DNA of 64,000 nt from Tautonia marina. GTDB taxonomy: Bacteria; Planctomycetota; Planctomycetia; Isosphaerales; Isosphaeraceae. The position numbers were made by a program, and so were the translations under genes. Below the pieces are notes generated by a model, which was given only the letters and a program-made list of their open reading frames with translations, was not told the DNA's origin and searched no databases. The stretch's first letter is position 1. Every line of letters begins with the position of its first letter. The stretch covers positions 62,001-126,000 of the forward strand of contig NZ_WEZF01000019.1 in assembly GCF_009177065.1 (NCBI RefSeq). Reading direction: 5' to 3'. Below are positions 1 through 64,000 of this stretch, in pieces.

Positions 1-228
1 GCGATCATCGGAGCGGTCGTGTTCCGCACGCATCGGGGAGAGACGGCTGAGGCGATTCTCGACCGTGAGGGCCGCTGGCGATGCCCCAGGTTGCCGGTCC
101 TCGATCGGGTCTTGAACATTCTCTACGAGCCGGGCCGCTTGCCCGGTGGAAACCTGCCGTACGGACATGCAGAGCTGTTCCGTGTGGCAAGCTGGCTCAA
201 AGGGGAGGTCCGTCGCCCTCGTTCCTGA
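1..228 (+). CDS. C-terminal end of an unrecognised protein (5' truncated)
   Basis: The frame is open from base 1 to a TGA at 226-228, giving 75 residues with the third-position G/C bias of the real genes here. It includes REGRWRCPRLPVLDRVLNIL and a LPYGHAEL segment. No start codon with a ribosome site is visible, so the gene probably begins left of the window. I do not recognise the family. It looks like the soluble tail of a small planctomycete hypothetical protein, with no membrane segment or signal. A chance open frame remains possible because the piece is short. Confidence 0.5.
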   Translation, partial: AIIGAVVFRTHRGETAEAILDREGRWRCPRLPVLDRVLNILYEPGRLPGGNLPYGHAELFRVASWLKGEVRRPRS

Positions 229-528
229 AGGAGGGGAGCCGAACGGGGATCGGACGAAAACGCATGGGGCGAGACGCTCCCCGCAATCCAGGGGCGATCG
301 GAAGCAGTTCATCCGCGAGCCAAGCACACACTCACCAGGGACAAATCAACCCACAAATCACATCGGCGTTTTCGATGAAGCTTGCGTCACGGTTCGGCAG
401 GACGATTGGTGGCGGGCCGTTCGAAGTGTCTCAACGACCCGCTGATGACTCCTGAAGCAACGGGGCAGATCGGCTCGAGGGTTGATCGGTGTTCCCTCGA
501 CCCAACGCCCCGAACCTCACATCGCTCG
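229..528. other. Intergenic stretch, nothing recognised
   Basis: This lies between the truncated forward gene and the end of the reverse-strand PEP-CTERM gene. The overlapping open frames here have no coherent protein character. No strong hairpin with a T-run was found. Confidence 0.4.
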
Positions 529-1284
529 TCACTCGGGCACGATCCCGCTCGGACTCGATTGTCGAGCCCGGTGAACTCGGCGGACCATCCACCCGACCCC
601 GGCCAGGCCCATCGCCAGCGAGAGCATGCTGGCTGGTTCGGGGATCGGCACCACATTCACGGTCTCGTCGCCAGACGGATCCAACAGAGCCGGAACCTTG
701 TCACTGCCGGCTCCCAACGGAATGGCCTGAAAGCGAACCACAAAGGAACGCAGCCCCCCACCGCTGCCGGGGGGAACGCTGAGCGTTTCCAAAAACGACG
801 AGGCAGACAGGCTGTTCAATCCCGATCCCACCAGCGCAAACTCAAAGCGGCCCGACTCGCCCGCCGCCAGACCTCGCTGGGGCCGACCGTTCCCGATGCC
901 CACCTCAAGATCGAACTGGCCAAACGGTTCGAGTCCGAACGCGTTGCTCCCAAGCGACGCGCTGAAATGATCGGGAGCGGCGGTCAGCGCAAGCCCCTGA
1001 ATCGCATCTCCCGGGTTGTTCAGCACGAACCGCGTGAGATAGCCCCCCAGCGACGAATCGATCGTGTTCGTCAAGTCAATGATCAAGGATGCGTTCTGAT
1101 CGTCGATTGCCGAGTAGTGCAACGCCCCGGAGAACGAGCCAAGCCCCTCGGTGCTGGCAGCCTGATCCGCCGACAGCACGATCGAATCGCCCCGAGCCAT
1201 CGGGCAGACCACGAGTGCCAGCGCCGAGACCGCGACACCCCCCAACATCTTCAAGCCGCGACTGGTGAAAATCGATCGATCCAT
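529..1284 (-). CDS. PEP-CTERM sorting domain protein
   Basis: A secreted protein of 251 residues. The N-terminus is a signal peptide (GGVAVSALALVVCPMARG). The C-terminus has a PEP-CTERM signal: IPEPASML, then a hydrophobic helix (LAMGLAGVGWMV), then an Arg-rich end (RRVHRARQ). Known biology: such tails are processed by an exosortase and mark exported, often surface or matrix proteins. The middle is a beta-rich, low-Cys domain that I cannot assign. I chose the ATG at 1284 because a GGAG lies about 9 bases upstream; a GTG at 1299 would add five residues. No exosortase gene is in the window. The gene stands alone on the reverse strand. Confidence 0.85.
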   Translation of the reverse strand: MDRSIFTSRGLKMLGGVAVSALALVVCPMARGDSIVLSADQAASTEGLGSFSGALHYSAIDDQNASLIIDLTNTIDSSLGGYLTRFVLNNPGDAIQGLALTAAPDHFSASLGSNAFGLEPFGQFDLEVGIGNGRPQRGLAAGESGRFEFALVGSGLNSLSASSFLETLSVPPGSGGGLRSFVVRFQAIPLGAGSDKVPALLDPSGDETVNVVPIPEPASMLSLAMGLAGVGWMVRRVHRARQSSPSGIVPE

Positions 1285-1511
1285 CCAGAGATGCTCCACT
1301 CAGAAAGAGGTCAACCCATCGTCGAGGCGCACGTTCCACGCCGGCCGTCGTCAAACGACGGTCGTCTCGGCGCAGCCGGCGAGAAAGAATCCCGAAGACG
1401 ATGCGTTTCTTCTGTTACGTCTCCGGGTTCCCTTTGGTGACGCTCTTGATTGGATGCAAGTCTGCAGCGGAGGCACGCTGGACGCTTAAATCGTGCAAAC
1501 GGCCGGTTTCA

Positions 1512-1563
1512 TGTTGACCCAAATCAACACCGAGCGGCGACCCGAACGTCGGGCCGCCGCTCG
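1512..1563 (-). terminator. Tandem hairpins after the hydrolase operon
   Basis: Two inverted repeats lie downstream of the ceramidase-like gene. A strong stem pairs 1532-1545 with 1549-1562, with one internal mismatch. A 6-bp stem (TGTTGA/TCAACA) spans 1512-1529. On the reverse strand a weak T-rich stretch follows. This probably terminates the two-gene unit. The rest of 1285-1632 shows no gene. Confidence 0.5.
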
Positions 1564-1632
1564 TGGGATGTCAATGCGCAGGACATCACGGTCATCGGGT
1601 GCGAAGAAACACCTGATCGTGCCGCGAGCCGA

Positions 1633-2955
1633 TCAGTCCTCCTGCTCCTCCTCACGCTTGGAGAAGACCCGGAAGACGTCGCCGATGACCTGGTTGGCCA
1701 GATCGTCGAGCGTCGTGTAAATCACCTCCTCAGCCTGCGGGCTCAGGGGAGACATCTCCGGCTCGTAACCGCCGACCGGATAGGCGGCCGCCGTGGCGAT
1801 GTAGCCGATATTGCCGTTCGCATACCCGACCACCAGCGGCACGGCGCGGTCGGCAATCAGCCCTTCGATGTGAAACCCGAACTCGACCATCGGCTCGCCG
1901 GGCATGGTCAAGAGCAGGTAAGGCCCGATCTTCAGGGCCATCATCTCCGAGGGGACCGGCTCCCGCTTGCCGGGCAGATCGACCACCTCGCGCGCGGATC
2001 GAATTCGGTAATACGACGGCCGCACCTTGAGCTGTTCGCGCACGACACTCCGCGACAGGGCCCGCACCACCGCTCCTCCCAGATCGCGGCCGGCCCACTG
2101 AATATCGGCCTCGTCGGCACAGCGGTAGGGAAGGCCGGGGAGGTTCGGCCGGATGTCTCCCGCGCACCCTTGAAGGAACATCGCGGTCGTCTCCCCTCCG
2201 TAAACGGCTTCGATATAGCGTCGGGCCTCTCCCGGGAAGTCGGCGCTCATGTTCGGGTAGCCGTTGGGGTAGGGGGGAGTGCCATCATCTCCCCAGGTAA
2301 AGAAGCAGGGGTGACAGACCCCCAGCATGAGCACCGCCATCGGCGTGAGCGACTTGCCGTCGTCGAATCGAAGCACCTTCACGCGGCGATCATTCGGCCC
2401 GTCCGGGTTCAGCCGCACGACCGCCTGGCCGTTGATCACCTTGCGGCGGTTGATGCTGAAGGTAATCTCGTCCTCACCGTAGCCGATCGTCACCGGCCGC
2501 ATTCCCGAAGCCGCCTCGCTCGCGGCCTGCTTGAGCTTGGCCGTCACCTCCTCGGCCCAGGCAGAACCAGGGGTGTAGCCTGGTCCCGAATGGTTGTGCG
2601 AGGCGGCCACGAGGATCTGATCGCTCGGCACCCCGGCCGCTTCCGAAACGGCCGATCGCGTCGCCTCGACCAGACTCGACCAGGCGCCGAGCAGGTCAAA
2701 GGTCACAATCGCCGCGCGGGTCTCGCCATCGTCGAGCACCAGGACCTCGGCCCGGATCGGGTCGCGGATCCCCTCGACGTGCCGAGGGTGGCCGACCACG
2801 TCCATCCCCCCCTCGGGCATCTCCGGCGTGATGTCCACGCGGGCCACCCCGGCCTTCAGATTCGAATCGACGGGGAACGAACCGTCTTCTGCCCAGGCTG
2901 CGGGACCAAGGGCCAGCACGGCGAGCCATCCCGTCAGAAACATCGAGCGCATCAT
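1633..2955 (-). CDS. Neutral/alkaline ceramidase-like exported protein
   Basis: 440 residues with a signal peptide (MFLTGWLAVLALGPAAWA). The body matches the N-terminal domain of neutral/alkaline non-lysosomal ceramidases: AGVARVDITP near the mature start, a His-containing ASHNHSGPG segment, GVCHPC, and LQGCAGDIRPN, which resembles the family's zinc/active-site region. In the family the enzyme hydrolyses the amide of ceramide; planctomycete homologues are abundant and their substrates are unknown, so specificity here is inference. It is shorter than full ceramidases (about 650-750 residues), lacking the C-terminal Ig-like domain. Its ATG overlaps the stop of the upstream hydrolase by four bases (ATGA), so the two are probably translationally coupled. 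Confidence 0.8.
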   Translation of the reverse strand: MMRSMFLTGWLAVLALGPAAWAEDGSFPVDSNLKAGVARVDITPEMPEGGMDVVGHPRHVEGIRDPIRAEVLVLDDGETRAAIVTFDLLGAWSSLVEATRSAVSEAAGVPSDQILVAASHNHSGPGYTPGSAWAEEVTAKLKQAASEAASGMRPVTIGYGEDEITFSINRRKVINGQAVVRLNPDGPNDRRVKVLRFDDGKSLTPMAVLMLGVCHPCFFTWGDDGTPPYPNGYPNMSADFPGEARRYIEAVYGGETTAMFLQGCAGDIRPNLPGLPYRCADEADIQWAGRDLGGAVVRALSRSVVREQLKVRPSYYRIRSAREVVDLPGKREPVPSEMMALKIGPYLLLTMPGEPMVEFGFHIEGLIADRAVPLVVGYANGNIGYIATAAAYPVGGYEPEMSPLSPQAEEVIYTTLDDLANQVIGDVFRVFSKREEEQED

Positions 2956-5294
2956 GGTTGCAAGGACTCCAGAGAACGTCGGCCGCGAGGCCAGTCGAGG
3001 TGCCGGGCGAGGAAGTCGAACGTGGCCTCGCCCTTGATCAGATGCCCGCCGTTGAAAAAGGTGATCTCCGAGCGATCACCGATCCCGAGCGTATCATACA
3101 GCCGCCGCACCTTCGCGAATTCGAAGGCGACCCACTCATCGGGCGCGACGCCGTCGGAGTGACCCCGCTCGACCATGAACGGCCGAGGGGCAATCAGGGC
3201 GGCCATTTCCGCATAGTTGAACCCGGAGGCAAGATCCCACTCGTACATGTCGTACTCGATCGTGTACAGGTAGCTCAGGGTTCGATAGAGATTCGTGCAT
3301 TTGACGACCCACTCGTTGAAATCGGCCGAGCAAATCGACAGGCAGTAGCCGTCGATCAGCGCCGGCACCCGCATGGCCGTCTTGCCGCCGTACGAAAGGC
3401 CGTAGAAGGCGATCCGCTCGGGATCGACGTTCGGCAAGGTGTTCAACCATTCGAGCGTCCGCTCGTGCTGGCGCACGATGACCGAGAACAGCGACGCCTT
3501 CAACGGATGCAGCTTGCGCTGAAGGGTCCGGAATCGGTCCTGACCGATGTACGGATTCTGAGGTGCATAGACGATGTAACCCAGATCGGCCAGGGCCGCG
3601 CCATACGAGTTGTACGGCGAGGCGACCCCCGGAATCACGATCGGGTCCGGCGTCCCTTCCAGCCCGTGCTGGCAAACGACCACCGGCCGCCGCTCCCCTT
3701 CGGCAAGGTCTTTCGGCAAGAGGAGGATGCCCGAGGCGACCACGTCGGGCAAGACCGGGATCTCGACGGCGTACCCTTCGAAGTTGGCCTTATCGAGCAC
3801 CTTGATCGATCGCGGTTCGAGTGGCTCGGTCGCGGCCGGAATCTGCCCGATCACCTCCTCGCGGAAGGCTTCACGGAAGGCGTCCGTCGCGCCTGGCCAG
3901 GCGTCGGGAGACGACCGATCCAGCGGCGACCATTTCGCCTCCCGGCGATATTCGGAGGTGCGCAGCAACTCCTGCGTGTGATCCTGGAGGGCCCGAACCC
4001 ACCGTCCCATACGGGCCACCGGATCGGGCAGGGGGGCCGTCTCGAACCATTCCGGCGCGGGAACCTCTTGCCCATCATCGACCCGAACCTCTCGGTCGAA
4101 CAGCAGGCCGAGAAAACTCCGCCGCGCGAGATCCCCCACGTTGAGCGTTTGCGTGCTCGAAACCGGGCCCATGCGGAAGCGTTTACGGTCAAGATCCTCG
4201 GTCAGTCGGATCAATCGAGCAAATTCATTGACCGTCCCTTCCCTGTCGATCGCCTTGAGCGTTCCCGAGGCGGCCAACGATCGGCCGTTGACCGGCGGCG
4301 GGCCGTCCACCTGCGGGCCTCGACAGGGTTCGATCATCAAGGCCCGAGGGGCGATCAGGCTGGCGATCTCGGCATCGCCGAACTCATCGAGCAAGCCCCA
4401 AATGTCCCGAGCGATCGGTTCCCGCCAGACCTCCTGACGATTGCCGAAGTAACCGGCCACCCAGGCGGCGTCGATCCGATCGTCGAGAGCGGCGGCGTAC
4501 AGGGCGATGAGCCCTCCTTCGCCGTGACCGGCCACGCCGATCGGCAAGGCGGGCTGATCGGCTCGGGAGAACCAGTCGATCGCGGCCCGAACCGCGTTTA
4601 CCTCGTAGCCGATCGGGTGGCGGCCCGTCTCGAACCCCTGCCGCCAGATCCATTCACGGTGGGTCAGGTTGGTCATGGCCACATCGGGGTTGCCCGAGAA
4701 GGTGGACGACCGATCAAGCAAGACCGGAACCACCACCCGGCATCCCGCTTCGGCCAGCAGACGAGCCACCTGGGCTTCCGGCGGCACGCCGTCGATCAGG
4801 CCGACAAACGCCTCCGGCGTCACATCGCAGTCGGCCATCGCCACGAGGTTGGCGATCGCGTCCCCCTCGGGTTCGAGCAACAGCCCCTCGGCCTGCACGT
4901 CTGGGAAAACGTCCCATCGAACCGTGAAGACGCGGAATCCCTCGGCTCGGGCGATCTCGGCCGGTTGCTCAGTGGTACCGACCAGGTGCATGGCCACCGC
5001 TTCGACCCGAGAATCGACCGCTCCGACGATCTGCTCCAACCGCTTCCGGTTCGGCTCGACCGACCGAGCATAGGCCTCCGGGCTGGAGAAATCCCGGTTC
5101 CAGTGCCTCGCCCGACGCTCGATGCTCGCCGCCGTCTGCCGATCGAGGAACCGATGCAACCCCTCGACCATGGCCTGGGCTGCCTCATCGGTCGAGCCCC
5201 GATTTTCCCATGCGGACGTACTGGGAAGCGATTGTGCGGAGGCGGGCAACACCGAGAGCAGCACGGCCACTCCCGCAAGGACGATCCGAACCAT
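2952..5294 (-). CDS. Exported double alpha/beta hydrolase (acetyl-xylan esterase/dienelactone hydrolase type)
   Basis: 780 residues with a signal peptide (MVRIVLAGVAVLLSVLPASA) and a good ribosome site (GAGGAG) before the ATG. Two hydrolase-like halves are visible. In the first, the nucleophile elbow reads GHGEGG (about residues 256-261), with Gly where the catalytic Ser should be. In the second, GLSYGGK gives a plausible Ser634, followed by an acidic VERGHSDG segment and a His in FFNGGHLI. So only the C-terminal half looks catalytic. Such proteins are common in planctomycetes and are thought to act on polysaccharide esters; the substrate cannot be read here. It is first in an operon with the ceramidase-like gene. 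Confidence 0.8.
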   Translation of the reverse strand: MVRIVLAGVAVLLSVLPASAQSLPSTSAWENRGSTDEAAQAMVEGLHRFLDRQTAASIERRARHWNRDFSSPEAYARSVEPNRKRLEQIVGAVDSRVEAVAMHLVGTTEQPAEIARAEGFRVFTVRWDVFPDVQAEGLLLEPEGDAIANLVAMADCDVTPEAFVGLIDGVPPEAQVARLLAEAGCRVVVPVLLDRSSTFSGNPDVAMTNLTHREWIWRQGFETGRHPIGYEVNAVRAAIDWFSRADQPALPIGVAGHGEGGLIALYAAALDDRIDAAWVAGYFGNRQEVWREPIARDIWGLLDEFGDAEIASLIAPRALMIEPCRGPQVDGPPPVNGRSLAASGTLKAIDREGTVNEFARLIRLTEDLDRKRFRMGPVSSTQTLNVGDLARRSFLGLLFDREVRVDDGQEVPAPEWFETAPLPDPVARMGRWVRALQDHTQELLRTSEYRREAKWSPLDRSSPDAWPGATDAFREAFREEVIGQIPAATEPLEPRSIKVLDKANFEGYAVEIPVLPDVVASGILLLPKDLAEGERRPVVVCQHGLEGTPDPIVIPGVASPYNSYGAALADLGYIVYAPQNPYIGQDRFRTLQRKLHPLKASLFSVIVRQHERTLEWLNTLPNVDPERIAFYGLSYGGKTAMRVPALIDGYCLSICSADFNEWVVKCTNLYRTLSYLYTIEYDMYEWDLASGFNYAEMAALIAPRPFMVERGHSDGVAPDEWVAFEFAKVRRLYDTLGIGDRSEITFFNGGHLIKGEATFDFLARHLDWPRGRRSLESLQP

Positions 5295-5670
5295 TAGCGA
5301 GTCTCCTCAACGAGCAAACCGGATCACTCCTTCGCATCGATACCCCGGCGCGTGGCCGGGCACAAGGGGCCACGGGTGACACCTCTCCAATCGCGCCGGC
5401 CGATCGCTCGACAGAATTCCTCGGAAAAAACCAACCGATTCGACCAGATCAGTCCAATCGCCCTTGGCTGTTGGTATCGCGGAATTTCGGTCGAATCGCC
5501 GACAATCCGCCGACGAGCCGTCTCCTCTGGCTGCTTGCGTTCCCCCCGGAAATGTAGTAACAGTAAAATTGTACCGCCTGGAGAATTTGCTACATCTGGG
5601 ACGGATGGGCGACCAGCGGTCTCCCCCCGACATGGATGGCCAGGTCATCCATTATCTTGGAGCAGAGACG
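5295..5670. other. Divergent intergenic region
   Basis: No gene was seen between the reverse hydrolase operon and the forward Val-Pro repeat gene, so promoters for both probably lie here. An unusually A/T-rich patch at 5551-5575 is the most promoter-like stretch, but I find no well-spaced -35/-10 pair. A 7-bp hairpin (5632-5652) sits just before the ribosome site of the forward gene. Confidence 0.4.
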
Positions 5671-6312
5671 ATGCATCGGATGTTGAGTCGAGCCCTCGTG
5701 CTCTCGGCCGCGGTGTTTGGTTTGACCGCGGTGCAGACGGCAGAGGCGTGTCATGGTTGCGGTCAGCCGGCTGCCCCGTGTGTGCAGATGGTTCCGCAAA
5801 CGGTGACAACATACTGCAACGTGACCGAGACGGTCTTTGACTGCGTGCCGGTCACGGTCATGAAGACGCAATATCGCGTGGAACACGTTCCCGTTGAAGT
5901 TCCGGTCAAGCGATTTGTGATCGAGGAAGTTCCCGTCACGAAGATGGTGACCCGGACCCACAAGGTGACCGAATACGTTCCGGCGAAGGTCAAGCACCGC
6001 AAGCACGGACACTGCGCCCCGGATTGCTCGGTGCAGATGGTCCCGGTGACTCGCTGCATTCCCGAGCAAATTCCGGTCACGACCACCGTCAAGCGGAAGG
6101 TTCCGATCACCGAGATGCAGACCCGGATGAAGCCGGTTCGGGTTGCGGAACAGGTTCCCGTGACGATCACCAAGAAAGTTCCCCGACAGATCGTCAAGCA
6201 GGTTCCCGTGACCAAGACCGTGATGGTTCCCGTGACCTACGCTCCGGTGACCTACGCTGCCCCGACCCCGCAGGTCGCGCCGACGGCCCAGACGGCCTCG
6301 CCGCAAAGCTGA
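5671..6312 (+). CDS. Secreted Val-Pro repeat protein, YTV-like
   Basis: 213 residues from the ATG at 5671, preceded by GGAGCAGAG. A signal peptide (VLSAAVFGLTAVQTAEA) is followed by a Cys-containing head (CHGCGQPAAPC). A degenerate repeat built on V-P-V-T/E follows, about every 8-12 residues (QVPVTITKKVPRQ, QVPVTKTVMVPVT), with basic residues between copies. The tail is Ala/Thr/Pro/Gln-rich. The pattern resembles planctomycete YTV-type repeat proteins, which are proposed to be cell-envelope components; that match is inference from motif style. The pI should be high. It is a single-gene unit closed by a clear terminator. Confidence 0.75.
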   Translation: MHRMLSRALVLSAAVFGLTAVQTAEACHGCGQPAAPCVQMVPQTVTTYCNVTETVFDCVPVTVMKTQYRVEHVPVEVPVKRFVIEEVPVTKMVTRTHKVTEYVPAKVKHRKHGHCAPDCSVQMVPVTRCIPEQIPVTTTVKRKVPITEMQTRMKPVRVAEQVPVTITKKVPRQIVKQVPVTKTVMVPVTYAPVTYAAPTPQVAPTAQTASPQS

Positions 6313-6367
6313 CCACCACTCAGACCGGACGCACCCTTCGCAGGTCGCTTCGGATGAAAAACCACAG

Positions 6368-6405
6368 GCCCTCGGCCGACCCTTCGGGATCGCCGAGGGC
6401 TTTTT
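6368..6405 (+). terminator. Rho-independent terminator of the Val-Pro repeat gene
   Basis: A perfect 9-bp GC stem (GCCCTCGGC at 6368-6376 with GCCGAGGGC at 6392-6400) is immediately followed by TTTTT. It lies about 55 bases after the stop codon. Confidence 0.85.
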
Positions 6406-6609
6406 CGCTTCCGCCCAGCCCTGGGACGGGAAACCGCAGTTCGACCTGGCACACGGCGCACCAGCCTCGCTCGGTGGGGTCACTGGCTTACGGCGGGCTT
6501 GCGGAGTCGTCTCCGAGGCGGGAGAATGCGGAAGTGAGGCCGCATTGGCCGTCGCGCGAATCCGCTTTGAATCTTGATCGAACGCAACGAAAGTGCGAGG
6601 AAGCTCGTC

Positions 6610-7008
6610 ATGGCTCAGTGCCAGACCAATCCGGACGGCCGCTGCACGATGGAACCGCCCTGCCCGCCCGGCGAATGTTATCTGGGATCGGTCCTGCTAA
6701 AGGAACATGCGGCCGTGGCCGCCTCGGTCGTGGAACAGCCAAGTATTGCCCGATACCTGGCCGGCGTGACGCTGCCTTACGCGCGAACCCCGATCATCGA
6801 AGGGGAGGAGTGGGAACGCACCAAGCTCGCCCTGATCAACGCCGTGCTCGATACGCTCGTCCCCGGCGGTCGGCTCGTGGTCGAGTCGGAAGAGGAAACC
6901 GGCGAGCCGCACCGCGTGTATCTCGGTCGGGGCAAGGCCTTCTCGCGGCCTCGATCGCTTCCCGACGTCCTCCGAGAGCTGGCCGATTGCCTCGACGGCG
7001 GAAAGTAA
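6610..7008 (+). CDS. Small conserved-looking hypothetical protein
   Basis: 132 residues from the ATG at 6610, which has AGGAAG seven bases upstream; a TTG at 6574 in the same frame lacks one. The N-terminus is Cys-rich (MAQCQTNPDGRC, PPCPPGEC), which could bind a metal. The rest is soluble alpha/beta, with acidic patches (EGEEW, ESEEETGE) and ending in LRELADCLDGG. There is no signal peptide or membrane helix. I do not recognise the family. It is monocistronic, with a strong hairpin after the stop. Confidence 0.7.
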   Translation: MAQCQTNPDGRCTMEPPCPPGECYLGSVLLKEHAAVAASVVEQPSIARYLAGVTLPYARTPIIEGEEWERTKLALINAVLDTLVPGGRLVVESEEETGEPHRVYLGRGKAFSRPRSLPDVLRELADCLDGGK

Positions 7009-7020
7009 TCTCCCAAAGCC

Positions 7021-7070
7021 GCATCCCCCTCCCGACCGCCGCTGGCGATAAGTGCTCGGGAGGGGGATGC
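7021..7070 (+). terminator. Strong hairpin after the small hypothetical gene
   Basis: A perfect 15-bp inverted repeat (7021-7035 with 7056-7070) begins 12 bases after the stop codon. No T-run follows, so it is a terminator-like hairpin or transcript-end stabiliser. Confidence 0.55.
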
Positions 7071-7293
7071 ACTGATCGGTTGAACGGCCTCGCGACGACG
7101 ACTCCCGGAGCAGGGAGGGAGTTCCGGACGCGATCGTGCCTTGCATTGCCCTTGGGCCGAGCGATCGGAGGGGATCGCTCGAGCGTTCGCTCCGAGTGCG
7201 TCGCGGGGTTGAGGATGAGCCCTCGGTGAAACCCGCCGGGGTAAGACCGGTAGGGGATTCATCGCATCGGACCTTGAAGGGTGCAACCAGGGG

Positions 7294-8193
7294 ATGATAC
7301 GGACCGAGGGTTTGACGAAGCATTACGGGGCCTTTCCGGCGCTGTCGAAGGTGTCCATGGAGGTCCGACGGGGAGAGGTCTACGGCTTGCTCGGGCCGAA
7401 CGGCTCGGGGAAAACGACGACCATTCGCCTCTTGCTCGGATTGCTGCGGCCCACGTCGGGAACGGCAAGTGTCGATGGGTTCGACTGCTGGCGGCACAGC
7501 CTGGAGGTCCGCCGCCGCATTTCTTACATCCCTGGAGAAGTGCGCCTGCCGGGCTCGGTTCGGGGGTATCAACTGCTCCGCTACCTCAATAATCTCCGAG
7601 GCGGCGCTGGCATGGATCGCGCGGTGGCCCTGGCCGAGCGGGTGATGGGCCTCGACCTGCGGCGCAAGGTTCGCACCTTCTCGACCGGCATGAAGCAGAA
7701 GCTCGCCCTGGCGCAAGCGTTTGCCGATCCGGTCGACATCCTGATTCTTGACGAACCGACCTCGGCCCTCGACCCCTCGGCCCGCAACGACGTGCTCCGG
7801 CTGGTGGCCGATGCCCGATCGCAGGGGCAGACCGTGATCTTTTCCGGCCACGTCCTCAGCGAGGTTGAGCAGGTGGCCGACCGGGTGGCGATCATGCGGC
7901 GAGGGCGGCTTATGCATGTGGAAGACATGCACGAACGCCGACGAAACCTTCGCCTCCTGCTCGTCCGATTCCAGGGGGCTCCCCCGGCGGCCTTGCCCGA
8001 CGAACTGGAACTTTCAGTCCGGGAACGCAACGGCGAGGTCCTGCTCCTGGAACACCGAGGAGCGGCCGGCCCGTTGCTTGGCTGGCTCGCGTCGCAGCCA
8101 GTGGCCGACCTGGCCATCGGCACCGAGGATCTCCGTGCCCTGTACGACCGCTACCACGGCCCCAACCCCGAGCCCGATCCCGAGGACCGATGA
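7294..8193 (+). CDS. ABC-2 type transporter ATP-binding protein
   Basis: 299 residues. All ABC ATPase motifs are present in order: Walker A GPNGSGKT (about residue 35), signature FSTGMKQKLALAQ (about 130), Walker B ILILDEPTSALDP (about 150) and H-loop FSGHVLSEVE (about 190). The C-terminal 80 residues form the divergent extension usual for CcmA/DRR-type exporters. It should energise the membrane protein encoded next, whose ATG overlaps this stop by four bases. The exported substrate is unknown. A GAAGGG lies somewhat far upstream of the ATG. Confidence 0.93.
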   Translation: MIRTEGLTKHYGAFPALSKVSMEVRRGEVYGLLGPNGSGKTTTIRLLLGLLRPTSGTASVDGFDCWRHSLEVRRRISYIPGEVRLPGSVRGYQLLRYLNNLRGGAGMDRAVALAERVMGLDLRRKVRTFSTGMKQKLALAQAFADPVDILILDEPTSALDPSARNDVLRLVADARSQGQTVIFSGHVLSEVEQVADRVAIMRRGRLMHVEDMHERRRNLRLLLVRFQGAPPAALPDELELSVRERNGEVLLLEHRGAAGPLLGWLASQPVADLAIGTEDLRALYDRYHGPNPEPDPEDR

Positions 8194-9104
8194 TGGCCCT
8201 GCTGACGATCGTCCGCAAACTGCTCGGAGAGACCCGAGGGTCGCTGCTCATCTCGACGCTCGGCTTCTTCGGCCTGGCCTTGCTCTGGAACTGGGGAATG
8301 TCTGAGTTCCAGTTCCCGACCGACACCGACGAGCCGGCTGCTTCAGTCTCGGCCGATTCCGAGGGAGCCGAGACCGACGAACCGAGGCGCGAGCGACGCC
8401 GGGGCCGGGCAGGGCCGCAAATCTACGTCTTTTTTGGGGTCCCGGCGGAGCAGATGCTCGGCATCCCTCCGAGCGAAACACCGACCCTGGCCATGCAGGC
8501 CGCCATCGCCAACCACCCCCTGGTATTCCTGGCCCTGCTCGGCTGGGGGATTTCGAGGGCCTCGGCCGCCGTGGCCGGGGAAGTGGAGCGGGGGACGCTC
8601 GACCTGACCCTTTCGCGGCCGATCCGCCGATCGACCTTCCTGGCGGCGCAGATTCTGGCCACGCTGATCGTCTTCGCGCTGCTCGGCCTGGCCATCACGG
8701 CCGGTCATCTGGCCTCGACTCGCTTGATCTATCGGCTCAATGGAACGCCTCCCCCGATCGACTACCTACCGATGATCGGCTCGCTGATCGCGCTGGGGAT
8801 GGCCGTCTTCGGCTACACGCTGCCCATTTCGTCGGGAAGCCTTTCGCGGGCTCGGGCCGGCATCATCGGCCTGGCGATCACCCTGACCGGAATCGCCGGG
8901 ATCATCTTCGCCCGGCAGTATGAGGAATACGACTGGGTGGCGAACCTCTCGGTCTTCCAGTTCTACGCCCCGGTCGCCAATACGCTCAGCCCGACGCAAG
9001 AGCAATGGACGGACCTGGGGATTCTCGTTGGGGTCTTTGCGGTCGGCTCGATCATCTCGTTCGTCATCTTCTTGAGGCGGGATCTGCCGAGCAACAGCGG
9101 CTAA
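8190..9104 (+). CDS. ABC-2 type permease
   Basis: 304 residues, about six membrane helices (for example STLGFFGLALLWNWG, LVFLALLGWGISRASA, ILATLIVFALLGLAI, LTGIAGIIFA, VFAVGSIISFVIFL). A periplasmic or cytoplasmic loop after the first helix is rich in Asp, Glu and Arg (DEPRRERRRGRAG). The motif EVERGTLDLTLSRPIRR after helix 2 is typical of ABC-2 permeases. It pairs with the overlapping ATPase gene to form an exporter. ATGATG at 8190 leaves two possible starts three bases apart. The following hydrolase lies 51 bases downstream and may be cotranscribed. Confidence 0.9.
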   Translation: MMALLTIVRKLLGETRGSLLISTLGFFGLALLWNWGMSEFQFPTDTDEPAASVSADSEGAETDEPRRERRRGRAGPQIYVFFGVPAEQMLGIPPSETPTLAMQAAIANHPLVFLALLGWGISRASAAVAGEVERGTLDLTLSRPIRRSTFLAAQILATLIVFALLGLAITAGHLASTRLIYRLNGTPPPIDYLPMIGSLIALGMAVFGYTLPISSGSLSRARAGIIGLAITLTGIAGIIFARQYEEYDWVANLSVFQFYAPVANTLSPTQEQWTDLGILVGVFAVGSIISFVIFLRRDLPSNSG

Positions 9105-9155
9105 GATGGGTCTCCGGTAACCTCCCTCCCCACGGCCTCCGCGAGGACCGCGCCC

Positions 9156-11255
9156 ATGAATCGACATCTGTGTGCCCTTTCGTTCGTGCTGCTGCTCGGA
9201 ATGCCCGGAGCGGTTCGCGCCCAGGATCAACCACTGGCCGAGTTCTTCACAGCTGAGGTGGATCGGATCACCGCCGAACCGCTGCTCGGGATCGACGATG
9301 CCGCAACCTGGAAGGCCCGCCGACCGCAGTTGCAGGCTCGCCTGATGTCGATGCTTGGCCTCGACCCGATGCCCGAGCGAACCGACCTGAAGGTCGAGGT
9401 CCGCGGGATCGTCAAGCGCCCTGATTTCGTCGTCGAACGCATCCTCTACCAGTCCTCCCCCGGCCTCTACGTCACGGCCAACCTCTACCGGCCCAAAGAG
9501 GTCGAGGAGCCCTTGCCGGCAATCCTCTACGTCTGCGGCCATGCGAACGTGGTTCGAGACGGGGTAATCTACGGCTGCAAAGCCCACTACCAGCACCACG
9601 CGGCCTGGTACGCAGCCAATGGCTACGTGTGCCTTCTTGTCGATACGTTGCAACTCGGAGAGATTCCTGGCCTGCATCATGGAACCTATCGCGAGGGGAA
9701 GTGGTGGTGGCAGTCGCGCGGGTACACGCCGGCCGGGATCGAGGTCTGGAACGGGATCCGGGGGCTGGATTACCTCCAGTCGAGGCCCGAGGTCGACCCG
9801 GATCGCCTGGGCGTAACCGGCCGATCGGGGGGCGGGGCGATTTCCTGGTATCTTGGTGCCGTCGATGATCGCCTGTCGGCCGTCATTCCCGTGGCCGGCA
9901 TCACCGATCTGAAGGACCACCTGATCAAAGGAGGGCCGACCGGTGCCCATCCGAACGGGGTGATCGAGGGGCATTGCGACTGCATGTACATGGTCAACAC
10001 CGACGCCTGGGACTTCGACGTCCTGGCCGCCCTGGTCGCCCCCAAGGCCTTGCTCGTCGAGAATACCGACGCCGATCCCATCTTCCCCGTTCCCGGCATC
10101 CGCCGCATCTATGACACGCTCGAAACCGTTTATGAGTGGTACGACGCCTCCGAACGTCTCGGCCTGGTCATCGGCGAGGGAGGGCACCAGGATACGGTCG
10201 AGATTCGTCACCCATCGTTTGCCTTCATGAACACCTGGCTCAAGAGGGAACCGACCGATCCGAGCACCATCGAGGAGCCGGATCGGCGAATCCCGATCGA
10301 GGAACTCAAGGTCCTCGACGTCGATGAGCCGATTCCCGCCGACGCCCTCAACGCCCGGATCGACGAGTCGTTTGTGTCAAAGGCTTCGGCTCCCCCCGTG
10401 CCCGACTCGGCCGAGGAGTGGGAGCCGCTCAAATCGGCATGGCTTGAACAACTGCGGTCGGAGGTCTTCGGTGGCTGGCCCTCCGAGGAGGAGACCGACC
10501 CGTTGGAGGAGGAGCTGGTGTCGGCGGCCGAGTGCGACGGCGTAATGATCCATCGGGTCGCCTTCACCTCGCAGCCCGGCGTTCGGCTCGACCTCTGGAT
10601 GCTGAGCGAGGCGAGCCGCCGAGAGCAGCCAGGCCGGGTTAACCTCATCGTGCTCCCCGATGAACTGGCCAGGCCAATGGTGACCGCTCTCGGGCCGGTG
10701 ACGGAGGGGGAAGATGTGCCCGAAGGTTCGATGGAACCGGCCGACTGGCTCCTCCATTACCGGATCATCGCCGGCGAACAGGACCCGTCGGCCCCGATCG
10801 TCTTCGTCTGCCCAAGGGGTTCCGGGACGACCGCCTGGCCCGAGTCGAAGGAGACACACCTCCGCCGCCGCTTCACCCTGATCGGCCAGTCCCTCGACGG
10901 GATGCGCGTCTGGGACCTCCGACGGGCGATCGCCGCCGTCGGCGAACTCCCTGGGCTGGTCGGGGTGCCGGTCCACCTGACCGCCGCACAGTCCGAGGCC
11001 CCGATCGCGCTGTGGGCAGCGGTCTTCGAGCCGGAGGTCGCTCACGTCCGGCTCCGGGCCTTACCCTCCTCATATCGCGAGGGGCCGATCTTCCTGAACC
11101 TCGATCGGATCCTGCAGCCGTCGCAGGCCCTCGGCCTCCTCTACCCGAGGCCGGTGACCGTCGACGACGAGACGGACCCGGCGGCGTATGAGTGGGCCTC
11201 GGAACTGGCCGAGGCGCTCGGGCATGACGGGCCGTGGCCGAAGGTGGTCGACTGA
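9156..11255 (+). CDS. Exported double alpha/beta hydrolase (acetyl-xylan esterase type)
   Basis: 699 residues with a signal peptide (LCALSFVLLLGMPGAVRA). The first half is a complete hydrolase: oxyanion region YVCGHAN, nucleophile elbow TGRSGGG with Ser224, acid DADPIFP (about Asp307) and GEGGHQD with His344. The second half has the same fold signals (WPESKETHLRRRFTLIG, WDLRRAI), but the elbow position reads AAQSEAPIA without a Gly-x-Ser-x-Gly, so it is probably not catalytic. This is the mirror image of the hydrolase at 2952-5294. Substrates are likely esters of polysaccharides; that is inference. Confidence 0.82.
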   Translation: MNRHLCALSFVLLLGMPGAVRAQDQPLAEFFTAEVDRITAEPLLGIDDAATWKARRPQLQARLMSMLGLDPMPERTDLKVEVRGIVKRPDFVVERILYQSSPGLYVTANLYRPKEVEEPLPAILYVCGHANVVRDGVIYGCKAHYQHHAAWYAANGYVCLLVDTLQLGEIPGLHHGTYREGKWWWQSRGYTPAGIEVWNGIRGLDYLQSRPEVDPDRLGVTGRSGGGAISWYLGAVDDRLSAVIPVAGITDLKDHLIKGGPTGAHPNGVIEGHCDCMYMVNTDAWDFDVLAALVAPKALLVENTDADPIFPVPGIRRIYDTLETVYEWYDASERLGLVIGEGGHQDTVEIRHPSFAFMNTWLKREPTDPSTIEEPDRRIPIEELKVLDVDEPIPADALNARIDESFVSKASAPPVPDSAEEWEPLKSAWLEQLRSEVFGGWPSEEETDPLEEELVSAAECDGVMIHRVAFTSQPGVRLDLWMLSEASRREQPGRVNLIVLPDELARPMVTALGPVTEGEDVPEGSMEPADWLLHYRIIAGEQDPSAPIVFVCPRGSGTTAWPESKETHLRRRFTLIGQSLDGMRVWDLRRAIAAVGELPGLVGVPVHLTAAQSEAPIALWAAVFEPEVAHVRLRALPSSYREGPIFLNLDRILQPSQALGLLYPRPVTVDDETDPAAYEWASELAEALGHDGPWPKVVD

Positions 11256-11759
11256 GTTCGGTCCACGCCTCTTCGGTCGTGGTCAAGCAAGGGCTTCCCG
11301 CGTGTCCGCCGTGGTCTGCCCGCCGATCGGCTCCCGGATCCGGTCTTCACCCACCCTCTCCCTCAATCGTTGGAAGAGAGGGTGGGGTTCCGTCTCCTTC
11401 GCTCTGTGAATCGGGAGTGGGACAAGGGGAGATACCGTGTCAGACACGCGGCGAGAACCCTGCTCCATCAGACAACCCAGCCCCGGAGCACTCGGGTCTT
11501 GCTCAAGGTCTGCTGGACAGAATGTCAATAAGCAAGACCGGAAGCAGGTTGGATCGCTAGCTAGCGTCGGCCGGGAGAATGGCTCAGCCGGAAAGGGGCG
11601 CACAGATGAAACACGGATGGGAGGCGAGGAAGGAGGGGAGAGGGGCGGTTGGCATGGCCTTGCTTGGCGAGAGAGCGTCCCTCGAAGGAATGTCAATGTC
11701 CTCGGAGAAAGGATGCCTGTCTTCGACAACGGTCGAAACGAAGGTTTGAGGGGGACGGA
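11256..11759. other. Intergenic stretch with a terminator-like hairpin
   Basis: No convincing gene in about 500 bases. A 10-bp inverted repeat (CCACCCTCTC at 11351-11360, GAGAGGGTGG at 11376-11385) lies about 95 bases after the hydrolase stop. It resembles the hairpin at 15285-15310 and may be a terminator or a dispersed palindrome. The rest is purine-rich with no motif I recognise. Confidence 0.45.
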
Positions 11760-12581
11760 ATGGCTGATTCGCTTCGGGAATTGCCGCAAGGGATGGAGAT
11801 TAAGACGACGCCGCTGGATCGACCGGCAGCGAATTTCCGCACGACACGGATGAGGGTCAGGGGGCCGAACCAGTTGGAGATTGGGGCAAGTCGAGATATT
11901 CGACTCTTTCAAGGGGTCTTTGTCGGATTTGGAATCGGTGGGTTGGTGATGGGGTTTGCGCTTTCGGGAGGTGACGAAAATCCCGCCGTTGCGTTCCTGG
12001 TGGGAGGTGTGTTCTTGGTGATTGGCCTGGTGATGGTGGCGGCGAGTCGGCGGGTGGTGTTCGATCGGGAGGAAGGCGTGGTCCACTTCCGATCGCTGGT
12101 CAGGACGGAACCCAGGCCCCTGGATGAGATTCTCGCGGTCCAGGTGGTGGAAGGAGGGTATCACCCGGGCTCGAACGGTGGAGGCGGAGGGTACACGAGC
12201 TATCAACTGAACCTAGTACGTGACGGGGAGACGGTGAGTCGGCTGGGGTTGTCAAACCACTCGGATCGGGATTGGACCGCGGAGACGGGGGTGACGCTGG
12301 CGGAGTTTCTCGGGGTGCCGTTGCTCAGTACGGTGGCGGTTCGGGACAAAGTCGCCAAGGAGAACGAGCAGCGCTTGCAACGACGGGTTCTGGTCGGAAT
12401 TGCCGGAGCTTGTCTCGGGTTCTTCGGAGGATTTGTGGGGTTTGCGGCCCTGATGTTCAATTTCGATTTACCGGGCGAGTGGATGATGTGGCTGTTCCCG
12501 CTGAGTCTTTTTGGAGGGCTGGTGCTGGGAGCCATTCTGGCGGTGCAGGTTGAGCGGAAGATTGGCAGGAGCGATCAATAG
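11760..12581 (+). CDS. Membrane protein with a PH-like middle domain
   Basis: 273 residues from the ATG at 11760 (MADSLREL), which has a GAGGGGGA just upstream; earlier in-frame starts give an improbable Arg/Cys-rich leader. Helices: LFQGVFVGFGIGGLVMGFA and AFLVGGVFLVIGLVMVAA near residues 50-100, then a soluble part (VVFDREEGVVHFRSLVRTEP, LDEILAVQVVEGG) that reads like the beta strands of a bacterial PH-type domain, then two more helices at the C-terminus (LVGIAGACLGFFGGF, LFGGLVLGAILAVQ). A Gly-rich GSNGGGGGYTSYQ loop interrupts the soluble part. I cannot name the family. The next gene starts 26 bases on and is also a membrane protein. Confidence 0.75.
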   Translation: MADSLRELPQGMEIKTTPLDRPAANFRTTRMRVRGPNQLEIGASRDIRLFQGVFVGFGIGGLVMGFALSGGDENPAVAFLVGGVFLVIGLVMVAASRRVVFDREEGVVHFRSLVRTEPRPLDEILAVQVVEGGYHPGSNGGGGGYTSYQLNLVRDGETVSRLGLSNHSDRDWTAETGVTLAEFLGVPLLSTVAVRDKVAKENEQRLQRRVLVGIAGACLGFFGGFVGFAALMFNFDLPGEWMMWLFPLSLFGGLVLGAILAVQVERKIGRSDQ

Positions 12582-12607
12582 AACATAGAAACGGTTATTA
12601 GAATCTC

Positions 12608-13009
12608 GTGAACGACGCTATGATCAGCATCGCGGGGGCAATCGTCGTGATCTTCGGCCTTTGGCTGATCGGTTTGGCGGGAGCGATCCTCGTAGCCCCT
12701 GGTCGCGCCGAGGCGTTTCTGATGGCCTTCGCACGGTCTGCTCGCGTCCATGTGGCCGAGCAGGTGCTTCGCATGATCGCCGGTGCGGGAATCATCATCT
12801 TCTCACCGCTGATGACGTTCCCAGCGGTGTTCCGGGTCTTTGGATGGCTAATGGTGCTCACGGCGATGGGATTGCTGCTCCTGCCCTGGAGATGGCATCG
12901 CCGGTTTGCAGAGCGGGTGATGCCACGGCTGATTCGGCATGGCAAGTTGTTTGCGATCGGAGCATTCGCGCTCGGGGCGTTGCTTCTCTCTGCGGTGTTG
13001 TTGCGTTGA
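12608..13009 (+). CDS. Small integral membrane protein
   Basis: 133 residues and four predicted membrane helices (ISIAGAIVVIFGLWLIGL, MIAGAGIIIFSPLMTF, FGWLMVLTAMGLLLLPW, LFAIGAFALGALLLSAVLL) joined by short basic loops. The first start is a GTG; an ATG four codons later (12620) is equally possible and neither has a clear ribosome site. The family is not recognised. It follows the preceding membrane protein closely and is probably cotranscribed. It converges on the DUF3365 gene. Confidence 0.7.
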   Translation: MNDAMISIAGAIVVIFGLWLIGLAGAILVAPGRAEAFLMAFARSARVHVAEQVLRMIAGAGIIIFSPLMTFPAVFRVFGWLMVLTAMGLLLLPWRWHRRFAERVMPRLIRHGKLFAIGAFALGALLLSAVLLR

Positions 13010-13055
13010 CGTCCTAACGAGACCAGCCGTTCTTCAAACGGTCGAACGGTCGAGC

Positions 13056-13664
13056 TCATGGGGTGTCAGGAGCCGGTGAGCTGGGTTTGACGACGAATGC
13101 GCCTCGCTTGTCGCCGAGGGCGTAGCCGGTGGCGGAGTCGTCGGGGTAACGTTCGGCGAGCAGAGCGGGGGCGTCAGGGTGGAGAACCTCGGGGGAGCCG
13201 TGGCAGTTGAGGCAAACGGCTTCTTGAATGTAAATGACACGTATGTAGGTGAGTGAGCCATCAAGCTCACCGACAAATTCGGGGGACTGGTCAGTGAGGC
13301 GGTCGAGGACGGCACGCTCGGCGTCGGTGGGGGTGTTGGTGGCGGTGTTGCGGACGCGGGTGCCGATGCGGCGGATGGTCAGGCCGTCGGCAGAGGCGTC
13401 GGCGGCGATCGCGGGGGCTTTTTCGGAGCAGACGGGAATGGCGAAGGCGGGGCCGCCCTCGGTCATGGCGGCGGAAAGCTCGGCTTTCAGGGATTCGGCG
13501 AAGGATTTGGTCAGGGCGCGGGCCTCTTGACGGAAAGCAGCGGTTGCGGGGTCGGCGGTCGTCGAGGAGGGGGTGTCGGAGGTGGGGTCGGACGGCTCAG
13601 AGCCGCAGCCGACCAGGAGGATCAGAAGGGAGAGCGAACAGGTGAGTCTCAAGAAGGTGTTCAT
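13056..13664 (-). CDS. DUF3365 (Tll0287-like) heme lipoprotein
   Basis: 202 residues from the ATG at 13664. The lipobox LILLVGC puts the lipidated Cys at residue 20. A low-complexity Ser/Thr/Pro linker follows. The Tll0287-like domain has AIPVCSEKAPAIA, RRIGTRVRNTATNTP and a heme-c motif CLNCHG (Cys151, Cys154, His155). The family is predicted to sense redox or ligand, or to carry electrons in the periplasm. It sits 56 bases downstream of the DUF1501 gene in the same direction, with the DUF1549/1553 cytochrome further up, so it is plausibly part of that unit. Further upstream in-frame starts give only a shadow of the neighbour and were rejected. Confidence 0.88.
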   Translation of the reverse strand: MNTFLRLTCSLSLLILLVGCGSEPSDPTSDTPSSTTADPATAAFRQEARALTKSFAESLKAELSAAMTEGGPAFAIPVCSEKAPAIAADASADGLTIRRIGTRVRNTATNTPTDAERAVLDRLTDQSPEFVGELDGSLTYIRVIYIQEAVCLNCHGSPEVLHPDAPALLAERYPDDSATGYALGDKRGAFVVKPSSPAPDTP

Positions 13665-13720
13665 TGCTGATTCCACGAAAGATGCCTGGAAGTCGATCGA
13701 TGCTGAGCGAAATCGACGGG

Positions 13721-15151
13721 TCAGGCCAGAATGGGGTGGACGACGTGGCCGTGGACGTCGGTCAGGCGCATATCTCGGCCGCTGAAGCGGTAGGTGAGGC
13801 GGGTGTGGTCGATGCCGAGCAGGTGGAGAATGGTGGCGTGGAGGTCGTAGATCTCGACCTTGTTCTCCACCGCGTGGTAGCCGTAATCGTCGGTCGCGCC
13901 GTGGATGGTGCCCCCTTTGATGCCACCGCCGGCGAGCCACATGGTGAAGCCGAAGGGGTTGTGGTCGCGGCCGTTGGTGCCCTGGGCCATGGGGGTGCGG
14001 CCGAACTCGCCGCCCCAGACGACGAGGGTGGAGTCGAGCAGGCCACGGGCTTTGAGGTCGCGGAGCAAGGCGGCAATGGGTTGATCGACGGCTCGGGCGT
14101 TGTCCTCGTGACCCTTTTTGAGATTGGAATGCTGGTCCCAGCGGTCGTGGCCGACGCCGGGGCAGGTCAGCTCGATGAAGCGGACGCCGCGCTCGACGAG
14201 GCGGCGGGCCAGGAGGCACTGGCGAGCGTAGGACTGGGTGGCGGGATACGGCGCGTCGAAGCCGTAGAGTCGAAGGGTGGCGGGAGACTCGCCGGAGAGG
14301 TCGGTCAGCTCGGGAACTGCCGATTGCATGCGGAAGGCAAGCTCGGCGTTGGCGATGGCGGATTCGATGGCGTCGTGTTCACCGATTTGGGTGAGCAGGT
14401 CACGATCCATCGATCGGATGAGATCGAGCTTGCGGCGCTGGACGTCGAGGGAGTCGTCGGCGGGGGCGATGTTGGCGAGCGGCCGGTCGCCGGATTTGAG
14501 GATCGAGGCCTGATAGGAGGCGGAGAGGAAGCCGTTGCCGAAGCAGTCGAGCCCGCCGGGGGGGATGAGGCCGCCGTTGAGGACGACGAAGCCGGGGAGA
14601 TCCTGACTTTCGGAGCCGAGGCCGTAGGTAATCCACGAACCGGCGCTCGGACGCCCTTGCTGGCCGTGACAGGTGTGAAGGAAATAGTTGGCGTTGGTGT
14701 GTTCCGAAAAGTTCGAGACCATCGATCGGATGATCGCCAGATCATCAACGCATGATCCGACGTGGGGAAAGAGGTCGCTGACGGGAATGCCACTCTCTCC
14801 TCGACGGCGGAAGGCCCAGGGAGAGCCGAGGACGGCGCCGACGTCGTTGAACTGGGTCGGTTCGACGCGGGTCTGGATGGGTTGACCGTGCTCTCGGGTG
14901 AGGCGGGGCTTGGGGTCGAAGGTATCGACCTGGGAGGGGCCGCCGTCCATGTAGAGGAAGATGACGCTTTTTGCCTTCGGTGGGTGATGGAGGGTGGTGG
15001 CCGGGCGATTGGTGTCAGTTTCGGTTGAGGGGGCGAGCAGGGAACCGAAGGCGGAGTCGGTGAGCAAGGAAGTGAGCGCCAGCGCACCGAAGCCGTTGGC
15101 GCCGCGGGAAAGCAGGGCTCGACGTGAGAGGGGAGAGGCAAGGCGGCTCAT
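13721..15151 (-). CDS. DUF1501 domain protein (sulfatase-like fold), Tat-exported
   Basis: 476 residues from the ATG at 15151, with GGAG upstream. The N-terminus carries a Tat-type signal (LSRRALLSRGANGFGALA). Family marks: VIFLYMDGGPSQVDTFDPKP, VRFIELTCPGVGHDRWDQH, VVWGGEFGRTPMAQ and GRDHNPFGFTMWLAGGG; the last regions hold the metal-binding residues of the alkaline phosphatase-like superfamily. In planctomycetes this gene is almost always beside a DUF1549/1553 gene, as here. The biochemical role is not established; secreted glycan or sulfate-ester processing is a guess from the fold. Confidence 0.93.
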   Translation of the reverse strand: MSRLASPLSRRALLSRGANGFGALALTSLLTDSAFGSLLAPSTETDTNRPATTLHHPPKAKSVIFLYMDGGPSQVDTFDPKPRLTREHGQPIQTRVEPTQFNDVGAVLGSPWAFRRRGESGIPVSDLFPHVGSCVDDLAIIRSMVSNFSEHTNANYFLHTCHGQQGRPSAGSWITYGLGSESQDLPGFVVLNGGLIPPGGLDCFGNGFLSASYQASILKSGDRPLANIAPADDSLDVQRRKLDLIRSMDRDLLTQIGEHDAIESAIANAELAFRMQSAVPELTDLSGESPATLRLYGFDAPYPATQSYARQCLLARRLVERGVRFIELTCPGVGHDRWDQHSNLKKGHEDNARAVDQPIAALLRDLKARGLLDSTLVVWGGEFGRTPMAQGTNGRDHNPFGFTMWLAGGGIKGGTIHGATDDYGYHAVENKVEIYDLHATILHLLGIDHTRLTYRFSGRDMRLTDVHGHVVHPILA

Positions 15152-15284
15152 GGCGAGTCTCCAATCGGCGGCGGTCGGCAAGGGAGGATCGAGGGGCAAA
15201 TCGGATCAACAGTCGTTCGCGTGTTGAGCGTTGAGTGGATGGCCCTGGGGCGATGGTGCAAGGCTGGGGGCCCCCTCATCCCAG

Positions 15285-15310
15285 CCCTCTCCCCGCCCGC
15301 GGGGAGAGGG
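15285..15310. repeat. GC-rich palindrome between the cytochrome and DUF1501 genes
   Basis: CCCTCTCCCC (15285-15294) pairs with GGGGAGAGGG (15301-15310) around a 6-base loop. It is preceded by CCCTCATCCCAGC, a layout seen in dispersed intergenic palindromes of several high-GC bacteria. It starts 11 bases after the cytochrome gene's stop and may protect or attenuate the transcript. Confidence 0.6.
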
Positions 15311-15320
15311 GGCCGGAAGG

Positions 15321-18224
15321 TTAGTCGAGATAGAGGAATTCCTTGGCGTTGAAAAGGGCGTGGCAGAGGTCGGCCCAAGAGGAGGAGGACTGGAAGGCAA
15401 GAGCGCGGGAGCGTTCGGCGTCGGTGGGGGGGCGGGAGAAGGCGGCGAGGTAGAGGGTTTCGACCACGGCGTCAGGAGAGAGGGAGGAATCGGCGGTGGC
15501 GCGGTCGGCCCAGCGGTGGGCCTGGTCGAGGACGAAGGGATCGTTCATCAGGGCGAGGGACTGCGCGGGAACGTTGGAGGAATCGCGCCGACCTCGGGTG
15601 GTGGCGGGTTTGGGAAAGTCGAAGGCGAGGAGGAAGGGGGAAAGGAAGTTGCGACGAATGTTCAAATAAAGACTTCGGCGTCCGCTTCCGTCGAGCGGGC
15701 CGGATTCGCGGGGGCGTCCGCGGCCTTCCATGAAGGGAGTCAGATGGGTGGGAACACTGGGGCCGTAGAGGGTGGCATCAAGGCGTCCGGAGAGGAACAG
15801 CATGGTGTCGCGCAGGGCCTCGGCGTCGAGACGGCGAAGGTTGGCGCGATGGAGCAACAGGTTGTCGGGGTCGATGGTGTCGGCTTCGGATCGGGGGTGG
15901 CTGGACATCCGGAAGGCGGATGAGGTCATGAGGAGCCGATGCATGTGTTTGATCGACCAGCCGGAGCGGATGAACTCGGAGGCAAGCCAGTCGAGCAGCT
16001 CAGGATGCGAAGGAGGGGAGCCCATCACGCCGAAGTCGTCGGGAGAGGCGACGAGGCCGCGGCCGAAGTGGTGCGCCCAGAGGCGGTTGACCAGCACGCG
16101 AGCGGTGAGGGGGTTGGCTGGGTCGGCAATGCGTCGGGCGAGGGTCAGGCGGTCGGGGGCCTCGTCCCCCAGGACTTCGAGGAAGGCGCGGGGGACGACC
16201 GAGCCAAGGTTCTTCGCACTGCCCCGGATGTGCACCGGCACGTCGATGCCGGTTCCGTCGGCGGCGGCGAGGGCGAGGGTCGGTTCGGGAAGGGAGGCGG
16301 TGATCTCCAGGTATCGGTTGACGAGCGAGGAGGCGTCGTCGGAAAGCGAGGCGCGAGGGATTCGGCCCAGGATCGGTCCGGTGGCGGCGGTGGGGGGGAT
16401 GACCGGGGGTTCGCGGTGATCGGACAGGAGGATCCGGCCAACCGCAAGGTGTCCATCGCCCGGAATGAGGGACGAGGTCGCGCCGGTGTAGTCGGACGAG
16501 GCGCCATCGGCCAGTTCAAGGTAGGCGAGATGGCCAAGCCACATGGAGGCGTCGAGTGTGAGCCATCGGGGCTCGTCGCCGTGATTGACGGCGCGGGTCA
16601 AGCCGCCGTAGATGGGGCTCCGAATTTTCTCGAAGCCATCGATCACCAGATTGACACGCCCGGATGTCCCGGAAACGAGCAGGTGAACATAAGGCTGATC
16701 GATGGTGAAGGTCTTCGATCGAAGCACGCCGACCAGGCCGGGGGCTATCGCGCCGCTCTGAGCCCAGCCGGGACCCAGGAGCAGGAGGTTGCCGTCGGGG
16801 TCGACCGTCACGTCGCCGGATCGGGTGGGACGGGGGCCGAAGGCGTGACCGGAGGGGAACCAGGAGGCGAACGAGGAGAAGTCTTCGAACAGGGTGTCGC
16901 CGCTGCGAGGAGGGGGAGAGGGGGCTCGTCGCGGGGCCGGAGGCTCGGCCTCGGCGGCGAGGGCGTTGCGAAGGGCGTCCAGCTCGGTCAGGGGGGTATC
17001 GAAGACCTCGGGGGCGTCGATCACGGCGTACTGATGGCGGGTACTTTGCAAGTGGCCGGCAAGGGCGTAGTAATCGCGGGTGGTGATGGCGTCGAACTTG
17101 TGGTCGTGGCAGCGGGCACAGGCGACGGTCAGGCCGAGGAAGGTCTTGCTCAGGACGTCGATCTGGTTATCAACGCGCGTGCGCATTTCCTCGGTCACGT
17201 CGACCGGCGAGTGTGTTCCCTCGGCGAAGAAATAAGCCATCGTTCCGAGGATTGACTCATTCGTGCCGGTGTCGGGATGGCGGCGGGGATCGTCGAGCAG
17301 ATCGCCGGCGAGGTGTTCGACGACGAACTGATCATAAGGGACGTCGTTGTTGAAGGATCGGATGACGTAGTCGCGATAGCGGTGGGCGGTGAGGATGTCG
17401 TAATCGAACTCGTGGCCCGAGGTCTCAGCAAAGCGAACGAGGTCGAGCCAGTGTCGCGCCCAGCGTTCGCCGTACTGGGGGGATTCCAGGAGGCGATCGA
17501 CGAGGCGATCGAAGGCGTCGGGCGCGTCGTCGTCAAGAAACGCGCGGAGCTGTTCGGGGGTGGGGGGAAGGCCGGTCAGGATGATCGAGGCGCGGCGGAT
17601 CAGGGTGTGGCGCTCGGCCTCGGGAGCAGGCGCAAGTCCCTCGGCTTCGAGGCGAGCAAGGAGGAAGCGGTCAATCGGGTTGCGGGGCCAGTCGGTCCGA
17701 TCGACGGCGGGAAGGGGGGGATCGGCGATCGGCTGGAGGCTCCAGTGCGAGGCTCGGGCGGCGAGGTCGAAGGGGTCGGCCGGGCTGGGGGCGGCGGCGG
17801 CTCCACTCGGGGCGGCCTCGTCGGGCCAGACGGCTCCCTGGGCGATCCAGTCGGTGAGCCGGGTGATCTCGGCGTCGGGCAGTTTCGACGAGGGGGGCAT
17901 CTGCACGAAGGAGTCGTAGCGAATGGCCTCGATGAGCAGGCTCGCGTCCGGATCGCCGGGCTCGATGGGAGGGCCGGAATCGCCGCCAAGGTCGAAGACG
18001 GCGGCCTTCGAGTCGAGGCGAAGCCCCCCCTTGCGCTGGTCGGGACCGTGGCAGGAGACGCAACGCTCGACGAGGATCGGCCGGATGTGCGTCTCGAAAA
18101 AGGCGACCGATCGCGGGTCGTTCGGGTCGTTTGCATCCTGGGCGTGCAGGGGAACGGAGGCCGGGAGCAGCAGAAGGGAAAGGGTGGCAGGCAGGACGAA
18201 TCGAGCGGGGAGGATCGGCTGCAT
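15321..18224 (-). CDS. Planctomycete-type cytochrome c with DUF1549 and DUF1553
   Basis: 967 residues from the ATG at 18224. Signal peptide (FVLPATLSLLLLPASVPLHA), then a PSCyt1 heme domain with CVSCHG (Cys55, Cys58, His59) and GGLRLDSK, DUF1549 at about 165-375 (DWPRNPIDRFLLARLE, YGERWARHWLDLVRFAET), a beta-rich insertion at about 430-620 that looks like a LamG-type jelly roll (FSSFASWFPSGHAFGP, YVHLLVSGTSGRVNLVIDG), and DUF1553 at about 680-945 (LARRIADPANPLTARVLVNR, MGSPPSHPELLDWLASEF). It is exported to the periplasm; the reaction is unknown. It is the first gene of the trio with DUF1501 and DUF3365. Confidence 0.93.
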   Translation of the reverse strand: MQPILPARFVLPATLSLLLLPASVPLHAQDANDPNDPRSVAFFETHIRPILVERCVSCHGPDQRKGGLRLDSKAAVFDLGGDSGPPIEPGDPDASLLIEAIRYDSFVQMPPSSKLPDAEITRLTDWIAQGAVWPDEAAPSGAAAAPSPADPFDLAARASHWSLQPIADPPLPAVDRTDWPRNPIDRFLLARLEAEGLAPAPEAERHTLIRRASIILTGLPPTPEQLRAFLDDDAPDAFDRLVDRLLESPQYGERWARHWLDLVRFAETSGHEFDYDILTAHRYRDYVIRSFNNDVPYDQFVVEHLAGDLLDDPRRHPDTGTNESILGTMAYFFAEGTHSPVDVTEEMRTRVDNQIDVLSKTFLGLTVACARCHDHKFDAITTRDYYALAGHLQSTRHQYAVIDAPEVFDTPLTELDALRNALAAEAEPPAPRRAPSPPPRSGDTLFEDFSSFASWFPSGHAFGPRPTRSGDVTVDPDGNLLLLGPGWAQSGAIAPGLVGVLRSKTFTIDQPYVHLLVSGTSGRVNLVIDGFEKIRSPIYGGLTRAVNHGDEPRWLTLDASMWLGHLAYLELADGASSDYTGATSSLIPGDGHLAVGRILLSDHREPPVIPPTAATGPILGRIPRASLSDDASSLVNRYLEITASLPEPTLALAAADGTGIDVPVHIRGSAKNLGSVVPRAFLEVLGDEAPDRLTLARRIADPANPLTARVLVNRLWAHHFGRGLVASPDDFGVMGSPPSHPELLDWLASEFIRSGWSIKHMHRLLMTSSAFRMSSHPRSEADTIDPDNLLLHRANLRRLDAEALRDTMLFLSGRLDATLYGPSVPTHLTPFMEGRGRPRESGPLDGSGRRSLYLNIRRNFLSPFLLAFDFPKPATTRGRRDSSNVPAQSLALMNDPFVLDQAHRWADRATADSSLSPDAVVETLYLAAFSRPPTDAERSRALAFQSSSSWADLCHALFNAKEFLYLD

Positions 18225-18268
18225 CGGTCGGTGCCTCCGGCGCGGGCGGGCGAGCAAGCGAGCCCGTG

Positions 18269-18314
18269 AAAAAACGATCAATCGATTCCAACGACACGGG
18301 GCTCGGTGGAATCG
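18269..18314 (-). terminator. Terminator of the zinc-ribbon/DUF2007 gene
   Basis: On the reverse strand an 8-bp stem (CGATTCCA/TGGAATCG, 18283-18314) is followed after eight bases by a run of six T (18269-18274 as A on the + strand). It lies between the DUF2007 gene and the cytochrome start. The remaining bases of 18225-18455 show no gene. Confidence 0.55.
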
Positions 18315-18455
18315 AGGACGATGACGCTCGCCGTGGTGTTCAACAGAATTCCAGCATGACCGATGCGGCGAGGATTGTCGAGTCGCTCCGCGCGGGATCG
18401 ACAAGGAAGGAGAGGTCGGGCGACTCGGACCGATGGCGAGAGATCCTCGTGCAAT

Positions 18456-19115
18456 TCAGGATCGAATGAGGCCGATGAGGCCCCCGACGACCACCAGAAG
18501 CGACAGCACGACTCCCCAGAAGACCAGGGTTGATCGCCAGTCGGTGATGTCGGAACTCGGGTCGATCGACCGGGCTGGTTCGTCCCAGTCGTCGTCATCC
18601 TCGTCCTCGTCGTCGGCGGGAACGGACCAGGATTGCGACAGGATAATGCGGGCGTCCTGCGCCAGGGCGCGAGGGACCTGAAGGCGGATGCCTCCGGAGA
18701 GGAGGTGATAGCCGTGAGAGGCCATGCGGTGGCCGTCGATGAGGGTGGGAATGGCCTCGGCGTCGAGTCGAATGCGGGCGGCTTCGGCCTGAAAGGGAAG
18801 CGGGAACGAGCCGACGGTGACCCAGTCGATCGGCTGGTGGTCGGCCAGGGTAAGCAACGGCTCGGGAGGTTCGTGGGCGAGGGGCAGATCGTGCTTCGGG
18901 CAGGGAGCGTCGGCCGGAAGGGGCCAGAAGGATTCGCAGACAGTGCAATACCCCTGCGGCTGAAGCCGGTCGCCGCACTCGGGGCAGAGGTCGGCGTGGT
19001 TCGCGCGTCTCGGCCTGGCGCATCCGGGGCAAAAACGAGGGGGTTGCAGGCGAGAACGACCCCGGAGCGCATCGCCTCCGGGGTCGTCAAGCGTCCCGGG
19101 CCAGTCGTCCCGCAT
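18456..19115 (-). CDS. Zinc-ribbon, DUF2007 and C-terminal membrane helix protein
   Basis: 219 residues from the ATG at 19115 (MRDDWPGT), with GAGAGG upstream. Two zinc-ribbon-like Cys pairs (CPGC...CPEC, then CTVC...CPKH) come first. A DUF2007 domain follows (VTVGSFPLPFQAEAARIRLD, GIRLQVPRALAQDARII), a small fold often called a putative signal-transducing domain. Then come an acidic stretch (DDEDEDDDDWDEPA) and one C-terminal membrane helix (TLVFWGVVLSLLVVVGGLIG). This is a tail-anchored layout facing the cytoplasm. The function is unknown; metal or nucleotide sensing would be a guess. It is monocistronic, 131 bases below the plsY fusion. Confidence 0.8.
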   Translation of the reverse strand: MRDDWPGTLDDPGGDALRGRSRLQPPRFCPGCARPRRANHADLCPECGDRLQPQGYCTVCESFWPLPADAPCPKHDLPLAHEPPEPLLTLADHQPIDWVTVGSFPLPFQAEAARIRLDAEAIPTLIDGHRMASHGYHLLSGGIRLQVPRALAQDARIILSQSWSVPADDEDEDDDDWDEPARSIDPSSDITDWRSTLVFWGVVLSLLVVVGGLIGLIRS

Positions 19116-19246
19116 GGGTGAGCCTCTCGGGCTGCGGGGAGGATGGAGGTCTTCCCCGCATTCGAAATCCCTGCGTCGTGATTCCTCATCCAGTGTAGTC
19201 GGAAAGGGACGCGATGGGTACCGCCGAGAGAAGGGAACGAAGCCCC

Positions 19247-21031
19247 TCAACGGGTTGGCGTCTCAGAGGTCGGATTCGCTGCCGAGGCGAGGGAATCGGC
19301 CTGCTGGTCGCGGAAGGAGACGAGTCGGACCCCTCCGGAACGATCGGAGATGGCCAGGAGCCCACGATCGGCGCTGTAGGCCAGGCCGATCGGAATGATC
19401 GTGCCGAAGTTCAAGGGGCCTTTCAAGGGAAGCTGACCGACCGCCCGACGGTGGCGACCGTGGACCAGTTCGAGTGCCGAGCCGTACGGTAGGGTAGTCA
19501 CGAGCAAGGGGCCATCGGTCCCGGGAGGCTCGGGAATCAAAAGCGTATCACGATTGGAAGCGACGGGCATGAGAATTTCATCGTCGTCGATGGGCGTGGC
19601 AGAGAGGTACGGAACCTCTCGAGTGGCTAGCGGAACGCGGCCGGTGATCACGGGAGCGGTCGAGTCGGAAAGATCGACGCAGGCGATGGTTTGCGATTGG
19701 CCCAGGACGACGGCGGCAAACCGACCGGAGTCGGACAGAATGATCCGCTCGGGGTCGTCGTTGGGTTCGAGAAATTCGAGCTGAGCAACGATCTCATGCT
19801 CCTCCGTGGAATCACCGACCGAGACGACCACCAGGGCCGGGGCGGGCTTGCTCTCGTCTCCTCCTTCGGAACGCCCGGAGGTGAGGACGTACGCTAGGCG
19901 ACCGTCGGGGCTGAAGGTGAAGTCGTCCGGGTCCCAGCCGATCCGGAATTTCGAGCCGAGCGGCTCGCCGGCGTGCGAGAAGGCTTCCCAGTAGCCGGCC
20001 TCCAGATGCCGGTCGTCGCCGGTGGGACGTTGCAGTACGAACAGCCGATCCCCCTCTTCGTAAACCGCAACGGGACGGCCGTGAAGCAGAAGATCATTTG
20101 TCAACGACACGTTATCATGTTCGTCAATCTGAAAGAGAACGAGGCGATTGTAACGCGGACAGGCAACGACGAGCAGGCGGCCTTCATCGGCGAACGCCAG
20201 CGCACCGGCGCGTTGATGTCCGGTGCGGAAACGCGCGACCTCAGTTAGCTCGGCCGAGCCGAGGCGAAGGGACGGGGCGCGTCGGTCGGCGTCGAGCAGG
20301 GTCGAGGCACCCAGCGAGGCTCCGCCGAGCAGCACGACCACGGCCAGGAGAATCGGCCAGGCGCGGCCGTCGCGATCGGACGAGCGTTTGCCGAAGCTGA
20401 CCTTCGACTCGGTGCCGGCGCGGATGCGAGAAAGATTCGATCGGTGGCGGTAGATCAACATGAGATAAAGCACCACGATCAGGAGGGCGAGGGGAAGATC
20501 CGAGGCGGTCATCGGTAGCGATTGCCTGGCAAAGTGGACCATCACGAAGACCGTCCCGCCAAGGATCGAAGACATCGACACATATCGGGTGATGACCAGA
20601 ACGATGACGAAGCCCACCGCCGCGGCCAGGGCGGCGACGGGGTCGAGCGCGATGACCGCGCCGAGGCTGGTGGCCACCCCCTTGCCACCTCGGAGGCGGA
20701 GGAAGGCAGAGAAGTTGTGCCCGAGGATCGCCGCCAGGGCAACCGGGACCGACAGGACGGGAACCGCCCGGCCGGTGATCGCCTCGACCAGCAGCGGGAA
20801 GCCGAGGGTCGGCCCCAGCCCCTTGAGCAGGTCGAGCATCATCACCAGAACAAAATAACGAAATCCGAGAATGCGACCAACATTGGTGGCGCCGACGTTT
20901 CCGGAACCGACGGTGCGAATGTCGATCCCCTTGACCCCCCTGGCCACGAGGTAGCCGAAGGGGATCGACCCGATGAGGTAGGCCAGGACGACGGCGAGGA
21001 AGCAGAGGGCAAGGGTCATCGTCGGGGTCAT
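19247..21031 (-). CDS. plsY: PlsY glycerol-3-phosphate acyltransferase fused to a C-terminal beta-propeller-like domain
   Basis: 594 residues, three times the usual PlsY length of about 200. Residues 1-210 are a complete PlsY with its three motifs: GSGNVGATN (42-50), GHNFSAFLRLRGGKGVA (104-120) and RHRSNLSRIRAGTESK (195-210). PlsY moves acyl from acyl-phosphate to glycerol-3-phosphate in the inner membrane, the first step of phospholipid synthesis. An extra membrane helix (226-245) leads to about 330 residues of repeated strands (GALAFADEGRLLVVACPRYN, DDFTFSPDGRLAYVLTSG, GLAYSADRGLLAISDRSGG) like a YVTN/WD-type propeller. No frameshift or stop separates the parts. The ATG overlaps the upstream nucleotidyltransferase stop by four bases. 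Confidence 0.92.
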   Translation of the reverse strand: MTPTMTLALCFLAVVLAYLIGSIPFGYLVARGVKGIDIRTVGSGNVGATNVGRILGFRYFVLVMMLDLLKGLGPTLGFPLLVEAITGRAVPVLSVPVALAAILGHNFSAFLRLRGGKGVATSLGAVIALDPVAALAAAVGFVIVLVITRYVSMSSILGGTVFVMVHFARQSLPMTASDLPLALLIVVLYLMLIYRHRSNLSRIRAGTESKVSFGKRSSDRDGRAWPILLAVVVLLGGASLGASTLLDADRRAPSLRLGSAELTEVARFRTGHQRAGALAFADEGRLLVVACPRYNRLVLFQIDEHDNVSLTNDLLLHGRPVAVYEEGDRLFVLQRPTGDDRHLEAGYWEAFSHAGEPLGSKFRIGWDPDDFTFSPDGRLAYVLTSGRSEGGDESKPAPALVVVSVGDSTEEHEIVAQLEFLEPNDDPERIILSDSGRFAAVVLGQSQTIACVDLSDSTAPVITGRVPLATREVPYLSATPIDDDEILMPVASNRDTLLIPEPPGTDGPLLVTTLPYGSALELVHGRHRRAVGQLPLKGPLNFGTIIPIGLAYSADRGLLAISDRSGGVRLVSFRDQQADSLASAANPTSETPTR

Positions 21032-21774
21032 CCGATCTTGAGCCGGGGTCGGTCGGGAAGGCCGAGGAACTCGGGGCGGCGGGCCTCGAACATCTCGTTG
21101 GCGGCGGCGTAGTCGTCGTGGCGGCCGATGTCGAGCCAGGTGCAGTCCTGGCGGAAGCAGTGCACGGGATGGCCGGCGGCGCGCATCTGTTCCAGCAGGT
21201 CGGGCATGGTCAGCTCGCGGCCGGGGGCGAGAAAATCCCAGGCCACAGGGTCGAGCATATAAAGACCCATGCTCACCTGAAACGAGAATTCGGGCTTCTC
21301 GCGGTATCCAGCCAGCACATGCGGATCGTTGGCGAATTCGAGGACGCCGAAATCAATCCGCACCGTTCGAGGGAACGAGGCGATGGTTGCTTTGGCCCCT
21401 TGCGAGCGGTGGAAACTGGCCATTGCCGAGAAGTCGAGTGTCGTGAGGATGTCGCCGTTGAGGACGAGAACGGGTTCCTTTGGCCGATCGACCAGGACCA
21501 AACCGCCCGCGGTGCCGAGCGGAGTGACCTCGCGCTGATAGTCGATCGAGGTGCCGAAGCGACGGCCGTTGCCGCAGAAAGCCTCGATCAACTCAGTCAG
21601 ATATCCGGTAATGATGGTTACATCATGGAAGCCGTGCCGTGCGAGCTGGCGGAGGACGACCTCCAGAATCGGCATTGGCTCGCGCTCTCCCAACGGCATG
21701 AGCGGCTTCGGGAAGACGTGCGTGAAGGGGCGGAGCCGGGTTCCCTTGCCACCTGCCAGTACGATTGCCTGCAT
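21028..21774 (-). CDS. Sugar-1-phosphate nucleotidyltransferase
   Basis: 248 residues from the ATG at 21774, preceded by GGAGG. The nucleotide-binding signature is at the very N-terminus (IVLAGGKGTRLRPFT, FPKPLMPLGE). LNGDILTTLDF holds the metal/sugar-binding Asp, and YREKP and TWLDIGRHDDY follow. It should activate a sugar phosphate as NDP-sugar, most like mannose-1-phosphate guanylyl- or glucose-1-phosphate thymidylyl-transferases; the sugar and base cannot be decided. The neighbours (LPS core genes and a GDP-deoxymannose-reductase-like gene) suggest a donor for LPS or capsule. It is followed directly by the plsY fusion. Confidence 0.88.
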   Translation of the reverse strand: MQAIVLAGGKGTRLRPFTHVFPKPLMPLGEREPMPILEVVLRQLARHGFHDVTIITGYLTELIEAFCGNGRRFGTSIDYQREVTPLGTAGGLVLVDRPKEPVLVLNGDILTTLDFSAMASFHRSQGAKATIASFPRTVRIDFGVLEFANDPHVLAGYREKPEFSFQVSMGLYMLDPVAWDFLAPGRELTMPDLLEQMRAAGHPVHCFRQDCTWLDIGRHDDYAAANEMFEARRPEFLGLPDRPRLKIG

Positions 21775-21817
21775 CCTTGGGAATCCTCCGTCGAGAGAAC
21801 GGCCGAGCCTGGCGAGG

Positions 21818-23044
21818 TCAGGCGGCGGCGGTGGGTCGGGGACGGGTCGGCCGGTGCGTTGTGCGAGCGGCAGAGCGTTCGGCGGCCACGTCTTCAAAAA
21901 GCGCGATCAAGCGATTGAGATGAACATCAAACGATTGAGCCTGGCCCAACCGGGTCGCCGCCTGCGACATGGTTCGGCGGTGCTCGTCGTCGCAAAGGGC
22001 GTCGAGGGCGTCGGCGAGGGCGGGCAAGTCGTCGGCTCGGGGGATGACGAACCCTTCGACACCCGGGGTGATGACCTCTCCTGCGCCGTTGGTGGCGGTG
22101 GTGATCACCGGCAAGCCGCAGGCGAGGGCCTCGAAGACGACGAGCGAGCAGGGGTCGTAATAGCTGGGCAGCACAAAGGCATCGGAACCGTGAAAGGCTT
22201 CCCGGATGTCGCGCTCGAAACCGATGAGGTGGACCGTGTCTTGCAAGCCCAGGGCCTCAACCTTGCGACGGTATGGGGCGAGCTTGCCCCCGCCGCAGAC
22301 GGCCAGGTGAACGGGGCGGGCGCCGGGTTGGCGATCGAGCCGGAGCCGAAGGGCATCGAGCAAGGGATCGAGCCCCTTGAGGCGGAAGTTGTGCGCCACA
22401 AACAGGGAGATCAGGGCATCGTCGGGCAGTCCGAGCCGCGACCGGAAGGCGCGACGGGCCGAGAGAGGATCCTCGACCTGAAGCCGGGACGCGTCGATCG
22501 CGTTGGGAATCACCCGGATGCGATCGGCCGGGACGTGGTATTGCCGTTCGAGATGCCCTTGCACAAAGCGGCTGACGGCGACAACTCGGGCGGCGCGCCG
22601 GGGGTCGTACTGGCGGCGCTCGATGGATCGGTAGAGCCAGTCCTTCGGGTTCGCTCGCTTGCTGAGGCGGTAAAGGGAGCGCCGCCAGCCTTCGGGGAAG
22701 CGTCGGGCGTTGTGGTCGAGGCTGGCGGGATGGATGCCCCCCTGGGGGATGATGATGTCGTGATGCCAGGTATTGATAAATCCGACCGAGCAATCGAACG
22801 ATCCCTGGCGGATCGCGGATTCGGAGTTGCGGGCGAAGCGGAGCATGCGAGCCCAGCGAGTCGGGCCGTGGGCGGCCACGGGGACGATGCGCACCTCGGG
22901 GGGCACGGCTCCGTCGGCACAGGAGGCGGTGTACAGGTCAACCCGGTGGCCGCGCTCGACAAGGCGTCGGCAGAGGTCGGCGACGTAGGTCTCGGCGCCT
23001 CCCTTCGACGGATCGACGCGTTGAAAGGTGATCGCAAGATGCAT
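21818..23044 (-). CDS. Glycosyltransferase family 4, WaaG-like
   Basis: 408 residues from the ATG at 23044. GT-B fold: N-terminal loop VDPSKGGAETYVADLCRRL, sugar-nucleotide half with RVIPNAIDASRL, FVLPSYYDPCSLVVFEALAC and GLPVITTATNGAGEVI. The DCSVGFINTWHHDI segment recalls the WaaG LPS core glucosyltransferase, which adds glucose to heptose on the inner face of the inner membrane. The adjacent WaaP-like kinase and WaaF-like transferase support an LPS core role. The exact sugar is inference. Confidence 0.85.
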   Translation of the reverse strand: MHLAITFQRVDPSKGGAETYVADLCRRLVERGHRVDLYTASCADGAVPPEVRIVPVAAHGPTRWARMLRFARNSESAIRQGSFDCSVGFINTWHHDIIIPQGGIHPASLDHNARRFPEGWRRSLYRLSKRANPKDWLYRSIERRQYDPRRAARVVAVSRFVQGHLERQYHVPADRIRVIPNAIDASRLQVEDPLSARRAFRSRLGLPDDALISLFVAHNFRLKGLDPLLDALRLRLDRQPGARPVHLAVCGGGKLAPYRRKVEALGLQDTVHLIGFERDIREAFHGSDAFVLPSYYDPCSLVVFEALACGLPVITTATNGAGEVITPGVEGFVIPRADDLPALADALDALCDDEHRRTMSQAATRLGQAQSFDVHLNRLIALFEDVAAERSAARTTHRPTRPRPTAAA

Positions 23045-23093
23045 CGAGGCCCTCCCGAGGCGGTGGTCCGAATCGGTCGCACGGTCTGAAGGG

Positions 23094-23963
23094 TCAGCCA
23101 CCGCGAACCTTCTTGAGATTGTGCGCGTGATACCGAGCGGCCCGAGCCTGGATAACGCGGGCATCGAGATCAGGCCAGCTCAGGTTCATTCGTTGACGAT
23201 AGCGAAGCCAGAAGCGAAGCCGGTCGCGGTCGTCGATCCCCTCGACGTCGATCGTGGAAAAGAGCAGTTGCGCCAGGTCTTTCCACCGCCACCAGACGCT
23301 CGACAGGCGGTGCGAGGCGAGGCGGTGCAGGTCGATGAGGTAGAGGGGAGAATCGCTTCGCTCAGGGTCGATGTAGTAATGGCAAAGATACAGGTCTTTA
23401 TGGAATGATCGGGCGTGGTGGAGGCGAGCGGTCAGCTCGGCCATGCCGTTGATGAGTCGTCGTTTCCAGGCGGCGAAGGCCGGTGGATCAAGGCGATCCA
23501 TCATGCTCGGGATGGCTTCGTGGAGCGGGAGGAAACCGGTGAGTTCCTCAACCATCAAGTAACTTTGCACCTGTCCCCAGGGGCCGATGGCCTCGCCCGC
23601 GGCGACGGGCTCGGGGACGAGGAGGCCCAGCTCGCGTCCCCGGTGCAGGTGACGCCACTCGGCCCCGGCGGGAGAGTGGCGGCCGTCGGGGTGGAGCAGG
23701 GCGGCGAGTCGGGTCGGCCAGGGAAGCTGGTAATGCCGCTTCAGGTAGACGGTGAGCGGGCCGCTGGGGGCGTCGAAGCGAACGCGGCAGGTGGAGCGGC
23801 CCTGCTTCGCGTGGAGGCGGTCGTCGGACTGGATCTGCATGACGATCGCGTCGAGGTCGGGCGGCAAGCGGTCGCCGTGGCTCGGCGATCGCCAGGCCCA
23901 TCGGGTGCCCTGCGTGAGGCGCTGAACCAGGGAGCCGGCGGGGGAGCTTGGCGGTGAGTTCAT
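23094..23963 (-). CDS. LPS core heptose kinase-like protein (WaaP/InaA family)
   Basis: 289 residues. The ATG at 23963 overlaps the upstream stop by four bases (ATGA), which favours it over a start six codons earlier. Kinase-like features: VYLKRHY with the ATP-binding Lys, LMVEELTG hinge, the catalytic segment FHKDLYLCHYYID, which matches the WaaP form HRDxYxCH, and LYLIDLHRLA for the metal-binding Asp. WaaP phosphorylates heptose I of the LPS core, strengthening the outer membrane. Context with WaaG-, WaaF- and LpxK-like genes agrees. No signal peptide; it should be a cytoplasmic enzyme. Confidence 0.85.
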   Translation of the reverse strand: MNSPPSSPAGSLVQRLTQGTRWAWRSPSHGDRLPPDLDAIVMQIQSDDRLHAKQGRSTCRVRFDAPSGPLTVYLKRHYQLPWPTRLAALLHPDGRHSPAGAEWRHLHRGRELGLLVPEPVAAGEAIGPWGQVQSYLMVEELTGFLPLHEAIPSMMDRLDPPAFAAWKRRLINGMAELTARLHHARSFHKDLYLCHYYIDPERSDSPLYLIDLHRLASHRLSSVWWRWKDLAQLLFSTIDVEGIDDRDRLRFWLRYRQRMNLSWPDLDARVIQARAARYHAHNLKKVRGG

Positions 23964-25591
23964 CGAAGGATTCCCTCCCACGACTCGGGCTGAGCGAAGC
24001 GGTAGACGTGGACGCCGATGGTGTCGCCCCCTTGCCGTTCGGGAAAGGCGGCGACGGGAACGGCGGCGTAGTCGAGCAAGGCGGCGAGCGTCTCGGCGCG
24101 GCGGCTCTCAGCGGTCAATTCGTCGTCAGAGATGACAATATAAGCGAGCTTCTCGTCGGTCAATGCCTGGCGAATGTGCCAGGGTCCGTACGACCGCAGG
24201 TCGGAGACGAAGGCGGCCCAGCCTCGGGTATCGAGCACGGCATCGCCCGGTCCGGCGCGCTGGGCGAGCCACTGGCCGGCCTGCTGGTAGCCCCATCGGC
24301 TCGCGTGGCCGGGCTTGAGCTGAAGGGCCACGACACCGACGAGGAGCAGGGCAAGGGCCAGTCTCGCCAGCCGTTGCCGACGTGCTGGAGCGAGTGCGCG
24401 ACGATCGGCCCACCGTCGAGCCAGATCGAGCAGCCCGAAAGCCGACCACGGCAAGACGGCCACCACGAACAGAGCGCAGTGCCGATCGGACAGATACCCG
24501 GTGGTCATCGTGTGTCGGATCAGGATGACCAGGAATCCGACCGCGAGCAGGCCGAGGGCCTGGCGGGCCGGACGTGATCGGCGAGGGCCGCGGTGGTGCC
24601 AGGCTCCCCAGCAGGCCAGCGGGATGAGCACCCAAACGCTCGCCTCGGTCGCGCGCCGAGCCACGAGAACTGAGGCGGGAAGCAGGCCAAGCCGACCGGG
24701 GGCGTCCGATTCTTCCTTTGGCGCAAAGTCCCAGCGCGGGTCGTCGAGGCCCGGAGGAACCCAGAGCGGCACGCTCCGCGAGACGCCAGTGCCATCTCCC
24801 AGACCGGTGGCGACTCGGAGCGAGAGCTTCTCGGACACCGTTCCCTTCACGGCGGCATAGGAACCGATCAGGACCACGAAGGGGAGTACCAGCAACGCGA
24901 TCTTCTGGAGCGATGCCGCCAGTCCGAGATGAGGGGGGGGCAGGATCGGCGTGCCATCCCGCTCCATCGAATGCTTGCGTGATGCCCGAATCATGCGTTC
25001 CAGGCGGTTCACGAAGCCTCCCGCCAGGACGACCACCGGCACGACGGCGACCTCGGGCCGGGCGAGATAGCCAAGACCGGCGCAGAGTCCGCAAGCGATT
25101 GCGGACCGGGAATGGCCGGTGGTCAGGGCCTGCGTTCCGAAGGCGAGGGCAGCGACGGCAAACAGCAAGGCGGTGGCATCGCTGAGGGTTTCGTGCCCAA
25201 GTTCGGCAAAGAGGGGGATGATCGGGAACAGCAAGGTGGCGAGCAGGGCCGATCGCCGACCGACGCAACGACGAGCAAGGGCGAAGACCAGGGGAATGGC
25301 GGCGAGTATCGCCAGCATCGAGACGGCCTGGGCGGCGATCCGCCAGGAATCGGGGCCGTTGGCGATCCGGGGGGCGATGGCTGGGTGCAGGGTGGCGATG
25401 AGGGCAGGATAGAGCGGGTGCTGGTCGGCATTGCGGACCACGTCGGCCCAGGGCTGTTCGCCGAACTCGCGGGCGATCCGGATGAATTTCAGGCCGTCTT
25501 GCGAGGGGAGCGGCGTGCGGATCATCCCCACGATCTGCAGCAAGGCGGTCAGCACGAGAATGGCGATCAGCGATCGATGGCGGGGGATCAC
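23960..25591 (-). CDS. PMT/ArnT-like membrane glycosyltransferase
   Basis: 543 residues from a GTG at 25591, chosen because AAGGAGG lies eight bases upstream; an in-frame TTG at 25687 has none. First helix SLIAILVLTALLQIVGM, then a periplasmic loop with the QDG acidic motif (SQDGLKFIRIA) and DQHPLYPALIA, both typical of the GT39/GT83 superfamily, then about ten more helices and a soluble C-terminal domain (VLDTRGWAAFVSDLRSYGPW). Family members move a sugar from a polyprenyl-phosphate carrier to protein or lipid A. The LPS gene neighbours favour a lipid target. Four-base overlap with the WaaP-like gene. Confidence 0.82.
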   Translation of the reverse strand: MIPRHRSLIAILVLTALLQIVGMIRTPLPSQDGLKFIRIAREFGEQPWADVVRNADQHPLYPALIATLHPAIAPRIANGPDSWRIAAQAVSMLAILAAIPLVFALARRCVGRRSALLATLLFPIIPLFAELGHETLSDATALLFAVAALAFGTQALTTGHSRSAIACGLCAGLGYLARPEVAVVPVVVLAGGFVNRLERMIRASRKHSMERDGTPILPPPHLGLAASLQKIALLVLPFVVLIGSYAAVKGTVSEKLSLRVATGLGDGTGVSRSVPLWVPPGLDDPRWDFAPKEESDAPGRLGLLPASVLVARRATEASVWVLIPLACWGAWHHRGPRRSRPARQALGLLAVGFLVILIRHTMTTGYLSDRHCALFVVAVLPWSAFGLLDLARRWADRRALAPARRQRLARLALALLLVGVVALQLKPGHASRWGYQQAGQWLAQRAGPGDAVLDTRGWAAFVSDLRSYGPWHIRQALTDEKLAYIVISDDELTAESRRAETLAALLDYAAVPVAAFPERQGGDTIGVHVYRFAQPESWEGILR

Positions 25592-25689
25592 CGCGTCGCC
25601 CTCCTTGGACGTGAAGCGAATCGGATGCGCGGTCCGCTCCCTGGACCGCTTGGGCGGGATTGTCGGGGGGTTTGGGAGAACGGTCAAGG

Positions 25690-26691
25690 TCAGTCGGTCG
25701 CTGGGGGACGGGCGAGCGTTGACGATTCGGCGCGGTGGGCTGGTGGAGCAGGGCTGACGTGTGGAGCGTCAGGCCGGAGAGATCGGGATCGAACGGAGTT
25801 CCAGAGGTCGGCCAGGCTCTGGTCAATCGGGATGCGAGGGGCCCAGCCGGTATCGCGCTCGATGGCGGCGATCGAGGCTCGGGAGTCGATCGGGCCGGGC
25901 CCCGGGGTTGGGTCGGAGGAGACGATCACGCGGCGAGCACTGAGAGCGATGAGGCGATCGAGACCGTCGCCGATACGGTGAGACCTGCCGGTGCCGACGT
26001 GGTAGACCCGTCCCGGATGGCCTCGGAGGGCGAGGGCGATGAGAGCGTCGGCCACGTCTCGGGCGTCGATCAGGTCGCGGCGGGCGTCGAGATTGCCAGT
26101 TTGCAGGCGCAGCGGGTCAGGGCTCGGCACGGCGAGCTGTGCGGCAAAGCGTCCAAAGGCCTGAGAAGCAGGCATGCCGGGGCCGATCGGGTTGAAAATC
26201 CGGGCGGCGATCCCCTCGATCGGTCTGGGGCTGGCGACGGTGGCCTGGGAGGCAAACCACTTGCTCAGGCCGTAGGGGGAGTCGGGCCGGCAGGGAGTGG
26301 ACTCGTCGGCGGGGAGGGAGGCTTCGGGCACGGGCCCCAGCTCGGCGGCCGATCCGGCGGTGATGACCCGACACGGGCGGCCGATCGCGTGTAAGGCCCG
26401 GAGCAAGGCGAGCGTGCCGCCCGCGTTGACACGGTGCAGGTTCGCCTCGTCGGCCGGGGGGGTCTGGCCGGCGAGGTGAAGGATCACCGACGGCCGAACG
26501 GTGATGAGGGCTCGGGAGAGGCCGGCGGGGTCGTTCAGATCGGCGCGAAGAAAGGACTCGGCGGGCCAGTTGTCGGGGAAGCGACGGCCGAGGACCAAAA
26601 CGCGAGAGATTCGAAGATCTGAAGCACTGATTTGATTCAAGACATGACGACCGAGGAATCCGGAGCCTCCGGTGATGAGCCAGGTGGACAT
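25690..26691 (-). CDS. NAD-dependent sugar epimerase/reductase, GDP-6-deoxymannose reductase-like
   Basis: 333 residues from the ATG at 26691. Extended short-chain dehydrogenase: Rossmann motif TGGSGFLG at the N-terminus, LHLAGQT, active-site Ser in TAGSAAEL, and catalytic YGLSK (Tyr-x-x-x-Lys). The segment RRDLIDARDVADALIAL and the C-terminal ERDTGWAPRIP resemble GDP-6-deoxy-D-mannose reductases (RmlD/RMD type). It would supply a deoxysugar nucleotide for surface glycans; the substrate is inferred only. The C-terminal 35 residues are Pro/Ala-rich. It is 32 bases from the WaaF-like gene and belongs to the same reverse-strand run. Confidence 0.85.
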   Translation of the reverse strand: MSTWLITGGSGFLGRHVLNQISASDLRISRVLVLGRRFPDNWPAESFLRADLNDPAGLSRALITVRPSVILHLAGQTPPADEANLHRVNAGGTLALLRALHAIGRPCRVITAGSAAELGPVPEASLPADESTPCRPDSPYGLSKWFASQATVASPRPIEGIAARIFNPIGPGMPASQAFGRFAAQLAVPSPDPLRLQTGNLDARRDLIDARDVADALIALALRGHPGRVYHVGTGRSHRIGDGLDRLIALSARRVIVSSDPTPGPGPIDSRASIAAIERDTGWAPRIPIDQSLADLWNSVRSRSLRPDAPHVSPAPPAHRAESSTLARPPATD

Positions 26692-26722
26692 TGGGAATGC
26701 TCCGGATCGATCAAACGAAACA

Positions 26723-27778
26723 TCAGGCCGCGCGGCGGGCGGACGGCCGGGAGAGGAGGCGTCGGCTGGCCTCGAAGACGGCATCGGGGTGCAGCTCGGT
26801 CATGCAACGATGGTGGCCGAGCGGGCAAACGGGCTTCTGGCAAGGACCACACGGAACGGGCTGTTGCAGGTGAATGGCCAGGGGGTGATAGGTGCGGGTC
26901 CAGGCAATGTGCGTCGGGCCGAACAGGCTGACCACCGGCACGCCAAAGCCGGCGGCGAAGTGTCGGGGGCCGGAGTCGGTGGTGACGAGCAGGGCCGATC
27001 GGCGGACGCTGGCCTTGGTCAAGCCGATGCTCACCGGTTCATCGGCCAGGCTGACCACGTCGGGATGCGCGGCTCCAGCGACGATCGCGCGGGCCGAGGC
27101 CCGTTCGGCGGGACCGCAAACGACGAGGATCTTCACCCCCAGCTCGCTGACCAGCCGCCGGGCGAGGGTGGCGAAGTGGGCATCGGGCCAGTTCTTCGCG
27201 GGGCCGAAGGCGCCTCCCGTGTTCAGGCAGACGACCGGGCGATCACCGAGCAGGCCGAGCCGTTGCCAGGCGAGGTCGGCGGCCTGTTCGTCGGCAACGG
27301 TCGTGAACAGCTCGCAGGCAAGGGAATCGACCGGGCATTGCAGGTGCCGGGCAAGGGCGAGATAGTACTCGACAATCGGCACGGGAGTGAAGCGGCCCCG
27401 AGCATCGCGGGGGGCGTGTAGGTGGTCGGTCAACAGGAGGCCGCGGCCCCCTCGGGCGTAGCCGACCCGCCGCTCAACGCCGCCAAGCCAGGCCATGAGG
27501 GCCGATCGGATCGAGTTGGGCAGTAAGACGGCGAGGTCGAACCGCTCGTCACGCAACCGGGCGATGACGCCGGGCATGCGCTGCTCGGGCTCGGCCGATT
27601 TCGGATGGAAGCGGATCAGCTCGTCGAGCCAGGGGGCGCCGTCGAGCGTCGGGGCGACGTTCGGCTTGATCAAGGCGGTGATCCGGGCAGAGGGGAACCC
27701 CTGGCGGAGGGCTCGCAACGTCGGCGTGGCCATAACGGTGTCGCCGACGAGGTTCGGGCAGAAGACGACGATCCGCAT
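26723..27778 (-). CDS. waaF: LPS heptosyltransferase, WaaF/GT9 family
   Basis: 351 residues from the ATG at 27778, with AAAGGA upstream. GT9 features: MRIVVFCPNLVGDTVMATP at the N-terminus, VVCLNTGGAFGPAKNWP, ILVVCGPAE, and the donor-binding TTDSGPRHFAAGFGVPVVSL. The C-terminal CPLGHHRCM is like the Cys-rich end of WaaF enzymes. WaaF adds L-glycero-D-manno-heptose to the LPS inner core from ADP-heptose. It lies 48 bases below lpxK. Heptosyltransferase I and the ADP-heptose genes are not in the window, so whether this acts as I or II is uncertain. Confidence 0.88.
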   Translation of the reverse strand: MRIVVFCPNLVGDTVMATPTLRALRQGFPSARITALIKPNVAPTLDGAPWLDELIRFHPKSAEPEQRMPGVIARLRDERFDLAVLLPNSIRSALMAWLGGVERRVGYARGGRGLLLTDHLHAPRDARGRFTPVPIVEYYLALARHLQCPVDSLACELFTTVADEQAADLAWQRLGLLGDRPVVCLNTGGAFGPAKNWPDAHFATLARRLVSELGVKILVVCGPAERASARAIVAGAAHPDVVSLADEPVSIGLTKASVRRSALLVTTDSGPRHFAAGFGVPVVSLFGPTHIAWTRTYHPLAIHLQQPVPCGPCQKPVCPLGHHRCMTELHPDAVFEASRRLLSRPSARRAA

Positions 27779-27826
27779 CGGGGAATCCTTTCCCGAAGTC
27801 GGAAGGGGGGAGGCGGCGGGCGAGCG

Positions 27827-28891
27827 TTACGGCTCCGGGTCGGGAGGAGCCATCGCGGCGATCCGGTCGAGCGAGGCGTCGAGGAGGTCGGCGCCGTCGA
27901 GCAGTTCCAGACCGATCCGCACCGCGCGGAGGGGAACCGGCCCCAACCGGTCGAGGCGAAGCTTGACCGAATCCTTCTGCGTGGTCAAGGCCAGGCTGGC
28001 CTGATGCTCGCGGGCCCAGGCAATGAGGGAATCAACATCCGAGCGATCGTACGGGTGATGGTCGGGGAACGCCCGAAAGGCGACGAGGTCCGCGCCGAGG
28101 CCGAGCACGGTGCGGCGGAACCCTTCCGGATTCCCGAGCCCGCAGAAGGCAACGACCGGGCCTGATCGGGCAAGGTCGAGGGGAAACGCCTGACCCTCGT
28201 CGTCGATCAGGTCGCGAGGGGCGTGACGCGCCTCGGCCCAGGGCAGGGGGCCAGCGTGGCGTTCGGCCTCGGCTCGAATCGCGCGGCGATCGTCGGGGGA
28301 GACAAGGTCGGCCCGCGAAAGCACGACCACTCCCGCGCGGCGGAGGGATCGGATCGGCTCGCGGAGCAAACCCCGGGGCAAGAGGTGGCCGAGGCCGAAT
28401 GGGTCGAGGGCGTCGATCAGGACGATGTCGAGGTTCCGGGCGAGCCGGCGGTGCTGAAAGCCGTCGTCGAGCACAAGAACCTGAGACTCGCACTCCTCGA
28501 CGGCGATCCGAGCCAACGACAGGCGATCGGGGTCCTGGAAGTGGGGCACGTCGGGCAGGTTGGCGTCGAGGACGAGTCCCTCGTCGTTCAGGCCCTCGGT
28601 GGCGCCGTAGCCTCGGCTGAGGATGGCGACCCGAAGGCCGAGGGCGCGGAAGTGTCGGCAGGCGTATTCGACCATCGGCGTCTTGCCGGTGCCGCCGACG
28701 GTGATGTTGCCGATCGCGACGACCGGCACCTCGGCCCGTTCGACCCCCCGGCCGCGATCAAACCGGGCGTTCCGGGAGGTGATGCCGAGGCGGTAACCTT
28801 CGGCGGCGACGCGGAGCACGGCCCTGGCCAGGGTGGCACGAGGGCCTCGGGTTTCGCCCCGGATGAGTCGGTGAAAGGCGATGCGATCCAT
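27827..28891 (-). CDS. lpxK: Tetraacyldisaccharide 4'-kinase LpxK
   Basis: 354 residues from the ATG at 28891. LpxK marks: [14 protein letters not shown] (P-loop, about residues 59-72), [21 protein letters not shown] (catalytic Asp/His region, about 145), [24 protein letters not shown] and [10 protein letters not shown]. It phosphorylates the lipid A disaccharide at the 4' position on the cytoplasmic face of the inner membrane. One N-terminal hydrophobic segment anchors it. Length is normal for the family (about 330). It implies that this planctomycete makes lipid A. Confidence 0.95.
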
Positions 28892-28931
28892 CCGTGGACG
28901 GTCCTTTGGCGCGGTGAGGGAGAACGAACGA

Positions 28932-29564
28932 TCAACGGTAGATGCGGGCGGCGAGGTTCGAGACGTCTTGCTCGGCCACAACCCGACGGATCAGGCGAGC
29001 GATCTTGCTCCCACCGAAGGCGGAGGGCTCAATGGGGGAGAGTGGCGAGAAGTCGTCCGGGTCGTTGCACGCCAGGCGGAGGTCGATCACCGAGACGATG
29101 GCGCGGGACGCCTCCCGGAGAATGGTCTCATTGAACAGGGCCAGCCCGGCCCGCTCGGCGGGGGAGAGGCCGGGGATGGCATCGTAGATGGTGCAGACGG
29201 CAACCGGCCTGTGGAACGATCGAAGCTGGTCGAGCATGGTCCGATAGGTCGCCTGGAACGCCTCTCGGATCCCGTCCAGGGCGGTCAGCACCCCGGCCAC
29301 CGATTCGGCCGGCTCGTGCAGGATCCAGGAGCGGGCGCCGAGGGCGTCGTTGCCTCCCGTGCTGACGACCAGATGGGTGGCGTCTCGGGGAAGCTCCTTG
29401 AGCTGTCGGGCCACGTCTTCGGTCACCGAGCCATCAACCGCCAGCAGGGTGGCCCTCCAACTGGGGAGCAGGTGCTTCCGGAGATGATCGAGGACCGACG
29501 GCCCACCGGGGACATACGCAGCGTTGTCGAAGATCGAGTCTCCGAGCAAGACGACGTGGGGCAT
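28932..29564 (-). CDS. SGNH/GDSL hydrolase
   Basis: 210 residues from the ATG at 29564, with GGAAG upstream. Block I: VVLLGDSIFDNAAY, with the nucleophile Ser near residue 10. Block III: VSTGGNDALG, with the Asn. The C-terminal block reads SPIEPSAFGGSKIARLI, where the usual Asp-x-x-His is not obvious, as in one subgroup of this family. No signal peptide, so it is probably cytoplasmic. It hydrolyses esters or thioesters in general; the substrate is unknown. It lies 40 bases above lpxK and may lead that operon. Confidence 0.85.
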   Translation of the reverse strand: MPHVVLLGDSIFDNAAYVPGGPSVLDHLRKHLLPSWRATLLAVDGSVTEDVARQLKELPRDATHLVVSTGGNDALGARSWILHEPAESVAGVLTALDGIREAFQATYRTMLDQLRSFHRPVAVCTIYDAIPGLSPAERAGLALFNETILREASRAIVSVIDLRLACNDPDDFSPLSPIEPSAFGGSKIARLIRRVVAEQDVSNLAARIYR

Positions 29565-29625
29565 GGCAAGGGCTTCCAGAGCACGAACTGGGGCCAGGCC
29601 TCCGGTGGCCCTGGACGTGATGATA

Positions 29626-29730
29626 AACGCTGAGGGGTGCCCTGGCCACGTTGGCGTGGCCTGCCTCGGGCGTGGGCAAGCCCCCCGGGATTCAGAACCC
29701 AGCGTTGGCGGGAACGGTTGAGCCCCTCAG
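29626..29730. repeat. Structured palindromic element
   Basis: About 105 bases with nested inverted repeats: AACGCTG (29626-29632) with CAGCGTT (29700-29706), CTGAGGGG (29630-29637) with CCCCTCAG (29723-29730), and an inner hairpin GGCCACG/CGTGGCC (29644-29661). It overlaps the end of the next gene by four bases. It may be a transcript-end structure or a dispersed repeat; it is not a tRNA. Confidence 0.45.
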
Positions 29731-29984
29731 TCATGAGTCTGGCGAACCAGGGTCGCTCCGATCGCAACGCCGGTCAGTGCCGCCAGAAGGTTGCCCAGGA
29801 TCCAATGAATGGTGGCAGCTGGAGCCCCAGGCAGAACCGTGGCCGCCCAGCAACCGAGCCACAGGATCCAGAAGTCAAGTCCTGCGGCGAGGAACCACGC
29901 TCGATGATGGCTTCCACCCATGAGAGTGTCCCGATGTGATCGCTCGTCGAGGATCGACCGGAGCCGAAGTTCTGACAGCCTCAT
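29727..29984 (-). CDS. Small membrane protein
   Basis: 85 residues from the ATG at 29984, which shares its last base with the stop of the gene before it (TGATG), so coupled translation is likely. An ATG at 29921 would give 64 residues. Two membrane helices (AWFLAAGLDFWILWLGCWAA, IHWILGNLLAALTGVAIGA) separated by a short Pro/Ala loop, and a basic N-terminus. The family is not recognised. The stop lies inside the structured element at 29626-29730. Confidence 0.55.
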   Translation of the reverse strand: MRLSELRLRSILDERSHRDTLMGGSHHRAWFLAAGLDFWILWLGCWAATVLPGAPAATIHWILGNLLAALTGVAIGATLVRQTHD

Positions 29985-30220
29985 CAGGAGGGAGCATCGG
30001 GCTTTCGGAAGGCCAGCCAGAGGCCGGCGAGGCCGAGCAGAATGCCACCGAACAGGAGCGGCCCCAGTTCGTCATCGCTGAGCAGTCGGGCGATCAAGGG
30101 CGATGGGGGAGGTGTGTCGCGATCTCCTCCGCTGAGCGTCGTGAAACCGAACGCCATGAAGGTCATGAAGCCGCCGACCAGGATCGCGGCAAGGCCGCCG
30201 AGCTTGGAGGCTACTTCCAT
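29984..30220 (-). CDS. Small membrane protein
   Basis: 78 residues from the ATG at 30220, with AGGAAG upstream. Two helices (LGGLAAILVGGFMTFMAFGF, LGPLLFGGILLGLAGLWLAF) flank a charged loop rich in Asp and Pro (SGGDRDTPPPSP). The family is not recognised. It is joined by one shared base to the next small membrane gene; the pair probably forms one unit below isocitrate dehydrogenase. Confidence 0.65.
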   Translation of the reverse strand: MEVASKLGGLAAILVGGFMTFMAFGFTTLSGGDRDTPPPSPLIARLLSDDELGPLLFGGILLGLAGLWLAFRKPDAPS

Positions 30221-30299
30221 GGACGGACTTCCTGGGAACTTGGGAAGAGGACTGGGAGCGTCTCGACCCAAGTGTTCGATGCGATGGAGGAAAGGGGGA

Positions 30300-30320
30300 C
30301 TGGGGTCGAGGTGACCCCAG
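30300..30320 (-). terminator. Hairpin downstream of isocitrate dehydrogenase
   Basis: A perfect 8-bp stem (CTGGGGTC/GACCCCAG) with a 5-base loop lies about 48 bases after the icd stop. On the reverse strand it is followed by a C/T-rich run. Probable terminator. Confidence 0.5.
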
Positions 30321-30367
30321 CCTCCCCTGGTTTTCATTCCGGAGCGATCAAAACCAAGGCCGATCGC

Positions 30368-31453
30368 TTAGCCCATGGCCTTGATGATGGCGTCGGCCAT
30401 CTCGGAGGTGCCGACGGCGGTGGGGTCGTCGCGGTGGGGCTTCATGTCGTAGGTGACGTCCTTGCCTTCGGCGATGACCTGGGCAACGGCCTTTTCGAGG
30501 CGGGCGCCGGCGTCGGTTTCGCCGAGGTAGTCGAGCATGAGCTTGCCGGAGAGGATCAGGGCGACCGGGTTGACCTTGTTCAAGCCCTTGTACTTGGGGG
30601 CCGAGCCGTGGGTCGCCTCGAAGACGGCCCCCTTGTCGCCGACGTTCATGCCGGGGGCCATACCCAGGCCGCCGACGAGGCCGGCGCCGAGGTCGGAGAG
30701 GATGTCGCCGTAGAGGTTCGGCAGGACGAGCACGTCGTACAGTTCGGGCTTCTGGACGAGCTGCATGCACATATTGTCAACAATGCGCTCGTCGAACTCG
30801 ATGTCGGAGTTCTGCTTGGCGACCTCCTCGGCGGTCTTGAGGAAGAGGCCGTCGGAGAACTTCAGGATGTTGGCCTTGTGAACGGCGGTAACCTTCTTGC
30901 GGCCGTTCTTGCGGGCGTAGTCGAAGGCGTACTGGACGATCCGGCGCGAGCCCTCGACGGAGATCGGCTTGATGGAGATGCCGGAGTCGGGGCGGATGGT
31001 CTTGCCGCCGAGGCGCTTGATGGTGCCGATCAGCTCGGCCGTTTCGGGCTTGTCCAGCTCGAACTCGATGCCGGCGTACAGGTCTTCGGTGTTCTCGCGG
31101 ACGATGACGAGGTCGATCTTGTGATCGGAGAAGGTGGTGCGGACCCCCTCGTAGATCTTGCAGGGGCGGACGCAGGCATACAGGTCGAGCGCCTGGCGGA
31201 GGTAGACGTTGACCGAGCGGAAGCCGGTGCCGACGGGGGTGGTGATGGGGGCCTTCAGGGCGACTCCAGTGCGCTTGATCGATTCGAGGACGCTATCGGG
31301 CACGGGGGTGCCGAGGCGTTCCATGACATCGACGCCGGCTTCCTGGACGTCCCAGTTGATCTTGACGCCGGTGGCGTCGATGCAGCGTCGGGTGGCCTCG
31401 GCCAGTTCGGGGCCGGTACCGTCGCCGGTGATGAGGGTGACTTCGTAAGCCAT
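30368..31453 (-). CDS. icd: Isocitrate dehydrogenase (isocitrate/isopropylmalate family)
   Basis: 361 residues from the ATG at 31453 ([16 protein letters not shown]). Substrate-binding residues appear in [32 protein letters not shown] marks an isocitrate rather than isopropylmalate enzyme, and metal Asps are in [17 protein letters not shown]. The cofactor loop reads [17 protein letters not shown]; Lys-Tyr here are the residues that bind the 2'-phosphate of NADP in the E. coli enzyme, so NADP use is favoured. It makes 2-oxoglutarate in the TCA cycle. Longer in-frame starts extend through unrelated sequence and were rejected. Confidence 0.93.
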
Positions 31454-31508
31454 GAGGGCGATGCTCGCTCGTCTCGCGAAAAGGGAGTGACCGGGGAACG
31501 GAACGGGA

Positions 31509-31561
31509 CCTTCGTCTCGCAAACGCCGAGATCCGTTGCCGTGGCCGTTGCGAGACGAAGG
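31509..31561. promoter_or_regulatory. 14-bp inverted repeat upstream of icd
   Basis: CCTTCGTCTCGCAA (31509-31522) and TTGCGAGACGAAGG (31548-31561) are perfect reverse complements, 25 bases apart and 56-108 bases upstream of icd. A related half, CTCGTCTCGC, occurs again at about 31469-31478. It could be an operator or a 5' leader hairpin. The rest of 31454-31876 shows no gene; promoters for icd and the forward Mpo1-like gene should lie here. Confidence 0.5.
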
Positions 31562-31876
31562 GCGGCTCGGGGCGGGGGAGCGGCTTGCGAGCGAGGGCGA
31601 GGAGTGGCTATCCTGGCTACTGGCCAGTACGTTGCGTAAGGGGTTCAAGCTACCGAGCCCCCTTGCCAGCGTCAAGCGATGCGGTCGAGTGGTTTGCGGG
31701 TCAGATCGATCGGGAGTTCCGGTCGGGACGCTTCGTCCTGTTCTCGGCCGTGATGCCCTCGCCGCGTTGATCCGATCGCGGTACGAGACGTTTGCCCGAG
31801 CGTTGGTGTCGATCGCCGAGGCCGTGATCGACCAGGACCGCCCCCGTTGCATGGACACCTGTTGAGATTCGCACCG

Positions 31877-32218
31877 ATGATCTGCCCGCCGCTCTCGCCG
31901 GACCCGGTCGTTCAGGACTGGATCGCCCGACACCGTCGGCCGGTCAACTTCGTCCTGCACATCCTGGCGATCCCGCCGACGATTCTGGGGGTGCTGTACA
32001 TCCCCATCTACGTCACCCTGCTGTCGGTGCCGGTCTTCGTGCTGGCGTTTTTGCTGTTCGATGGCGGATTCCTCGTCCAGTTCCTCGGGCATGCGATCGA
32101 TCGGTCGGAGCCGGGGGAAGTGACCTTCTTCAAGAAGCTCTGGCGGCGCTTCTGCGAGCAGCGTGCCCGATCGCGCTCGGCGGCCGTCGGTGGGGCCGCG
32201 GGCCGCGACGCGCGATGA
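31877..32218 (+). CDS. Mpo1-like (DUF962) membrane protein
   Basis: 113 residues from the ATG at 31877. The pattern [20 protein letters not shown], two helices ([36 protein letters not shown]) and [11 protein letters not shown] match the His-containing conserved ends of DUF962 proteins. The yeast member Mpo1 is an iron-dependent dioxygenase for alpha-oxidation of 2-hydroxy fatty acids; bacterial members are uncharacterised, so the activity is inference. The tail is basic ([11 protein letters not shown]). apt follows 88 bases downstream and may be cotranscribed. Confidence 0.7.
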
Positions 32219-32306
32219 GAGACCGACTGCCTCGACACGCCGGCACCTTTTGATTCGACCCGATTCGCTTTGAGACGACGACGCCTCACACGGAGCACGC
32301 TTCCGC

Positions 32307-32837
32307 ATGACCGCGCCCGACGGCATCAACCTCGACGCCTTCATCCGCAACATTCCCGATTTTCCCAAGCCGGGGATTCAGTTCAAGGACATCACGCCGC
32401 TGCTGGCCGATCCGGGAGCGTTCCGGGTGGCGATCGATCGGCTGACCGAACCGTTTTCGGGTCGGAAGATTGACGGCATTGCCGCGGCCGAGGCGCGGGG
32501 GTTTCTACTGGCGGCTCCGATGGCGCTGGCGCTGGGGGTCGGCCTGGTGCCGATTCGCAAGGCGGGCAAGCTGCCGTTCACGACCGTGCACGCCGAGTAC
32601 GACCTGGAGTACGGCACCGACCGGCTCGAAATGCACAGCGACGCCCTGGAGCCAGGCAAGCGCATTCTCGTGGTCGATGACGTGCTGGCGACGGGCGGAA
32701 CCATGAAAGCCTGCTGCGATCTGGTCCGCAACGCCGGGGCCGAGGTGGTGGCCTGCGCTTTCCTGATGGAGCTGGGCTTCCTCGGGGGCCGGTCGAAGCT
32801 GGAGCCGACGGAGATCGTCAGCGTGTTGAGCTATTGA
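32307..32837 (+). CDS. apt: Adenine phosphoribosyltransferase
   Basis: 176 residues, normal for Apt. N-terminal [20 protein letters not shown], flexible-loop region [20 protein letters not shown], and the PRPP-binding motif [11 protein letters not shown] (about residues 120-130). It salvages adenine and PRPP to AMP in the cytoplasm. The last 20 bases overlap, tail to tail, the end of the reverse-strand gene that follows. Confidence 0.95.
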
Positions 32838-34110
32838 CCTCGGTGGAGCCGGCCTCGCCCGGCTCACTGCCCGGCCTCGGGGGATTCCCGTGGGCCGGAC
32901 CCTCCGGATGACTCCGCCCGGTGGTGGTCCTGGGGGTCGTCGGACGATTCGAGAGCCCGGCCGGAGCGTCCGGGGCGGTCCGAACGGCCTCGGTGCGCTC
33001 GTGGGTGCGCCCCTCGGTGCGCCCGTGGGTGCGCCTCTCGGGGAGCGAGGCGGGGGCAGGGGCGTCGTGGGGCATCCCGTGTTCGGAGAAGGGGTTGCGT
33101 CGATCGCTTGCCGAAGAATCGGCCGTCGGCGGGGGTTCGTTTCGTGATTCCGGCGCGGGCGGCTCGGGGCGGCTCGTCGGGGGGACGTAGGCCGGGGTCT
33201 CGACGCGCCGGGAGGCTGCCGACTCCATCAGCTTCGACTCTCGGGCGTTGGTCTTCGAGCGTTCGGAGCGCAGGCGGGTCAGCGCGGCGAGGCTGCGGTG
33301 AAAGTCGCGGGAGGCGTCGCGGCGGTAGCGGTGGCGTTGCTGCCCCTCCTTCGACGTGTCGATGAGGGCGGCGGCCTCGACGGCCCGTTCACGAGGGGCG
33401 TCGACCTCGTCCCAGACGACGGGGCGGAGCGTTTCGAGGTGAGCGATCGTGTCGAGCACACTCGCTCGGATGCGGGCGACGGCCTCGGGGTCGCCGATCG
33501 GGGGGGCGGAGAGGTTCCACGCCTTCGGAAAGGCGGTCAGGGCGTATTGCCAGAGCGAGGCGGCCAGACTCGTCGGGTCGGTCGGCGCGGCGGCCTTGTG
33601 GCCGAGCAGGTGCATTGCCTGGATTAGGTTGTCGCCGGTCCAGCCGGCCCCTCGGTCGATTTGTGCCAGCAGGTTTCGCCAGTGCCGCAGCATCCAATCG
33701 ATGCCGAAGGCCGATTCGAGCAGCTCGGCGGCGACCTGTTCCGGGTCGTTCGGCAGGTTCTGGGCCTTGCGCCGGATCGCGTGTCGCTGCGCCTCGCGCC
33801 AGTCGCGCACGGCGTCCCTGATCGCCGGCCCGAGCCGCGACTCCTCGGCCTCGACGCAGCGCAAATAGCGCACATATTCGATTGCTGCCGACGCGATCAG
33901 TGCCTCCTCCGGCGGCGTCTCGGGCATGGCCTTGACCGTCCACTGGTCAACGATGACCCGTAGCCGCTCGGCCTCCTCCTCGGAGAGCGGCCGTTTGGCG
34001 GTCAGGCCGTGGGTCGTGGCGTTGGCCGAGCTTGCGGCCTTGCCCTCCTCGGTCCGGGGTCCGGGTCGGGGATGGTCCTGGCTAGCGTTGTGATCGTGGT
34101 GCGTGCTCAT
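32818..34110 (-). CDS. Hypothetical protein with a TEEGK...HGL motif and low-complexity tail
   Basis: 430 residues from the ATG at 34110. Near the N-terminus is TEEGKAASSANATTHGLTA, a motif shared by a widespread but uncharacterised group of bacterial proteins often found in accessory DNA. A helical middle follows (about residues 45-275, several Trp and Arg). The last 150 residues are Pro/Arg/Glu/Ser-rich and disordered, including Arg-Thr-His/Glu-Gly/Glu repeats coded by a 12-base tandem repeat. No signal or membrane helix. Function unknown. It overlaps the end of apt by 20 bases. Confidence 0.75.
   Translation of the reverse strand: MSTHHDHNASQDHPRPGPRTEEGKAASSANATTHGLTAKRPLSEEEAERLRVIVDQWTVKAMPETPPEEALIASAAIEYVRYLRCVEAEESRLGPAIRDAVRDWREAQRHAIRRKAQNLPNDPEQVAAELLESAFGIDWMLRHWRNLLAQIDRGAGWTGDNLIQAMHLLGHKAAAPTDPTSLAASLWQYALTAFPKAWNLSAPPIGDPEAVARIRASVLDTIAHLETLRPVVWDEVDAPRERAVEAAALIDTSKEGQQRHRYRRDASRDFHRSLAALTRLRSERSKTNARESKLMESAASRRVETPAYVPPTSRPEPPAPESRNEPPPTADSSASDRRNPFSEHGMPHDAPAPASLPERRTHGRTEGRTHERTEAVRTAPDAPAGLSNRPTTPRTTTGRSHPEGPAHGNPPRPGSEPGEAGSTEVNSSTR
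32991..33038. repeat. Four 12-base tandem repeats
   Basis: Units alternate CGGTGCGCNCGT and GGGTGCGCCYCT at 32991, 33003, 33015 and 33027. They encode a four-residue repeat (Arg-Thr-His/Glu-Gly/Glu) in the disordered tail of the reverse-strand gene and are likely length-variable. Confidence 0.7.
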
Positions 34111-34477
34111 GGGGGATCGCCTCTCGGGAGCGGGGGCATGGCGTGATTCGGGCGGTGGACGGTCGTGTGCTTGGACGATGATCGGCCGTATCCTGATATC
34201 ATCGTGGCGACGGGCGGGTTTAAGCACTTTTTCCGGCGCGCGGGCCGGATCGGCCCACGAAGTTGCCCGAGGGGCTTCCTCCGTGCCCTTTGTGAACCCG
34301 ATCGGCTTCGGTGCTGGCTGCTTGGTGTTCGTCCGTGTTTCAGCGTGAATGTGCTTGCCGCGCCGAAAGAATGGCGAGAGAATCGGCTGAGCGGATAGGG
34401 TTCTGTGGACGAATAGGCGTGTTTGGAAGCGGAAGTTCGTCCGTCTACGACGTCTTCGGCGGCTTCGGGAGGCGACG
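34111..34477. other. Divergent intergenic region
   Basis: No gene was seen between the reverse hypothetical gene and the forward gene at 34478. It should hold both promoters. The forward gene's ribosome site (GGGAGG) is at its right edge. I could not place -35/-10 boxes with confidence. Confidence 0.35.
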
Positions 34478-34996
34478 GTGAGATCGGTTTTCATCTTCCT
34501 CCGGGACACGAGTGAGGCAGAAGTCGCGACGTACCTCGATCGAGCGTACCCTGCCCAGTGGGAGCCGTGGCTGGTGAACTCGGCCGGTGATCCCTGTCTG
34601 TACGTCAATTTCTATCGCGACGCATCCAGGGAATTCGATTCGGAGGATTGGTCGGATCTGGTCCAACGGTTTGGTGGCGAGCCGGCGGTCGTGGTCATGG
34701 CCGATGTATCAGGTAGACATCCGGGCGACGAACAAGTCTTCGATTTCGTGACCGACCTCCTGAGCCGCTTCAGCGGGTCCGCGCAGGATGACTATACGGA
34801 GCACCTGTGGTCCCTCGACGAGTTGCGGGCCGGGTTTCAGGTCTTGGGGCATCCGTTCTTCGACTATATTGGCTGGCATGCCCAATCCCAGGCGGACTGG
34901 GGGTGGCCCCGGTTGCTCGCCAACCGGGGCGGCGCAGCCGCAAGAGGCGACGGGAGGCCGCACCGAGACCGCTCGTCGCTCCGCGACCCCGGTTGA
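34478..34996 (+). CDS. Hypothetical protein whose C-terminus runs into REP repeats
   Basis: 172 residues from a GTG with GGGAGG six bases upstream. The first 140 residues look like a real soluble alpha/beta protein (MRSVFIFLRDTSEAEVATYL, CLYVNFYRDASREF, EPAVVVMADVSGRHPG, EHLWSLDELRAGFQVLGHPF). From about residue 142 the sequence is translated REP DNA (RPLLANRGGAAARG-like), and the TGA stop lies inside the second REP. The original C-terminus was probably near FFDYIGWHAQSQADWG. Family not recognised. Confidence 0.7.
   Translation: MRSVFIFLRDTSEAEVATYLDRAYPAQWEPWLVNSAGDPCLYVNFYRDASREFDSEDWSDLVQRFGGEPAVVVMADVSGRHPGDEQVFDFVTDLLSRFSGSAQDDYTEHLWSLDELRAGFQVLGHPFFDYIGWHAQSQADWGWPRLLANRGGAAARGDGRPHRDRSSLRDPG
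34903..34948 (+). repeat. REP element A (tail type I)
   Basis: GTGG head (34903-34906), then a 9-bp stem CCCCGGTTG/CAACCGGGG around CTCGC, then the tail GGCGCAGCCGCAAGAGGC. It lies inside the 3' end of the forward hypothetical gene and faces REP B. Confidence 0.85.
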
Positions 34997-35013
34997 CGAG
35001 CAACCGGGGCCAC
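34972..35013 (-). repeat. REP element B (tail type II)
   Basis: Reverse orientation: GTGG head (35010-35013), the same 9-bp stem with loop CTCGT, and a tail of the CGCGGAGCGACGAG type. It converges with REP A to form a REPIN-like pair and supplies the stop codon of the upstream gene. Confidence 0.85.
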
Positions 35014-35062
35014 CCGCGCAGCCGCAAGAGGCGTGAGGGAACGCCCGAGGTCTCATTGTGGC

Positions 35063-35106
35063 CTCGCGTCGCTTCGCGACCCCGGTTGGCGAGCAACCGG
35101 GGCTAC
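35063..35106 (-). repeat. REP element C (tail type II)
   Basis: Reverse orientation: GTAG head (35103-35106), stem CCCCGGTTG/CAACCGGGG, loop CTCGC, tail CGCGAAGCGACGCGAG. The GTAG/GTGG alternation matches the GTRG tetranucleotide of RAYT-associated REPs. Confidence 0.85.
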
Positions 35107-35150
35107 CCGCCCGAGGTGGATTCCCAGGAATGTTCAAAAAGCATGTGTGG

Positions 35151-35196
35151 GTGGCCCCGGTTGCTCGCCAACCGGGGCGGCGGAGCCGCAAGAGGC
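35151..35196 (+). repeat. REP element D (tail type I)
   Basis: GTGG head (35151-35154), the same stem and loop as copy A, tail GGCGGAGCCGCAAGAGGC. It lies just beyond the 3' end of the RAYT transposase gene. Confidence 0.85.
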
Positions 35197-35214
35197 AGGC
35201 ACCTGTCGGTAAGG

Positions 35215-35727
35215 CTACTCCACCCAGCCAATCGGGACGCCGACCGATCGCCCTTGTTCATACCAGCGGGCCGAACTCCAGGGCCAGTCCACGGGACGCT
35301 CGACCAGGCCCGCGCGCACGGGGTTGAGGTGGATGTATTTCAGCTTTTCCTCCAGCTTCGCCCGTGAATGGACCGCGAAGGCGTAGTATTTGGGTTGCCA
35401 GAAGCGATCGCCGTGGCCAATCTCCTTGAAATACGCCGCGTCCATGTCCCGATACCACGAACGAATGCGGAAGCTGGACTGCCGTTTCCACTCGTGCATG
35501 AACGCGCTGAGCTGATGCGTCCGGGGGAGCCAGATCAAGGCATGCACGTGGTCGGGCATGACCACGAAGCCGACGCAGGTTGCACCTTGCCGCGTCAGTT
35601 GCCCGTTCAGGACTCCCAGCACGATCCTCCTGGGATGGTCGTGGTCGAGCAGTCGACGCCGGTGGTCGCAGGAAAAGGTGATGAAGTGGACGTAGCGTTC
35701 CTCGTCCGCAATGGGTCGATTCGACAT
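35215..35727 (-). CDS. REP-associated tyrosine transposase (RAYT, Y1 family)
   Basis: 170 residues from the ATG at 35727 ([20 protein letters not shown]). Y1 transposase marks: the HUH motif in [12 protein letters not shown] (His60, His62), [11 protein letters not shown], and [20 protein letters not shown] with candidate catalytic Tyr residues (about 131). RAYTs are single-copy, host-serving relatives of IS200/IS605 transposases that act on single-stranded REP hairpins. Here REPs flank the gene on both sides and carry the GTRG head that such enzymes bind. No terminal ends of a conventional insertion sequence are seen. The gene appears intact. Confidence 0.92.
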
Positions 35728-35836
35728 GTCTCCAATTTGATCTCTGCCGGGCCGTTGAGCAACCGGTTTTCCAAAAAGCCTCCTTTCGTTCAATGATCTC
35801 AACATTGCACGGCAGCCGAGACTCTCGCTGCGCCGC

Positions 35837-35875
35837 CCCAGTTGCTCGCAAACCGGGGGACGCGGAGCGACGAGA
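35837..35875 (+). repeat. REP element E (degenerate, tail type II)
   Basis: Stem CCCCAGTTG with AAACCGGGG (one or two mismatches), loop CTCGC, tail ACGCGGAGCGACGAG. The GTRG head is lost. It lies upstream of the RAYT start and faces REP F. Confidence 0.7.
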
Positions 35876-35898
35876 GATCCCAAAGTCAGGCTGGGTCA

Positions 35899-35943
35899 GC
35901 CTCTAGCGGCTGCGCCGCCCCGGTTGCAAGCAACCGGGGCCAC
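35899..35943 (-). repeat. REP element F (tail type I)
   Basis: Reverse orientation: GTGG head (35940-35943), stem CCCCGGTTG/CAACCGGGG with loop CTTG, tail GGCGCAGCCGCTAGAGGC. It lies 36 bases after the bamA stop codon and could also end the bamA transcript. Confidence 0.85.
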
Positions 35944-35978
35944 CCACGGGGAGGGGAGAAGGAAGGCCGGATAAAGGA

Positions 35979-38954
35979 TCAATAGAAGGCACCGATGAAG
36001 AAGGTGAAGATGCGTTCGCGGTCGTCGGGGCCCTTGACGACGGGGAAGGCGATGTCGAAGGCGAGGGGGAGGGGGCCGAGGGCGGGCATGGTGACGCGGA
36101 GGCCGGTGCCGACGGAGACGCGGTAGTCGGAAATGCTGTAGCCGTTCTCGACGGTGCCGGTGTCGGAGAAGACGACCATCTGGAACTGGTCGTTGGCGGT
36201 GAGCGGGAACTGGTACTCGATCGAGCCGAGCAGGCTCATGGTGCCGCCGACGTTCTGGCCGAGGACGTAAGGGCCGACGCCGCGATAGGCGAAGCCGCGA
36301 AGGCTGCGGAAGTCGCCGGCATAGAAGCGTTCGTAGAGCGGGGTGTCGGGGCCGGAGATGCCGAAGAAGCCTCGCATGCTGAGGATATGTTTGCCCGTCA
36401 TGTCCGGGCGCTGCCAGACGGTGAAGTGCTGGCGGCCTTCAACCGTAAACTTCGGGAAGGTGAAGGTGCCAAACCCCTGTTCGTAGGCGAATTCGAGGTA
36501 CGAGCCGTTGGTGGGCAGGAACGGGTCGTTGCGGTTGTCGAAGTGGAGGCTGGGACGGAGGGTGGTGAGGAAGGTGTTGCCGGAGACGGCGTAGAACTCG
36601 GCCGGGGCGGGGGTCTGGAAACCGGAGACATTTACGTTTTCGGCACGGACGGCGAAGTCGGCGTAGGTCTGGGTGCCGAACTGCTTGCCGAGCGCGAAGC
36701 GGCCGCCGGCGCGTTGTTCGAAGAAGTCGGGATAAAAGCGTGAGAAGGCGTAACCGGAGGTATTGAGACCGATGCGTTGATTGAACAGGTCGGGCTCGCG
36801 GAAGCTGACGACGGCGCGGTTGATCTGGGTGCCGGGGGAGAGTTCGAGGCGGAATTCCTGGCCGGCCCCGCGGAAGGCCTGGCCGTTGAGCAGTTCTCGG
36901 AACGAGCGGGGGACGTTGAACAGGTCGAAGTTGCGCTCGTGGACGATGAAGTTGCCGCTGAGGCCGCCGAAGCTGGTGGCCCCGAAACCCAGCAAAATGC
37001 GCCCGGTGGGGGCTTCCTGGACCTCGACATCCAGGTCGGCGAACGACCGGCCCGAGCCGCGGGGCTCGGCCTGGGTGGCGATGTCGGCGAAGGAACGGTT
37101 CGGGAACGGCTCCTGGCGGTCGGGGCCGACGTCGGAGAAGTTCATGCCGGGCGTGGACGGAAAGGTGCCGGGCGGCGTTCCGTCGGACGGAGGCATCGGT
37201 CGGCCGCCGAGGCCGGGCGGCAGCGGCTCGACGAGCGGGGGCACGTCGATCGGCGGCAGGGCGTCGGGGGATGGCTCGAAGGCGCCTCCGGAGCCGAAGG
37301 GAGCAACGGCCGCGGGGCCATCACCGGGGGCGAGGGGCTCGATGTCGATGGGGGGGATCGGCGGCAGATCGGGCACCCCGCCGGGGGGGCCGAGGTCGTC
37401 GACCTCCTGGAACCGAGCGCGCTGGACGGAGGGATCGGCCTCCGGCGTTTGGGGAGCGGGCTGGTAGTGGACAAGAGGGACGGGAGCGTTGTCGCCGGCC
37501 GGTTGAACCTGGGCGAGCTGGAGCGGTTCGTCGGGGGTCTGGAAGCGGGCCTGGCGGACGATCTCGTCGAGGTCGGGCAGGGCGACCTCGCCGTAGGGGG
37601 CGTCGGGGCCTCGGCGATTGGAGATCGCCATCTTGATCGGCTCGCCCTGTTGGGGGTCGGTGACGAAGAAGTTCAGGTTGGCCAGGCGCTTCTGGGCGGT
37701 TTCCATGCGGCGGCCGTCGAGCGGCTCGCCGGGTAAAAGACCGGCGGCGGCCAGCTCGCGGAGGATAACCTTCGCCCGGGTGCGTTCGTTCCCCTTGATG
37801 TTGATGGCGCCGAGGAGGTAGCGGTCCCCCTCGTTGATGGTGTAGACGAGATCGACGACGCCGGGGGTATCGGTGAAGCGGGGTTCGGGAACAATATCGA
37901 CATCAATGCAGCCGATGGCGGTGTAGCGCTCGGTGAGGGTGATCATGTCGCGCTGGCGGAGGTTGTCGCGGAAGGGCTGGCCGGAGTGGAGGACCAGGCC
38001 TTCGCGCAGTTCCTCCTCGGCGATGAGTTCCTGGCCTTCAAAGCGGATTTCGCGGACGGAGTACTCGGGGCCTTCGGAGATGACGAAGCTGAGGCGAAGG
38101 TCGCCGACGCGGCTGCCATGGCGGGTGACGGGGGTGCACTGGCATTCGAAGTAGCCGATGGCCTGGTAGGCCTCGACGATTCGGCGGGCGTCTTCCTCGG
38201 GGCCTTCGGCGTTGTAGCCGGGGCCGAGGAAGCCGAGGATCGGGGGCTTGGACTGGATCTTGGTCTTGAGGGTGGCGTCGGAGAAGACGGTGTTCCCCTC
38301 GAAGTCGACGGCGCCGACCTTGAACTTCGGCCCTTCGAAGATCTCGAAGACAACGCGCTTGTCGCCGGCCTCGGCCCCTTCGAGCAGGCGGACCTCGGCC
38401 TGGAGGTAGCCTTTTTCCTCGTAGAGGCGGCGGATCTGGGCGACGGCGGAGCGGGCGCGGATGCCGTCGGCGCGGGCGCCGGCCTTCAGGCCGGTGGCTT
38501 CCTCAAGGTTTTTCTGGCTGATGGCCCAGCGGCCGCGGAACTCGACGGCGTCGAGGACGGGCATTTCCTCGACCTTGTAGAGGAGGATGATGCCGCCGCG
38601 GTCGGAGTCTTCGAGGAAGGTGGCGCGGACGTGGGAGAACCACTGGGTATTTTTGAGCGAGCGGAAGTCGCTCTCGACCGTGTCGGGATCGAGGGGCCGG
38701 CCGGCCCGCGTCAGGAGCTTGGCCCGGATGCGAGACTCGGAGACGGACTCGTTGCCCTCGATGCGGATCTCGGTGACGAGCCGGCCGTAGGGGCCGTCGG
38801 CATCGGCGCCGAGAGCGACGAAACAGACCCCGAAGGCGAGGGCCGCGATCGTCGGCCGCGCGAGACGGCGGGACCGCGACGGCTCGCCGACGAGCGGATC
38901 GGGTCGGTCTGCCGTCCGAGGGGGGTGCGGTCGATAACGATGGCTTGCGCTCAT
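35979..38954 (-). CDS. bamA: Outer-membrane assembly factor BamA (Omp85) with a POTRA5 insertion
   Basis: 991 residues from the ATG at 38954; an N-terminal signal or anchor (IAALAFGVCFVALGADADG). Five POTRA domains: about 57-130 (LVTEIRIEGNESV), 131-208, 209-300 (VGAVDFEGNTVF), 301-383 (VREIRFEGQEL) and 384 onward (LGAINIKGNERTRAKVILRE). POTRA5 is broken after LANLNFFVTDPQQG by about 195 Pro/Asp/Gly-rich residues (445-640) and resumes at DLDVEVQEAPTGRILLGFG. A 16-strand barrel follows, with the lid-lock motif LRGFAYRGVGP near 885 and an aromatic C-terminal residue (FFIGAFY). It folds barrel proteins into the outer membrane. Single gene, closed by a REP. Confidence 0.93.
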   Translation of the reverse strand: MSASHRYRPHPPRTADRPDPLVGEPSRSRRLARPTIAALAFGVCFVALGADADGPYGRLVTEIRIEGNESVSESRIRAKLLTRAGRPLDPDTVESDFRSLKNTQWFSHVRATFLEDSDRGGIILLYKVEEMPVLDAVEFRGRWAISQKNLEEATGLKAGARADGIRARSAVAQIRRLYEEKGYLQAEVRLLEGAEAGDKRVVFEIFEGPKFKVGAVDFEGNTVFSDATLKTKIQSKPPILGFLGPGYNAEGPEEDARRIVEAYQAIGYFECQCTPVTRHGSRVGDLRLSFVISEGPEYSVREIRFEGQELIAEEELREGLVLHSGQPFRDNLRQRDMITLTERYTAIGCIDVDIVPEPRFTDTPGVVDLVYTINEGDRYLLGAINIKGNERTRAKVILRELAAAGLLPGEPLDGRRMETAQKRLANLNFFVTDPQQGEPIKMAISNRRGPDAPYGEVALPDLDEIVRQARFQTPDEPLQLAQVQPAGDNAPVPLVHYQPAPQTPEADPSVQRARFQEVDDLGPPGGVPDLPPIPPIDIEPLAPGDGPAAVAPFGSGGAFEPSPDALPPIDVPPLVEPLPPGLGGRPMPPSDGTPPGTFPSTPGMNFSDVGPDRQEPFPNRSFADIATQAEPRGSGRSFADLDVEVQEAPTGRILLGFGATSFGGLSGNFIVHERNFDLFNVPRSFRELLNGQAFRGAGQEFRLELSPGTQINRAVVSFREPDLFNQRIGLNTSGYAFSRFYPDFFEQRAGGRFALGKQFGTQTYADFAVRAENVNVSGFQTPAPAEFYAVSGNTFLTTLRPSLHFDNRNDPFLPTNGSYLEFAYEQGFGTFTFPKFTVEGRQHFTVWQRPDMTGKHILSMRGFFGISGPDTPLYERFYAGDFRSLRGFAYRGVGPYVLGQNVGGTMSLLGSIEYQFPLTANDQFQMVVFSDTGTVENGYSISDYRVSVGTGLRVTMPALGPLPLAFDIAFPVVKGPDDRERIFTFFIGAFY

Positions 38955-39450
38955 GGGCTCTCGATCCCGAGCGATCCGAAGGCAAGGGGCCGATCCGAAA
39001 GGGGGATCGGCTGATGCCGTCGGCCTGGTTCTGCCGATGGGACGATGGACCGAGACGCGACGCAAGACGAGGGAGGGTGATCTCCCCCAAGGCATCAAAA
39101 AGACGTGATCGCAGCAGATGTGACGAGCGTCGAGACCCGATCGCTCCGCAAGACCGTTCCCGTCCGTGGGACGACCCGAGCGGTCTGTGTCTTCGAGGCG
39201 GACTTGTACCGCGATTCAGGAGAGTTGGCAAGGTCGGAACCGAGGCCGGGAAGGCTTCAATCGGTTCGTCTGGGTCTTGCCGGATGCCTCGAACCGGGGC
39301 GAAGACCGCCTCCGTCAACGAAACGGACCCCGAAGCCGGGGAAGTTCCCGGGCCTCGGGGTCGTTTCGATGAGCAGACCGCATCTCGGAGCATTCGGCCC
39401 GGAAAGGGAGCGGATGAGGGCCCACTCCCTGCCGATCGGCCGCGATCAAC
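38955..39450. other. Intergenic region upstream of bamA
   Basis: No gene in about 500 bases. It contains the DUF1559 terminator (39320-39367) and should hold the bamA promoter. Longer open frames crossing it overlap bamA antisense and are rejected. Confidence 0.4.
39320..39367 (-). terminator. Hairpin downstream of the DUF1559 gene
   Basis: An imperfect inverted repeat pairs GGACCCCGA(A/G)GCC-type arms at 39326-39340 and 39348-39362, with outer AAACG/CGTTT pairing that supplies T residues on the reverse strand. It lies about 85 bases after the stop. Confidence 0.55.
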
Positions 39451-40680
39451 TTACTGGGCGATGTCGCTCTGGTTGACCGGGAGCTGCTTGAACGGGGTGT
39501 CCATGTACTCGCCGGCGGGGGTCATGACCTTTGCCCAGACGGTGCCGTCGATGGTGTCGGAGATGATCTTGGTCGAGCCGTCGCACATGACGGCGATGAT
39601 CACACCCGGGTGCAGGCTGTTGGGGAAGGGGTAACCGCCTTCGATGCCAACGACACGGCCGCCGTTAAGGTTTTCGCGGGTGTTCTTGTTGTTGGCGAGG
39701 GCCCAGCCGGGGCCGTCGACGAACTTGCCGGCGCCGCCGGCTCGGGGGGCGAGCTGGCCGTCGGTGCAGTTGCTTGAGCCGGTGCCGCCGGTGCAAACGT
39801 CGTCAGAGGCCATGAAGGCGACGAAGTTCGGGTGGGCGCTGGCCCAGTTGGTCACCACCGGGCTGCCGCTGGCCTGGGCGTAGGGGCTGGTGGTCGAGGC
39901 ACCGGCGAGGGTGTTCTCGGTGAGCATGACGGTGGTGCTGGAGCCGTCGGTGATGGCGGCGACGGTGGTCTTGTGGTCCCAGGGCTTGTTCCCCTGGATG
40001 CTGCCCGGCCAGAAGACGCCGGTGCGCTTGGCGTTGTTGCGGGCGGTCTGGGGATCGGCGCCGAAGAGGACGGAATGGCCGGTGGTCGGGGGGGTGTTCT
40101 GGCCGTTCCAGCCGCTGCCGCTCCACCACCAGCGATTGAAGCCGGAGTTGACGACGTAGGAGAGGTTCCCCTGGTCCTGGATGATCGTGTCGTCGTTCGG
40201 GCAGGTCAGGATGCCGATGTCGGTGGCGGAGACGGTGAGATTGTTGGTCGTCGTCCCCGCGATGCTGAAGTAGACCTGGTTGCGGTTGAAATCGTTGTAG
40301 AGGGCCTGGTTGTCGATGTAGGGGAGGATCTCGACGACCCAGCTATGCAAGGGGCCGAGGTCGTGCTCCGGGTTGGCCGGAGTGGCGCCGGCCAGCTGGA
40401 AGCTCATGTCGCCGGCCTCGTAGGCCGCGGCGAGCGGGGCGGCCGCGGTGACATCGGGCTCTCCCCAAACGACGGAGTTGGGGAAGGTGTTCTTGGCGTT
40501 GAAGTAGCCGATCAGGCCGAGGCCGATGTTCTTCTGGTTGTTCATGCACTGCGTGCGACGGCCGGCCTCGCGAGCGGCGTTGACGGCCGGCAAGAGCAGG
40601 CCGACGAGGACGCCGATGATGGCGATAACCACCAGCAGCTCGATCAGGGTGAAGCCGGGACGACGGTGACGGATCGACAT
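39451..40680 (-). CDS. DUF1559 pseudopilin (H-x9-DG type)
   Basis: 409 residues from the ATG at 40680. Type III prepilin signal: MSIRHRRPG then [20 protein letters not shown], with Glu5 of the mature form, followed by [20 protein letters not shown], the normal start of DUF1559 proteins. The C-terminal [12 protein letters not shown] is the H-x9-DG motif of planctomycete members. Planctomycetes carry dozens of such genes; they are cut by a prepilin peptidase and presumably join pilus-like fibres, but no single member has a proven task. It lies 146 bases below the giant pseudopilin and ends in a hairpin. Confidence 0.92.
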
Positions 40681-40826
40681 GACGGTTTCCCTCACTCCGA
40701 GATGGGTCGACGGGACGTGTCTTACAAGTGTATCGGCCAGGGGCACCTCGGGACAAGGCAATCAACGCTGATTGGTGGTGTCCCGAGGCGTCCGGCCCAC
40801 GACAAACGCAACGGAAGGTCGGCCGA

Positions 40827-43800
40827 TCACTCGATCCGCCGGCTGTAGACAATGACGTCTCGATAGTCGCCCGGTCGAAGCGGATTGAATCCGGTCGCCC
40901 GGGTGCGATCGAGCACAAAGAACGAGCGATACCGCACATTCGAGCCCGAGGCCACGCCCAGCTCCGGCCCCAGCTCGTCGGGGATCAACTGGGCGCGATC
41001 GCCCGTTTTGACGACCTCGAACAGGCCGACCGTGACCCAGACGGCGTACTGGTGCGTTCTCGGGGTCGTCAGGTTGGACACTTTCTGCAACAGCTCGGTC
41101 CGGGTGGACGGATTGCGTCGCATGTCTCGGTTGACGCGACCCGCGGCGTTGCCGGTGGGCTCGTCGACGGTGAAGGTCTGAACGCTTCCGGTGACCGGCT
41201 CGAACTGGGTGAAGGTGGTGCCCACAACCGAGCCGCCGAGGTAGGCCGAGGCGCCGCTGAACCGGCTCCGCATCTCGGACCCGTCAGCCGGGCTGGTCCA
41301 GAGCGGGAACAGGCCAGGGTAGTCGCCGATGATCGGAGCCACGGACGACAGGGCTGTGCCGGCATTGGTGATGGGCGTGTAGGTCATCACGGGATCGCCG
41401 ACATTGAGAGGAGTCAATGGCCCAAGAACCGCGGCGTTTGAGGTCGTCAGGGGATCGACGACGGCATCGGACCAGTCGGGGATCTGGAACCATCGGCGCG
41501 GCGGGATCGGCGGGACGATCGGCTTGCGATCGGTGCCGATGGGCCGGTACGGGTTGGCGTAGAGCAGGCTGATGTCGCCTGGGGCGGTGATCGCAGCCGG
41601 GGGCTCGTAGACGATGCCGGGATCGAGGAGCAAGGCCTCGGTCACGTCGTACTGCGAGTCCTTCAGGCCGGGGTTCTGGACGTTCGGATCACCTGGAGCG
41701 ACCGCGACTTGCAGTGGGGGCGCGGTGAAGGTGGACGGCTCCATCGTGGCCGGCCGCATCAGAGTACGCTGAATGTCGTAGTGCGAGAGGGAGCGATAGG
41801 GCAGGTCGCGGGCCACCTTTGAGCCAAGCGGGGCCGCCCCGGCCCCCTGGGTGCCGGTGTCGCCGTCGCCATAGGCGAAGAGGAACCCGGAGCCGCCGTG
41901 CCGCTGCTTGAGGAAGTCGGCGAAGGAGCGCTTCATCGCCATCAGGGGGAAGCTGGCGGAGGTGGGAGCGCTGTCCAGCTCGGTGCCGGCCTGGTCAGTC
42001 GAGAAGACGGTAAAGCCGCGGTTCTCCATCGAGTAGGAGGCAACCGGGCGGCCGTCGAGATCGACGGCGGTGACGATCTGGGGTGGGAGATCGGCTGGAA
42101 CACCACCCGATGCGGGAAGGAGGCTACGCAGCCGGAGGTGGGTCGTGTCGAGCAGCCTCGGATCGTCGATCAGGCCGAAGAAGACCTCTTCATCGAGGAT
42201 GAGGTTGAGGTTGATCTGGCCGGGTCGGCGATCCTGGCGGAACCAGTCGAAGTTCAGGCCCTGGGCGACGGGGCCGATGGCGTCGAGGACCGGAGAGGGG
42301 ACCTCGAACAGTTCGAGCATCTTGTACCAGCCGGCGCTGGTCGAGCCGCCGACGAGGTGCAAGGTCGCGCCGCCGCCGAAGGCGTTGGTCGGGTCGACGA
42401 TCGTACTCGGGTTCGACGAGTAGAAGAACTCGTGCGCCAGGTACGGATAGGTACGGACCTGAGCGTGATTGATCGCTGGCGAGGCGCCGGGGATGGTCGA
42501 GGGGTAGGCCAGGTCGGTCGGCACCCAGTCGAATCGGCCTCCGTTGCGAGGAGGAGGTACGGGGGAGAAGGCCCCGAGCTGATCGACCGTGCCATTGTCA
42601 TCGGTGTCGGCGGCAACGGGGACCTCCAGGAGGTCGGGCGGCCGCTCGGCGAATTGCTTGGTGAACAGACCGGGAGGACAGGCGGGGACGAGCAACAACT
42701 CGGCCACGCTCATGAAGTCGCGGTCGTTGAAGGGGAAGTAGTCGTACGACTCGTCGACACCGCCGGAGGCTCCGGCGTTGGCGTTGCGATCGCCGAGGGT
42801 CTGGAAAATGCGGCCGGAGGTGTCGACCTCCTGATTATTCGGGGTGTCGAAGTAGGTCCGGTAGTTGTTCGAGCCGCCGGTGTTCGAGTCGGCGGGCCGA
42901 GCCTGCTCGGAGCTGCCGTAGAGGAACAAGGGGAGTGACGGGTTTTCGGGGTCGGGCACAAGCTGACCGCCGCGGAAGGGCTGAGGACGCTGGATCGAGT
43001 AAATTGGGTGATCCGCGGGGGTGACTTCCTCGTCCTCGTTGCTGGCGGTGTTGACCTGGCCTTCCCCTTCAGAGGCGCCGAAGGGGAAGCGGATCGAGTC
43101 GACGACGACCATGGGGTTGGTGCTCGGATCGGGAGGGAGCAGGGGGTTGGCCGGTCGTCGGAGGTAGAGCCAGAAGTAGCGGCCCTGGGGGTTGTGGGTG
43201 GTGAAGGCCTCGTCGTTGACCGAGGGGATGAGATCCCAGGCGTCGTTGCCGAGGTCGCGGTCGATGTCGGGCCGGTTGCGCTCGAAGTCGGGCGTGGTCG
43301 GCAGGGCCGGGCCGTCGGTCCGGGTGCCGGCGATGACCCAGCGTTCCTGTCGGCCGTCGGGTTCCATGGCGGGGATGTCATCGGCCGCGGGCAGGGCGGA
43401 GTTGATGTAGGAATCCTGGTAGGTTGTCAGGTCGGTTCGGTCGGGGACGGTGCCGGTGCCGACGAGAACGGCCTGAGACTGGCCGGGGGCGACGGTCACG
43501 CCGTCGCCATCGGGAGCGACCGGCCGCTTGTCGGGGTCAGGAAGCGCGGCGTCCGGAATCTGACCCGTGATCGGGTCGGGCCGAACGAAGACCGGGTGGT
43601 GGTACGGGTTGCCGGCCGAGTAGTTCGGGTCGTGATCTTCCTTGACGAGGACGAAGTCCCAGCCCTGCAGATCGAGGTCGGTGGCGTTGGGCGCGGGGTC
43701 ACCGGCCTCGGTCAGCATGTTGACCATCTCGATATAGAGACGGTTGGCTCGGGAGTTCTGGAAGGTGCTGCCCGACGCCTCGGCGAAGCTGAACTGGAAG

Positions 43801-46800
43801 CCGAGGACCTCGTTCAGGGCGACCGGCTGGTATTCCATGCCGTAGTGGGTGAGCGGCCGGGCCAGAGCGTCGCTGAACCAGGGGTCGGGGGTACCGTCGG
43901 CCCGATAGGGGAGGTGGATCGAGGGGGGCAGGTCGTAGTCGGCATCGTCGTCGAGGTTGCCGTTCCCGTCACCGTCAGCGCGGCGGGCGGGCAGGTGGAC
44001 GATGTCGGGGTTCTGCCAGATGGTGATGGCGTTGTCCGGGTCCCGGAAGTCGACGATGTTGACAACAAACTGGCCGAGCTTGGCGAGTTCGTGCGGGGTG
44101 TCGATCGCGTGCGGCGGCAGGATGACCTTGAGCGTTTCGTACGTCTCGGTGATCCACTTCTGCCGAACGGGCTCGACGGGGTTGTACGAGTGGGGCAACG
44201 GGTGGTTGAGGTTGATCCGTCGGCCACCGTGGGTCAGGCTGGGGTTGGCCTGGTTGAGGTTCTCGAAGCTGGCGGAGACGAGCGGACCGAACCGCGTGTT
44301 GCTGATCGGAGGAACCTCGGAGGGATCGCCCGGAGACAGGGTGGCCGGATTGACGGGGACCAGGCGATCAATCGGATTGTCGTTGGCAAAGGAGTAGTCG
44401 ATGCGGTCCCAGCTGTCGACGCTGAACAAGCGGCGGCGGGTCTGGGCATCGACGGCGTGGACGAAGCTGATGGGGGCGAGATCCTTGAGGCGGCTATCGA
44501 GCGAGAGGCCGTCGACGTCACCGAAGCGATAGAGCCATTCGAGATCGTTTGGCCCGAACGGCGCGTCGGTCGAGTCGGGCCAGTAGAGGTTCATCTCGTT
44601 CGGGTCGTTGAGCAACGGATTGCCGAGCGGGTAGGTATGCACGGCGGTCGTGGTATCGGTGACGAACTGAGCCCCCATGTAGAGAGGGAGGGGGGCACTG
44701 GTGACCGGGTCTGTGAGGAGTTCGTTGCGAAGGCGGCCCAGGGGATTGGCGTTGATCGTCGGACTGAAGGTGCCGACATACGCGCCCGAGCCGGCGCTGT
44801 CGAAGAGGTCGGTGGGAGGCACGGCCTGACCGGTCGCCGGGTCTCGGGGAAAGAAACCGGCTCCGGCGTTGCTGAGGTCGAAGGGCATCGCGCCCATCAT
44901 GAAGCCGTTGTTGCCGCCAGGGAACAGATGGGAATGGAAGCCGTGGTAACGGTTGTGCTGGTTGTCGGCGAGGATGTACGGCGGAGCGCCGGTGTTGGGG
45001 ATCAGGCGAACGCCGTCGTCGGTGTCGAGCGGGACGCCGGGGGGCCGGAAGTAGTGCATGAAGCTGATCCGGCCTCGGCCGTCGGGTCCGATGTCGGCCG
45101 GAATCAAGGGATCGCCCGGCAGCGGGATGCCCGGCACCTGGTTGTAGCGGGTGACGCGGCCGACGCCGGTGGGATCGATCGGGGTGACGAAGCGTCGGAT
45201 GCGCTCGGAGGCGAGGATCGGCAGATTGGCCGCGTCGTGAGCGTCGGAGAAGCCCCCGACCGGGGCGGCCTCGGGGCCTTGATTGGCGGCGCGGGCGGGG
45301 AAGAAGTCGTAGGTGTCGAGATTGGTGTCGATCCCGTCGGTCAGGTACTGGCCGTTCGGGAAGGGAGACTGGCCGGGCCGGACCGGGTTGGGGATGTCGA
45401 GGTTGACGCCGCTGGGCAGGAGGACCCGGCTGCTGCTGAAGTTCAGGGCGCGATCGAGGGCGGGGGAGATCAGATCGCCCGCGGGGTTCGGGAATAGACG
45501 CATCTCGGGGGGGATGGCGTCGGGTTCTCCCCAGCGGCCGGGGATGGCCTCGTTGGTGAAGCGATCGACCGATTGACCACCATTGCGGGCGACCCAGAAG
45601 TCGGCGCCATCGACCGTGTTGTTGTGGAACCGGATGAGGTCGCCGTCGACCAGCACATTGTTTTGCTCGCCGCTGTCGTTGTTCTGGTTGATCCGGGTGC
45701 CGGTCAAGAGGCTGCGAAGCTGGGAGAGGGCGACGGGAATGTGACCGAGGCCGGTGCCGGGGTCGGTCGCGTTGTCGAACTGCTGATGCTGGGGCTTGGC
45801 GTCGTCGGGGATGTTGTTGCCGGCGCCGTCAGGGGTGGGGTCGAAGGCGTTTTGGAGTGCGTACTGGGGGTTGATCTCACTGGGGCTGTAGCCGAGGTGC
45901 GAAGCGTGGTCGTAGAGGGGCAGGCCGGCCTCGTCGAAGTTGAGGGTGGCGGGGTTATCGACGAGCAGGCGAGCGTTGAGGTTGCCGGCGGTGTTCAGGG
46001 GCAATCGGCCGTTGGTGCCGACGGCCATGAAGGAGAAGAGGGGTTTGTACAGAGTGCCGTCGTTGGAGCGCTGGACGGGATAGCCGAGGTCGAGCCAGAC
46101 CGAGTCGCCGACGCCGTCGCCGTCGTTATCGACCGGGTAGGTGATGAAGCCGTTGGCGTCGGGCAGGAGGTCGGAGAAGCCGGCGGTCGGGTGGTCGATG
46201 GGCCGGGGGGTGAGGATCTTGGAGATGGCCCGGACGGCGCGGCGGTAATCGGGAGTGCCGGGAGCGAAGTTACTCGGGTGGGGGAACTCCATGTCGCTCA
46301 CGCCGAGGGGATCGACCGCAAGGATGCCGGGCCGGTGGAACGACGGGATGATGGTGCTGCCGTCGGCGCTCTGGGCGGCGAGGAACCAGTTTTCCAGGTC
46401 TGGTGCGTCGTAATCTTCATCCATGGGGAGAAGATTGACGTTGAAGGGACGAGGGGTGTAGGCCAGATCGCCTTCGAGGATGCCGCCGCTGACGCGGAAG
46501 TTGGCGAACTGGCCGGGGTTGCGGTTGCCGGGGTCGGGACCGGCAGTCATGGCCTGATCGACGTTGCCCGTGAGTGCGGCCATGCCGGTGCCGTTGAAGG
46601 CGTGGCGGTAGCGGCCGTCGAGTGAGAAAACGGCGTTGGTGACTGGGATCGACATGCCGATGACGCCGTTCACCCCGCTGGTGGTGGTGCCGGGTCGGTG
46701 AGAGCCGGTAATCTCCAGCACGTAGTTCGGGCCGGAGTTGACGCCATTGACCACCTGGAAGGTCTGCGCCACGGTGCCGCCGGTGCCGGGAATGGTGAGA

Positions 46801-47234
46801 ATCCAGCCGGAGAAGTTGTAGCCGACGAAGCTGGGGATGTTCGTGGTGATGGTCCAGCGGGCCGGCTCACCGGCGAGCACGGGGACCACGGTGACGGTGC
46901 CGACGGTCGGGAACGAGCCGTTGGGGTTGCGGTCGTAGAAGCCGTTTTCGACCGCGTCGTTGCCATACTGGTCGCGCTTGAGGCCGTGCCCGTAGAGGGC
47001 GGACATGGGGTTGGTGGTGTCGTTGATGAACTGGCGGATGCCGAAGCCGACGAGGTCGTCGGCCAGGGGGCGGTTGAGCTTCTTGGTGTAGGCGCGGGCG
47101 GCGCTGCGGGCCTGTCCGCTGAAGGCGGCAAACGACACGCCGATGACCGCAAGCAGCCCCAGCATCGACAGGACCAGGATCAGGACCACACCTCGGCGTC
47201 GGGAGGCGGGGGATCGGGGTCGTCGGGCGATCAT
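40827..47234 (-). CDS. Giant GspK/PilX-like pseudopilin (2135 residues)
   Basis: 2135 residues from the ATG at 47234; GspK is about 300 and PilX about 200. The N-terminus RRRGVVLILVLSMLGLLAVI, with no Glu5 and ASFSGQAR-like helix continuation (VSFAAFSGQARSAARAY), is the PilX/GspK form of prepilin start. The remaining 2090 residues are Pro/Asp/Asn-rich with few Cys and few charged helices. Calcium-loop-like segments occur (DNDGDGVGDSVWLDLG near nt 46110, DGDGNGNLDDDADYD near 43960, DTDDNGTVDQ near 42590). The frame is unbroken over 6.4 kb. It sits at the end of the pseudopilin run, where GspK would act at the fibre tip. Its size could instead mean an adhesin or display role. Confidence 0.85.
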   Translation of the reverse strand: MIARRPRSPASRRRGVVLILVLSMLGLLAVIGVSFAAFSGQARSAARAYTKKLNRPLADDLVGFGIRQFINDTTNPMSALYGHGLKRDQYGNDAVENGFYDRNPNGSFPTVGTVTVVPVLAGEPARWTITTNIPSFVGYNFSGWILTIPGTGGTVAQTFQVVNGVNSGPNYVLEITGSHRPGTTTSGVNGVIGMSIPVTNAVFSLDGRYRHAFNGTGMAALTGNVDQAMTAGPDPGNRNPGQFANFRVSGGILEGDLAYTPRPFNVNLLPMDEDYDAPDLENWFLAAQSADGSTIIPSFHRPGILAVDPLGVSDMEFPHPSNFAPGTPDYRRAVRAISKILTPRPIDHPTAGFSDLLPDANGFITYPVDNDGDGVGDSVWLDLGYPVQRSNDGTLYKPLFSFMAVGTNGRLPLNTAGNLNARLLVDNPATLNFDEAGLPLYDHASHLGYSPSEINPQYALQNAFDPTPDGAGNNIPDDAKPQHQQFDNATDPGTGLGHIPVALSQLRSLLTGTRINQNNDSGEQNNVLVDGDLIRFHNNTVDGADFWVARNGGQSVDRFTNEAIPGRWGEPDAIPPEMRLFPNPAGDLISPALDRALNFSSSRVLLPSGVNLDIPNPVRPGQSPFPNGQYLTDGIDTNLDTYDFFPARAANQGPEAAPVGGFSDAHDAANLPILASERIRRFVTPIDPTGVGRVTRYNQVPGIPLPGDPLIPADIGPDGRGRISFMHYFRPPGVPLDTDDGVRLIPNTGAPPYILADNQHNRYHGFHSHLFPGGNNGFMMGAMPFDLSNAGAGFFPRDPATGQAVPPTDLFDSAGSGAYVGTFSPTINANPLGRLRNELLTDPVTSAPLPLYMGAQFVTDTTTAVHTYPLGNPLLNDPNEMNLYWPDSTDAPFGPNDLEWLYRFGDVDGLSLDSRLKDLAPISFVHAVDAQTRRRLFSVDSWDRIDYSFANDNPIDRLVPVNPATLSPGDPSEVPPISNTRFGPLVSASFENLNQANPSLTHGGRRINLNHPLPHSYNPVEPVRQKWITETYETLKVILPPHAIDTPHELAKLGQFVVNIVDFRDPDNAITIWQNPDIVHLPARRADGDGNGNLDDDADYDLPPSIHLPYRADGTPDPWFSDALARPLTHYGMEYQPVALNEVLGFQFSFAEASGSTFQNSRANRLYIEMVNMLTEAGDPAPNATDLDLQGWDFVLVKEDHDPNYSAGNPYHHPVFVRPDPITGQIPDAALPDPDKRPVAPDGDGVTVAPGQSQAVLVGTGTVPDRTDLTTYQDSYINSALPAADDIPAMEPDGRQERWVIAGTRTDGPALPTTPDFERNRPDIDRDLGNDAWDLIPSVNDEAFTTHNPQGRYFWLYLRRPANPLLPPDPSTNPMVVVDSIRFPFGASEGEGQVNTASNEDEEVTPADHPIYSIQRPQPFRGGQLVPDPENPSLPLFLYGSSEQARPADSNTGGSNNYRTYFDTPNNQEVDTSGRIFQTLGDRNANAGASGGVDESYDYFPFNDRDFMSVAELLLVPACPPGLFTKQFAERPPDLLEVPVAADTDDNGTVDQLGAFSPVPPPRNGGRFDWVPTDLAYPSTIPGASPAINHAQVRTYPYLAHEFFYSSNPSTIVDPTNAFGGGATLHLVGGSTSAGWYKMLELFEVPSPVLDAIGPVAQGLNFDWFRQDRRPGQINLNLILDEEVFFGLIDDPRLLDTTHLRLRSLLPASGGVPADLPPQIVTAVDLDGRPVASYSMENRGFTVFSTDQAGTELDSAPTSASFPLMAMKRSFADFLKQRHGGSGFLFAYGDGDTGTQGAGAAPLGSKVARDLPYRSLSHYDIQRTLMRPATMEPSTFTAPPLQVAVAPGDPNVQNPGLKDSQYDVTEALLLDPGIVYEPPAAITAPGDISLLYANPYRPIGTDRKPIVPPIPPRRWFQIPDWSDAVVDPLTTSNAAVLGPLTPLNVGDPVMTYTPITNAGTALSSVAPIIGDYPGLFPLWTSPADGSEMRSRFSGASAYLGGSVVGTTFTQFEPVTGSVQTFTVDEPTGNAAGRVNRDMRRNPSTRTELLQKVSNLTTPRTHQYAVWVTVGLFEVVKTGDRAQLIPDELGPELGVASGSNVRYRSFFVLDRTRATGFNPLRPGDYRDVIVYSRRIE

Positions 47235-47402
47235 GGCTTCAATTCCTTCTGTTCGACGGGTCCCTTGAGTGATTCGTAAACGACGTCCGAAGGGCGCATC
47301 GGATCGGATCGAGAATGAGGCAAGGCGACGATTCGGGCAGGGGGCCGATCCGATCAAAGGAGGGATCGATCAAGGCCCCGACGGCCGATTCGCCGAGGGG
47401 TG

Positions 47403-49280
47403 TCAGAGTTTGTCGGTGAAGTCGTGGCGAATGGTGATGACCTTGAGCACCTGGTTGTCGGGAGAGGCCAGGCGGACCTGGATCTGGATGCCTCGCAAGG
47501 GTTCGGGATACGGCGGCGGATACGACGGATAGACCGGCCGGGAGGCGCTGAGCGGCGGATAGAGCGAGGGGTCGATTCCCTTGAAGGGAGCGAAGGCGTA
47601 GTCGGTGGACCAGGTATCCCAGACGCGGCGGAGCCGAACGGTGTTGGGGTTGTTGTCGCCGATCGGGAACAGAAGGCCGAACTTCTGCTCCATGTGGTAA
47701 TCGACCCGGTTATCGGTCGGCAGCGGAGGAATGCGCCCTTCGTGGCCGAGCGTGGTGGTTTCGCCGGGCAGGGTGTCTCCCTCGCCGGCTCCGAAGGTGA
47801 GCTTCAAGGGAAGGCCGTAGCCGAGGTCGTAGTAGTCGGTCGTCATGTTCACGCCGACGAGGGCGGTGTAGGCCGGGGCGTTCGGGTCGAGCACCTTGAT
47901 GTCGAAGCTGCGGACGTTGGTGGCGAGCAGGTCGTCTTGCCAGGCGGAGGCGGGGGGAACGAGGTTTGGGCCTCCTGCGCCAGCCGCGGCGTCGCTGTAC
48001 CAGTGGCCTTGCGGGGGAAGCAGATCGTTGTTGCCACCCCGGACCCAGGACAGCCCGACGGCCTGCTGGCCTGCGGGAATTTGGAAATCATCGAAGGCAA
48101 GGCGCTTGTTGGCGGCGGTCCAGCGGGGGTTGCGGGTTTCAGCCCAGGTGGGGAAGCCCCAGAAGGTCCAATTCTCGGCGAGACTGGTGGGGACGGGCAG
48201 GTTGTCGCCATCGGCCGGGTCGAGGGGGGAGTGATTGGTGGTGGTCGGCGAGAAGGGGGGAGCAGACGGGATTGCCAGAGTCGGGCCAATGTTGATCGAG
48301 CCAACGGCGGCGGGGCTGCTCTTGGAATAGGCGCTGGGGAAAAGGAAGGGAAAGGCGAGGGTGTCGAGCGAGTCGGTACCGAGGGCCGGGCGATTGGGCC
48401 GAAGCGGGGCGTTGCCTGGAGTGAGCGTGGGAGAGAAGTCGGGGACCCCGTCGGGAGATGGGCCGGGAAGCCCGACGAAATCGTCGTCGGCGCCGTTTTG
48501 ATCAAAGTCGCTCGTGAAGCGCGGCCGGGCGAAGCGGTTGTGGCGGTTGGTCAGGTCGCCGAGGGTGTTGGCGATCGGCGGGGCGTTGTTTGCCGGGGTC
48601 AGGGCGTTGGAGGGGCGAGCCGAAATGTCGTTGACACCTTGCCAGCTCACTTCCGGAGCATTGGCGCCGGTGAGGCTGAAGCCGTCGGACCCGACTCCGG
48701 CGAAGCGGAACCCGGTGGGGTTGGCGACAGGGACAAGGTCGGCATAGAGCGTCTGATTGGGCGCGACCAGCAAGACGCGGCGGTAGAGATTGCCGTGGCG
48801 GAGGAAGTAGATGACCTCGGCGGTATCGCTGGTGATGGTGGCCGGGAGGTAACGGGGCTGGCCGGCGAGCGGGCCGGCGGGCCAGACACCCCGAGGAAGC
48901 ATGACGCGGCCGGTGAAGGGCTGGCCGGGGGGGGCCTTGGTGGTGAAGGCGAGGTAGTCGTCGGTGTCTTCACCCTGGGGGTCGGAGAAGGAGTTCTCGC
49001 CGTACTCGAAGTAGCCGAGGTTGTCGGCCGGGTTGAGCGGAGGGGTGAAGCGGGCGGTGGCGCCGCGGAGGTCCTGTTGAATGACCGTTTCGAGGCGGCG
49101 GGCCTCGGAGGCAAGCTCCTGGTCCTTCTTCATGCCCGTCATGGCGTCGGTGGCGGAGGTGAAGACGCCGACGATCACGGACATGATCAAGAGCATCAGG
49201 GCGATGGTCACCAGCAGCTCGACGAGCGTCAGGCCCCGGCGGTGCAGGGCTGCGGTCGGCCGCGTTGTCGGACATCGCAT
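47403..49280 (-). CDS. Large PilW/GspJ-like pseudopilin
   Basis: 625 residues from the ATG at 49280. Prepilin leader HRRG then LTLVELLVTIALMLLIMSV with Glu5, followed by an amphipathic helix (TDAMTGMKKDQELASEARRL) and LETVIQQDLRGATARF, the usual GspJ/PilW pattern. PilW proteins are about 200-350 residues, so this is two- to three-fold longer. The extra mass contains an acidic Gly/Asn loop (DFDQNGADDD) and many Pro. A minor pseudopilin expected at the fibre tip with the GspK-like protein encoded 168 bases downstream. Confidence 0.85.
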   Translation of the reverse strand: MRCPTTRPTAALHRRGLTLVELLVTIALMLLIMSVIVGVFTSATDAMTGMKKDQELASEARRLETVIQQDLRGATARFTPPLNPADNLGYFEYGENSFSDPQGEDTDDYLAFTTKAPPGQPFTGRVMLPRGVWPAGPLAGQPRYLPATITSDTAEVIYFLRHGNLYRRVLLVAPNQTLYADLVPVANPTGFRFAGVGSDGFSLTGANAPEVSWQGVNDISARPSNALTPANNAPPIANTLGDLTNRHNRFARPRFTSDFDQNGADDDFVGLPGPSPDGVPDFSPTLTPGNAPLRPNRPALGTDSLDTLAFPFLFPSAYSKSSPAAVGSINIGPTLAIPSAPPFSPTTTNHSPLDPADGDNLPVPTSLAENWTFWGFPTWAETRNPRWTAANKRLAFDDFQIPAGQQAVGLSWVRGGNNDLLPPQGHWYSDAAAGAGGPNLVPPASAWQDDLLATNVRSFDIKVLDPNAPAYTALVGVNMTTDYYDLGYGLPLKLTFGAGEGDTLPGETTTLGHEGRIPPLPTDNRVDYHMEQKFGLLFPIGDNNPNTVRLRRVWDTWSTDYAFAPFKGIDPSLYPPLSASRPVYPSYPPPYPEPLRGIQIQVRLASPDNQVLKVITIRHDFTDKL

Positions 49281-49429
49281 GACGGGTTCCTCACTCAGTC
49301 ACTTCAAGGACAGGGGCGCCGGTCGAGGGGGACCAACGAGTCGGAACGAGCGGACGATCGAACGAACGAGCACGAGCGAATGAATCGGGCCGTGGCCGCC
49401 CGGGGAACGAGGCGGCCTGCGAGCGCGGG

Positions 49430-50866
49430 TTATCGGCTGTAGAGCATGATCGGAAAGACGTTGACGACGTACGGGCAGATCAAGGCCGCCTCGGGCACGA
49501 CGGATTCGACGACCCCCGCATTGATCTGGAGGCGGGTCTTGGCCTGCAAGGGGGTATCGACCCGGACGATCGTGCGATAATGATTGGGAACCACGGGGTC
49601 GGGCTCGACCTCACCCTTTTGAACGATGCGATACCAGTGGATGCGTTGACCGGCGTATTGCGCCCCGTTGCGGCCGGAGCCCGGAAGGGCACGCGGGTAG
49701 TTCGTGTTCGAGGGGCCCTGGTAGCGTTCGTAGGTCACGTCGGCGATGAACCCTCCGACGCGGATGTCGGGGTCGTTGCTGGCGGCGGGCCATCGCAAGA
49801 GCACGGTGTGGTCGTCGGCGGAGCTGTAGCCGGTGCCGGCGACGGCAGGAAGGGGACTCGGGATGGGGCTGACCGCGTTGGGGGTGTTGGTGTAGCCCCA
49901 GATGGCCTCGACCGTGCGCTCGCCGGACGGAACAAGCAGGCCGGAATTCGGTTCGGTATCGAGTCCGATCGGTCGGCTGTGGAAGAGGACGATGTTGCCT
50001 TCGAAGATGGAGGGGTCGCCGGCGACGCCGAGGCGGCCGGTGAGCATCCAGCTAAAGGCATATTCGCGTTCCGATGCGTAGCCGGCGCCGGGGCTCGTGT
50101 TGTACGGGACGACGGGCACACCGCTCTGGCCCGATTCATCGCCGGTGACGATCGGATCGTCGAGCGAGGTGAAGACGTTGCCGGCGACCTCGGCGATGGC
50201 CTGAAGTCCGGCGGGAGTACTCGACAGGGAGTAGGTGTAGGGCCAGGGAACACCAGCGTTGTAGGGTTCGAAGTTGGTGATGCGCTGGAGCCCGTGGGCC
50301 GCGGCCCCGGGTCGAAGGAAGCCGATGCCCGAGCCGAACCGGCCTTCCTGCCCGAGGTTGCCACGCACACCGATCGGCGTCTGTTCCGGCGCGAGTCCTT
50401 CGGTCTGGAAATGGGTGGTGGCCCAGAACAAGGGGTCGTAGACGACCGGGAGGCCGGGGGCGAAGAAGTCGGAGAAGACGCCGGCATTGCGATCACCCCC
50501 GATCGTGTCGTAGTCGTAGGTCAGCGGGGTGACGGAGAACGGAATGCCCTGGCTAATCAGGTTGACCGGATAGTTGTTTGGATTTCTCCAGGGAGCGTAC
50601 CAGGGCAAATTCGGATGAACGAATGATTCCGGATTGACGAGTCCCTTGGCGTCGCCGAGCGATTGGGGCAGGCCGCGGACCTCGGCATCGTCCTTGGCGG
50701 ACATGGCGAGGATGGTCGATCGGGAGTCTCGCGTGGCGTCTCGAAGGCGCAGGAGGCCGATCGGGAAGAGCGTGGCCACCGAGACCATGCCGATGCCCAG
50801 GATCATGATGGCGATGAGAATTTCGGTCAGGGTGATTCCGGACCGATCAGTGGATCGACGGTGCAT
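49430..50866 (-). CDS. Large PilV/GspI-like pseudopilin
   Basis: 478 residues from the ATG at 50866, which has GAGG close upstream; a GTG at 50881 overlaps the previous stop and is the alternative. Leader MHRRSTDRSG then ITLTEILIAIMILGIGMVSV, LFPIGLLRLRDATRDSRSTI is the PilV-type region. The C-terminal half is beta-rich with a probable final strand IVRVDTPLQAKTRLQ. PilV/GspI proteins are usually 120-200 residues. Its place between GspH-like and GspJ-like genes fits the minor pseudopilin order H-I-J-K of type II secretion and type IV pilus clusters. Confidence 0.85.
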   Translation of the reverse strand: MHRRSTDRSGITLTEILIAIMILGIGMVSVATLFPIGLLRLRDATRDSRSTILAMSAKDDAEVRGLPQSLGDAKGLVNPESFVHPNLPWYAPWRNPNNYPVNLISQGIPFSVTPLTYDYDTIGGDRNAGVFSDFFAPGLPVVYDPLFWATTHFQTEGLAPEQTPIGVRGNLGQEGRFGSGIGFLRPGAAAHGLQRITNFEPYNAGVPWPYTYSLSSTPAGLQAIAEVAGNVFTSLDDPIVTGDESGQSGVPVVPYNTSPGAGYASEREYAFSWMLTGRLGVAGDPSIFEGNIVLFHSRPIGLDTEPNSGLLVPSGERTVEAIWGYTNTPNAVSPIPSPLPAVAGTGYSSADDHTVLLRWPAASNDPDIRVGGFIADVTYERYQGPSNTNYPRALPGSGRNGAQYAGQRIHWYRIVQKGEVEPDPVVPNHYRTIVRVDTPLQAKTRLQINAGVVESVVPEAALICPYVVNVFPIMLYSR

Positions 50867-50877
50867 CAACACCTCGG

Positions 50878-52353
50878 TCACCTCCCCGTCTGCTGATGGA
50901 GGGCGGCTTCATTGTAAGGAGTATTGATCGTGACAGGGCCACTCGGGTCGAGGTAAGAGATCTCACTGACTGATGAATGACCTGAATTCGGAGAGATCGT
51001 GATCATCCTCCGGTAGCCCTCAAGATAGGGAGGACCGGGCAGACCCACCTCACGCGGCATGGGCAAGAGGGGCTGAGCGGCGGCCGTGGCCCCGGGCGGC
51101 GGCGTATGAACATCTTCTCGGGCGGCGATCCAGAGGAAGTAGAACGGGAAGCCGGTGGTCATGGATTGACGCAGGCCATAAGGGGTCGAGGGGACCACCT
51201 GCCCATTCGGATAGATCATCAGGTCGACGATTCCGGTGACCGGGTCGATCGGCACGCGGGATCGCTCGGGAATGATGTTTGGGTCCGCCAGGCCGAGGGT
51301 CGTGAAGTCGATCACCGATCCGGCCGGCAGGGTGTATTCGCGGGAGTCGCTCGCGGCGCTCGGGCGTCGGGAGATGACGTAGCGAAAGCGACGAACGTTG
51401 GCGAAATCGGTGATTAAGAACGGGGTACCACCGAGCGGGTCTGCCAGCGGTGTGAGAAGCGGGATGTTCCCAGGACCGACCGCGTCGTTGACGCGAGCCC
51501 AGAGGAAGGCTCGGAGGATGGGGTCGTCCTCCTCGTATTCGGGGGGAACAGCCGGAAGGCCGAGGAGGAGTTCGGCGGGATCATCAACGAATCCGGCGAT
51601 TCCACCGTTGTCGATCCCGTTATAGCCTGGGTCGATCACGCCATCGCCGTTGTTGTCGATCCCGTCGAAGTGCGGGTCAACGTAGCCGTTGCCGCTATCG
51701 TCGCGACCGTTGACGAGGTGGAGAATCTCGTAGCTGGGGTCGGTCGAGATCGGCAGGGCCTGAACCTGATTCCCCGCCGCCTGGCCGTTGACCGTACGGT
51801 TGATGAAGCGTTCGGGATTGCCGGCCTGAGGCCCGACGGTGATCGGCCCGGCGATGGTGAATTCGTTCCCGCCACCACCGATCCGGATCGTTTCCCCCTG
51901 GCGAATGTTAAAGTGCCAGGCAGTGGGGGAGGAGGGGATACCGTCGTTGTCGGTCTTGGCGCCGTAAACCGCGAGGCGACGAATTTCGATCGGGAGCCCG
52001 GTGACGGCCGGGGTGAAGATTTCGACCACCGGCACCACCAGGCCTTCGGAGTAGTTCGGCGGGGTGGTGAGGGTTACCATCCGGTTCGAGACGACGACGC
52101 CGGTGGTGAGGTCGGTCAGGTCGGGGTCGGGCAGGAAGCGGACCCCCTGGGGCTGGCCGGTGCCGGCGGCACGGTCGCGGGTCATGGAGATGTTGGCTTG
52201 CACGATGCTCGCCCCCTCGCTGACGGCGCGTTCGGCGAAGGTGACGTAGGCGGTCGGCAGGGCCGCGGCGCTGAGCAAGAGGATGATGGCAATGACCACC
52301 AGCAACTCGGTCAGGGTCACCCCCGAGCGTCGGGGCATGCGCGGGGCAATCAT
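50878..52353 (-). CDS. Large GspH/FimT-like pseudopilin
   Basis: 491 residues from the ATG at 52353. Leader MIAPRMPRRSG then [41 protein letters not shown] and GQPQGVRFLPD match the GspH/FimT pattern in which the helix leads to a short beta domain. GspH is about 170 residues; here 300 more follow, including the calcium-loop-like series DDSGNGYVD, GIDNNGDGVIDPGYNGID (nt about 51600-51700). It shares one base with the upstream gene's stop (TGATG) and overlaps the next gene's alternative start, so the run is tightly coupled. Confidence 0.86.
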   Translation of the reverse strand: MIAPRMPRRSGVTLTELLVVIAIILLLSAAALPTAYVTFAERAVSEGASIVQANISMTRDRAAGTGQPQGVRFLPDPDLTDLTTGVVVSNRMVTLTTPPNYSEGLVVPVVEIFTPAVTGLPIEIRRLAVYGAKTDNDGIPSSPTAWHFNIRQGETIRIGGGGNEFTIAGPITVGPQAGNPERFINRTVNGQAAGNQVQALPISTDPSYEILHLVNGRDDSGNGYVDPHFDGIDNNGDGVIDPGYNGIDNGGIAGFVDDPAELLLGLPAVPPEYEEDDPILRAFLWARVNDAVGPGNIPLLTPLADPLGGTPFLITDFANVRRFRYVISRRPSAASDSREYTLPAGSVIDFTTLGLADPNIIPERSRVPIDPVTGIVDLMIYPNGQVVPSTPYGLRQSMTTGFPFYFLWIAAREDVHTPPPGATAAAQPLLPMPREVGLPGPPYLEGYRRMITISPNSGHSSVSEISYLDPSGPVTINTPYNEAALHQQTGR

Positions 52354-54053
52354 CAGCGTCCTCCCGTGCCCAGGGTGTTCGGTGAATGGTTGGTGAGGTC
52401 ATCGACGCCCCAGCGGTCTCGCAGGGGGACCGTGAACGGGCTGGCGTCGGCCGGCAACTGATAGAGGGCCATCTTCTGAGTCAGATTAGCGGCGTTGGAG
52501 AGGTCGGCGGGACCGGCCTGGCCGGGAATGCGTTGGTAGGGGTCGGATCGGGACGCCTGGTTTTCAATCAGGGTCATCCGGGCGGCAGTGGTCGCCGCAT
52601 CGCCAGCGGGCAGGGAGGCGGGGTCCTGGACCGATCCGGAATAGGTCACCCCAAAACTGCCGACGCCAAGCTGACGGTCGGGACCGGCAGAGAGAATCAG
52701 GTGCTTGAAGAAGTACGAACGACGCTTGTAGAAGTGCGTGCGATCCCAGAGGAACCCGCGTGAGGGGAACGGCTGCGACACGGAACCGGCGGGCAGGTCG
52801 GCATACGGATCAAGCAGGCTGAAGAATTGCTGCTGAAAGACATTCGCTCGTGCGCTCATCTGAGCAGCATTATCGGGGTAGCCGGTCGTCGGATCGGCCC
52901 ACCAGCCGGGAGAGACGAGCAACTGGTTCGGGTCGAGGGGGTTTTCTTCTCGGATTTCTCGAAGATCGCCCGCCGTGTAGGGGGCTTCACCTTTCTGAAG
53001 GCCGCGAGTCGTCGCACCGTACTCGGAAACGAAGTAGACCGGCCAGCGGTAGAACTGAAGCGGCTGACCCCAGGCATCGACGAACTCGGGAAGGCCGTCG
53101 CCGTCGGTGTCCTGGACTTCCTGGGGAGTGAAGTCATCGGCGCTGAAAACGCTGCCGAGCGGCCCGACCCCGCTGACGAGGATGGCGTAGAGCATCTCCG
53201 ATCGCGCGGTGAGATGGCGATGATTGCCGAGCCTGGTCGTCAGATCGGTTTGCAAGGCCGAGAAACTGGCCGCGCGGTCGGGATCGCCGGGACGGTACAG
53301 TTCGTCGATCGTAAATTCGTCGATCAAACCATTGCCGTCGTCGTCGATGCCGTTGTAGCCGCGGGGCGGGTAGCCGAGCTGCCGCGTCAGGCTGCCGATG
53401 GCCGAATAGGAGGCGCCGAAGATCCCCTGGCCGGCCGGAGGGCTCGTAAAGCGGACCTGCGACGGGTCGAGGCCGCTCATGTCTCCGAGCCGCGTGAGGC
53501 CCGCTCCGAAAAGCTTGGTATCGCCATCCCAGACCTGATCGATCTGCAAGGCGTGGCCGAGTGGCAGCACATAGGGGGCGTAGGCGGCCGGAATCTGGGG
53601 GAAGGCGGAGCCGGCCCCGGGACCAGGAGCCATCGACGACGGCTTGAAGGGGACGCCGGTGAAGTTCAACGGGTAAAGCTGATCCGGCTGCACGAAGAAG
53701 ACGTCGGGCAGCTCGCGCTTGAGGTAGTCGATCTGAGCGATGAGCCGGGCACGGGCCTCGGAATCGACGTAGCGGACGGTTCCGCTCACCGGATCGGGGG
53801 CGATGGACATGGCCATGAAGCGGTGGCCGTTGTTCGGCTCGGGCCGCTGGCCGGTGAGGGCCTCGATCCGGTCGGAAACGGCGAGGTCGAGCTTCTGGAT
53901 GAGGGACTGAGTGGCCCGTTCGTTGGCCCGTTTCAGCCCTTCGAACGAGGCGACCAGGAGGAAGGACATCATGATGCCGATGATCAGGATCACGACGCCC
54001 AGCTCGACCAGGGTGAAGCCGGCGCGGCGTCGTGGCGAGGATCGGGATCGCAT
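52353..54053 (-). CDS. Large pseudopilin, GspG-like ending
   Basis: 566 residues from the ATG at 54053. Leader RSSPRRRAG then FTLVELGVVILIIGIMMSFL with Glu5. Two calcium-loop-like segments: NGIDDDGNGLIDE (nt about 53340) and DTDGDGLPEFVDAWGQPLQF (nt about 53090). The Asp-x-Trp-Gly-x-Pro-x-x-Phe/Tyr part recalls the calcium-binding end of GspG major pseudopilins. GspG is about 140 residues; four times that here. Whether it builds the shaft or decorates it is unknown. Confidence 0.85.
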   Translation of the reverse strand: MRSRSSPRRRAGFTLVELGVVILIIGIMMSFLLVASFEGLKRANERATQSLIQKLDLAVSDRIEALTGQRPEPNNGHRFMAMSIAPDPVSGTVRYVDSEARARLIAQIDYLKRELPDVFFVQPDQLYPLNFTGVPFKPSSMAPGPGAGSAFPQIPAAYAPYVLPLGHALQIDQVWDGDTKLFGAGLTRLGDMSGLDPSQVRFTSPPAGQGIFGASYSAIGSLTRQLGYPPRGYNGIDDDGNGLIDEFTIDELYRPGDPDRAASFSALQTDLTTRLGNHRHLTARSEMLYAILVSGVGPLGSVFSADDFTPQEVQDTDGDGLPEFVDAWGQPLQFYRWPVYFVSEYGATTRGLQKGEAPYTAGDLREIREENPLDPNQLLVSPGWWADPTTGYPDNAAQMSARANVFQQQFFSLLDPYADLPAGSVSQPFPSRGFLWDRTHFYKRRSYFFKHLILSAGPDRQLGVGSFGVTYSGSVQDPASLPAGDAATTAARMTLIENQASRSDPYQRIPGQAGPADLSNAANLTQKMALYQLPADASPFTVPLRDRWGVDDLTNHSPNTLGTGGR

Positions 54054-54141
54054 GGCATCCTCCCCTGGAATACAGTCTTTCAGCAATCGACCGAGGTTCA
54101 TCCCTTCACGCCTTCCTGGTTCAAGTGCGATCGGCGAGCGA

Positions 54142-55299
54142 TCAGTCAAGCGTGCCGTTGGAAATGTTGGTGACGTTGTCACGCTCGCGAGTGCGCCCGT
54201 CGCCAGGGAGGCGATCGCCGGTCCCGCTGCTGGAGTACTGGCCGCCGGTGCCAAACAGGCGGTCGCGGCCAGCGGAGATGATCTGATACGACTGCGGCTG
54301 GTGGAACGTGGCCGGCTTGTCGCCGGTGGCCACCGGAAGGCTACTGGTGTAAGGGTTCGGCAAGGGGGAGCCCGTGACCCGAGCACTCACTCCATTCAAG
54401 ACCGGGAACGAGACCGAGAAGGGGAGGGCGACCGGGTTCGGCTCGGAGATGGCGCCGGCGTTGAAATTGACGTCGTTCGGGTCGTAGCCCTGCCCGCCGT
54501 AGGAGCTGAAATAGGCGAAGTAACGCCCGGCCGGTCCCTCGCCGAGCGGGTCGATGTAGCCGGGAATGCCGTCGAAGTCGTCGTCCACCAGGCGCTCGGC
54601 GCGGAACTCGAAGAACGGCTCGGAGCGGTTCTGGCCGACCGGGTCGAGGGTGCCGTCGGGCAGGTACGCGGGCCGGAACGGGTTTCGAGGATTGCCGCCA
54701 AAGCCCCCGACCCCTTCCAGGGTGTAGGTGCTACCGACGATCGTGTGGGTGGGGATGCCGCCGAGGAAGAAGGCCAGGCACTCGTGCCCTTCGAGGTAGA
54801 TTGGGTTCGCGTCGAGCACGCCGTTGCCGTTGAAGTCGTAATACCCACCGACAATGCCCGAGGCGGCCGGACCGGTCGAGAACTGCGTTTTCGAGAAGAA
54901 CTTCCGCATGACGGAGATCGATTTCTGAGCCAACGCGGCGTAGGTCTGGTCACCCACGCCCGTCACCACCTGCGGATTGCCGCCGATGTTGGCCGCCGGG
55001 CTCTGGTAGCTCATGCCGGCGTAGAAGGGGACGCTGTCGAGCGCGACGGCGGCAGAGTCGTAACCACCGTCCTCGGCCAGAATGATCCGGCTCGGCGGAT
55101 AGTCGCCGAACTTGTTCTGGAAGCTGGCCAGGGCCTGGGCGAGGGTGTTGATCTCTCCCCCGACGCGGGCATCGTTGGCGCGACCGACGGCGCTCCAGAT
55201 GACGGGGATCAGCAGGCCGATGAGGACCCCGATGATCGTGATCACGACCAGGAGCTCAACCAGGGTGAAGCCGGTCCGACGGCGTTCGGCGGGGGTCAT
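54142..55299 (-). CDS. Large pseudopilin, first gene of the pseudopilin run
   Basis: 385 residues from the ATG at 55299, with GGAGGA upstream. Leader MTPAERRRTG then FTLVELLVVITIIGVLIGLL with Glu5; GEINTLAQALASFQNKFGDYP resembles the GspG helix end. A calcium-loop-like YDFNGNGVLDANPI (nt about 54820) precedes HECLAFFLGGIP, and DDDFDGIPGYIDPLG (nt about 54575) follows. Upstream lie pilC and the ATPases, separated by a hairpin, so this gene probably opens its own transcript. Confidence 0.85.
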   Translation of the reverse strand: MTPAERRRTGFTLVELLVVITIIGVLIGLLIPVIWSAVGRANDARVGGEINTLAQALASFQNKFGDYPPSRIILAEDGGYDSAAVALDSVPFYAGMSYQSPAANIGGNPQVVTGVGDQTYAALAQKSISVMRKFFSKTQFSTGPAASGIVGGYYDFNGNGVLDANPIYLEGHECLAFFLGGIPTHTIVGSTYTLEGVGGFGGNPRNPFRPAYLPDGTLDPVGQNRSEPFFEFRAERLVDDDFDGIPGYIDPLGEGPAGRYFAYFSSYGGQGYDPNDVNFNAGAISEPNPVALPFSVSFPVLNGVSARVTGSPLPNPYTSSLPVATGDKPATFHQPQSYQIISAGRDRLFGTGGQYSSSGTGDRLPGDGRTRERDNVTNISNGTLD

Positions 55300-55522
55300 C
55301 GTCGCATCCTCCGAAGTGCGGGGGCCGATCCGAGAAGGGAGTCGGGGAGCCAGAATCGTACGGTCTTGGACGGGTACAGTGACACGATCGTTCACGAAAT
55401 TTCATCTCGATTTCCCGAATCCATCCCCCTGACCCCCCACGGAAGGGGGTGCTCATGCATTGATGCCGCCTGGTGGCCAGGGCACGCACGACAGGGAGGA
55501 CGGAGAAGGGAGAACGGTCGGC

Positions 55523-55554
55523 CCTCTCTGGGCCTCGATCGAAGCCCAGAGAGG
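55523..55554 (-). terminator. Terminator downstream of pilC
   Basis: A perfect 11-bp stem (CCTCTCTGGGC/GCCCAGAGAGG) with a 10-base loop lies 33 bases after the pilC stop. A pyrimidine-rich stretch follows on the reverse strand. Confidence 0.65.
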
Positions 55555-55586
55555 ATCGGAGTCGGGCGAAAACCAAGGAGAACGGA

Positions 55587-56843
55587 TCAGCCCGAGAGTT
55601 CGCTAATCAGCTTGACCAGCGGCATGAACAGGGCGATGACGATGAAGCCGATGATGCCGCCGAGGACGACGATCATGATCGGTTCGAGCAGGCTGACGAG
55701 CGACTCGACGGCCGCCTCGACTTCTTCATCGTAGTTGTCGGCGATTTTCATGAGCATGGTATCAAGCTCACCGGTTTCCTCGCCGACGTCGATCATGTTG
55801 ACGACGATGTCGTCGACGATCCGAGCCTCGCGGAGGGGCTGGGCGATGGTTTCACCCTCTCGGATCGAGTCGTAGATGCGGGTGAACGCCCGTTCGAAGA
55901 CCGCGTTGCCGGCGGTGTCTCGGACGATGTTCAGCGATTCGAGAATCGGCACGCCCGACTGCACGAGGGTGCCGAGGGTCCGGGTGGTTCGGGCGACCAC
56001 CGATTTTTCGAGGATCGTGCCCATCACCGGAATCAAAAGTTGCACACGGTCGCCGATGTAGGCGCCGGTTTTACTCCGGTAGAGGAGCTTGACGAAGACC
56101 CACCAGATGGCTGGGATCAACGGAGCGAGATACCAGTAATTGACGACCACGTGGCTGCCGTTGATCAGGGCCACGGTCATCTGGGGCAGGTCGACGCCGA
56201 AGTCGATGAAGATGGCTTCGAACTTCGGCACGATCCAGTACATGATGAAGCCGACGATGAGGATGGCCACGAAGATGACCACCACCGGGTAGACCATGGC
56301 CGACTTGATCCGGCGCTTGAGCGACTGGCTCTTCTCCATGAAGTCGGCCAGGCGCTGGAGGATCGCTTCGAGGGCACCGCCGGCCTCACCGGCCTTGACC
56401 ATGTTGCAGTAGAGGCGGTCGAAGCACTTGTGGTGCTTGGACATGGCCTCGGAGAGGGTCGAGCCACTCTCGATGTCTTCGATGACGTCGGCAAGGGAGT
56501 TTTTCAGGACGCCGGGCTTGGCCTGTCCTTCGAGGATTTTGAGGCTGCGAAGGATCGGCAGGCCGGCGTCCTGCAGGGTGGAGAGCTGTCGGGTGAAGGT
56601 CGTTAGTTGCTTGGATGAGACCTTGCCGATGGTGAACGACTTCTTCTTGCGACGGCCGGCCGGTCGCTTGGCGGCGGAGGTGCCACCCTTCTTGGCTTTC
56701 TTGGCGGCGCGCTCGCTGATCTTGGTGACGAAGTAGCCTTTCTGGCGGATCAGCTGTTGGGCTTCTTCCTGGGTGGAGGCGTCGATGGAGTCCTTGACTT
56801 CCTTGCCGGTGTGATCCATCGCCTCGTACTGAAAGGTCGGCAT
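55587..56843 (-). CDS. pilC: Type IV pilus/type II secretion platform protein PilC/GspF
   Basis: 418 residues. A 65-residue N-terminal part (YEAMDHTGKEVKDSIDA), a basic linker (AAKRPAGRRKKKSF), then two GspF domains: FTRQLSTLQDAGLPILRSLK (about residue 75) and RTTRTLGTLVQSGVPILESL (about 290). Three membrane helices (VVVIFVAILIVGFIMYWIV, YLAPLIPAIWWVFVKLL, LEPIMIVVLGGIIGFIVIAL). In the family it anchors the assembly ATPase at the inner membrane and helps lift pilin out of it. It lies 97 bases below the PilB/GspE gene, an order typical of pilB-pilT-pilC clusters. Confidence 0.94.
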   Translation of the reverse strand: MPTFQYEAMDHTGKEVKDSIDASTQEEAQQLIRQKGYFVTKISERAAKKAKKGGTSAAKRPAGRRKKKSFTIGKVSSKQLTTFTRQLSTLQDAGLPILRSLKILEGQAKPGVLKNSLADVIEDIESGSTLSEAMSKHHKCFDRLYCNMVKAGEAGGALEAILQRLADFMEKSQSLKRRIKSAMVYPVVVIFVAILIVGFIMYWIVPKFEAIFIDFGVDLPQMTVALINGSHVVVNYWYLAPLIPAIWWVFVKLLYRSKTGAYIGDRVQLLIPVMGTILEKSVVARTTRTLGTLVQSGVPILESLNIVRDTAGNAVFERAFTRIYDSIREGETIAQPLREARIVDDIVVNMIDVGEETGELDTMLMKIADNYDEEVEAAVESLVSLLEPIMIVVLGGIIGFIVIALFMPLVKLISELSG

Positions 56844-56940
56844 CTCCTCGTCCCCCTGGGTGGTCCTGGTCGGTCGATCCGTTTGCGGGCGGTGGTCGGT
56901 CGCGTGACGATTCGCGGAATAAAACGAGAGGTGTCTGAGA

Positions 56941-58659
56941 TCAGTCTTCAGTGATCGTGGCTTTGAGCACTTCCTCGACGGTGGTCAGGCCGTCGTTGAT
57001 GGCTTCGAGGCCCGACTCGCGCAGGGTCTGCATACCGTACTTGCGGCAAGCCTCGCGGAATTCGTCGAGCGAGGTTTCGCGGACGACCAGCTCGCGAAGA
57101 GAATCGTTCATGATCACCAGTTCATAAAGGCCCATGCGTCCCTTGTAACCGGTGTTGTTGCAGCGGTCGCAGCCGCGGCCGTAGAAGAATTTCTGGGCGG
57201 CTCCTTCCTCGGGAGAGAGGCCCAGTTCGAAGAGGATTTCCTCGCTCGGGCGGAACTCGGTGCGGCAGTTCGGGCAGATTTTGCGGACGAGCCGCTGGGC
57301 GAGCACCCCTTCGACCGTGGCGGTGATGAGGAAGGGGGGGATGCCCATGTCGCGCAGGCGGGTGACGGCCGAGGGGGCGTCGTTGGTGTGCAGGGTGGTG
57401 AAGACGATGTGGCCGGTCAGCGAGGCCTGAATGGAGATCTCGGCAGTTTCGAGGTCTCGGGTTTCTCCGACCAGGATCTTATCGGGGTCTTGCCGGAGGA
57501 TGGCTCGCAGGCAGGCGGCGAAGGTCACGCCGATCTCGGCGTTGATGGGGCACTGGATGAGGCCGTCGATGTCGTACTCGACCGGTTCCTCGGTGGTGAT
57601 GATCTTATCTTCAACCGTGTTCAGTTCGTTGAGCGTGGCGTAAAGGGTGGTCGTCTTGCCGGAGGAGGTCGGCCCGGTGACGAGGATAATGCCGTTGGGC
57701 TTGTGGACCAGCTCGCGCCATCGGCGGAGGGTCTCCTGAGACATGCCGATCTTTTCGAGGTCGAGCTGCACGACCGTGCGGTCGAGAATCCGGAGGACGA
57801 CCGATTCGCCGAACATCGTCGGCAGGGTCGAGACGCGGATGTCGACCGAGTTGCCGCCGATGTTCAGCTCGATCCGGCCGTCCTGCGGCAAGCGGCGTTC
57901 GGCGATATCAAGGTTGGACATGACCTTGATGCGGCTGGCGATGGCGGGCGCGAGGTGGCGAGGGGGTGGGACCAGTTCGTAAAGGACGCCGTCGACGCGA
58001 TACCGCATCTTGTATTCATCTTCGAACGGCTCGAAGTGAATGTCGGAGGCCTTGTCCTTGATCGAGAGCAGGAGCACCATGTTCAGGAGCTTGCGCACGG
58101 GGGCGGCGTCGGCCATTTCCTCGATGGCTTCGAGGTCGATGGTGCTCTCGCTGCGGTTCTGGAACCGGGAGAGATCCTTGTCGGACTCGATCTGCCGGAT
58201 GACGTCGTTGAGCGACTCCTTATCGGAGCCGGCGTAGAGTTCCTCGATCTTGGCCATGACCTCGGATTCCGAGGCGATGACGCCGCGAACCTCGACACCG
58301 AGGAAGGAGCGCAGGCTGTCGAGCGTGGCCGGGTTCTGGGGCTCGGCCATGGCGACGGTGACGGCCTTGTCCTTGCGGCCGATGGCCACGGGGACGACCT
58401 TGAAGGCTTCGGCCATCGACTGGTTGACCGTCTCGATCACCTCGGGCGGGACGGTCGTGTCGGAGAGCTTGATGACCTTCATGCCGAGCTGTTCGCCGAG
58501 GGCACGCAGCACGTGCTCCTCGCGCACCAGGCCGAGGCGAACGGCGACCTTGCCGATCAGCTCGCCGCCGGAGTTCTTCTGCTCCTCCAGGACTTTCCAG
58601 AGGGCCTCCTCGTCGAGGTAGCCCATGTCGACCAGGATCGTTCCGAGACGTCGAGCCAT
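56941..58659 (-). CDS. pilB: Pilus assembly/secretion ATPase PilB/GspE (paralogue 2)
   Basis: 572 residues. N-terminal MshEN-type domain (MARRLGTILVDMGYLDEEAL, RLGLVREEHVLRALGEQLG), KASDIHFEPFEDEYKMRYR, Walker A VTGPTSSGKTTT, Asp box TTEEPVEYDI, Walker B KILVGETRDLETA, His box TLHTNDAPSA, and a four-Cys zinc site CPNC...CDRC. It hydrolyses ATP to drive pilin or pseudopilin polymerisation, working with PilC. The Walker A Ser-Ser and Walker B Thr differ from the paralogue at 60296-62011, which has Gly-Ser and Ile. Between pilT and pilC. Confidence 0.93.
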   Translation of the reverse strand: MARRLGTILVDMGYLDEEALWKVLEEQKNSGGELIGKVAVRLGLVREEHVLRALGEQLGMKVIKLSDTTVPPEVIETVNQSMAEAFKVVPVAIGRKDKAVTVAMAEPQNPATLDSLRSFLGVEVRGVIASESEVMAKIEELYAGSDKESLNDVIRQIESDKDLSRFQNRSESTIDLEAIEEMADAAPVRKLLNMVLLLSIKDKASDIHFEPFEDEYKMRYRVDGVLYELVPPPRHLAPAIASRIKVMSNLDIAERRLPQDGRIELNIGGNSVDIRVSTLPTMFGESVVLRILDRTVVQLDLEKIGMSQETLRRWRELVHKPNGIILVTGPTSSGKTTTLYATLNELNTVEDKIITTEEPVEYDIDGLIQCPINAEIGVTFAACLRAILRQDPDKILVGETRDLETAEISIQASLTGHIVFTTLHTNDAPSAVTRLRDMGIPPFLITATVEGVLAQRLVRKICPNCRTEFRPSEEILFELGLSPEEGAAQKFFYGRGCDRCNNTGYKGRMGLYELVIMNDSLRELVVRETSLDEFREACRKYGMQTLRESGLEAINDGLTTVEEVLKATITED

Positions 58660-58744
58660 GGCTGGGAATCACCTTCGGGCTGCTCGGCCGGAGCCGGGAA
58701 GTGAGCGGGACGGGGTCATCAACAACCGAGTGATCGGGTGGGAG

Positions 58745-58780
58745 GAGTGGCTCCGGGAATTGCGATCGCCGGGGCCACTC
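58745..58780 (-). terminator. Hairpin between pilT and pilB
   Basis: GAGTGGC (58745-58751) pairs with GCCACTC (58774-58780), extended by an inner CCGG/CCGG. It starts 29 bases after the pilT stop. No T-run, so it may be a processing or attenuation structure rather than a full terminator. Confidence 0.45.
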
Positions 58781-58808
58781 GACGCGGGAGCAAACCGAGG
58801 ACGAGGAG

Positions 58809-59939
58809 TTATCGCTTCTTGGCGCCGCCGTCCTCGTCGTCCTCCTCCTCATCCACGTCGTCGAAGATGCCCTTCTTGGCCAGTTCGATGCGTTCGCGCA
58901 GGTCGTTGGGCTTGCGGGCCTTGTAAATGATTTCGGTTTCCTCGACGAGGCCCTGGCGCCAGAGGTTGAACAGCGAGTCGTCCATCAGGATCATGCCGTG
59001 CTTGCGGCCGGTCTGGATGGAGGAGTCGATCCGGTAGGTCTTGTTTTCTCGGATCAGGTTGGCGATGGCCGAGGTCACGACCAGGCACTCGTAGGCGGCG
59101 ACCAGCCCTTTCGGCTTGCGTGGGAGGAGCGTCTGGGCGAGGATGCCGATGATCGCCACCGAGAGCTGGGTGCGGATCTGGTCCTGCTGCTCCTTGGGGA
59201 AGACGTCGATGATGCGGTTGACCGTGCCTTCGGCCGAGTTGGTGTGCAGGGTGCCGAAGACGATGTGGCCGGTCTCGGCGGCGGTGATGGCCGCGGAGAT
59301 GGTGGCCAGGTCACGCATTTCGCCGACGAGGATGATGTCCGGGTCCATCCGGAGGGCGCGACGAATGGCCTCGGGGAAGTCAGGGACGTCGATGCCGATC
59401 TCGCGTTGGTTGACGAGCGACTTGTTGTGCTGGTGGAAGTACTCGATCGGGTCTTCGATGGTGATGATGTGGCGATCGAGGTTGTTGTTGATCCAGTTGA
59501 TCATCGAGGCAAGGCTGGTGGTCTTGCCCGAGCCGGTCGGCCCGGTGACGAGGATCAGACCGCGGGGGCGTTGAATCAATTCCTCGATGACCCAGGGCAG
59601 CCCGAGCTGCTCGAAGGTCAAGAACTCGTTCGGAATCCGCCGCAGCACCAGCCCGATATTGCCGCGTTGCTTGAAGATGGCGACGCGGAAGCGGGCCATC
59701 TCGCCGAAGGCGAAGCCGAAGTCGGTGCCGCCGACTTCCTGCAACTCCTGCTGGCAGCGTTCCGGGGTGATGCTCTTCATCAAGGCCACCGTGTCAGGCG
59801 GCTCGAGCACCTTGGTGGCCAGGGGACGCATATGACCATGCAGCCGGAGCATCGGGGGGCTGCCGACGGTCAGGTGCAGGTCGCTGGCTTTCTGGGTACA
59901 GACGGTCTGGAGCAGCTTGTCGATCAGCAGCGTGCCCAT
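58809..59939 (-). CDS. pilT: Twitching motility/retraction ATPase PilT
   Basis: 376 residues from the ATG at 59939 (MGTLLIDKLLQTVCTQKASD). PilT marks: ASDLHLTVGSPPMLRLHG, Walker A VTGPTGSGKTTS (about 130), Asp box TIEDPIEYFHQ, Walker B DIILVGEMRDLAT, His box GTLHTNSAEGTVNR, and the PilT-specific AIIGILAQTLLPR. It depolymerises pili, powering retraction. Its presence favours a retractable type IV pilus over pure type II secretion. The C-terminus carries an unusual acidic tail (DDVDEEEDDEDGG) beyond the family's normal end of about 345 residues. An upstream extension of the frame was rejected. Confidence 0.95.
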   Translation of the reverse strand: MGTLLIDKLLQTVCTQKASDLHLTVGSPPMLRLHGHMRPLATKVLEPPDTVALMKSITPERCQQELQEVGGTDFGFAFGEMARFRVAIFKQRGNIGLVLRRIPNEFLTFEQLGLPWVIEELIQRPRGLILVTGPTGSGKTTSLASMINWINNNLDRHIITIEDPIEYFHQHNKSLVNQREIGIDVPDFPEAIRRALRMDPDIILVGEMRDLATISAAITAAETGHIVFGTLHTNSAEGTVNRIIDVFPKEQQDQIRTQLSVAIIGILAQTLLPRKPKGLVAAYECLVVTSAIANLIRENKTYRIDSSIQTGRKHGMILMDDSLFNLWRQGLVEETEIIYKARKPNDLRERIELAKKGIFDDVDEEEDDEDGGAKKR

Positions 59940-60295
59940 GGACTCCGGTTCCTCACGTCGATCGAGATCGAAAAGGGATGGGGGTAGCCCCGAGGCTCGA
60001 ATCCACCGGGGCTTGACTTTGTCTCGCAACCCAACTGTCAGACGGAAGACCGACCGTGAATCAAGAGTTGCGACGAGAGGACCCGGGAACCCGGTTCGCT
60101 CTCATTATTCGGAACGATCACGGAACGGATCAAGCAACCGCAGGCGATTGCCACGAACGGGCGTCGGGTTGGCGAGCCTTTGCAGTCGGCTCGCTCAGCC
60201 CGATCGCGTCGAAAGGTCGAAGCTGGGCGAGCGCCGTTTCGCCCCGAGGGTGGGCCGAGCCGCCCGGGCGGCCTCGACCCGGATCGCGCCACGAC
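59940..60295. other. Intergenic region between the two ATPase genes
   Basis: No gene. A perfect 14-base palindrome GCCGCCCGGGCGGC (60259-60272) lies 24 bases after the upstream ATPase stop and may be part of a terminator or a protein site. An A/T-rich spot at about 60107-60115 is a possible promoter for pilT on the reverse strand. Confidence 0.4.
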
Positions 60296-62011
60296 TCAGG
60301 AGGAACTCGAGGCTTCGTGATGCGTGATGCGAAGCACCTCGTCGATGGTGGTGACCCCCTTGAGAGCCTTGATCATCCCGTCCTCGAAGAGGGTGCGCAT
60401 CCCCTGTTTGCGAGCCAGTTTACGGATGGCCTGCGTGTTTTCGCCCTTGAAGGTCATCTCCCGGATCTGGCTGGACATATTCATCAGCTCGTAGATCGCC
60501 AGGCGGCCGCGATAGCCGGTCTTGTTGCAGTACGAGCAGCCTTTGCCACGCATGAAGTTCGCCTTCGAGGCGATCTCGGGACGGATGCCAAGGCTCTTGA
60601 GCAGGTGGGCCGGCGGCTCGTATCGGGCCCGGCATTTCGGGCAGACCTTGCGCACGAGACGCTGGGCCATGATGCCGATAATCGAGCTGGCGACCAGGAA
60701 CGGCTGAACACCGATATCGACCAGACGTGTCAAGGCACTGGGCGCATCGTTCGTGTGCAGTGTACTGAAAACCAAGTGTCCTGTCAGTGAGGCCTGGATG
60801 GCGGTGTTCGCCGTCTCCTCGTCCCGAATCTCGCCCACGAGGAGGATATTCGGGTTCTGCCGGAGCATGGCCCGAATGATCCGGGCGAAGGTCATTCCGA
60901 TGCGGGCCTTGACCTCGCACTGGTTGATGCCGGGCAGGTAGTACTCGACCGGGTCCTCGGCGGTGATGATCTTCGTGTCCGGACGGTTCAGCTCGTTCAA
61001 GGAGGCGTAGAGCGTCGTCGTCTTGCCCGAGCCGGTCGGCCCGGTGACGAGGAGAATGCCGTTGGGCCGCTTGATGAGGTTCTGGTAGCGCTTGAAGTCC
61101 TCCTCACCGAAGCCGAGGTCGCGGAGGCTGACCTTGATGTTGTCGCGGTCGAGGATCCGCATAACCATCGACTGCCCGTGGTTGGTGGGCAAAACGCTGA
61201 CCCGCAGGTCGATGTCCTTGCCGGTGACGTGGACCTTGATCCGGCCGTCCTGGGGGCGTCGTTTCTCGGCGATGTCGATCGAGCCCATGATCTTCAGGCG
61301 GCTCATGATCGGTCCGAGCAGACGGCGGGGAGGGCTCTCGATTTCCTGGCAGACGCCATCGATCCGGTACCGGATGCGGATGCGGTCGGCAAAGGGTTCG
61401 ATGTGGATGTCCGAGGCCCGCATCAGGACCGCTTTTTCGAGAATCAGATTCACCAGGCGGATGACCGGAGCGCTATCGTCCTCCTCGGCCCCACCGACCC
61501 CCTTGCCCGCGTTGATGTCGTCGGCGTAGTCGATGGCGGTGTCGGTGAACTCCTGAAGCATCGAGTCGACCGACTCGGACTCGGTCGTGGCGCCTCCGTA
61601 GTAGCGGTTGATGGCCTCGACGATCGCCTCGCGGGGGGCCAGGGCGATGCTGATTTCTCGGTTCAGGACGAAACGGAGCTTGTCGAGCGTCTCGAAGTCC
61701 ATTGGGTCATGCATGATGACCTTGATGGCGCCCCCTTCCTGAGCCAGGGGCATGACGACGTTTTCCCGGGCGAGGGATTCGGGAACGAGTTCGACGACCT
61801 GGGCCGGAATCTCGATCTCTTGCAGGTCGACATAGTCCAGGCCGTTCTGTTCGGCCTTGGCCTTGGTGATGTCTTCGATCTCGGCGTAGCCGAGCCGCAC
61901 GAGCGACTCCTCAAGGGCGTCGCCCATACCTCGGGCTTCCTGGATCTGGTCGGCTCCGACGATCCCGCGTTTGACGAGGATGTCGGTCCAGTCCTTGGTT
62001 TGCTTGGCCAT
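60296..62011 (-). CDS. pilB: Pilus assembly/secretion ATPase PilB/GspE (paralogue 1)
   Basis: 571 residues from the ATG at 62011. N-terminal MshEN-type domain (DILVKRGIVGADQIQEA, LVELVPESLAR-like segment), a linker with acidic DDINAGKGVGGAEEDD, RASDIHIEPFADRIRIRYR, Walker A VTGPTGSGKTTT, Asp box ITAEDPVEYYLPG, Walker B ILLVGEIRDEETA, His box TLHTNDAPSA and zinc site CPKC...CSYC. Same role class as the gene at 56941-58659. Two such ATPases beside one PilC and one PilT suggest either two fibres or a stronger motor. An upstream frame extension was rejected. Confidence 0.93.
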   Translation of the reverse strand: MAKQTKDWTDILVKRGIVGADQIQEARGMGDALEESLVRLGYAEIEDITKAKAEQNGLDYVDLQEIEIPAQVVELVPESLARENVVMPLAQEGGAIKVIMHDPMDFETLDKLRFVLNREISIALAPREAIVEAINRYYGGATTESESVDSMLQEFTDTAIDYADDINAGKGVGGAEEDDSAPVIRLVNLILEKAVLMRASDIHIEPFADRIRIRYRIDGVCQEIESPPRRLLGPIMSRLKIMGSIDIAEKRRPQDGRIKVHVTGKDIDLRVSVLPTNHGQSMVMRILDRDNIKVSLRDLGFGEEDFKRYQNLIKRPNGILLVTGPTGSGKTTTLYASLNELNRPDTKIITAEDPVEYYLPGINQCEVKARIGMTFARIIRAMLRQNPNILLVGEIRDEETANTAIQASLTGHLVFSTLHTNDAPSALTRLVDIGVQPFLVASSIIGIMAQRLVRKVCPKCRARYEPPAHLLKSLGIRPEIASKANFMRGKGCSYCNKTGYRGRLAIYELMNMSSQIREMTFKGENTQAIRKLARKQGMRTLFEDGMIKALKGVTTIDEVLRITHHEASSSS

Positions 62012-62329
62012 GGCGAGGGACTCCGATCGGCGGGGCGCGCAGCACACAAGGGCACGAGAGCCGTTGCTCCCGGGCGAGGAACGAGACGAGAGAACTCGGA
62101 ACGGTACCGTGCGAATCGGAACCAATGTTCCGGGAATCGGCCGGATCGGGTCCGGCAATGAGACATGGGAATCGATTCCAAAGGCGCTCTGGGGGAATTC
62201 CCGGACGTCAGATGATGATCGAGATAAAAGAGAATGGAATGGTCCGAGACTAGCATGCCGGATCGCCCAACGCAAGGACTCGATTGGCGTTCGGTGACAG
62301 GTCGGCCGATCGTGAGGTCTGGACGCGAC

Positions 62330-62367
62330 AACGCCCCCGACCGGCCGGGGGGCCAATCGGGGGCGTT
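62330..62367 (-). terminator. Terminator downstream of pyruvate phosphate dikinase
   Basis: A perfect 11-bp stem (AACGCCCCCGA/TCGGGGGCGTT) begins about 42 bases after the dikinase stop. On the reverse strand no long T-run follows. The rest of 62012-62408 holds no gene and should contain the promoter of the ATPase gene starting at 62011. Confidence 0.6.
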
Positions 62368-62408
62368 GGGTTTCGAAGAATCGCGTGTTCAATCCGTCGC
62401 GGTGCCGC

Positions 62409-64000
62409 TCAGCGGTCGCGCGAGACGGTCGCGCCGTCGTTGATGGCGGCCTGAGCGGCGGCGAGCCGGGCAATCGGCACGCGGAAGGGGGAGCAGGAGA
62501 CGTAGTCGAGCCCGACCTTGTGGCAGAAGGCCACGCTGGCGGGGTCGCCGCCGTGTTCGCCGCAGATGCCGATCTTCAGCGGGCCGTCCTTGGTCTTGCC
62601 CGTGGACCGGCCCTTCTGGACGCCCATGGCGACGAGCTGGCCGACGCCGGTCTCGTCGAGCGACTGGAAGGGGTCTTCGGGCAGGATCTTCTTCTCCAGG
62701 TAGGAGTTCATGAACGACCGGATGTCGTCCCGGCTGTAGCCGAAGGTCATCTGGGTCAGGTCGTTGGTGCCGAAGGAGAAGAACTCGGCGTGCTGGGCGA
62801 TCTGGTCGGCCGTCAGGGCGGCCCGGGGAACCTCGATCATCGTGCCGACGAGATAGTCGACCGAGGTGCCGGCCTTCTCGATCGTTTCCTTGGCGACGCG
62901 GTCGGTTTCCTGACGGAGCAGGGCCATTTCCTCGACGGTACCGACGAGCGGGATCATGATCTCGGGCAGAACCTCGACCCCCTTCTTCTTGACGGCGATG
63001 GCCGCTTCGATGATGGCGCGGACCTGCATTTCAAGAATCTCGGGGTAGCGGACGGCCAGGCGGCAGCCGCGGAAGCCGAGCATCGGGTTGAACTCGTGGA
63101 GGGACTCGACCCGGTCCTTGACCTTCTCCACGTCGATGCCGAGTTGGCCGGCGACCTCGTTCTGGCCGGCGTCGTCGTGCGGCAGGAACTCGTGGAGGGG
63201 CGGATCAAGCAGTCGGATCGTGACCGGCAGGCCGGCCATGGCCTCGAAGATGCCGATGAAGTCGTCGCGCTGGTAGGGTTCGAGCGAGGCGAGGGCCTTG
63301 CGACGGTCTTCCTCGGTATCGGCAAGGATCATCTTGCGCATGTCGGTGATGCGCTGACCCTCGAAGAACATGTGTTCGGTCCGGCAGAGACCGATCCCCT
63401 CGGCGCCGAACTCGCGAGCCTTGGTCGAGTCCTTGGGGTTATCGGCGTTGGTCCGGATCTTGAGGGTCCGGTACTTGTCGGCCCACTCCATGAGGACGGC
63501 GAAGTCGCCGGCCATCTTGGGGGGAATGGTCGGCACTTCGCCGATCATGACGTCGCCGGTGGTGCCGTTGATGGTGAGGAATTCACCAGCCTTGACGACC
63601 TGGCCGTCGACGGTGATCTGCCCGGCCTTCTCGTTGATCCGGATGGCCTCGCAGCCGACGACGCAGGGCTTGCCCCAGCCTCGGGCGACGACGGCGGCGT
63701 GGCTGGCCTTGCCGCCGGTTGAGGTGAGGATGCCGACGGCCGCGTCCATGCCGGCAACGTCTTCGGGGCTGGTTTCCTTGCGGACGAGCAGCAGCTTGAC
63801 GTTCGGGTTCGCCTCGCGCTGGGCGACGGCGTCCTCGGCCGTCAGGACGACCTTACCGGAGGCGGCGCCGGGGCTGGCGGCAATGCCTCGGGCGACGGGA
63901 GTGACCCCGGCCTTCGGATCGAGCTGGGGCAGGAGCAGGTGGTTGAGGCTATCGGGATTGACGCGCTGGACGGCGGTCTTCTCGTCGATCAGTCCTTCGT
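62409..64000 (-). CDS. ppdK: Pyruvate phosphate dikinase, C-terminal part (5' end outside the window)
   Basis: The frame is open to the window edge, giving about 530 of the usual 880 residues. From the edge inward: EGLIDEKTAVQRVNPDSLNH, the swivelling phosphohistidine domain with GGKASHAAVVARGWGKPCV (catalytic His inside SHAA), and the PEP/pyruvate-binding barrel with GLCRTEHMFFE, FSFGTNDLTQMTFGYSRDD and the catalytic-Cys segment IGICGEHGGDP. It interconverts pyruvate, ATP and phosphate with PEP, AMP and pyrophosphate. The residue two before the catalytic His is Ala, where the family has the Thr that regulatory proteins phosphorylate. It ends in a hairpin at 62330. Confidence 0.94.
   Translation of the reverse strand, partial: EGLIDEKTAVQRVNPDSLNHLLLPQLDPKAGVTPVARGIAASPGAASGKVVLTAEDAVAQREANPNVKLLLVRKETSPEDVAGMDAAVGILTSTGGKASHAAVVARGWGKPCVVGCEAIRINEKAGQITVDGQVVKAGEFLTINGTTGDVMIGEVPTIPPKMAGDFAVLMEWADKYRTLKIRTNADNPKDSTKAREFGAEGIGLCRTEHMFFEGQRITDMRKMILADTEEDRRKALASLEPYQRDDFIGIFEAMAGLPVTIRLLDPPLHEFLPHDDAGQNEVAGQLGIDVEKVKDRVESLHEFNPMLGFRGCRLAVRYPEILEMQVRAIIEAAIAVKKKGVEVLPEIMIPLVGTVEEMALLRQETDRVAKETIEKAGTSVDYLVGTMIEVPRAALTADQIAQHAEFFSFGTNDLTQMTFGYSRDDIRSFMNSYLEKKILPEDPFQSLDETGVGQLVAMGVQKGRSTGKTKDGPLKIGICGEHGGDPASVAFCHKVGLDYVSCSPFRVPIARLAAAQAAINDGATVSRDR

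Follow-up and report, generated by a model that had tools for sequence, protein, structure and literature searches.

A PlsY acyltransferase fused to a predicted beta-propeller in Tautonia marina and other Isosphaeraceae

The matching of phospholipid synthesis to lipopolysaccharide (LPS) synthesis in Gram-negative cells is an open question. In the available portions of two reports on Escherichia coli, YejM (PbgA) is a sensor of periplasmic LPS that governs the turnover of LpxC and is copurified with PlsY (PMC7773988, PMC11633183). The accessible part of a 2026 preprint confirms the PlsY-YejM contact, models it within the membrane, leaves its role open and describes normal growth of a mutant in which the contact is broken (PMC13060810). 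PlsY of Aquifex spans the membrane with seven helices, and its functional residues are in two long loops on the cytoplasmic side, according to the available text of PMC5700162. The same text describes PlsY-DegV fusions (printed as DagV) in Bellilinea and Thermanaerothrix, DegV being a fatty-acid-binding family proposed to hand over acyl-phosphate, and a C-terminal PlsY fusion as such is therefore already known.

The window analyzed here, a stretch of 64,000 nucleotides of the Tautonia marina genome, contains a gene in which PlsY continues in frame into a further membrane helix and a predicted beta-propeller. Aquifex PlsY is a protein of ∼200 residues with seven helices, to which the T. marina protein adds an eighth helix and the propeller. 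As in PlsY-DegV, the addition is on the C terminus of PlsY, but in T. marina it consists of a propeller preceded by an extra membrane helix. A likeness to the E. coli PlsY-YejM pair is that PlsY is linked with an inner-membrane part bearing a large domain, which in T. marina is probably periplasmic and in YejM is periplasmic and LPS sensing, but YejM is a separate protein and its domain is arylsulfatase-like. A further parallel was found in another planctomycete family (f3), in which PlsY is fused to DUF4149 in four scanned proteins, three above the cut-off and one below (L054:1459-2721, L039:2625-3956, L042:2658-3902, and L044:197-1735). These are also C-terminal fusions, and that of L042 lies beside kinase and GT4 genes, but what they add to PlsY is a membrane domain (PF13664) rather than a propeller, and the fusion apparently arose independently; in Isosphaeraceae, DUF4149 is found apart from PlsY in six of the eight genomes tested. 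The view in the first-pass annotation that PlsY has nothing attached was consequently too strong, given the published DegV fusions (as far as that source was available) and the DUF4149 fusions found here. No published description of PlsY with a propeller was found in titles and abstract openings, subscription papers lying mostly outside the scope of the search.

Fusion gene and predicted structure

The fusion gene (19250..21031, minus strand) has 594 codons, an ATG start, no internal stop, and a stop codon at 19247-19249, and its open frame is conserved in relatives. It encodes a PlsY glycerol-3-phosphate acyltransferase domain (residues 1-212; 20396..21031), an eighth membrane helix (residues 224-250; 20282..20362) and a propeller of the seven-bladed type (residues 254-575; 19307..20272), all on the minus strand. 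The joining in one frame of PlsY, an extra helix and ∼330 residues of propeller strands, originally read directly from the DNA, was thus confirmed.

Residues 8-212 match PlsY models above their cut-offs (PF02660, E value of 3e-48 and 164.5 bits against 24.1; TIGR00023, 161.6 bits against 137.2), and residues 12-210 can be aligned to the structure of Aquifex aeolicus PlsY (5xj5). The alignment places all three PlsY motifs (SGN.GATN, GH....F.GGKG or alike, and HR.N..R, with what we take to be their limits) in the N-terminal part, as had been claimed, with GHNFS where the family consensus is GHNFP. On the basis of family cut-offs and motifs, the fusion protein is a PlsY predicted to acylate glycerol-3-phosphate in an acyl-phosphate-dependent manner. 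It is the single PlsY match in the T. marina genome (rated 97.8% complete), and genes for PlsX and LpxC are found elsewhere in that genome.

The eighth helix is a hydrophobic stretch with a bias of lysine and arginine around it. We infer that the C terminus of the PlsY part should be cytoplasmic, since the first functional stretch comes after the first helix, and that one more helix would then place the propeller outside the inner membrane. The bias points in the same direction: the 20 residues preceding the helix contain more K and R than those following it in 24 of 27 proteins, with one tie and two opposite cases (L032 and L036), both of which are split forms. The bias is absent from two of the four split propellers tested; in L034, one of the split genes, the residues counted ahead of the helix extend past the likely start codon. 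Expressed as net charge, it holds in 22 of 27 proteins, with two ties. The propeller is therefore probably periplasmic, and a cytoplasmic location is disfavored by both helix count and charge. The full-length model (pLDDT of 85.5, pTM of 0.60) gives the helix low confidence, in blocks of pLDDT 56 to 64, and the mutual placement of PlsY and propeller is therefore not firm.

A separate model of the C-terminal part, built with 11 sequences (alignment A3), is nearly all beta (pLDDT of 88.9, pTM of 0.86). Foldseek matched it to 1,531 solved chains at an E value of ≤0.001, the best 50 of which were headed by propellers. In the best 50 VIA rows, 248 to 280 residues were aligned at Z scores of 25.9 to 27.6, with rmsd values mostly of 2.2 to 3.5 and some up to 10.3. 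The confident model matches solved seven-bladed propellers across the domain, although strands are fewer than expected in blades 5 and 6, and the domain is predicted to be a seven-bladed beta-propeller. A fold prediction other than a propeller, which would have told against the first description, was not obtained. The Foldseek and VIA rows were used for fold and not for function.

Family membership is less distinct. Beyond PlsY, scans against Pfam and NCBIfam placed the T. marina protein in no family above cut-off; the strongest match of the C-terminal part below it was choice_anch_I (E value of 3.9e-4, 19.4 bits against a cut-off of 300). The Lactonase model PF10282 scores the T. marina domain at 14.4 bits, below its cut-off of 21.7, and appears in 9 of 27 members at E values up to 1 (best, 3.6e-4), and DUF1513 appears weakly in 6 of 27 (best, 5.1e-5). 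A likeness to YVTN/lactonase-type propellers is also evident from the domain profile, which finds the surface-layer protein 1l0q at 1.8e-9 and Lp49 and YncE weakly, but the 1l0q match spans 36 positions only and gives no family assignment. The propeller motifs around QR, CPRY, GD.RH, PDD, SG.AEG, and RSGG were recognized in no family scanned.

The D-A and B-C loops share one face of a propeller, and conservation is concentrated there. Mean conservation in blades 1 to 4 and 7 is 0.69 for D-A and B-C loops versus 0.48 for A-B and C-D loops (Mann-Whitney P = 3e-6, or 1.4e-5 without Gly and Pro, for columns of related sequences, which are not independent). Strand letters were assigned by us from the model, and blades 5 and 6, in which the strands are ill defined, were excluded. 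Nineteen polar columns are near invariant, with one residue in ≥85% of 27 rows. Ten of them belong to loops of the D-A or B-C type (T270, Q273, R274, R293, Y294, D339, H342, S385, E389, and N541, the last in the loop before blade 7 and outside the conservation test) and none in A-B or C-D loops. R267, R296, R319, R429, R465, C291, D369, and D370 are within three strand residues of the conserved loops, and D453 is at the other edge of the strands. The model thus predicts one-sided conservation of near-invariant polar residues on the propeller. Arginine accounts for 7 of the 19 columns, two in D-A or B-C loops and five no more than three residues away. Together with one His, these stand against five acidic columns, and the face is therefore not simply basic; an anionic binding partner is a reasonable guess at most.

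Gene neighborhood

The start of the fusion gene overlaps the stop of a sugar nucleotidyltransferase gene (21028..21897, minus strand; PF00483, 2.8e-37; start codon of the mechanical ORF uncertain) by four bases (21028-21031), which agrees with the overlap noted initially. Further upstream on the same strand are genes for a GT4 glycosyltransferase (21818..23164; PF00534 and PF13439), a Kdo/WaaP-type kinase (23094..23981; PF06293, 1.3e-21) and a GT39-like membrane glycosyltransferase (23960..25687; PF13231, 7.2e-14). Downstream, also on the minus strand, is a gene (18456..19250; start codon uncertain) for a protein that, as judged by eye, has several Cys pairs near its N terminus and a hydrophobic helix toward its C terminus, and that has no Pfam match at an E value of 0.01. 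Beyond it, at 13721-18404, a PSCyt1/DUF1549/DUF1553 gene adjoins a gene that by eye resembles DUF1501, which is an ordinary planctomycete gene pair.

Fourteen loci were compared with that of T. marina, 13 with PlsY and one (L036) with a detached propeller only. The sugar nucleotidyltransferase gene is directly upstream of PlsY in all 13, the GT4 gene is present in 12, and the Kdo/WaaP-type kinase and GT39-like genes are each present in 11. The missing neighbors belong to L095 and L096, where contigs end. A homologue of the downstream protein is present in 6 of the 13. The envelope-sugar genes first noted near the fusion are therefore part of a gene order conserved in the family.

In 13 loci from other families, homologues of the kinase and GT4 genes were found beside PlsY in two, both without a propeller (L042:3978-6046, family f3, same strand; L049:720-2848, family f6, other strand), and were not found within ∼3 kb in the other 11. 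The gene link may thus predate the propeller fusion, and the propeller is not needed for the association with kinase and GT4. The neighbors of the detached propeller of L036 (genome G008) gave no functional lead. One neighboring frame resembles, by eye, the DNA polymerase III delta subunit.

Possible roles of the propeller

We favor, with a probability of roughly 0.4, a periplasmic propeller on PlsY that binds an envelope ligand or partner and tunes phospholipid to glycolipid output. A single inner-membrane protein would comprise a PlsY with intact motifs, acting from the cytoplasmic side, and an eighth helix by which the seven-bladed propeller reaches the periplasm. The conserved face might bind a partner protein or an anionic envelope molecule; among the latter, the likeliest candidates are lipid head groups and the phosphates or acidic sugars carried by lipid A or LPS. 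Binding could, via the membrane helices, adjust or position the first step of phospholipid synthesis, and phospholipid output would be matched to that of envelope glycolipid.

Several lines of evidence favor this reading. First, conservation of the propeller is one sided. Second, the propeller is predicted to be on the periplasmic side. Third, gene order with the Kdo/WaaP-type kinase is conserved, which points to an LPS-type glycolipid. Fourth, PlsY and YejM are in contact in E. coli; by analogy, the propeller may be a sensing or docking part of PlsY and might bind lipid A or LPS as YejM does, and a regulatory effect is likewise suggested by this pair. Counting against a sensing or regulatory role are the modeled location of the YejM contact within the membrane and the health of the contact mutant. 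DUF3413 (PF11893), presumably the N-terminal membrane domain of YejM, was matched neither in the fusion protein nor in any of the 45 family genomes, a result that says little about the absence of YejM because only E. coli was detected among 14 controls. LapB (PF18073) was also found in none of the 45, but under an E limit that is strict for its length and with a 28-position model that matched 10 of 14 controls, Gram-positive bacteria included, so that no conclusion is based on it.

Of the first-pass interpretation, the PlsY with a membrane-tethered propeller and the envelope-sugar neighborhood stand, both being conserved in the family, while sensing or binding and a balance between phospholipid and LPS are still inferred roles. 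It is doubtful that Isosphaeraceae PlsY is itself an envelope sensor, in which the propeller would detect LPS or a different anionic glycolipid and thereby control entry into phospholipid synthesis at its first committed step. If true, it would be a one-protein answer to the phospholipid-LPS balance, for which E. coli uses separate proteins.

Alternatively, the propeller could be an independent periplasmic enzyme, lactonase- or hydrolase-like, that acts on envelope glycan or lipid and is fused to PlsY only for equal expression and a shared location. The conserved loops contain residues that could suit an active site (His, Arg, Asp, and Glu), the weak resemblance to Lactonase PF10282, DUF1513, and choice_anch_I leans the same way, and the two parts are separate genes in five genomes, with a start/stop overlap in the three read directly. 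However, no propeller-family match of the T. marina protein exceeds a cut-off, no known catalytic set was recognized, and in none of the 45 family genomes did the profile search find a second strong propeller; on balance we consider such an enzyme unlikely. The separate genes indicate that a covalent link is not required, which argues against obligatory coupling through one chain.

Propellers often bind proteins, and the domain could instead be a platform for docking, keeping PlsY together with partners in the periplasm or inner membrane, e.g., parts of glycolipid transport, without sensing. The conserved gene neighborhood would fit such a platform, and many VIA rows are WD40 scaffolds, although a shared fold shows no function. 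By residue type, the conserved loop positions are charged and polar, unlike what a plain hydrophobic patch would show, and a platform of this kind seems rather improbable.

Under the preferred reading of a ligand- or partner-binding propeller, lipid synthesis in Isosphaeraceae would be tied to an envelope signal or partner. PlsY of this family bears a probable periplasmic domain of its own, and such a naturally occurring fusion offers a way to test how phospholipid and LPS are matched and gives planctomycete envelope biology a defined target.

Distribution and history

When 59 related genomes were searched, either the complete protein or its separate halves turned up throughout Isosphaeraceae. 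A profile of the C-terminal part (alignment A1, 27 rows) matched 43 of the 45 family genomes, and the fusion is carried by 37 of the 45. For four of the genomes, G005, G023, G024, and G035, fused status comes from the search of related genomes rather than from the class survey below, and for G063 and G065 it comes from equal frame lengths. A profile search of contigs with a subset of the alignment (A2) returned 10 loci, one recorded as Tautonia sociabilis (L090) and nine as Isosphaeraceae, Singulisphaera, Planctomycetales, or Planctomycetota.

An artifact (frameshift, misassembly) or a chance open frame has a negligible probability, since, although an interrupted PlsY frame in G064 (L087) illustrates that such faults occur, the intact fusion lies on one contig in 35 of the 45 family genomes, T. 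sociabilis included. A frameshift or stop between the parts, which would have undone the first description, was ruled out by relatives that carry the same fusion and keep the frame at 36 to 88% identity. In G006, the fusion is cut by contig ends. In G064, whose assembly is rated 100% complete, the interruption reflects either an assembly error or a damaged PlsY.

The five genomes with separate halves are G031, G013, G025, G066, and G008. The halves are adjacent in the first four (the propeller of G066 being visible only partly) and ∼15 kb apart on opposite strands in G008. In G013, G031, and G025, PlsY and the propeller gene overlap at stop and start codons, and production of the two proteins is therefore likely to be coupled there, which is not so in G008. 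Three genomes cannot be assigned, G029 and G034 because of contig ends and G009 because neither part was found.

In a sample of 392 genomes from the phylum, in which approximately five candidates were scored per genome, the profile gave 22 matches. Only two were strong (>400 bits), both from family members; the other 20 scored ≤25.1 bits, as expected of other propellers.

In the class survey, PlsY was found in 197 of 297 genomes, and the lengths of planctomycete PlsY, which had been proposed as a check on the fusion, differed by family. Among the matches listed, the frames of the fused/split family (f1) have ≥560 residues except in split genomes, and 23 of the 24 frames of f3 have ≥411. Frames of f2, f4, f6, f104, and f115 are of ∼210 to 315 residues among the matches listed, with two exceptions in f2 (367 and 374 residues). 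Among the rows listed, nine f5 and three f7 genomes had no PlsY by the PlsY model. Five of these (G040, G045, G049, G054, and G057) are rated 98 to 99% complete, and another first acyltransferase may therefore serve in them.

Trees were built from 33 family genomes, that of PlsY with 11 outgroup rows and that of the propeller alone. The family PlsY sequences form one clade (support of 86/95, below the tool's own mark). Genera g6, g11, and g12 cluster in both trees (87/83 and 98/98), while deeper order differs between the two, and the propeller of G022 has a very long branch. Separate halves are seen in g6, in g11, and in one of the two g15 genomes, and the fused or split state has therefore changed more than once.
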